This document shows positions 1 to 22,246 of a stretch of DNA of 22,246 nucleotides, in pieces; position 1 is the stretch's first letter, and every line of letters begins with the position of its first letter. This DNA is from a virus. The DNA lies in the IMG/VR virus record IMGVR_UViG_3300021378_000181, positions 1-22,246 of that record, one strand, 5' to 3'. A program made the translations under genes and the position numbers. The notes beneath the pieces were generated by a model. It was given only the letters and a program-made list of their open reading frames with translations, searched no databases and was not told where the DNA came from.

Positions 1-281
1 CAGTTACAGTTGTAGAGTATGTACTAGTTCCTATAAAGATACTATTAGAAGCAGTACCTGGAGTTAATCCACGAACTCCAATATTAATACTGTTTGCACC
101 TTGTGCTATAGCATTTTCACCTATAGATACTGATTCTGATCCAAAAGCTTTAGCATCTCGTCCATACGCTGCACCATTACTAGCTGATGCTTCAGCGTTA
201 ACTCCTACACCTACACCAAAGGATGCACTTGCAATTGCTCCAAAACCTATTGCAATTCCATATTGCCCAGCTGCTGTTGCT
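1..281. repeat. Terminal direct repeat, left copy (matches 21966-22246)
   Basis: All 281 bases match the last 281 bases of the window except at 127 (a here, c at 22092) and 185 (t here, c at 22150). In the fibre frame the first difference is Ser versus Ala in the motif ESV(S/A)IGEN; the second is synonymous. The simplest reading is a circular or terminally redundant genome assembled from mixed strains. Two tandem paralogous fibre genes are also possible. Confidence 0.9.
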
Positions 282-553
282 GCTGAACTAGTTAGAGAAG
301 GTGCTGATATCATTGACTCACTTGCCGCTCCACTTATTAAACCAGCAATTCCGGTTATTCCACTTACTGTAGATCCTGTGAAGTCAACTGTTCCACTTAC
401 AAAGTTTGTTGCAGTGTTAGTCATTTCTATGTTAGTAGCTCCTCCACCACCATCAGTGATAGCTTTTGCAGTCGCAGTTAGTGCGAGGTTGTCTGTTGTT
501 TTAATCAGTCCTAGATAACTTTGATCAATCTGATTTCCTGTTAATGCTGCCAT
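1..553 (-). CDS. YadA-like phage fibre, N-terminal part (continues across the end join)
   Basis: The start codon is at 553, preceded by an A-rich leader with no Shine-Dalgarno. The frame stays open to base 1 and, through the 281-bp end overlap, continues in the same frame to the stop at 21694, giving 274 residues. The N-terminus (MAALTGNQIDQSYLGLI) resembles the virion-anchoring start of marine phage structural proteins. After a Gly-rich linker come Hep/Hag (YadA-head) repeats of the type G-x-x-S-x-A-I-G and A-x-A-x-G, for example QYGIAIGFGAIA and ESVSIGENAIAQG. These left-handed beta-roll repeats normally form trimers in adhesins, so a receptor-binding or fibre role is inferred. It is the last gene of the leftward structural operon, 39 nt after the Cys-rich micro-ORF. 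If the ends do not join, this is the N-terminal part of one of two near-identical fibre genes. Confidence 0.75.
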   Translation of the reverse strand, partial: MAALTGNQIDQSYLGLIKTTDNLALTATAKAITDGGGGATNIEMTNTATNFVSGTVDFTGSTVSGITGIAGLISGAASESMISAPSLTSSAATAAGQYGIAIGFGAIASASFGVGVGVNAEASASNGAAYGRDAKAFGSESVSIGENAIAQGANSINIGVRGLTPGTASNSIFIGTSTYSTTVT

Positions 554-592
554 ATTTTTCTTTTATTGTTTATTTTATTATGTTTATTAAAT

Positions 593-658
593 TTAACAGT
601 TGCAACATGTACATTGACATGATTTACCACAACTACATTCTTTACAATTACATTTCAT
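593..658 (-). CDS. 21-residue Cys-rich, metallothionein-like micropeptide
   Basis: ATG at 658 opens 21 codons ending in TAA at 593. Nine residues are Cys (positions 3, 5, 8, 10, 14, 16, 18, 19, 21), arranged as CNC, KEC, CSC, SCQC, CTCC and CNC. The opening MKCNCKECSCGKSC resembles the C-x-C-K-E-C-x-C core of vertebrate metallothioneins. The ORF fits the operon: it begins 15 nt after the stop of the upstream gene, has an A-rich leader (AAAAAATAGAAACAGAT), and is followed 39 nt later by the fibre start. A thiolate metal-binding role, either in the infected cell or as a small virion component, is an inference. Chance is unlikely to give nine Cys in 21 codons in AT-rich sequence, but expression is unproven. 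Confidence 0.6.
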   Translation of the reverse strand: MKCNCKECSCGKSCQCTCCNC

Positions 659-673
659 ATCTGTTTCTATTTT

Positions 674-1030
674 TTAACCTACTTCCCAAACTCTAGTTTC
701 ACCTTCCCATAATCTTGTATCTTCATTCCATATAAAGTTTGGTGCAGGTGGAACTCCGTTACATGCCTCATCAGCAATTGCATACCACCAAGAACCGTTT
801 ACAGGTTGAGTTAAGTTATAATAATTAGCAAGAGCAATTACCCATGAACTATTCACAGGAGTTGTTACACCTAATTGAAAACATAGTGTTTGAAGCCATG
901 ATCCGTTTACAATTGTAGTTGCTCCTAAATGTATTGCATATGCAGAGATCCAGCTTCCGTTGTTAGGTGCTGTAACTGCACCACCACTGGCACATTCTAC
1001 ATAATCTTTCGTTACTGATTTAATATCCAT
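674..1030 (-). CDS. Small virion-type protein with four 18-residue Trp repeats
   Basis: This 118-residue protein carries four tandem units of exactly 18 residues, marked by N-(G/S)-S-W at W27, W45, W63 and W81, with a consensus near VNGSWxxAxAxxLGxTTP. A Pro-rich turn follows (NGVPPAPN), then a Trp-rich tail with a duplicated W-E-x-x-T-R motif (DTRLWEGETRVWEVG). There is no signal peptide or membrane helix. Its place between the holin-like gene and the fibre suggests a tail or baseplate component, or an adhesin, but I do not recognise a named family. The start is set by the ATG at 1030, preceded by a TATATTT box at exactly 8 nt. That position implies a short or absent leader. Confidence 0.75.
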   Translation of the reverse strand: MDIKSVTKDYVECASGGAVTAPNNGSWISAYAIHLGATTIVNGSWLQTLCFQLGVTTPVNSSWVIALANYYNLTQPVNGSWWYAIADEACNGVPPAPNFIWNEDTRLWEGETRVWEVG

Positions 1031-1045
1031 ACGTTATGAAATATA
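1031..1045 (-). promoter_or_regulatory. TATATTT-N8-ATG phage promoter-like motif
   Basis: On the minus strand TATATTT (1045-1039) is followed by exactly eight bases and then the ATG at 1030. The same spacing precedes the starts at 1238, 9653 and 16852. The core resembles the Bacteroidota -7 box TAnnTTTG, which would put the transcription start at or next to the ATG. Confidence 0.5.
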
Positions 1046-1061
1046 ATTATTGTTTATGTTG

Positions 1062-1238
1062 TTAGTTTTTTAACTTTGTGACTGCATCTATAACTCCTTG
1101 TGTACCTATGTAAACTGTGGCAATGATTACCCAGTCACTACTTGTAACATCTCCAAAGATTGCTAATGCTGTTGCTGTACAAAAAACAAAAAGCTTTTTA
1201 CTTAACCAACTGTTTAGAATTTTGTCTAACTTTCCCAT
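1062..1238 (-). CDS. 58-residue small membrane protein, holin candidate
   Basis: ATG at 1238 and TAA at 1062 enclose 58 codons. After a basic N-terminal stretch (KKLFVF) there are two hydrophobic segments, about residues 16-28 (LFVFCTATALAIF) and 36-50 (WVIIATVYIGTQGVI), separated by a short polar turn (GDVTSSD). The C-terminus is charged (DAVTKLKN). Size and topology fit small two-helix phage holins or holin-like membrane proteins that sit beside tail-fibre genes. The gene lies between the head-tail connector and the Trp-repeat protein, with a TATATTT box exactly 8 nt before its start. No endolysin was recognised next to it, so the lysis role is inferred from shape and size only. Confidence 0.7.
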   Translation of the reverse strand: MGKLDKILNSWLSKKLFVFCTATALAIFGDVTSSDWVIIATVYIGTQGVIDAVTKLKN

Positions 1239-1253
1239 CTTTATTTAAATATA
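1239..1253 (-). promoter_or_regulatory. TATATTT-N8-ATG phage promoter-like motif
   Basis: Minus-strand AAAAGTATATTT ends exactly 8 nt before the ATG at 1238. It sits in a 47-nt gap after the connector gene and shares the AAGTATATTT core with the sites before 3376 and 16852. Confidence 0.5.
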
Positions 1254-1285
1254 CTTTTAGTTTACCTATGTTCGATTTAGTCGCT

Positions 1286-1864
1286 TTAGACTGTTGTGGA
1301 AGGTCCACAGTCCGAACATTCGCCCCATCTGTCTTCATAATATGTTTCATTATTTCTTGGTGTTACTAATCCAGCAAAATATGGATTTCTTTTATTTGGC
1401 ATCATTCCGTCGGTACCAGGATTCTGATACTTAGGAAATAAGTTTGGATTATCATTAAAGAAATTTAATAACCTTTTGTTATAAAACTCTGCTGTGTCCA
1501 ATGTACTTTGTCTTAAGTATTGTAACTCATCTAAAGTAGTTGGGCTAGTTTCCTCTGACGTGCCATTTAAGATGCCTTGATTAGCGATCTTATATTTTAT
1601 ACTCGGTAACATTAAATAGAGAGCGTACTGCATTAGAGTAGGCCCTATGTAATCATTAAGTAGAGTTTTTTCATCTGCAATAAGAGTACCTGCAATAATA
1701 CCATCTTTTAAATGATTATAAAACCTGGTGCCTAAGGTATCTTGTAAATAGATGTCTTGTGCTTGCAAAATGAACGGAGTAATATCATCCATCCTAACAT
1801 TGTCGTCAAGCTGAGTCCATTGCTTCATTCTTTGTTCTGAAACTAGTAATGCTGTATTTGCCAT
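1286..1864 (-). CDS. Head-tail connector (gp6-like adaptor)
   Basis: The 192-residue, largely helical protein resembles the small head-completion adaptors common in Bacteroidota phages. Its N-terminus has ALLVSEQRMKQWTQLDDNVR, followed by FILQAQDIYLQDTLGTRFYN and a membrane-like but probably buried helix (GPTLMQYALYLMLPSIKY). Such proteins form a ring under the portal and start the neck. The start codon lies 1 nt after the portal stop, so the two genes are likely translationally coupled, which supports a joint role at the portal vertex. The C-terminal tail (GECSDCGPS) carries a C-x-x-C pair. Family assignment is from sequence character and position. Confidence 0.65.
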   Translation of the reverse strand: MANTALLVSEQRMKQWTQLDDNVRMDDITPFILQAQDIYLQDTLGTRFYNHLKDGIIAGTLIADEKTLLNDYIGPTLMQYALYLMLPSIKYKIANQGILNGTSEETSPTTLDELQYLRQSTLDTAEFYNKRLLNFFNDNPNLFPKYQNPGTDGMMPNKRNPYFAGLVTPRNNETYYEDRWGECSDCGPSTTV

Positions 1865-1865
1865 A

Positions 1866-3014
1866 TTATTCGTTTGCTATATTTGTTATGTTTTCTTCTA
1901 CTGCTGGATCATCTGCATCAGTTCCTATTATCATTGGCACTGGTTCTACTTCTAACTTAACATTATATCCTGCAAGTTTTAGTAAATATCCATAAGTATC
2001 TAATACTTTACTTTGTTTTGGTCTTACGACCGTGTTCATAAAATGAGAATACGAAGTGATTATTTCATCCGAGTTTGATGAGAATCCTGCACCATCTTTG
2101 ATACCGAGGAGTAAGGGAGATGTGATTCGATGAGCAGTAAGGATACGAGAAGTAATCCTAGCCTCGAGAGTAATGTAATAATCATCATTCGCATTCTCTA
2201 TAGGAGTAACTTGTAATTCCTTTCCTGGTTCAGAGAACGCTAAAAAGAATCTACCTGCATTTTCTTCACCACTGAATGTATCATCTATTTCATTATAAAT
2301 ATCTCTACGTTCTTCTGGTGAAGGAATTCCATTTCTAAACTGTACAAACATAGACGGTGCTAAACCATTTGAAATGTTTGCATTATGGAATCTACTTACA
2401 CGAGCATCAAGTTGTATATCATTAACACCACCAATATATGCAGGCAGTGGATAAACATCGTTACCAGGTGTATAGTTCATACAATAATAAATTTGACTTG
2501 CATTGTCTTTTTTATTATCTGTAACATTAAAAGCTTTATACTCTACTGCTTTATGTTTTCTTAGCTTTTCCCAATCAGAGCAATACCAATAAGATTCTAC
2601 TCTATCTTCATCATTAGGTTTACCACTTCTTACATTAGCAAAAGGTATATGATAAATTTCTGCGATTCTTGTTCCTTCTTTATTCCAAATAACATTTACA
2701 GAATATCCACCGTATAGTGTATAATCTAATGCAATTTTAGAAAAGATGTCGTTAATTGTTTCTCCATCGGTATTGATATAATCTACACCATACTCTTTTA
2801 TACCTTCTCCGTATATGCCGTCTTTAATTGCATCTATACATGTATGATTCATTGCTGAGGTATCATATAATTCAATAAGTGTTTGTGGAAATAGGTTATC
2901 TAATCCAAACTTAATGTAATCCTTTCCTCTTTGTTCTTGGATAATTGGTAAATCAATAGCTTCAAACTTTGAGCCTTTAATTGAATATAATCCTTCTGGG
3001 TTTGTGTTTCTCAT
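1866..3014 (-). CDS. Portal protein
   Basis: The 382-residue protein has features of Bacteroidota phage portals. The N-terminal region includes NLFPQTLIELYDTSAMNHTC and IDAIKDGIYGEG. A central stretch reads YTLYGGYSVNVIW. The C-terminal clip/stem region reads GFSSNSDEIITSYSHFM and NTVVRPKQSKVLD. The dodecameric portal is the DNA channel of the capsid and docks the terminase. It is shorter than many portals (400-500 residues). It lies 8 nt after the small beta-rich gene and 1 nt before the connector. Unusually, it is far from the terminase and is transcribed after the capsid gene instead of before it. Confidence 0.78.
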   Translation of the reverse strand: MRNTNPEGLYSIKGSKFEAIDLPIIQEQRGKDYIKFGLDNLFPQTLIELYDTSAMNHTCIDAIKDGIYGEGIKEYGVDYINTDGETINDIFSKIALDYTLYGGYSVNVIWNKEGTRIAEIYHIPFANVRSGKPNDEDRVESYWYCSDWEKLRKHKAVEYKAFNVTDNKKDNASQIYYCMNYTPGNDVYPLPAYIGGVNDIQLDARVSRFHNANISNGLAPSMFVQFRNGIPSPEERRDIYNEIDDTFSGEENAGRFFLAFSEPGKELQVTPIENANDDYYITLEARITSRILTAHRITSPLLLGIKDGAGFSSNSDEIITSYSHFMNTVVRPKQSKVLDTYGYLLKLAGYNVKLEVEPVPMIIGTDADDPAVEENITNIANE

Positions 3015-3022
3015 ATTACTTT

Positions 3023-3376
3023 TTAATAATTAGGTCTATAGTAAACCGTACTTTCTCTGTCTTCGTTATTACTTACGTAATCTGTTGTTCCTAAATCTCC
3101 TCCAGGCACTGTTATAAGTTTAACAAATCCTTTATAAGGTCCTAAGGTCCAACTGTAATAACCATTAGTATGCTTATCTTTAAAAGTAGCATCTACGGTT
3201 ACAGTAAATTGCATGTACCTTGCATTTTGTACATTTAAAGTTACAGCTGAACTTGCATCAATAATAGGTGTTTGAGAGTATTCACTAGTCATAGTAAATT
3301 CCCAGCTATTATCAAAAGTAATATCTGCATCATTAATGTAAAGTACCATTTCTGTACTGTCAACTTTTGTAGTCAT
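3023..3376 (-). CDS. Small beta-rich structural protein (head decoration or tail)
   Basis: The 117-residue protein has alternating polar and hydrophobic residues typical of a beta sandwich (TEMVLYINDADITFDNSWEF, YMQFTVTVDATF), no membrane helix and no signal peptide. I do not recognise the family. Its position between the tube-like and portal genes suggests a virion part such as a decoration or neck protein. It is the first minus-strand gene after the bidirectional terminator at 3935-3974. It has its own copy of the phage promoter motif at 3392-3407, here 24 nt from the ATG instead of 8, so this transcript should carry a leader. Confidence 0.7.
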   Translation of the reverse strand: MTTKVDSTEMVLYINDADITFDNSWEFTMTSEYSQTPIIDASSAVTLNVQNARYMQFTVTVDATFKDKHTNGYYSWTLGPYKGFVKLITVPGGDLGTTDYVSNNEDRESTVYYRPNY

Positions 3377-3391
3377 ATCTTAGCCTTTATT

Positions 3392-3407
3392 TATACTAAG
3401 AAATATA
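3392..3407 (-). promoter_or_regulatory. Phage promoter-like motif restarting the head operon
   Basis: The 16-base string TATATTTCTTAGTATA on the minus strand also occurs before the genes at 9653 and 16852. Here it lies 24 nt before the ATG at 3376, in the divergent region facing the nucleotidyltransferase gene. Since a terminator lies upstream, this site would be needed to express the portal and connector genes. Confidence 0.5.
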
Positions 3408-3444
3408 CTTTCCTAGGGAGTTGTAACTACCTAATATATATTCT

Positions 3445-3936
3445 ATGGAAAAAAAGATAAAGTTTGGTGAATTTGAGTGCAATGTCACTACAAAGCTCTA
3501 CGGATTAGATGATCCAATTGTAAAATTTGTAATAGGAAAAATGGGATCCTTAGATTGGACTGATTATAAATTGTATGTACATGGAAGCATTTTAAATGAC
3601 TCTCCTGCTAATGATATAGATTTTACTATTACAGGTCCACAAGATCCTACACGAGTTAACGACTTGCTTAGAGACTGTGTTAGATGTGGTTATGAAACTA
3701 ATGTACAAGTTGATATTAAGTTCTTGTTAAGTGGTGAACTATTTGACTTTCCTTCTCATACACCTGGTGATAAGCACTCATGTATGTATGCTCACTATGC
3801 TCCTTCAATAACCGTTGATGGAACTACCTATGATTATGCGCAAAGATTTAGTGGCTATTGGATCACCCAAAAAACATGGCCTAGTGCAAAATCTTATCTA
3901 TCTCCACAATCTCCAGTCTTAATTGAATGGCACTAA
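3445..3936 (+). CDS. Minimal nucleotidyltransferase-fold protein, lone plus-strand gene
   Basis: The 163-residue protein shows the signature of the DNA polymerase beta-like nucleotidyltransferase fold. G47-S48 is followed by the metal-binding pair D57 and D59 (VHGSILNDSPANDIDFTI), and the third acidic residue is probably D90 (VQVDIKFLL). Members transfer NMP groups to proteins, RNA or small molecules; the substrate here is unknown. A His/Cys-containing segment (HTPGDKHSCMYAHY) follows the core. No other gene in the window is on the plus strand. It has a short AT-rich upstream region (CTAATATATATTCT before the ATG) and a hairpin terminator 4 nt after the stop. It therefore looks like a self-contained insertion (moron) in the structural operon. 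Confidence 0.7.
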   Translation: MEKKIKFGEFECNVTTKLYGLDDPIVKFVIGKMGSLDWTDYKLYVHGSILNDSPANDIDFTITGPQDPTRVNDLLRDCVRCGYETNVQVDIKFLLSGELFDFPSHTPGDKHSCMYAHYAPSITVDGTTYDYAQRFSGYWITQKTWPSAKSYLSPQSPVLIEWH

Positions 3937-3974
3937 AAAAGGGTACCTAAATTAATAGATACCCTCTTTGTTTT
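3935..3974. terminator. Bidirectional intrinsic terminator
   Basis: A hairpin at 3941-3964 pairs GGGTA with TACCC and CTA with TAG around the loop AATTAA, with one C-A mismatch. On the plus strand it follows the nucleotidyltransferase stop and precedes TCTTTGTTTT. On the minus strand it is followed by six U and would stop transcription coming from the capsid and tube genes. Confidence 0.7.
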
Positions 3975-3988
3975 ATTATTGTGGTTGC

Positions 3989-4507
3989 TTACGCTTCTAC
4001 AATACTTCCAGTAACTTCGAATGATGGATCTTCTTCCATTCCACTAATTACTAATTCATATCCGTTTCTGTCGCCATAAGCGGTACCTGATACAGATGAA
4101 CCTGATGCCATGAATGCTCCTCTTTTAACACCAACAGAGAAATACTTGTCGTTGTTATCTTTGAAGACAACTACCATGTTAGTTGCTTGAGCCATCAGTA
4201 AAATCTGATCTCTCTTTGCAGCTTCCATTTTGTTGAATATCATTGTTAGAGCTTGGTCATAAAATACTGTGCCATTCTCTTGTGATACATTAATAGTTTC
4301 TGTAAATGAACTAGTTTGTCTTGGAACTTCGAACTCAAAAAAGTCACTAGGCGTCAGAGCGGAACCACCAACAGTTATTGCTGTGATAGTACCTGCAGTT
4401 TCTGTAATAGATTGTACTGGTCCGTTAGCGATAAAGATTTTATCAATACCACCATTAGAGTCGTTACAGTCTAAAGTGAAACCTGCTGTTAAATTGCTAC
4501 ATGCCAT
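3989..4507 (-). CDS. Tail-tube-like structural protein
   Basis: The 172-residue protein begins MACSNLTAGFTLDCNDSNGG, a start type I associate with structural proteins of Bacteroidota phages. It continues with beta-rich segments (DFFEFEVPRQTSSFTETINV), a helix (ALTMIFNKMEAAKRDQILLM) and a beta-rich end (DRNGYELVISGMEEDPSFEV). The pattern of beta strands, one helix and beta strands, together with the size, fits a major tail tube protein. A capsid accessory protein is the alternative, given its place 34 nt after the capsid gene. It is the last gene before the bidirectional terminator. Confidence 0.55.
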   Translation of the reverse strand: MACSNLTAGFTLDCNDSNGGIDKIFIANGPVQSITETAGTITAITVGGSALTPSDFFEFEVPRQTSSFTETINVSQENGTVFYDQALTMIFNKMEAAKRDQILLMAQATNMVVVFKDNNDKYFSVGVKRGAFMASGSSVSGTAYGDRNGYELVISGMEEDPSFEVTGSIVEA

Positions 4508-4541
4508 AGTTTACTTGTTTTTTTTAGTTTTTAGTTTAAGA

Positions 4542-5426
4542 TTATAAGTCGTTAGTACCGAATTGATCTACTTGAGATACTGCTACACCTAATCTCCATT
4601 TAGCGATGAATTTTACAACATCTTGTCCTTTATCATAAAAGAACTGTACTGTTGAAGCATCATCCTCTAAACCTGTACCAGCAACGATCATTGAAGCAGG
4701 TCCTGCACATACATAGTCAGATCCAGTTAAACCTGAAGTCTTTACTACTTTAATGTTTGCACCTGGTAATTCGAAAGATCTTCCGTCACCTTGGTCATAG
4801 TGGTAATAGTTTTGTGCAACTAATGCTCTACGTAAAGTGTTAAAGTTAGCAGGAGATACGATCATAATTAAATCATCTCTATCTTTACTAGCTTCAGCAA
4901 CTGCATCAAAGATATTTAATGCTTGCTCTACAGCGTTAGTTAAAGTCCATGCAAGTGGGTTAGCAGAAGCGTTAGCTCCTAATGCAACCGTTACTTGGTC
5001 CTTGATACCTGTTCCAGTTCCGTCACCATCGATTAGGTAAGCTTCGTTGTACTTAGATATTCTCTTTACATAGTAATCTGCGATCACTTCCTCAAAAGGA
5101 ACTGATTCCTGGTTTGCGCCTGCAGACATTCTCTGAGACAACCAGTAAGATCTTAGATCTTCTGGACATAGGTCCATTTTTACTTGCTTATCTCTGATAG
5201 TAATATCTACCTGAGAAAAAGCTACATCGCCTGAAGGATTCCATCCACAAGCTAAGTCAGCGACATTTAAGTCACCATCCATTAAATTAATTGCTACAGT
5301 ACCTGCACTCAAACCACTTCTAATGTCAACATATTCCATCAAGTCAGTATTTAATACTGCTTTAGCAATAAGGTCCAATGAAGTTTCGTCAGTATAGGCA
5401 GTTAGCGCTGTTAAATCAAAAGCCAT
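4542..5426 (-). CDS. Major capsid protein (HK97-fold type)
   Basis: The 294-residue protein is the best capsid candidate by size, composition and position right after the scaffold gene. Supporting features are an N-arm-like helical start (TSLDLIAKAVLNTDLMEYVD), a P-domain-like region (QALNIFDAVAEASKDRDDLI), the characteristic phrase LIMIVSPANFNTLRRALV, and a beta-rich C-terminus (VKFIAKWRLGVAVSQVDQFG). It lacks a long cleavable delta domain, which fits the separate 203-residue scaffold gene upstream. The leader is A-rich (CAATAAACAATT before the ATG), as expected for a strongly translated Bacteroidota-type gene. Confidence 0.8.
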   Translation of the reverse strand: MAFDLTALTAYTDETSLDLIAKAVLNTDLMEYVDIRSGLSAGTVAINLMDGDLNVADLACGWNPSGDVAFSQVDITIRDKQVKMDLCPEDLRSYWLSQRMSAGANQESVPFEEVIADYYVKRISKYNEAYLIDGDGTGTGIKDQVTVALGANASANPLAWTLTNAVEQALNIFDAVAEASKDRDDLIMIVSPANFNTLRRALVAQNYYHYDQGDGRSFELPGANIKVVKTSGLTGSDYVCAGPASMIVAGTGLEDDASTVQFFYDKGQDVVKFIAKWRLGVAVSQVDQFGTNDL

Positions 5427-5449
5427 AATTGTTTATTGTTTTTTTAGGG

Positions 5450-6061
5450 TTACTTTTTTGCTTGACGGATTTCAATTAATCTTGATAATCTCGCTTCAGC
5501 GTTGGTTTGTTTTGTTGCAAGGTTTTCTGAGAAGGTGTTGCGTACCTTTTTTCCTGCGGGCTCATCGGCTACCGCTTCAAATCTTTCAGAAAGAACTGTT
5601 AATTTTTCTTTCATTTCTTTGACCTCATCTGTATAAGGTTTAAGAGCTTCCATCAGAGCATCCAAAAGTCCTTCAGCATCAAATTCTTTGATAACTTCTT
5701 TCTTTTCTTCAATCTCTTCAAATGTATCTTCTGCTTCACGAACTGTTTCTTCGCTACCACCTTTTTCTACATTTGTGATTTCACCACTTTCACCAACAGT
5801 TATGATCAAGCCACTAGTTGTCTCATGTTTTCCAGCAGGTGCAAAAGGATCTTCTGAAGCGCCTTCTCCAGCTCTTACAAAAAGGATTGCTCCCGCTTGT
5901 ATTTCGCCTTCAGTGTAAACTTCAGTTCCGTCAATCAAAGTAGCTTCCGCCATTTTGATTTTAGTTTCTTCCTTTATAACCTCTTCCTCCATTTTAACAA
6001 CTGTGTCCGTAGGTGCTCCTAGCATAACTCTGAGCTTTGAAATTGCTTCGTTTACGTTCAT
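5450..6061 (-). CDS. Capsid scaffolding protein
   Basis: The 203-residue, highly charged protein lies directly before the capsid gene. The middle has a small beta domain (ATLIDGTEVYTEGEIQAGAI, SGLIITVGESGEITNVE), and the rest is acidic helix with coiled-coil character (EEIEEKKEVIKEFDAEGLLD, EALKPYTDEVKEMKEKLTVL). The C-terminus is basic (AEARLSRLIEIRQAKK). An acidic helical body with a basic end that contacts the capsid shell is typical of phage scaffolds. The protease gene (6323-7861) is the likely agent of its removal. A promoter-like motif lies about 53 nt before the start. Confidence 0.7.
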   Translation of the reverse strand: MNVNEAISKLRVMLGAPTDTVVKMEEEVIKEETKIKMAEATLIDGTEVYTEGEIQAGAILFVRAGEGASEDPFAPAGKHETTSGLIITVGESGEITNVEKGGSEETVREAEDTFEEIEEKKEVIKEFDAEGLLDALMEALKPYTDEVKEMKEKLTVLSERFEAVADEPAGKKVRNTFSENLATKQTNAEARLSRLIEIRQAKK

Positions 6062-6113
6062 AGTGTTTTAAAGTGTTTTTTGTTATAACTTGTCCAGTGT
6101 ATCCAGACAATTT

Positions 6114-6142
6114 GAAATATATATCCGTGTCGAATTGACAAA
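6114..6142 (-). promoter_or_regulatory. Bacteroidota-type promoter before scaffold and capsid genes
   Basis: On the minus strand TTTG (6142-6139) is followed by 17 nt and then TATATTTC (6121-6114). This resembles the Bacteroidota layout of a -33 TTTG and a -7 TAnnTTTG box. It lies in the 88-nt gap after the small membrane gene and would give a leader of roughly 45 nt. Confidence 0.5.
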
Positions 6143-6149
6143 AGTGCGT

Positions 6150-6323
6150 CTAGCTGTCTTTATTCTTCTTAGACTTACGTAGTTCAAGTATCCTTACCAC
6201 GTTTAATATAACACCGGTAACTAATAAAGCTAAAGTTAGCCATTCATTTAGTCCCATTACTGCTAATCCTCCACCTGCAATAGTAGAACCTACTGCGATT
6301 GAATCTTTTAATTCGTTTGTCAT
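6150..6323 (-). CDS. 57-residue small membrane protein, holin-like
   Basis: The ATG at 6323 overlaps the protease stop as TAATG, so translation is probably coupled; TAG ends the frame at 6150. The protein has two hydrophobic segments, about residues 8-25 (SIAVGSTIAGGGLAVMGL) and 29-45 (LTLALLVTGVILNVVRI), joined by the short turn NEW. The tail is strongly basic (RKSKKNKDS). This is the size and layout of class II holins, but it lies in the head-assembly block and not beside a lysis enzyme. The alternative is a small inner-membrane factor used in capsid assembly. It is one of two such peptides in the window; the other is at 1062-1238. Confidence 0.7.
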   Translation of the reverse strand: MTNELKDSIAVGSTIAGGGLAVMGLNEWLTLALLVTGVILNVVRILELRKSKKNKDS

Positions 6324-7861
6324 TATCTTTGAGTTGCTTTTTCTATAAAGTTTCCGGCTATTGAATAACCATTTAGTTCTCCAGCCTTTATTTTATTCCA
6401 AGTTTCATCGTTATTTATCTTATAACTAGTCATCCATGTACCTTCTGGAACATTAAAACCTAGATCTTTTGCCTTATCCATCTCTGGATTAGCTACTATC
6501 CATGACTCTAAGAGTGTATTTTGAGTAGTTATCTCATCATCATGATTAATATCAGTGTTATTTTGCTTAGAATATTCGAAAAACTTCTCTGCAATCTTTT
6601 TTACTGTGTCTCTAGAGAAGAATACGTGAAAAGGTTTACCTAATTCATCTTGTCTTACGATTAATTGGTCAGGAATCATAGCTGGTCCTACAACTATACG
6701 TTCATCGTCTTCACTAAAGGCAAATTGTTGGAAAGAACCAGGATATCTCCAGTAATTATTACTCGCAGATGCTATTCTCCCGGCTTGACCGCTTGCACGA
6801 CCTTTACTCATTACAACTGTTGATCTACCTTCTTTATATACCTCTAGTTCTTCCCAATAGTGTTTACAATTAACACCACCTTTAAAATCAAATATAGAAT
6901 AAGGTTGTCCATCATGTCTAAACCCGGTGTTAATAGACGTATCCATGTCATTTATCTCATCTCTAGTGTAAATTTTGTTTAAACGTACCATTGCACGGCA
7001 GAAGTTACGACTATCGGACGATATCGGGCCTGTATAACGATATTTAATCTCTGGTTCATTATCTAGGTCTTGTTTACCTAAAATATCTAAACCAATGATG
7101 CCTTTTAAGTAATCTCCAACATTTACAAAGTCAGTTTTAGTAGTATCTATATAAACAGTATCATCAATAGGTAAAGTCTCACCGTATTTCTTTGCTAATT
7201 TTAGTACTGCCTCTTCCATCTTTTGTTGTTTAATGGATTTGAGCTTTCTCTGTGCCCATGCTACTCCTTCATCACCACCCCAAGAATCCCACATCAGTTT
7301 ACCACAGCCTTCACCATAAGGTTTCTGATTATTACGGTGGCGTTCAAATGCAGCCATTCGTGAAATTGTTTCTTCTGATATATTTTCTCCTTTTGCTAAT
7401 TGGTTTGCACGAGCTTTACCTACAGGAGTTCCACATGATCCCCAACCATTCTCATTAGCGTAATCAATTGCTCTTTGTGCATTTTCTCTTGCTGCTTTAG
7501 GATAATCATTGTAAGTTTCAAAGTTATGTTCTTTACCACACATATAAGTTCCATCTGGCATTCTATGTTCAAATCCATCAGGACAATCTGGGTTTTCTCT
7601 AAAGTCTTGATCTATATAGCTACTGTAACAAATTGCGGCAGCCTGATCATCATCGTAACCTTCTCCCTTTAAGACAGGAATACATCTGCTTACAAAGTCA
7701 TCTTCGGATTCTCCACTCTCAGGTTCTACAAATTCTTGATGAGCAAATTTTAAAAAGTTTACACCAATTGCTGGTTTATCTACGATTGACATTACATCAA
7801 CTCCTAAGTCATCAAACTCAAGGTTTTCCCAATCGATTAAAAGTTCTACTATTTTTTTCAT
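6323..7861 (-). CDS. Multidomain XkdF-type prohead protease with inserted domains
   Basis: The 512-residue protein begins with the XkdF-like strand VDVMSIVDKPAIGVNFLKFA (residues 21-40). The protease core resumes only near 380-512, with VGPAMIPDQLIVR, HVFFSRDTVKKIAEKFF, a likely catalytic His440 (TDINHDDE), a likely Ser453 (LLESWIVANPE) and the end motif GYSIAGNF. Between these lie a Cys-containing segment (about 50-115: SRCIPVLKGEGYDDDQAAAI and PDCPDGFEHR), a domain at about 139-210 (CGTPVGKARANQLAKGE, ISEETISRMAAFERHR, WDSWGGDEGVAWAQ), and a Mu-F/SPP1-gp7-like minor-head segment at about 279-340 (SSDSRNFCRAMVRLNKIY, FKGGVNCKHYWEEL). It probably matures the prohead and may add a minor capsid function. 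The C-terminal core is the firmest part; the roles of the inserts are inferred. Confidence 0.75.
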   Translation of the reverse strand: MKKIVELLIDWENLEFDDLGVDVMSIVDKPAIGVNFLKFAHQEFVEPESGESEDDFVSRCIPVLKGEGYDDDQAAAICYSSYIDQDFRENPDCPDGFEHRMPDGTYMCGKEHNFETYNDYPKAARENAQRAIDYANENGWGSCGTPVGKARANQLAKGENISEETISRMAAFERHRNNQKPYGEGCGKLMWDSWGGDEGVAWAQRKLKSIKQQKMEEAVLKLAKKYGETLPIDDTVYIDTTKTDFVNVGDYLKGIIGLDILGKQDLDNEPEIKYRYTGPISSDSRNFCRAMVRLNKIYTRDEINDMDTSINTGFRHDGQPYSIFDFKGGVNCKHYWEELEVYKEGRSTVVMSKGRASGQAGRIASASNNYWRYPGSFQQFAFSEDDERIVVGPAMIPDQLIVRQDELGKPFHVFFSRDTVKKIAEKFFEYSKQNNTDINHDDEITTQNTLLESWIVANPEMDKAKDLGFNVPEGTWMTSYKINNDETWNKIKAGELNGYSIAGNFIEKATQR

Positions 7862-7865
7862 AATG

Positions 7866-9653
7866 TTATAATCTTGCTAGGTCATTTATTTTAGCGGTAG
7901 CCTCTTGCTGACTTGTCATTTCATCAGATACCACATATGCACGTATTACTCCACCTGCACTACCTTGTGATTGTTCTAAGGTTACTTCTGAATTTAGATC
8001 TGCATCTGCACCGGCTCCTGCCTCTAATGCTATAGATGGATCAAATGCTGGAATAGTTGGTCTTGTTGGTACACTACCTCCACCTCCACCGCCACCAGTA
8101 CCTGGTGTTGGAGTTTTTACGATTGCAGCAACATTAGCAATACCACCAGCAACAGCAACACCTGCGGCAATAGCAGCACGTATTGGACTGGAAGGATCTC
8201 CTGGTATAAGTTGTGAGGTATATGCTTTTTGAGCAGCTAAGTAAGTATCAATTGTAGTGGCAGCAATTGCAGCAGCTTTACCAGCAGCAGTGTTTTCTCC
8301 TACGAGTTTAGATAGAGCACCTAACGCTCCACTTGCAACTTGTAGATTTGCTTCAGTAACTTGTTTCTGTAGATTCTCTTCAAATTTTGCTTGTTCCTTT
8401 TTTAGCTTATCGCTTTTCTTTCCATAAAATTCTTTAACCTTTTGCTTTTCTTCCTCAGTAGCCTTTAGTCTTTCTAACTCTTCTAGGTCTCTTTGTTGTG
8501 CAATAGCTAATTCTTCTTGTGCTCTTACAAATTCATTTTCAATATCCTCGAGCTCCATTTCAGCAAGCTTATCTCTAATAGCTTGTTTTCTCTCTAGTTC
8601 TTCACGTTCTAATTCAACAGTAATCCTAGCGGCATCTAATCTCCTTGTCTCTAATGCAGTTTCAGCTTCTATACGAGTTGCAATTGCTTCGGCTAAACTA
8701 GTTTCTAATTCCTCTCTCTTTTCATAATTAGATTCTTGACTAATTTGTAGGCGTAAGTTTTGTTCTTCTAACTTTGCTTGTTTTGCAAGGTTCTCTGCTA
8801 GTTTTACTTGAGCTTCTCCAACTTTTTCTAATGCTTCTTTTCTCTCATCGTATGCTCTTGTGGTATCCTCAGCAATTTTCTGTTGAGTTTCCATTTCTTT
8901 ATTTAACAATGCATTATCTACAATGAGTGCTTGTTGAGCATTTCTTATTGCTCTGAATTGATCAACTAATAAAGTAGCAACCGCAACTGCTTCCTTAACT
9001 TCTTTAACAACAGTTTTACCAAACTCAATTACAGATTCCGTAGCATCAGCAACTTTATCAGTAACATCCTCAACTCCTAAGACAACCTTTCCAACTGCAT
9101 CTGTTGCAATTTTACCTGCCTCCTTAAAGTTACCTTTAAACAGTGCATTGATTGCTTTACCTAATTGTGGTATGAGTTCTAATAAGCCTTCAAATCTGTT
9201 AATGATATTTTCCTTAATAAGATCTACAAAGTTCATTAACGCCTCCTTAGGATTAGTAAATGCCCAAACGATCATCTCACCTAAATTAGAGAAGAAGTCC
9301 ATTATCTTTCCAGTAATGATTCCTAAGGCTTCCATCGCAATTGCTAACTTACGAGATCCTTCTTCACTATTTTTAAAATAAGATACTAAAGAGGTAATTG
9401 CAATTAATAGAGCACCTAAGCCGGTTGCCATTATAGCTCCCTTCAAACCTTTAAAGCCAGCAGTGACTCCCTTAATGCTACTCTTCATATCATTAAAGGC
9501 TGCTTTACCTTTTGCTAGGATAGTGTTTTCTTGAGCAACTGCTTTAGTCTCCTTACCGAGATTTTTCATCTCTTTTTGAAGTTCCTCAACAGACTTAACT
9601 TCCTTTTCTATACCGTCAATGGTAAATGTTATTTTAACTTCCTGCTCTGCCAT
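7866..9653 (-). CDS. Tail tape measure protein
   Basis: The 595-residue protein starts with a conserved short region (KEVKSVEELQKEMKNLGKET). Hydrophobic helices follow at about 72-93 (GAIMATGLGALLIAITSLVS) and 102-125. A long Glu/Lys/Ala-rich coiled coil spans about 225-440, then an Ala-rich stretch (AAIAAGVAVAGGIANVAAIV) and a poly-Gly linker (TGGGGGGGS). This is typical tape-measure architecture; the protein sets tail length and is ejected ahead of DNA. At 595 residues it predicts a fairly short tail for a siphovirus or myovirus. It follows the large tail protein after a 35-nt gap that contains a phage promoter motif. That position, after the tail proteins instead of before them, is reversed from the usual order. 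Confidence 0.85.
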   Translation of the reverse strand: MAEQEVKITFTIDGIEKEVKSVEELQKEMKNLGKETKAVAQENTILAKGKAAFNDMKSSIKGVTAGFKGLKGAIMATGLGALLIAITSLVSYFKNSEEGSRKLAIAMEALGIITGKIMDFFSNLGEMIVWAFTNPKEALMNFVDLIKENIINRFEGLLELIPQLGKAINALFKGNFKEAGKIATDAVGKVVLGVEDVTDKVADATESVIEFGKTVVKEVKEAVAVATLLVDQFRAIRNAQQALIVDNALLNKEMETQQKIAEDTTRAYDERKEALEKVGEAQVKLAENLAKQAKLEEQNLRLQISQESNYEKREELETSLAEAIATRIEAETALETRRLDAARITVELEREELERKQAIRDKLAEMELEDIENEFVRAQEELAIAQQRDLEELERLKATEEEKQKVKEFYGKKSDKLKKEQAKFEENLQKQVTEANLQVASGALGALSKLVGENTAAGKAAAIAATTIDTYLAAQKAYTSQLIPGDPSSPIRAAIAAGVAVAGGIANVAAIVKTPTPGTGGGGGGGSVPTRPTIPAFDPSIALEAGAGADADLNSEVTLEQSQGSAGGVIRAYVVSDEMTSQQEATAKINDLARL

Positions 9654-9668
9654 ATACTAAGAAATATA
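9654..9668 (-). promoter_or_regulatory. TATATTT-N8-ATG phage promoter-like motif
   Basis: Minus-strand TATATTT (9668-9662) is followed by CTTAGTAT and then ATG at 9653. The box and the eight bases after it match the site before 16852 exactly. Confidence 0.55.
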
Positions 9669-9688
9669 ATTAATGTTTAGATTGAATT

Positions 9689-12600
9689 TTAGCAATCTGA
9701 GTTAGTGGCACAGTTTGTACCTAAGTTTGTTATTAGTGCGGTACCAGTTGTAACTGTTACTGTACCTGGATCTGCACATACAGTTGTACTTCCTCCTCTT
9801 AATGCCCATGAGAAACTTGCTCCTCCTCTTTGGTATTGACCTGTTGCTCCACCTGTACCTATAGTAGATATATCATGACATGTACTTTGTGTAACACCTA
9901 AACATGTAGTACAATCAGTATATGAAATTGAAGTATCTATATCACCAAAGGTAGTAGCTCCTGGATTTGCTAGGACAGGTTTTACACATCTGCCTGCAAA
10001 AGATCCGTTTAAGACTTTATATGCTGGTCCGTTTAGTGTTAAAACAATATTGGAGTTAAAGTAATAAGGACTAGTTTGTCCGTCACAGAATACACAGTAA
10101 TATTGGAAGCCTGCAGTTGAACTAGAACATGTAGTACAATCAGTATAAACTTGATCCACATCCCATACACCACCAGTTGCACTCTGCTGAATTATTTCAT
10201 AACAATCAGTGTTACCTGGTTCTTGGATTGTAACTACTTGACCTACAGATAACGATTGTAGTGGAATATTTAAATATCTTACATCTGCTGCATTAGTACA
10301 GTTTTCTATTTCCCAACTAAAGAATGATCCTCCAGTACATTGTGCACAATCTACAGAAAGGAAATCTACTGTGTATGAAGGGTTAAGATTACTTGTACCC
10401 ATAATTTGGTAACATCCTGCTCTTTCGTTTAGTGTTAGAGTTTGTCCTAAAGGTAACTGCGCACCTGCATCAATAATGTATTCTATTGAAGATAAAGAAT
10501 TACAATTATTTAAATGTTCTCTAACTCTATAAACATATTGTGGAGTTTGACAAGAAATAGAAGCAAGAAACGTTTGACTTTGACATCCTAATGAATCTGT
10601 AATAAAAAAGTAATAATCATTTGGACATAAACCAGTTCTACTTAAACCACTACCACCATCTTGCCATGTAATTGTATAAGGTCCTGTGCCACCGCTTGGT
10701 GTAACTGTAACCTCTCCATTACAAGGTGCAGAACAATCTGTTGCATCTGTTTCAGTCCATGTTGCTGTTACAGGAGTTGCTGTACTTGCATTTACTTGAA
10801 TTGTTACTGTTGCTTCTCTACCTACACTATCTGTAACTAAAAGTTGATCAATACCTAGAGGTACATTGCTTATAGTAAAGATATAAGGAGCTGCACCTGC
10901 ATTAGCATTATAAGTTCCAGTTTGTCCACTATTTTGTAATTCCCATGTAAAGTTTGGAGTACCGTTAGTTGTAACTTGAATAGATCCAGGATCACCAGCA
11001 CAATCACCATCACTTACAATAACAGAGAAACCTGTTAGTTGTTCGTCTACCCATACAGGTCGTTTATCTTTATAAGTAATTAGTTGACACTTAACAGTTG
11101 TTCTTTCACCTATTTGAGCATCTATGATTTTTTCAGGTCTATAGTACTTACCGTCAATAAAAATTAAATCATCAAAGGTTAAGTCTTGTAGATCAACATT
11201 ATTTAAAACGAAATAAGCGGTAACCCTTCTGCTAAACTTATTGTAAAGAGAACTAATATATCTACTCCAATACTCGTCAAAAAGCGTAGAGCCTTGATCA
11301 TAGTATCCTGTACCTGGATCTGGGTCAATGTAATATCTTGTATCATTAAAGAAATTTAAATTTAAACTAGTTTGTTGTACAGGCCAATTTTCATAAGGAG
11401 AAACTAAAGGCCATATATCTTGTATTTGTGCAGTACCTGTATCATTATCTAAATACCAATCGTCTTGTGCAACATCAATGTCTTGTTTACCGTTATAGAA
11501 AAGGAATCTTGTATTTGAGACAATTGGTAACCTATCAAAGTTTTCTCCAGTTACTTCTATTATAGTTGGTAATATAAATTGAGGATAAGGATGTGGTGCA
11601 TTAGTTCCATGATTGATTTGATCTATTGGTGTTGGACTAATCCCTAAGACCTCTACATCTCTTGTACCTTTAAGTAATTCATTACCGCTATTGAACCTTA
11701 ACCAACCGTATGCATGCTTTGTATTGTCTTGGTGAAAAGAATTAATTAAATCCTCATCTTCTTGCATTGTATACTCTATCTCTGCACTCTGTGTATTAAA
11801 TAGAGGTTCACTAACAAAGTCTTTTTCTCTTACAAGTTTATCGGACCAATCATATGTAGTTCCACTTCCTATAAAGTCTTGCCAAGGTTCTATGATAAAG
11901 TTATTAGGTCGGTTCTTATCAGGTTGAAGTACTAACCTAAACATTGTAAGTACATCCTTAATAAAATCTATTTGTCTGTAATCACAATTAAAATCTGCAG
12001 GTGCATAGTAATTACCAGGAGCAGCAGTACAGTTCCAAAAAGTATTATCAACCATTGAAAGGTCATAAGTACTAGAAGGAGTAATAAAGACTTGTAAGAT
12101 ATCACCTGCTTGGATTTGGTAACCTCCATTACGAGAATCATAATTAAGTATACTTGTATTCATATTACCAGTAAAATTACCTGTAGCAATTGTCTGTGTA
12201 ATAGTTCCGCCTGGTGTATTAACAACACAAAGCTGAACCGCTGAAGGAACCATCGTAAAAGTATAATCAGAGTTTTCAAACTGAGCATCTACTTGTGCAG
12301 AGATTTCCATTATATAATAGTTACCTGCAATCGTTGCAGTACCTGGTGCAACAAACCATGATCCTGTTCCTGCAGGTTGTACATCAGAAGTACCTACATT
12401 AAAGTATCCTCCAACATTACTTGCAACATTATCATTATACATGTAATTGTTTACATCATTCTCTCCGTTAGTTGGATTAGACGATTCAAAGATACTTGTT
12501 GTAATTTGTCCAATGTCAGCTCCAATCTTTTCTTCGTTACCAAATGCAGAAATATACATTTGATGAAATAAGTCAGAATTTAAAAATGTAGAGTCATAAG

Positions 12601-13339
12601 TATATCCACTATCCTCAAAGATTTGATCCCATACTCGTTTAGCTCTTACCATTGGCTTAAGTCTATCTAAAGATAAAGAATTAGCTGACTGTGTAAATCT
12701 ATCAGAACCTGATAACTTAATCATACCTTGTTCAGGATTGCCTGCATCATCATACGTGTTCCCGTGATCTATTAGTGGAAATAATATATCTCCATCTGCA
12801 TACCCTGCCGTTAAAGAGGCATTCTCAGGATAAGCATCCCAGCTATCTCTTACATCAGCATAAAGAAAAGGACCAACAAAGTCAGCAGCATTAGTATAAG
12901 CAACTGGGTTATCATCCCAATTAAAGTCTGTCATTACCAATTGACATAATGGCTTCTCTCCAACTACAGATGAGAAATCTCTTGTCTCACCAAGGAAAAG
13001 TAATTCATAATCAATTTTGTCTAGGTCTCCGTTTGCATAGATCTTTTGTAACCTAACATGTCCTACACGAAACTCTGCACCATCAACAAGTATCTGTGCT
13101 GGTTTTTTAATTGTAATATCAAAGTCAATACCGTCAATTTCAAATGCATTTTGAAAGAACTCGTTATTATGTCTTGTTGCAGGTACTTTAAAGGTTCTAC
13201 TAAATACAGATGTTGCATCAGCAGTTGTGATATCCTCTACACTTAACGTTAACTTAATTGGTTGAGTTTCGTAAAGATCCAGAAATATTGCATCTGCATC
13301 TGTACTTGCTTCACTTTGATATACTTTTAATTGAATCAT
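9689..13339 (-). CDS. Large tail protein with SprB-type and Cys-rich repeats
   Basis: The 1216-residue protein is the largest in the window. The N-terminal part (about 1-110: MIQLKVYQSEASTDADAIFL, VFSRTFKVPATRHNNEFFQN) reads like a structural tail domain and is followed by a long beta-rich body. Residues about 775-852 and 855-928 are two SprB-like repeats. The second is the clearer: D-C-S-A-P-C-N-G, then VTPSGGTGPYTITWQDGG, then CPNDYYFFITDSLGC. Residues about 930-1150 form Cys-rich modules ending in DCAQC, DCTTC and DCTTC, with the last Cys at 1001, 1071 and 1146. SprB repeats are known from the gliding adhesin of Bacteroidota, so host-surface binding at the tail tip is inferred. The gene begins 1 nt after the preceding stop, which implies coupled translation. 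Confidence 0.75.
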   Translation of the reverse strand: MIQLKVYQSEASTDADAIFLDLYETQPIKLTLSVEDITTADATSVFSRTFKVPATRHNNEFFQNAFEIDGIDFDITIKKPAQILVDGAEFRVGHVRLQKIYANGDLDKIDYELLFLGETRDFSSVVGEKPLCQLVMTDFNWDDNPVAYTNAADFVGPFLYADVRDSWDAYPENASLTAGYADGDILFPLIDHGNTYDDAGNPEQGMIKLSGSDRFTQSANSLSLDRLKPMVRAKRVWDQIFEDSGYTYDSTFLNSDLFHQMYISAFGNEEKIGADIGQITTSIFESSNPTNGENDVNNYMYNDNVASNVGGYFNVGTSDVQPAGTGSWFVAPGTATIAGNYYIMEISAQVDAQFENSDYTFTMVPSAVQLCVVNTPGGTITQTIATGNFTGNMNTSILNYDSRNGGYQIQAGDILQVFITPSSTYDLSMVDNTFWNCTAAPGNYYAPADFNCDYRQIDFIKDVLTMFRLVLQPDKNRPNNFIIEPWQDFIGSGTTYDWSDKLVREKDFVSEPLFNTQSAEIEYTMQEDEDLINSFHQDNTKHAYGWLRFNSGNELLKGTRDVEVLGISPTPIDQINHGTNAPHPYPQFILPTIIEVTGENFDRLPIVSNTRFLFYNGKQDIDVAQDDWYLDNDTGTAQIQDIWPLVSPYENWPVQQTSLNLNFFNDTRYYIDPDPGTGYYDQGSTLFDEYWSRYISSLYNKFSRRVTAYFVLNNVDLQDLTFDDLIFIDGKYYRPEKIIDAQIGERTTVKCQLITYKDKRPVWVDEQLTGFSVIVSDGDCAGDPGSIQVTTNGTPNFTWELQNSGQTGTYNANAGAAPYIFTISNVPLGIDQLLVTDSVGREATVTIQVNASTATPVTATWTETDATDCSAPCNGEVTVTPSGGTGPYTITWQDGGSGLSRTGLCPNDYYFFITDSLGCQSQTFLASISCQTPQYVYRVREHLNNCNSLSSIEYIIDAGAQLPLGQTLTLNERAGCYQIMGTSNLNPSYTVDFLSVDCAQCTGGSFFSWEIENCTNAADVRYLNIPLQSLSVGQVVTIQEPGNTDCYEIIQQSATGGVWDVDQVYTDCTTCSSSTAGFQYYCVFCDGQTSPYYFNSNIVLTLNGPAYKVLNGSFAGRCVKPVLANPGATTFGDIDTSISYTDCTTCLGVTQSTCHDISTIGTGGATGQYQRGGASFSWALRGGSTTVCADPGTVTVTTGTALITNLGTNCATNSDC
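9901..10354 (-). repeat. Cys-rich module repeats inside the large tail gene
   Basis: A 22-base string at 9901-9922 recurs identically at 10126-10147, coding the end of the YTDCTTC motif, 225 nt (75 codons) apart. A diverged copy ends near 10337-10354 (VDCAQC), 70 codons further upstream in the protein. The pattern suggests recent module duplication. Confidence 0.7.
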
Positions 13340-13340
13340 A

Positions 13341-14759
13341 TTATCCTCTCATTGATTTAATGTTACTAGCTAGCGTAAATTTAACAGTGTATTGGAATAG
13401 CTTATCTTTTTGAAAGTTTTTCTCTGTATAGTTAAGTGAACTAATTGTCACAGGTACCCATTCGTTTGCATACTGTCCACTAGAGAACCTTACCTTAACC
13501 TCAGCGGACTGATATAAGTGTTTAAGTAATTTCGCTTCTTCATCTGTCATATAGCCTGACGTGACACTAAACTCATTTTGTATTTTCTGTGAATATGTAG
13601 TGTAACCTCTATCTTCTATGTCTACTGAATAGCTTGTACTATTATAATCAGCAGGACCTTTTAAGAAGTTATTGTTTCTGGTTTTTGTTGAGTGAACTAG
13701 TTTTTTAGTAAAAGTAAACTGATCTCTATAACCTAAAGAGTTCTGCCAAGCAAATTGAACATGCGGATAGTCTAAACATTCAGGTTCGTTTATAATATAC
13801 TTTTGAGCCCTCCATGCAGCTTCAGTCATTACATCTATTTGACTCTGTGAATCTTCAGAACAACCATACACACCAGGTATAATATAATAAGATGCAGTTG
13901 CAGCATTAAGGATTGCCATTAAGTTAGCTGGACCAGTTGCTGCTGTTATAACCTGGAAGTCTCCACTTATCTGTGTACCTTGATAAAGAGCTACGTTTGG
14001 TCCTCCTCCGTTAGATTGTATGTTAGGTATAACGTTTGTTTGAATTAAATTATCAGCGGCATTAAATTGAAGTACATAAAAGGCTTCTATACCTTGAACT
14101 GGTGCAGCAGGTGGTGTTGCTGAACTTCTCTCAACTTTTTGGTAAAATGATTTAGTACATTGATCATCTACATAAACATTATGTACATCAATACCATTAG
14201 GACTAGAATAATAATTAATAGTCTTACCAGGAAGATCATCAGCAATTGTATATGAGTTATCCGATAAAGGTTTTGCATACCTATCAATGACTGAACATAT
14301 TCCTACACCTCCACTAATTACAGGTTGATAAGGAGTTTCATCAAAAGGAACTTCAAAGTATTGTTTAGATCCTGCTATAACAGTAAATATTGCAGGGTAA
14401 GTAGTAAAGGCTCCAACCACTCCGCCACTCTCTGTAGCATAAGCAATTTGATATTCCGTTAGTGTTGCACCTGCCAGTGATATCCTAGTAGAGGTTGTTA
14501 GTGAATTATAATTTTGACTATCAACGGTATTTACTTGTGGTCCTACTACAGTTTGTAAAATGTTTTGTATATCAAAGATTGCTCTACCTTGTCGGTTAGG
14601 AGTCTGTCTTATATCTGCGATAGGAGTTGCATTACCTACAACAAAGATCTGTAGTGCATACTTATCATCAGTAGGATCAATTCCACTTAATGTAAAAGGA
14701 TTAGCTCCGTAAGCCATATCAAAAATTAAGTTCGGTACTTGTGTTACTATTACTGCCAT
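13341..14759 (-). CDS. Tail structural protein of unknown family
   Basis: The 472-residue protein is beta-rich with no membrane helices. It starts MAVIVTQVPNLIFDMAYG and ends with KTRNNNFLKGPADYNSTSYS, SVTSGYMTDEEAKLLKHLYQ and QYTVKFTLASNIKSM. The C-terminal third resembles domains I associate with tail or baseplate proteins of Bacteroidota phages. It is packed 2 nt after the gp10-like gene and 1 nt before the 1216-residue tail protein, so co-translation is likely. That points to a distal-tail or tail-tip partner of its larger neighbour. I cannot name a family. Confidence 0.65.
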   Translation of the reverse strand: MAVIVTQVPNLIFDMAYGANPFTLSGIDPTDDKYALQIFVVGNATPIADIRQTPNRQGRAIFDIQNILQTVVGPQVNTVDSQNYNSLTTSTRISLAGATLTEYQIAYATESGGVVGAFTTYPAIFTVIAGSKQYFEVPFDETPYQPVISGGVGICSVIDRYAKPLSDNSYTIADDLPGKTINYYSSPNGIDVHNVYVDDQCTKSFYQKVERSSATPPAAPVQGIEAFYVLQFNAADNLIQTNVIPNIQSNGGGPNVALYQGTQISGDFQVITAATGPANLMAILNAATASYYIIPGVYGCSEDSQSQIDVMTEAAWRAQKYIINEPECLDYPHVQFAWQNSLGYRDQFTFTKKLVHSTKTRNNNFLKGPADYNSTSYSVDIEDRGYTTYSQKIQNEFSVTSGYMTDEEAKLLKHLYQSAEVKVRFSSGQYANEWVPVTISSLNYTEKNFQKDKLFQYTVKFTLASNIKSMRG

Positions 14760-14761
14760 AA

Positions 14762-15220
14762 TTAAAAGTCTTGTGTTAATTGGGTTGCTACTCCGTCTGC
14801 TACTGCTTGACTAATTGCATCTAGGTCAAAGAAGCTCTGTGGTTTTAATCCCATTTTATATATTGTTTTTCTTGCACCATACGATAGATCTCCACCTATC
14901 ATCTCAAAATTACCAGAGAATCCATATCTACTTCCTGCTGTTGGCTGAGGTACACCGAATGTTGGTACTTCACGAGCTGGTGCATTTTCTATTCCATCTA
15001 CTCCATAGTTCTGAAACATACCATAATACAACATTGCTATTGTTAAGCTATCTCCGTCTATGATTGCCTTAATTGAATTACGTAATGCTCCAGTATCTGT
15101 AGGTGCACCAGCTTTAATCTCATCAACTATTCTACCTCCTATGTTTAGTAAGATAGGTTGTATATCTTGGAGTTCTTCACCAAAGGCTTGTAGTGATCTT
15201 TCAAATTCGTCTACTGTCAT
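14762..15220 (-). CDS. HK97 gp10-like head-tail joining protein
   Basis: The 152-residue protein has the recognisable gp10 core EIKAGAPTDTGALRNSIKA (about residues 34-52), followed by a beta segment (DSLTIAMLYYGMFQNYGVDG) and a helical end. Proteins of this family complete the neck or tail at the head-tail junction. Its ATG overlaps the previous stop as ATGA (the last codon GCA is followed by TGA), and it sits next to a tail-terminator-like gene, the usual partner in neck modules. Confidence 0.7.
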   Translation of the reverse strand: MTVDEFERSLQAFGEELQDIQPILLNIGGRIVDEIKAGAPTDTGALRNSIKAIIDGDSLTIAMLYYGMFQNYGVDGIENAPAREVPTFGVPQPTAGSRYGFSGNFEMIGGDLSYGARKTIYKMGLKPQSFFDLDAISQAVADGVATQLTQDF

Positions 15221-16200
15221 GCGTAAGTTCTTAATTCTAAATTCTCTAGTTTAAACTGTGCTGTTCTATTTAGAAACTCTTGTGTAGGATTAGGAGATGC
15301 TGGTAATGTATATTTGTTAAAAGGTATTGTAAGTGTTGCAGTTGTTACTGTTACGTTATTCCATATTAGCTCAATTGGATATGTATCTCCTACGACTGGT
15401 GTATTTCCTGGCCATCCTACAATAACATCAGGTTGTAAAGGTCCACCTAAATCAATTCCAAATGGTTCTAGGAACCAAAAGTTTTGTGGATCCATATCAT
15501 AAGGATTTCCGTTAGCTACCGAGTAAGGTACGGGATCCCATGTATAAGTCATATCAAAAGTAACTCTTACCTGAGAGAATGTACCTACACCCCAACCAGT
15601 TTGGCCTGGGTTTGTTGATTGCTCAATTAGGCCTACAATTCCATTAGCATTAGTTGGAGTATTAGGACCAGTGTTACCGTCTCCGTCTTGATTTGATCCA
15701 CCCAAATATTGAATAGCAGGACTCTGTACATATAAGCTAGTAAATTCATCAATTGGTACAATACATTCATTTAGTTTTGATGGTACTTCTATTTCTAATG
15801 TAGCTGTCATACCTGCAACAGTATCTTGGAATCTTTCTTTAAAAGGTGTTAAGTTAACATTAAGAGTTAAGTCAGCATCTAGTAATGGCTTTCCAAATCT
15901 AAGTTGTGCAAGTATATCATCTATGTACTGTTGACATGAACTCTGAGCTTCTAACCAATTTGAATATCCTTGAGATTCTTCAACTACATCCATTGCGATT
16001 AAGTTAAACCTATATGTAATAGATTGCCCAGTTCTCGCGCTCTGTGTAGGATTAAGGAATACATAAGGATAGTTTACTCTTTGTGTACCATCATCATTAA
16101 CGGTTTTAATATCTGTTAGTGCACCGTAACCAAAATCTTGTATAATTAAATGTTGGCTACAGATAAGACCAACCTTATCTACGATTTCTTTGTACGTCAT
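15217..16200 (-). CDS. Tail-terminator-like protein with long C-terminal extension
   Basis: The 327-residue protein has an N-terminal domain of about 150 residues that reads like a tail terminator or completion protein: YPYVFLNPTQSARTGQ, SITYRFNLIAMDVVEESQG, and QQYIDDILAQLR. The remaining half is a beta-rich, Gly/Asn/Pro-rich extension (LGGSNQDGDGNTGPNTPTNA, then TFSQVRVTFDMTYTWDPVPY), perhaps a surface-exposed domain. The start overlaps the end of the upstream gene by 26 nt, and its stop overlaps the gp10-like start. The extension is unusual for terminators, which are normally 130-200 residues long. The assignment is moderate. Confidence 0.55.
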   Translation of the reverse strand: MTYKEIVDKVGLICSQHLIIQDFGYGALTDIKTVNDDGTQRVNYPYVFLNPTQSARTGQSITYRFNLIAMDVVEESQGYSNWLEAQSSCQQYIDDILAQLRFGKPLLDADLTLNVNLTPFKERFQDTVAGMTATLEIEVPSKLNECIVPIDEFTSLYVQSPAIQYLGGSNQDGDGNTGPNTPTNANGIVGLIEQSTNPGQTGWGVGTFSQVRVTFDMTYTWDPVPYSVANGNPYDMDPQNFWFLEPFGIDLGGPLQPDVIVGWPGNTPVVGDTYPIELIWNNVTVTTATLTIPFNKYTLPASPNPTQEFLNRTAQFKLENLELRTYA

Positions 16201-16852
16201 ATTGTCTTTGTTGTTTTTGCTTACGCAAGTTTTCTTCTACTACCTTTTCTTTTTGTAGTGCCATAAAGTTTAGAGCTTTCTTTAACGGCTGCTCGGTTAC
16301 TTTATCTATGTTAAGTATATCTTCTTTAGCAATCTGTACTATTATAGTGTACCACGATTTAGCTATCTGAGTCTTTTTAATCTCATCTGGTTCAGCATCA
16401 AATATATCGTGATCAGTTAATCCAAATAAGATTTTGTACTGCCTATAAGTGTATGTTCTAAAAGCTACATATTTTTCTATTGCCCACATAACCTCATCAG
16501 AGAACTTAGCCTTAGGACAGAGTATCTTTGCTATATCTTTGAAGTGTTTATCAATTCCTATTGTTAAGTAAACATCCAAGTCTATAAATTGACCAAATGT
16601 AATCTCATCTAGGTTTAAGATCTCTACTTCTTTACGTTCATTCATAGCCTTAACAGCAAACACGATCCCTAAAGTTAGAGACTGTGGTTCTGCTTTGGCA
16701 ATTAAGGATAATGGCGCATTGACCAATTGTGACACTATCATTGGATAATACTTTGGATCCTCCCAGTCAAAATTTAACAGACTATTGTAGTGGTCTATTG
16801 TTAGTCGCTGAGGGATCGCATAACTCTTTCCATTAATATTGATCTTTACCAT
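16175..16852 (-). CDS. Putative tail assembly chaperone
   Basis: The 225-residue, mainly helical protein begins with a short beta segment (MVKININGKSYAIPQRLTID) followed by helices such as LDEITFGQFIDLDVYLTIG and KHFKDIAKILCP. The C-terminus is highly charged (RKQKQQRQYDVQRNRR). A beta-ribbon start and a helical body resemble chaperones that act on tape-measure or baseplate proteins. No slippery frameshift site was seen. It opens the tail block with its own promoter-like motif exactly 8 nt before the ATG. I am not sure of the family; another virion assembly factor is possible. Confidence 0.4.
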   Translation of the reverse strand: MVKININGKSYAIPQRLTIDHYNSLLNFDWEDPKYYPMIVSQLVNAPLSLIAKAEPQSLTLGIVFAVKAMNERKEVEILNLDEITFGQFIDLDVYLTIGIDKHFKDIAKILCPKAKFSDEVMWAIEKYVAFRTYTYRQYKILFGLTDHDIFDAEPDEIKKTQIAKSWYTIIVQIAKEDILNIDKVTEQPLKKALNFMALQKEKVVEENLRKQKQQRQYDVQRNRR

Positions 16853-16867
16853 ATACTAAGAAATATA
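16853..16867 (-). promoter_or_regulatory. TATATTT-N8-ATG phage promoter-like motif
   Basis: Minus-strand TATATTTCTTAGTAT runs straight into the ATG at 16852. It occupies most of the 33-nt gap after the terminase and would start the tail transcript at or beside the start codon. Confidence 0.55.
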
Positions 16868-16885
16868 CTTTATGTTCCTTTTGAA

Positions 16886-18109
16886 TTATCTCTTACCCAT
16901 AACTGCATAGGTACCAATAGATGAATTTTGTTTCCTATTGTAGTTTGCAATTGCTAGAGACATAACGCAGTCATCATGATGTGGAGCTGGTGCGCCGTAT
17001 CTTACATTACGTGTCCTTGGATTGTATTCGTAACTAAATATACCCAGCTCATGAACCAAAGGAGGAAACAAGTCTTTATTAGGAATCTTAATGTTTGATT
17101 CATTAAAGTCTAAGATAAGTCCTTCTATGATCTCAGGTTTAGACTTCGCAGTTGTTACAAAAGGTATTGTGTTTTGCCATTGAGCTTTGAGCTGTTCATA
17201 GATAACATCACCTATAGAGTTAACCTCAACCATAACAGTTGCGTTATGTTGCTTTATAAGGGCAATGATTTCTCTCACCATCGTTGACCATTCTACTTTA
17301 TTATTACGGTACATATCTATTACAAGTCCATCTTTATCTATAAAGGTTGCAACTGTATAATCATCTGCTCTTCCTAAATCTATTCCACAAAATATTTGTC
17401 TTGATGAATTGGTGTATTTTGCGAAAGTGTTTGCTTTAATATTAGAAAAGACTTCTCCGCCGTCATCAATAAAAGTTGCTAAGTATTCTTGTTCAAATAT
17501 TTGTTTAGGCAAGGTTGCACGAGCATCTTCTATTTCATCTCTGTCTATGTAAGGTGTATCGTAAGAACTTCCTGTGTAACTTTTGTACCTCGGATTATCT
17601 CCAGACATTCCTAATTGAAATAGATCATAGAAATAGTTTTTACCTTTAGGAGTTGAAATAAAGAGAACCTTTTTACCTCTTACAGCAAACACAGGTCTGA
17701 TTGCTTCTGCCCATGCATCATTCTTCATAAAGGCTGCCTCATCAATAATTCCATAGTCACAGGTTAATCCACGAATGTTATCATATCTCTCAGCAGACCT
17801 AAATAAGATCTCGGTACCATTTTTTAGAGTTAGAGTGTTGTCTCCATAATTATTAGATTTAATAATACCGCTTTCAGTTATTGCTGCAACTAACTCTTTA
17901 TGTACTTTATTTGTTTGAGAGTACACTGGAGATACCCAAAGTATTTTAGAAGGTCCATTATTAATACCCCAATAGAGTGCTAGGTTCATTCCCATTAAAG
18001 ATTTACCCATTTGTCTACCTACACTAACTATATGGAATTTTTCTTTTCCTTTTAGTATAGATTGGATTATTTCTTTTTGTTTTGTATGTGGAGTGAAGCC
18101 TATGTACAT
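16886..18109 (-). CDS. terL: Terminase large subunit
   Basis: The 407-residue packaging motor shows both halves of the family. In the ATPase half: a Walker A motif VSVGRQMGKS (G31 to S37), a Walker B with catalytic Glu (YGIIDEAAF, D123-E124) and a coupling motif ISTPKG (151-156). In the RNase H-like nuclease half: a first Asp D244 (CGIDLGRADDYTV), E295 (VMVEVNSIGD) and a final acidic pair in APHHDDCVMSLA (D379-D380). It cuts concatemers and drives DNA into the prohead through the portal. The start ATG overlaps the small-subunit stop by one base (TAATG), implying coupled translation. Confidence 0.93.
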   Translation of the reverse strand: MYIGFTPHTKQKEIIQSILKGKEKFHIVSVGRQMGKSLMGMNLALYWGINNGPSKILWVSPVYSQTNKVHKELVAAITESGIIKSNNYGDNTLTLKNGTEILFRSAERYDNIRGLTCDYGIIDEAAFMKNDAWAEAIRPVFAVRGKKVLFISTPKGKNYFYDLFQLGMSGDNPRYKSYTGSSYDTPYIDRDEIEDARATLPKQIFEQEYLATFIDDGGEVFSNIKANTFAKYTNSSRQIFCGIDLGRADDYTVATFIDKDGLVIDMYRNNKVEWSTMVREIIALIKQHNATVMVEVNSIGDVIYEQLKAQWQNTIPFVTTAKSKPEIIEGLILDFNESNIKIPNKDLFPPLVHELGIFSYEYNPRTRNVRYGAPAPHHDDCVMSLAIANYNRKQNSSIGTYAVMGKR

Positions 18110-18405
18110 TACTCTTCAGTCGTATCGTTACCGAATTTAAATGATATATTTTTAAATAAGTCTTCACCGTCTCCTCCTGTTATTTGTTGTTGAGAGAGCT
18201 TAGGTACAAACCTTTCTGATAGTCTTATTACAATATCCATTGCCTTAGCTGGATCGTCTGCTGCTATTTGTGCTAACCAAATTGATAGATTATCTAAGTT
18301 ACCTTCTAATAACATACCCATAGCCTCTTTGACTTGTTTAGTATATTTGTTAGCAGATCCTTTTTTTCTACCATCTGGGTTTCCACTTTGTCCTGGTTTA
18401 AACAT
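18109..18405 (-). CDS. Terminase small subunit-like (DUF5681-type) protein
   Basis: The 98-residue protein starts with MFKPGQSGNPDGRKKGSANK, the P-G-Q-S-G-N-P-x-G-R signature of DUF5681-type proteins often found next to large terminases. A basic N-terminus and two or three helices (EAMGMLLEGNLDNLSIWLAQ, AMDIVIRLSERFVPKL) fit DNA recognition and oligomer formation. A short acidic end follows. Direct overlap with terL supports the small-subunit role. It overlaps the end of the 47-residue gene by 8 nt. Confidence 0.75.
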   Translation of the reverse strand: MFKPGQSGNPDGRKKGSANKYTKQVKEAMGMLLEGNLDNLSIWLAQIAADDPAKAMDIVIRLSERFVPKLSQQQITGGDGEDLFKNISFKFGNDTTEE

Positions 18406-18541
18406 CTTCTTCTTTTTCTTTTTCTTTTTCTACTTTCTTTAGAGCTTTTTTGATTTCTCTTACAGCTTCTTTAAGTCCTTCTGTTGTAGTTGAACTTACC
18501 GTGTAGGTTTTACCCTTCCAATTTAATTTTTCTTTTTTCAT
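18398..18541 (-). CDS. 47-residue charged helical protein
   Basis: I chose the ATG at 18541 (MKKEKLNWKGKTYTVSSTTT). A longer frame reaches 18655, but that start lies entirely inside the 70-residue gene. The short version begins 32 nt before that gene's stop, in keeping with the overlaps nearby. The N-terminal half is a short basic beta-like segment; the C-terminal half is a Lys/Glu helix (EAVREIKKALKKVEKEKEKE). It runs 8 nt into the terminase small-subunit gene. Function is unknown; a role in packaging is possible from position. Confidence 0.5.
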   Translation of the reverse strand: MKKEKLNWKGKTYTVSSTTTEGLKEAVREIKKALKKVEKEKEKEEDV

Positions 18542-18722
18542 ATTCGAATTGTAATCTTTTTTTAATGTTGAGAACGCAACGTCCGCAACTGGTTTGTGGT
18601 TTATTTTCGTTTGTGATTCTATTGTACATACCAAATAGCTTAGCTTGTTGTTCACTATTCCATTTTACATTACCTAATAAGTAAATGTTTGAATCTAAGT
18701 ATTTGTATTCTTGTTCGTTCAT
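18510..18722 (-). CDS. 70-residue protein with SCGRC motif
   Basis: The ATG at 18722 overlaps the upstream stop as ATGA. The protein is helical, with EQQAKLFGMYNRITNENK followed by TSCGRCVLNIKKRLQFEYEK. The C-x-x-C pair in SCGRC before a basic helix could bind a metal or form a disulfide. The motif reminds me of small proteins near terminases in Bacteroidota phages, but I cannot assign a function. It lies in a run of overlapping genes between the sigma-like gene and the terminase. Confidence 0.6.
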   Translation of the reverse strand: MNEQEYKYLDSNIYLLGNVKWNSEQQAKLFGMYNRITNENKPQTSCGRCVLNIKKRLQFEYEKRKIKLEG

Positions 18723-18940
18723 ATGTATTTAAAATAAAGTTCTGATATGATTGATGCAAGTGCTGCATAAAAAATACCTTCATATCCATATTGAAATATA
18801 AAAGGAGTGAAACTTAACCAAAAGGTGAGACACATGTTACATTTAAAAGGTTTATCCCATAACCATTCGTAACGAGATAAAAAGTCTGCACCTAGATGAC
18901 CTAACCCTGCTGCTCCTAAAATACTAATTATTAATTCCAT
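18719..18940 (-). CDS. 73-residue membrane protein with CxxC
   Basis: The protein has three hydrophobic stretches: residues 1-20 (MELIISILGAAGLGHLGADF), about 36-51 (CLTFWLSFTPFIFQYG) and 55-70 (GIFYAALASIISELYF). A short loop holds KPFKCNMCLTFW. The C-x-x-C followed by F-W resembles DUF1360-like small membrane proteins, although the match is by eye. It overlaps the sigma-like gene by 17 nt. A role at the inner membrane during infection, such as exclusion or lysis control, is possible but not shown. Confidence 0.6.
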   Translation of the reverse strand: MELIISILGAAGLGHLGADFLSRYEWLWDKPFKCNMCLTFWLSFTPFIFQYGYEGIFYAALASIISELYFKYI

Positions 18941-19445
18941 TTTGTTCTATTCTATTTTTAATATAATCTTTACATTCTTTTACAGCTTGACTTATACTTG
19001 TTCTAGGTATGCCAGTTATTCTACTTAACTCTGAATAGTTTGAGTTATCTAACCACATCTTAAATAACTTTACTCTAAACCATTGGTCTACTGTATCAGC
19101 TTCCATGTCCTCCATGATACCTTGTATGCCTTCGATAGTTAGATCTATTTCAAAATCATAAGGTTCATCTACACGAGCTTCTGATGTTTTATCGTGTAAC
19201 CTATGTACTCTACCACTTTGTCTATATAATTTGTGGTATGGTGAAGTTCCACTATGAAATGATCTATGAATGATTCCACTTAAGAAAAGCATACCTTGAC
19301 CTTTATCAACTAATTCTTGACCTCTTTTATGAATCATGAATTGTTCAATTGCATAGTGAGCTACGTCTTCAGCCTCTTTACTTTTGCAGATCCTCCATGA
19401 CATTTTAATTATATCAGCATACTTTTCTGTTAGGAATTTATTCAC
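18924..19445 (-). CDS. Sigma-70-like transcription factor
   Basis: The 173-residue protein has the two-domain layout of small sigma-70/ECF factors. A region-2-like helix cluster spans about residues 8-75 (SWRICKSKEAEDVAHYAIEQ, GMLFLSGIIHRSF). A region-4-like helix-turn-helix follows at about 137-165 (YSELSRITGIPRTSISQAVK). The linker holds the acidic segment MEDMEADTVDQWFRVKLFK. Such a factor could redirect host RNA polymerase to the repeated TATATTT promoters of this phage, but that link is an inference. A terminase-associated DNA-binding protein is an alternative. It overlaps the preceding gene as ATGA. Confidence 0.6.
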   Translation of the reverse strand: MNKFLTEKYADIIKMSWRICKSKEAEDVAHYAIEQFMIHKRGQELVDKGQGMLFLSGIIHRSFHSGTSPYHKLYRQSGRVHRLHDKTSEARVDEPYDFEIDLTIEGIQGIMEDMEADTVDQWFRVKLFKMWLDNSNYSELSRITGIPRTSISQAVKECKDYIKNRIEQNGINN

Positions 19446-19687
19446 GACATTAAATCTAATGTTTTAAGATCATCTATTAAGTCTTTATATGCTTGTGCTA
19501 ATTCATATTCCTCTGCGTTCTCTACTATAGTTAGATCCTCAGCTAATTCATCCATAAGTAAATGTTGTGGTATATGTAAATAACCACTTAAGATTGCATC
19601 TCTTATACGTAATTTAGTTATAGGTAATAATTTGTGGTAACCATCTGCATTAGGCAAACCCATCATTTCACTAAAGTTCTTGTTCAT
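19442..19687 (-). CDS. 81-residue acidic protein of unknown function
   Basis: The short helical protein contains LPITKLRIRDAILSGYLHIP and an acidic C-terminal helix (EEYELAQAYKDLIDDLKTLD). It has no membrane segment or recognised motif. It overlaps the 222-residue gene upstream by 17 nt and the sigma-like gene downstream by 4 nt, which supports it as a real operon member. Its place beside the sigma-like gene could make it a regulator of that protein, but nothing in the sequence demonstrates this. Confidence 0.6.
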   Translation of the reverse strand: MNKNFSEMMGLPNADGYHKLLPITKLRIRDAILSGYLHIPQHLLMDELAEDLTIVENAEEYELAQAYKDLIDDLKTLDLMS

Positions 19688-20339
19688 CTCGTGTATGTTT
19701 TAATTTTGCTGTATATTTTAACGGAGCACCTCTAAAGGAAGGTATGATTTCTCCATCCTCTGTACCACCTTTTCTTAACGGGTTTCTTAAATATTGTGGT
19801 CTTCCGTTTGATGGCTTACATCGTGATACCCATCTTTTTCTTTCTACATCTGACATCCACCATGCATCTTCTTTTGTTGTTGATGACCAAGCATATCTTT
19901 TTGCTAATCCTTTCCACAGACCTTCTTCTTCAGTAAACACGTCATGTCTAAATCCATCACAATCAAAAATTTGAGAATACAAATGAATCCATTTTCTTTG
20001 TACTGTTCCTGGTCCTATAAAGGTTTCTATAAAGTTCCAATTCTTTTTTACAATTGTAAAACTAGCTTCAGCTCCGTCTTTATACCACATCTTAATCCAT
20101 TCACCATACTTTGCATTAAACCTTTCAATAACACCAAACTTATCAATCATTGAGTCAGGAGTCATTAAGCCATAATCATGTAAATGAAATTCATAACGTT
20201 TATTAAGGCCACTATTAATTGCAACTGCATAACAAAAGGTTACCCATACTTGATCCCAATCATCTGCATCTTTCATGAACTCTGGAATCCATAGATGAAT
20301 TTTAGTATCATCAAAATTATTTAATTGATATTCTGTCAT
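19671..20339 (-). CDS. 222-residue protein of unknown function
   Basis: I do not recognise this protein. It is rich in Trp and aromatic residues (DDWDQVWVTFCYAVAINSG, GEWIKMWYKDGAEASF, EDAWWMSDVERKRWVSRC). It has a basic C-terminus (QYLRNPLRKGG, LKYTAKLKHTRDEQEL) that could bind nucleic acid. There is no signal peptide, membrane helix or clear catalytic motif. It overlaps the GIY-YIG gene by 23 nt and the 81-residue gene by 17 nt, so it is part of the same early-type operon. Candidate roles include DNA metabolism or takeover of the host. Confidence 0.65.
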   Translation of the reverse strand: MTEYQLNNFDDTKIHLWIPEFMKDADDWDQVWVTFCYAVAINSGLNKRYEFHLHDYGLMTPDSMIDKFGVIERFNAKYGEWIKMWYKDGAEASFTIVKKNWNFIETFIGPGTVQRKWIHLYSQIFDCDGFRHDVFTEEEGLWKGLAKRYAWSSTTKEDAWWMSDVERKRWVSRCKPSNGRPQYLRNPLRKGGTEDGEIIPSFRGAPLKYTAKLKHTRDEQEL

Positions 20340-20643
20340 TTCTTTTTCTTTGTGCTGTTATATGTCCTCCTTTGGAACATGATTCTTTAGTTACACCTGC
20401 TCTTAGCTTTTCGTAATCAGTTGTAAAACCATATTTCTTTTGTTCTTTAACTTGTCTATGCCATGCTTCTTTCTTTGTTGCATAACACTCAATGATTTCT
20501 ATTTCTAAATCTAAACCATAGAACTTACCATGACCAGCTTTTGGTTTACGTTTAGTGTGGTCATATAGTCTTTGCTTTGGATACATAGTTTCACCTATAT
20601 AGATTACCTTTCCGTTTTCGATTAATTGATATACATAATACAT
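20317..20643 (-). CDS. GIY-YIG nuclease-family protein
   Basis: The 108-residue protein begins with the family signature: YVY at residues 3-5, then KVIYIGET with YIG at 15-17. It continues with the catalytic Arg25 (KQRLYDH) and a probable metal-binding Glu59 (TKKEAWHRQ). A short basic tail with SKGGHITAQRKRN could contact DNA. It is a minimal, free-standing domain like UvrC/Slx-type or homing-type nucleases in phages. It is the third gene of the leftward operon. It may cleave host DNA, act in DNA repair or be a mobile homing endonuclease; there is no intron around it to decide. Confidence 0.8.
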   Translation of the reverse strand: MYYVYQLIENGKVIYIGETMYPKQRLYDHTKRKPKAGHGKFYGLDLEIEIIECYATKKEAWHRQVKEQKKYGFTTDYEKLRAGVTKESCSKGGHITAQRKRNDRISIK

Positions 20644-20661
20644 AATTCATTTTTATTTTAA

Positions 20662-20862
20662 TTATATATTTGCAGCCTCAATCCCATCGATGAAAGTAAA
20701 AGCTTCTATTAATGTACAAGGTCTCATAAACTCTGAATTATCTGTTATTAAGATTCCAAACTCTCCGTTACTAGGATAAAGAAAAGGTAAGTAACCTGTA
20801 CCTTCAAATCTTTTCCATAATTTTTTATATATGTCCTGTTCTTTTTTACTAAGGTATTTCAT
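20662..20862 (-). CDS. 66-residue protein of unknown function
   Basis: The short protein starts with a charged helix (MKYLSKKEQDIYKKLWKRFE) and continues with a beta-like region (TGYLPFLYPSNGEFGILITD). It starts 1 nt after the stop of the 58-residue gene and ends 18 nt before the GIY-YIG start. It has no recognised motif. Tight packing and a leftward orientation support expression. Confidence 0.6.
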   Translation of the reverse strand: MKYLSKKEQDIYKKLWKRFEGTGYLPFLYPSNGEFGILITDNSEFMRPCTLIEAFTFIDGIEAANI

Positions 20863-20863
20863 G

Positions 20864-21040
20864 TTAATTTATTTTTGCTAAGATTTGTTTGTACTCATTT
20901 TGGTTTCTCCAACACCATACTCTTGTGTAAGTATCCGCTGTAATGATTTCTCTTTCTTGGAAAAAGTTTAAAGTCTTTCCTTTACTAGTTGTGAAGATAT
21001 GTTTTTTCCCTTCTCTAGTCAATTCTGTCGTGTGTTTCAT
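20864..21040 (-). CDS. 58-residue protein, first gene of the leftward operon
   Basis: ATG at 21040 and TAA at 20864 enclose 58 codons. The protein is basic and probably mixed alpha/beta (MKHTTELTREGKKHIFTTSK, AEA-free), ending with a Trp/Arg-rich helix (TYTRVWCWRNQNEYKQILAK). The charge pattern would fit nucleic-acid binding, but no family is recognised. The AT-rich upstream region (ATAACAAATATAAATTATT) provides the usual SD-less leader. Being the first gene after the regulatory gap, it may be expressed early. Confidence 0.6.
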   Translation of the reverse strand: MKHTTELTREGKKHIFTTSKGKTLNFFQEREIITADTYTRVWCWRNQNEYKQILAKIN

Positions 21041-21181
21041 AATAATTTATATTTGTTATTTAATAATTATATAGATGATTTAACCATTTGTTTTAAGCAG
21101 TTGGTTCGTTTCACTCACTCAACGTCTTTGGTGTAAACACCTTTAATTGGTTTGCAAGAATTAATTTTGTTGATGTTGAAT
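21041..21181. promoter_or_regulatory. Leader/control region of the leftward operon with inverted repeat
   Basis: The gap before the first gene holds an inverted repeat at 21130-21141 (GGTGT-AA-ACACC), which could be a repressor operator or a small hairpin. Nearer the start codon lies AT-rich sequence, including a TATAAT on the minus strand (CTATATAATTATT, around 21067-21079). No clear partner box was found, so the promoter itself is uncertain. Confidence 0.35.
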
Positions 21182-21204
21182 AAAAAAAGGTAAACTTAGT
21201 TACC
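21182..21204 (-). terminator. Intrinsic terminator of the candidate ncRNA
   Basis: On the minus strand GGTAA (21204-21200) pairs with TTACC (21193-21189) around a short loop and is followed by seven U (21188-21182). The stem is short (5 bp), but it sits at the end of the structured region. Confidence 0.5.
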
Positions 21205-21508
21205 AAGTGAAAACTCTCAGTACTGATAGTGTACTAGTATCCCCTATAGAATTTTTATCTTCTATGACAATATGTTACCATATCGCGATATTAACCTAGA
21301 ACTTCGTTACTGCCGTTCGTTAATTTTATTTCTAAAATCTACACCTACATTGGATCCCCTATTAGTTTCCAACCCAGTAACTTATATCTTAGGCAATTTT
21401 TAACGCTATCGGGGACATTCAGTTGAATTAACCTAAACCCGACTTCTAATCTGCTGTAATCTTTCGATCCTTTCTAGCTTTGACAGATGAACCTTGCTTG
21501 ACGGTACG
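21182..21508 (-). ncRNA. Candidate structured noncoding RNA (about 325 nt)
   Basis: No credible ORF occupies this stretch, but the minus strand folds into many local hairpins. These are a stem AUCUG/CAGAU (21488-21449) enclosing GAUC-GAAA-GAUU (21469-21458); GUCGGG/CCCGAU (21443-21408) enclosing AUUC-AACU-GAAU; AUUUUA-GAAA-UAAAAU (21338-21323); an 8-bp stem closed by GUAA (21286-21267); and AUAGAA/UUCUAU (21265-21246). Several have GNRA tetraloops. The motifs TAGGTTAAT and ATAGGGGAT alternate twice, suggesting a two-part architecture. An AT-rich promoter-like box precedes it and a terminator hairpin ends it. I do not recognise tmRNA, RNase P, 6S or tRNA features. A packaging signal or origin is the alternative. 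Confidence 0.5.
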
Positions 21509-21510
21509 TT

Positions 21511-21530
21511 GTTTATTATATATACTTTTT
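21511..21530 (-). promoter_or_regulatory. Promoter-like box before the candidate ncRNA
   Basis: Minus-strand AAAAAGTATATATAATAAAC resembles the AAGTATATTT core of the phage motif and also contains TATAAT. It lies just downstream of the fibre terminator and just upstream of the structured region. Confidence 0.4.
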
Positions 21531-21552
21531 CAAAATAGTTTTTTGTAAGCAT

Positions 21553-21585
21553 AAAAAAAGAAGGACCCCTTTCGGAATCCTTCTT
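21553..21585 (-). terminator. Strong intrinsic terminator after the fibre gene
   Basis: The minus strand forms a 12-bp stem (AAGAAGGAUUCC with GGGGUCCUUCUU, including two G-U pairs) closed by a GAAA tetraloop, followed by a run of U. The G-U pairs become A-C mismatches on the plus strand, so it works leftward only. It would end the main structural transcript. Confidence 0.85.
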
Positions 21586-21693
21586 CAATCAAAAAATATA
21601 AATATAAAATATTACGCCTCCAATCAAAAAGGCAGTTCTTTGTTTAAAAAGGCGAACCAACCTTTGTTATTATACATTTAAATTTAATTTTGT
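21586..21693. other. Short untranslated tail between fibre stop and terminator
   Basis: This AT-rich stretch of 108 bp has no ORF. On the minus strand it contains two copies of GCCTTTTT and a possible weak stem CGCCT/AGGCG. It is most likely the 3' untranslated part of the fibre transcript. Confidence 0.4.
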
Positions 21694-22246
21694 TTAAGCT
21701 ATTCTAATCTTAACTGCACCACTTGTATGATACACACCACCTAAAGGTATTCCTCCAGCTGCTGCCGCTGTATCATCTGCATAATCAATGTTAGCATAAT
21801 CTGCAATTTGTAATAAGTTTACAGTTGTTGTATCAGCTGTACTAGCAGTAACTCCTTCTCCTAATGCTACTGAGTTGTTTGCTGATGCAGATGAATCTTT
21901 ACCTATTGCAACTGAACCTATACCTAGAGCAGAAGATGTATTACCCATTGCAATTGAGTCTTGTGCAGTTACAGTTGTAGAGTATGTACTAGTTCCTATA
22001 AAGATACTATTAGAAGCAGTACCTGGAGTTAATCCACGAACTCCAATATTAATACTGTTTGCACCTTGTGCTATAGCATTTTCACCTATAGCTACTGATT
22101 CTGATCCAAAAGCTTTAGCATCTCGTCCATACGCTGCACCATTACTAGCCGATGCTTCAGCGTTAACTCCTACACCTACACCAAAGGATGCACTTGCAAT
22201 TGCTCCAAAACCTATTGCAATTCCATATTGCCCAGCTGCTGTTGCT
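21694..22246 (-). CDS. YadA-like phage fibre, C-terminal part (continues across the end join)
   Basis: The stop is at 21694 and the frame is open to the right window edge. Bases 21966-22246 repeat 1-281 in the same frame, so this is most simply the C-terminal portion of the gene that starts at 553. Further YadA-head repeats appear (SSALGIGSVAIGKDSSASAN, NSVALGEGVTAS). A C-terminal cap follows: ANIDYADDTAAAAGG and IPLGGVYHTSGAVKIRIA. This ending is of a kind I associate with marine phage fibres and probably serves trimerisation or tip formation. A terminator lies 108 nt downstream. One residue differs between the two copies of the repeat: Ala here, Ser in the left copy, within a repeat unit. 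Confidence 0.75.
   Translation of the reverse strand, partial: ATAAGQYGIAIGFGAIASASFGVGVGVNAEASASNGAAYGRDAKAFGSESVAIGENAIAQGANSINIGVRGLTPGTASNSIFIGTSTYSTTVTAQDSIAMGNTSSALGIGSVAIGKDSSASANNSVALGEGVTASTADTTTVNLLQIADYANIDYADDTAAAAGGIPLGGVYHTSGAVKIRIA
21966..22246. repeat. Terminal direct repeat, right copy (matches 1-281)
   Basis: Identical to 1-281 apart from 22092 (c for a) and 22150 (c for t). Removing one copy leaves a 21,965-bp map with an intact fibre frame. Confidence 0.9.

Follow-up and report, generated by a model that had tools for sequence, protein, structure and literature searches.

Can a reading frame of only 21 codons, nine of them for cysteine, be a genuine gene, and what would its product do in a phage-infected cell? 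We met this frame in the window, by which we mean the whole stretch of 22,246 nucleotides that was analysed. The window is an IMG/VR virus record, the contigs of that collection being computational predictions, and portal, terminase and tape-measure genes are present in it. It ends in a direct repeat of 281 nt with 2 mismatches (1-281 and 21966-22246), which leaves a genome unit of about 21,965 bp, and its portal is approximately 30% identical to the portal of Nonlabens phages. Taken together, the terminal repeat, the three phage genes and the Nonlabens-like portal suggest that the window is most likely the nearly complete genome of a Bacteroidota phage.

The frame is located at 593-658 on the minus strand (ATG 658-656, stop 595-593); the original prediction placed it correctly and omitted the strand. 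It encodes the peptide MKCNCKECSCGKSCQCTCCNC, whose spacing is C-x-C-x2-C-x-C-x3-C-x-C-x-CC-x-C-stop. The description of the frame as packed between a Trp-repeat gene and a fibre gene behind an A-rich leader also stands: all three are co-directional, and the frame lies 15 nt downstream of the gene for a Trp-repeat protein of 118 aa (674-1030, minus strand) and 39 nt upstream of the start (553, minus strand) of a fibre-like gene with IGxxAxA repeats, both of which serve here as context. The 15 nt that separate the Trp-repeat stop codon from the peptide ATG (659-673, minus strand) form a leader with A at -6, -12 and -13, and G rather than A at -3. The fibre gene spans the terminal-repeat junction, with its 5' part at 1-553 and its 3' part at 21694-22246. 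The Trp-repeat protein has no PHROG match; its repeats centre on NGSW, its length varies among relatives, and some of these carry a long C-terminal extension (e.g., 341 aa in contig L009). Elsewhere in the window, a lone plus-strand frame of 163 aa (3445-3936) stands among large genes that are otherwise all on the minus strand, and a hairpin, GAAGGA...TCCTTC, between A and T runs (21550-21600) resembles a two-way terminator and sits in a non-coding stretch of about 600 nt past the end of the fibre gene.

The search for relatives of the peptide covered the whole viral collection by cysteine spacing alone, and it returned unrelated contigs with a frame of 20-22 aa built on the same plan. A more specific pattern gave at least 120 stretches in viral contigs of IMG/VR and, among 84,980 prokaryote genomes, 22 stretches, comprising 21 in Bacteroidota and one poly-Cys artefact; abundances obtained from these collection scans are lower bounds. 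Poly-Cys matches in two viral contigs (L083 and L251) and in Idiomarina (L312) were spurious and were discarded. In the large carrier phages that were searched whole the gene is single-copy. A tblastn search of the peptide against cultured phages gave no match, and low-complexity masking may hide matches in such a search; a scan of five named phage records for the pattern also gave none. All loci fetched together hold 130 distinct peptides of 20-23 aa, with 125 distinct cores. The nine cysteines keep a fixed spacing across the 130, one Cys-to-His replacement excepted, and in 129 of them the stop codon follows directly on the last cysteine. Cysteine makes up 42% of the 2751 residues, which include no F or W, one Y and two H. 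The cysteines are arranged as four CxC units, the terminal C-x-CC-x-C included; N or D mostly precedes the second and the last cysteine, and G-T/K-S often precedes the fifth. An example of the chromosomal version is MDCNCKSCNCNNSCDCSCCDC. One contig (L150, minus strand, about 795-930) encodes a 36-aa version with 13 cysteines, MRNRQNCNCENCKCQKACNCMKCNCSKSCDCACCDC, which appears to have arisen by duplication within the family peptide, as in modular metallothioneins.

A pattern that demands nine cysteines will return peptides with nine cysteines, and the samples that matter most are those assembled on other grounds; in these the spacing holds as well. The genus of one carrier, a marine flavobacterial genus, was searched with 2 mismatches allowed and thus without conditioning on all nine cysteines. 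The peptide was found in 18 of 25 genomes (0.8-1.3 Mb), always at 0 mismatches; in the remaining seven the neighbouring pirin gene is missing from the assembly or lies at a contig end. Across the 18 genomes the first and second positions of the cysteine codons vary in none of the nine columns and the third position varies in all nine, while the non-Cys codons are variable at all positions. In T4-like phages the slot was defined solely via a neighbouring 163-aa gene, and 78 loci were collected. The peptide is present upstream of this gene in 31 loci and entirely absent from 47. Thirty of the 31 peptides have all nine cysteines and one has the sixth replaced by histidine; this peptide, on a phage contig of 181,663 bp (L475), is the only family member seen with a replaced cysteine, and the codon is CAC. 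Histidine is another metal ligand, and the replacement lends indirect support to the predicted binding of d10 metals in a metal-thiolate cluster. In a scan that required the first six cysteines only, every peptide found continues with x-CC-x-C. The reverse scan, for the C-terminal half, found the N-terminal half in 119 of 127 distinct frames, a set that includes loci fetched by the full pattern, and the remainder were unrelated Cys-rich frames. A pattern search with 3 mismatches in 396 Flavobacteriales genomes was unusable, as its matches were TGY/GCT repeats.

These observations indicate that the frame is a real gene of a previously unannotated micropeptide family in marine Bacteroidota and their phages, where the marine origin of the carrier cell genomes is taken from record titles. 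The original prediction had called for a conserved short frame with its cysteines kept, and this is what over 100 other viral contigs and the Bacteroidota genomes contain. It had also named degraded or frame-shifted cysteine codons in relatives as an outcome that would speak against a gene; where we looked, the gene is either intact or cleanly absent.

The leaders point in the same direction. Among 133 distinct leaders, A occurs at -3 with a frequency of 0.83, at -6 with 0.77, at -12 with 0.80 and at -13 with 0.74, and across -10 to -14 it accounts for 65-80%; on the same strands the frequency of A is 0.35-0.41 at all ATGs and 0.44-0.64 at the starts of long frames. A Shine-Dalgarno-like motif is found in only one of the 133. 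For Flavobacterium johnsoniae, a member of a phylum without Shine-Dalgarno sequences, A at these same positions is reported to promote initiation (PMC6847099). The match between the leader profile and these initiation determinants supports the view that the micropeptide is translated and that the probable hosts are Bacteroidota. For the capsid protein of the T4-like carriers, the closest named phages infect Prevotella, Tenacibaculum and Chryseobacterium. In-frame stops close upstream leave no N-terminal extension, and there is no signal peptide; lacking a signal sequence, the peptide is expected to stay in the reducing cytosol and should be both cytosolic and reduced. Under such conditions the thiols of CxC-rich sequences coordinate metal in preference to pairing as disulfides, and a peptide of this kind with fixed spacing is expected to bind thiophilic metals.

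The gene is found in several different settings. Besides the site between Trp-repeat and fibre genes, it occurs with a 3TM holin gene (PF11351) upstream and genes for a FAD-dependent oxidoreductase (PF07992) and an AAA_28 protein downstream; in T4-like phages a putative capsid-region gene and a zinc-ribbon-like gene enclose it; and in further phages it is near baseplate-region genes. On marine flavobacterial chromosomes the setting is conserved: a Na/Ca exchanger gene and glnA flank one end of the peptide gene, and lipoprotein and pirin genes flank the opposite end; glnA and some of the phage gene names were assigned by eye from sequence. In streamlined marine flavobacteria (L303, L306, L309 and others) the peptide is preceded, at a distance of about 30 nt and on the same strand, by a conserved gene of 119 aa, which may belong to one operon with it. 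No metal-linked gene, such as an efflux pump or a metalloregulator, is a constant neighbour across the contexts.

The distribution among close phage relatives is patchy. Among 80 loci of window-phage relatives, collected via an upstream 192-aa gene, the peptide is present in only two near-identical contigs; judged from these 80 alone, the frame would have passed for a chance one, a verdict overturned by the whole-collection scan for cysteine spacing. In twelve relatives only a short A-rich spacer separates the Trp-repeat stop from the fibre ATG, and a segment of about 103 nt that carries the peptide is missing (556-658, minus strand; the junctions are ambiguous in the A-rich spacer). Judging from the occupied and empty sites, this segment is apparently a single-gene insertion or cassette. 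In some T4-like loci, likewise, the micropeptide gene alone is missing, and the peptide is nearby in just 12 of 71 loci of the FAD-dependent oxidoreductase. Because the gene is missing from many close phage relatives (47 of the 78 T4-like loci, 59 of the 71 oxidoreductase loci and the other window relatives), it is accessory in phages. We had considered an obligate link to the oxidoreductase as a possible peptide-modifying enzyme, and rejected it on the scarcity of the peptide at the enzyme loci and on the cell copies, which are without the enzyme. The oxidoreductase itself, of about 440 aa, is found in large phages (L164, L203, L231 and many others); dehydrogenases of Campylobacter phages and of phage contigs from the human gut share 25-29% identity with it.

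We infer from the cysteine pattern that the micropeptide binds metal in a metal-thiolate cluster. The explanation that we favour, to which we assign a probability of roughly three in four, is that the family encodes a peptide that is translated, stays in the cytosol and buffers metal through thiolate ligation in the manner of a metallothionein, from a gene that occurs as a single-gene cassette in Bacteroidota phages and is retained on the chromosomes of some streamlined marine flavobacteria. The product would be a stand-alone peptide of 20-23 aa, in which nine thiols in the four CxC units and the CC pair surround a small d10 metal cluster, made up either of three divalent ions, for instance Zn, or of several Cu(I). 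Like a metallothionein, it would act as a buffer or sink for Zn and/or Cu. Phages would carry the cassette in late-gene operons, the Trp-repeat/fibre site included, and the neighbours being late genes, the peptide is probably made late in infection. In the infected cell it would then bind Zn or Cu and could protect thiol- and metal-sensitive processes during this late phase.

Four alternative explanations have to be weighed against a metal buffer. The frame might be a conserved DNA or RNA element, or a chance frame, instead of a peptide gene. Its small size would fit, and two of the four folds tested are mildly more stable than shuffled sequences; however, the fold of the window copy is no better than its shuffles (z 0.39), there is no Rfam match, length changes are whole codons, start and stop are kept, and the contrast between fixed first and second and variable third codon positions is that of a coding sequence. 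Nor does chance readily produce such a frame: 300 simulated windows of the same dinucleotide content gave about 59,000 small frames of 15-40 aa, with a maximum of 7 cysteines and none with nine. We regard this explanation as hardly credible. If the peptide is accepted as real, its extreme cysteine content might instead reflect a reservoir of thiols, or a store of cysteine, that buffers oxidants and contains no defined metal cluster, and in about 50 of 139 loci the FAD-dependent oxidoreductase lies just downstream. Most loci of that enzyme are without the peptide, however, and the fixed spacing of all nine cysteines, together with the Cys-to-His replacement, indicates metal geometry. A mere thiol reservoir thus seems unlikely.

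The remaining two explanations accept metal binding and differ in its purpose. The original prediction included a metal-bound virion tip beside the fibre, and a peptide residing in the particle near fibre or baseplate and holding a structural metal would agree with the window copy, placed in a structural operon between two putative tail/fibre genes, and with the copies in other phages that adjoin capsid- or baseplate-region genes. The wider survey did not bear this out. The gene adjoins many different genes elsewhere and is tied to no one structural gene, a holin or the FAD enzyme being the neighbour in other phages; in bacteria it is chromosomal and lies at a distance from phage genes; and close relatives whose fibre region is arranged in the same way are without the peptide. 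A role at the virion tip is therefore unsupported, and we consider a virion component quite improbable. The peptide might also be a metallochaperone, zinc donor or sequestering factor that serves a specific partner, for example phage zinc-ribbon proteins, or that acts against a host metal-dependent defence. In T4-like phages 9-17 nt separate the end of the micropeptide gene from the next gene, whose product carries a CxxC...CxxC zinc-ribbon-like motif; yet this neighbour stands without the peptide in the 47 empty loci, and no partner is common to all contexts, which makes a dedicated partner very improbable.

A general metal buffer thus remains our preferred reading. Beyond it, we lean, if only slightly, towards a broader picture of a mobile micro-gene: a family shorter than the 26-residue fungal metallothioneins and the first of its kind in phages, whose cassette would have moved between the late operons of unrelated Bacteroidota phages, which would be fixed as near-universal in one streamlined marine flavobacterial lineage, and through which phages may control Zn and Cu in the cells they infect. 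Whatever its function, the gene is widespread and strictly conserved in phages of an important marine bacterial group and in those bacteria, and it was missed by annotation because it is only 21 codons long. The pairing of occupied with empty sites makes it a clean case of a single micro-gene that viral genomes gain or lose. Should the peptide bind metal, it would rank with the smallest of known metallothioneins, as a minimal metal-cluster peptide from nature, and would open the control of metals in phage-infected cells to direct tests.

How the micropeptide relates to known metallothioneins can be judged from sequence features. It has those of metallothioneins in the broad sense, namely low mass, very high cysteine content, conserved CxC and CC units and few aromatics. 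Profile searches of Pfam, NCBIfam, PHROG and PDB gave nothing significant for the family, and in the open-licence literature we found no paper on phage or viral metallothioneins. In these terms the micropeptide is metallothionein-like in every feature that sequence can test, yet falls outside every named metallothionein family with which we compared it.

The bacterial metallothioneins of the SmtA/PflQ2 type (PF02069) resemble the micropeptide in being bacterial and cytosolic, and in PflQ2 nine cysteines and one histidine bind three Zn (PMC7387436). No Pfam or NCBIfam match to PF02069 appears up to E 10. The SmtA/PflQ2 type uses histidine ligands, whereas only two of the 130 micropeptides contain a histidine, and no SmtA-type operon with a metalloregulator was seen at the micropeptide loci. 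Metallothioneins of this type are clearly longer proteins. The only profile matches, weak and non-significant, are to plant metallothioneins: Metallothio_2 (PF01439), matched by 3 of 22 members with a best E of 2.4, which is far short of the curated cut-off, and the wheat Ec protein (2kak) at E 9.1. Plant metallothioneins share short CxCGxxCxC stretches with the micropeptide, but are much longer and multi-domain.

The likeness to a vertebrate metallothionein core, to which the original prediction drew attention, holds for architecture: the vertebrate beta domain (M3Cys9) also has nine cysteines, is CxC-rich and has a high cysteine content, and M3 clusters with nine cysteines are documented in animals (PMC10612145). 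It does not extend to detectable sequence homology. The beta domain comprises 30 residues within a protein of 61 aa and has another spacing; neither phmmer with the peptide nor the family profile matches MT1 or MT2 in PDB, a search in which human MT2 and the Neurospora metallothioneins, as positive controls, find their own relatives. Against the family profile, human MT2 scores above most of its own shuffles and far below the members.

The family 8 copper metallothionein of Neurospora crassa (PDB 1t2y; about 26 aa, 7 Cys) is, like the micropeptide, tiny, consists of nearly nothing but CxC units, is free of aromatics and contains a [CxC]-x3-[CxC] core. Its full spacing, [CxC]-x5-[CxC]-x3-[CxC]-x2-C, differs from the [CxC]-x2-[CxC]-x3-[CxC]-x-CC-x-C of the micropeptide, and its score against the family profile, which 9 of 500 of its own shuffles reach, is far below those of the members. 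The two thus have an architecture in common; their sequence similarity, weak though above most shuffles, falls short of evidence for homology. Fungal metallothioneins of 26 aa were once held to be the shortest (PMC4755600); at 20-23 aa, the micropeptides are shorter.

Follow-up and report, generated by a model that had tools for sequence, protein, structure and literature searches.

The stretch of DNA analyzed here (the window) comprises 22,246 nucleotides of IMG/VR record IMGVR_UViG_3300021378_000181, a phage contig that carries genes for the terminase, portal, and tape-measure proteins. On its minus strand, a tail-fibre gene (21694-22245), which has a strong terminator of its own (21586-21557), is followed by the next gene only at about 21040. 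No open reading frames of at least 60 amino acids were found in 21182-21530, in agreement with the preliminary description of this interval as gene-free. The RNA described below is about 330 nt long and is encoded on the minus strand of 21182-21522, where it reads from about 21510 to 21182. The promoter-like box mentioned in the same description is indeed present as TATATAAT at positions 21522-21515 of the minus strand. The proposed terminator corresponds to a terminator-like hairpin with seven T residues at 21204-21182, but its stem consists of only 5 pairs, 2 of which are G-C. The elements of the locus are as follows:

21515..21522, minus strand: promoter-like TATATAAT box, ~75 nt upstream of AGAAG
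about 21490-21505, minus strand: weak hairpin P0, before P1
21449..21488, minus strand: helix P1 (ATCTGT/GCAGAT) with an inner GAAA hairpin, from stem counts and folds
21438..21447, minus strand: AGAAGUCGGG, a conserved element plus the 5' arm of P2, present in 17 of 17 members retrieved by a pattern lacking AGAAGUCGGG
21408..21443, minus strand: helices P2 (GUCGGG/CCCGAU) and P2a (GGUU/AACU); P2 is 100% paired in the 70-sequence analysis
21394..21399, minus strand: AAAUUG, conserved and unpaired
21295..21393, minus strand: long-range helices P3a (CCUAAGA/UCUAGG) and P3b (GUUACUG/CAGUAAC), enclosing P4 and P5
21349..21373, minus strand: hairpin P4 (UUGG...CCAA) with one GGGG in its loop; 6 of 6 pairs double-changed
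21318..21343, minus strand: optional hairpin P5 with a GAAA tetraloop, from compensatory changes
21267..21286, minus strand: optional hairpin P6 with a GUAA tetraloop, from stem variants in homologues
21246..21265, minus strand: optional hairpin P7, from the predicted fold
21241..21244, minus strand: 3' GGGG motif, complementary to the CCCC of P2
21182..21204, minus strand: terminator-like hairpin GGUAACUAAGUUUACC followed by U7, common to L002, L037, and L023

The hairpins with GAAA and GUAA tetraloops that had been noticed in the window are present, and their stems covary in homologues, but when folded on its own the sequence is not unusually stable (z = -0.70, with 22 of 100 shuffles equally stable), so that the hairpins by themselves are no proof of a structured RNA. 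For the opposite strand, too, the fold is no more stable than those of shuffled sequences (z = 0.32). The two alternating 9-base motifs, TAGGTTAAT and ATAGGGGAT, do occur on the minus strand in four copies and in the order described. However, they are neither in excess over chance (2 repeats observed against a shuffle mean of 0.59, a value reached in 16.7% of 1000 shuffles) nor conserved, as L002, a close homologue, has neither the first TAGGTTAAT nor either copy of ATAGGGGAT; these repeats were therefore rejected as a meaningful feature. Elsewhere in the window, its two ends (1-281 and 21966-22246) are 99.3% identical over 281 bases, which indicates a circular or terminally redundant record whose repeat, in the tail-fibre gene, is slightly variable. 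A plus-strand gene at 3445-3936, located within the minus-strand structural block, codes for a weakly nucleotidyltransferase-like product (E = 0.0045).

The family, whose existence is virtually certain, was expanded from a starting set of five sequences with covariance models and DNA patterns and comprises 90 IMG/VR records (the window included) and the crAss phage cr118_1. The first four homologues (L023, L037, L002, and L005) came from the IMG/VR terminase relatives and two short patterns and are 75 to 98% identical over the matched parts; a distant homologue was detected in a noncoding gap of cr118_1 by blastn against named phages. A covariance model of the core (R1), used alongside a pattern derived from the most conserved segment of that core, retrieved 17 further records. 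Another model, R2, built from 18 sequences, recognizes with E < 0.01 all 67 new records obtained with a P2-only pattern, none of which had entered the model; the held-out member L102 scores 71 bits, and none of the 37 non-member loci used as a control exceeds 18 bits. Alignment A8 contains 72 records that form 64 clusters at 90% identity. Left out of it were 14 of the 67 new records, namely, L152, in which the contig end cuts the RNA, and 13 near-duplicates recognized by eye, as well as the further duplicates L032, L096, L100, L103, and L106. Hand-picked representatives of the 72 records served for the counts of strand bias (41), terminators (60), the 3' motif (54), and P1 (61). The model guided the fitting of alignments A5 to A8, whose pair counts therefore lean towards it.

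The RNA was found in a single confident copy per record in all 17 records tested, second matches (19.5 bits in two of these records and 12.4 bits in one) being judged to be due to chance. Weak extra matches in A7 and A5 (L138:1248, L091:8162, L096:9359, and L108) were taken as chance, too, and the one at L137:12810 (26.3 bits, E = 0.005) may also be fortuitous and is provisionally treated in this way. The first 15-base patterns used on IMG/VR gave mostly chance matches, and another pattern scan returned known records only.

Records carrying the RNA range in length from 5 to 165 kb and encode different terminases, with best matches to PHROG 2 in the window and to PHROG 38 in L092. Outside IMG/VR, a blastn search of INPHARED with seven member RNAs found cr118_1 alone, apart from short matches judged to be unrelated, and two strict patterns found no matches in the 84,980 prokaryote genomes of GTDB. 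In IMG/VR, a slightly relaxed form of the second of these patterns picked up one other contig besides 22 records of the family; given that many true members lack AAATTG, the absence from GTDB holds for the two strict patterns only. The RNA is also absent from closer relatives of the window phage that have ~72% identical terminases, which shows that it is dispensable, and from six other crAss genomes that carry the chaperonin gene; the best match in a crAss relative (cr10_1; E = 0.088), overlapping with a Hatchet ribozyme, was discounted. At the same site, the RNA-less relatives L012, L014, L015, L016, L020, L021, and L011 have a different conserved element after the tail-fibre gene, with tandem ~20-base copies similar to ATAACCTATTGATTTCCAAT and G+C-rich hairpins, and in L007, a relative that also lacks the RNA, a TATATAAT box is followed by two consecutive strong terminator-like hairpins (1784-2186).

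Covariation was analyzed on 5, 21, 55, and 70 distinct sequences. With five sequences, compensatory changes were seen in 17 of the 37 core pairs, and 96.2% of the cells were paired, compared to 81.4% in shuffles; this signal was lost when one arm was slid by a single base. Among sequences outside model building, 95.6% of the cells pair (64.2% in shuffles), 22 of the 25 pairs show double changes, and the covariation score was reached by none of 500 shuffles. Covariation is very strong in helices P1, P3a, P3b, and P4. All 13 pairs of P3a and P3b have double changes, and the same pairs make up the 13 strongest couplings in a model-free analysis of column coupling in the 72-row alignment, so that all of the top thirteen are model pairs; pair 148-520, which extends P3a, ranks two places after them. 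In the 70-sequence analysis, the count of double-changed pairs (19, compared to a mean of 18.8 in shuffles) is saturated and carries no information, in contrast to the other measures. The letters of P2 were largely set by the search patterns, so its invariance reflects ascertainment, and little covariation test is possible for this helix. The preliminary description had proposed a new structured RNA and had named a lack of covariation in homologues as grounds for giving up this proposal; the covariation is strong and, together with the absence of Rfam matches (see below), bears the proposal out.

Members of the family are about 120 to 330 nt long, except for a longer one that bears an insertion, and share a common order of elements. 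The 5' part consists of the promoter, P0, P1, AGAAGU, P2 (GUYGGG...CCCGAU) with a variable inner hairpin, and AAAUUG; the middle part consists of P3a, UAUAAG, P3b, optional P4 and P5, and the return strands, with GAARU between them and GUUAAA after them; the 3' part includes optional P6 and P7, A-GGG(G), 5 to 8 variable bases, and a UAUGUC/UAUCC-like end. The TATATAAT box is also found 72 to 76 nt upstream in L002, L005, and L037. In 17 of the 72 rows, TAnnTTTG, which we take to be the Bacteroidetes-type promoter consensus, is found 55 to 84 nt before AGAAG, the place that is occupied by the TATATAAT box in the window lineage. P1 lies outside the model; a stem of at least 5 pairs directly precedes AGAAG in 59 of 61 representatives, compared to 29.2 expected, and its 3' arms come in 27 distinct versions. 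UGUCCCCGAUAG is located at the 3' side of P2, and P2a has one covarying pair. P4 is missing or reduced in the short members. Among close homologues, P5 keeps its GAAA loop and P6 has either GUAA or GUGA, with stems that change on both sides; for P6, the stems include AUAUG/CAUAU, AAUAAG/CUUAUU, and AAUAUA/UAUAUU.

In the 110 nt that follow the core, GGGG occurs in 52 of 71 rows, against 5.5 expected, and GGG occurs in 69 of 71. The base before GGG(G) is A in 96% of the 54 representatives, an analysis in which the motif was placed by hand in six rows and L090 was read at the wrong GGG. In many members the motif lies within a few tens of nucleotides of the first ATG. The GGGG is complementary to the CCCC that is also used in P2, which implies two mutually exclusive folds. 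As the CCCC was fixed by the search pattern, we infer the CCCC/GGGG pairing from complementarity only.

The preliminary description had recognized no known class in this RNA. The family is indeed previously uncatalogued: in comparisons with the 4227 families of Rfam 15, run at gathering-score thresholds and with relaxed settings, no tested member matched any family. At the gathering thresholds, the window had no matches and 27 member loci had matches only to tRNA and tmRNA, none of them at the RNA positions. Relaxed searches, made with the regions of the window and of cr118_1 and, to E = 1, with six member loci, gave no match at the strand and place of the RNA. Of the weak matches to the window region, which included the L20 leader and Ref55, most lie on the upstream terminator, and FTX_1 (E = 4.3), which touches the 3' end of the RNA, is far below its cut-off. 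ARAGORN detected no tRNA or tmRNA in the window; those found in other members adjoin the RNA and do not overlap it. Same-strand tRNA arrays within 4 kb of the RNA are located at 1409-4308 in L153 (18 tRNAs), 52-1473 in L130 (7 tRNAs), and 225-1764 in L177 (9 tRNAs). Group I intron, group II intron, and tmRNA identities were considered but rejected. In L094, which carries the RNA, a separate type-P1 twister-like match (2637-2700, plus strand; 48.7 bits, E = 6e-8) is below the gathering score. No description of the RNA was found in the literature covered, which included PMC8040213 and PMC12286853 and to which subscription journals and preprints contributed little.

The RNA is intergenic, and the genes around it show a pronounced strand bias. 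In 41 representatives, with ORFs called mechanically, coding bases in the 5 kb downstream amount to 133,820 on the same strand and 16,521 on the opposite one (89% same), compared to 18,017 and 61,174 upstream (23% same). In 62 of 68 cases, the first ORF downstream is on the RNA strand, often less than 130 nt from the core; the nearest upstream ORF is on this strand in 29 of 65. In cr118_1, the position of the RNA (66,648-66,800) coincides exactly with the strand switch, after which an unbroken plus-strand block extends from 66,927 to 92,260 and includes the chaperonin, terminase, portal, and capsid genes; in the window, it heads the minus-strand block with the terminase, portal, tape-measure, and tail-fibre genes. 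Other members are followed by genes for terminase, holin, endolysin-like, or UvsX-like proteins, by unassigned genes, or by tRNA arrays. The RNA thus very likely stands as a leader in front of a long operon, as is typical of the put and EAR elements, and, being usually found at the start of a long gene block, probably helps control the switching-on of phage genes. The crAss member and the promoter boxes indicate that the host phylum is most likely Bacteroidota; Crassvirales infect Bacteroidetes, according to PMC10136315.

This observed fold, family, and position can be accommodated by a model in which the RNA serves as the 5' leader of a long co-directional block, often a late or structural operon, and folds while the polymerase leaves the promoter. 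Its UCCCC would have two alternative partners, GUYGGG, with which it forms P2, and the 3' GGGG next to the first start codon; which of the two it pairs with would set the expression of the operon. That the family acts as a cis leader through such alternative pairing has about an even chance of being correct; cis-acting control of the operon in whatever way is somewhat more probable. As for the output, the first guess would be RNA-based processive antitermination, since the downstream genes vary by lineage, as would fit an RNA polymerase-modifying element, and the second would be translation control of the first gene. Antitermination as the precise mechanism is a tentative suggestion. Terminators behind the RNA, counted family-wide, were found in 6 of 60 representatives against 3.2 expected, although a terminator-like hairpin does follow in the window, L002, and L037; a general terminator to be read through was not found, which counts to some extent against an antitermination leader; likewise, the members that precede tRNA arrays or lysis genes and not structural genes speak against a leader dedicated to late operons.

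The best-surviving alternative, possible but clearly less probable than control in cis, is a stand-alone phage RNA of the GOLLD and ROOL type, acting in trans, transcribed from a promoter of its own, and merely sited at operon heads. An RNA in its own transcription unit, as originally envisaged, is plausible in the window lineage only, where the RNA has its own TATATAAT box, a terminator-like hairpin separates the RNA from the next gene (in the window, L002, and L037) and a second TATATAAT box precedes that gene. The diversity of the downstream genes, the tRNA arrays near the RNA in L130, L153, and L177, and the GNRA loops, which suggest tertiary folding, would fit such an RNA as well. However, a following terminator is absent from most members; outside the window lineage, this argues against a small discrete transcript, and family-wide the RNA looks like a 5' leader. 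The strong strand asymmetry and the 3' motif, which in several lineages extends as far as the next gene's start codon, also favor a leader.

A riboswitch-like leader that senses a metabolite or another signal and controls translation or attenuation of the first gene is improbable. The mutually exclusive GUYGGG/CCCC and CCCC/GGGG pairings, the long conserved unpaired stretches (AGAAGU, AAAUUG, UAUAAG, GAAAU, and GUUAAA), and the close spacing of GGG(G) and ATG in some members could all be expected of such a regulator. However, riboswitches follow a gene function, and the 68 proteins encoded nearest downstream belong to 41 families. This diversity speaks against a gene-specific riboswitch and in favor of an action on RNA polymerase, on mRNA in general, or in trans; nor was there any match to an Rfam riboswitch. 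It is still harder to credit a ribozyme or an intron-like element (group I, group II, or self-cleaving), to which the long-range helices, GNRA loops, and conserved unpaired core might point, along with a GIY-YIG gene nearby in the window and a similar-looking protein that adjoins the RNA in L102. The RNA is intergenic, with no interrupted gene seen, the group I, group II, and ribozyme models gave no match at relaxed thresholds, and P2 lacks a G-U pair at the would-be splice site. A DNA-level element (a packaging site or an origin) or chance conservation can be practically discounted despite the terminase genes nearby in some phages, because compensatory base-pair changes are explained by an RNA and not by a DNA site.

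A cis-acting leader invites comparison with the RNA antiterminators put of phage HK022 and EAR of Bacillus, the latter of which is in Rfam. These are structured leaders that head long operons and act in cis whatever the downstream gene; the present RNA is larger, has another architecture, and matches no model, and antitermination is something that we only infer here. GOLLD and ROOL, RNAs of 600 nt or more that form self-assembling cages, are likewise structured phage or prophage RNAs with no known function, and some of their members have tRNA islands nearby. The present RNA is far shorter (about 330 nt in the window), gave no covariance-model match, is located at operon heads and not mainly in tRNA islands, and was not found in the bacterial genomes scanned with the two strict patterns. 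PMC12286853 reports tRNA arrays near both GOLLD and ROOL. RAGATH RNAs and Hatchet ribozymes are found in the same kind of phages (crAss) but belong to other families, none of which the present RNA matches, and it is absent from six other crAss genomes. In crAss phages, RAGATH-9 RNAs and Hatchet ribozymes are located in the vicinity of the annotated tmRNA genes, with sites at 12848-13027, 16640-16763, and 14449-14587 in L079, which has two Hatchets, and at 11475-11653 and 12506-12632 in L081. All six crAss genomes examined also contain, in the same place a few kilobases from the gene for a phage sigma factor, ~2 kb without annotated genes (L079, 5789-7995; L080, 3286-5367; L081, 2485-4562; L082, 1418-3444; L083, 5105-7620; and L084, 4749-6859).

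The analysis thus adds a well-supported RNA family common to phages with unrelated terminases and different genome sizes, a distribution that implies a common, strongly selected task in the phages of Bacteroidota, a host group in which phage gene regulation is poorly known. Its covariance model makes the family searchable. A far-reaching and rather doubtful version of the cis-acting leader would have unrelated Bacteroidota phages, as different as a 22 kb contig and a Crassvirales genome, share an RNA master switch of their late operons, with the leader unaided reprogramming either the host RNA polymerase, by antitermination, or the ribosome through the CCCC/GGGG change. If the RNA does drive late operons, it would offer a first handle on the timing of structural genes, including those of crAss-like phages, and a new gene-control part for gut bacteria.
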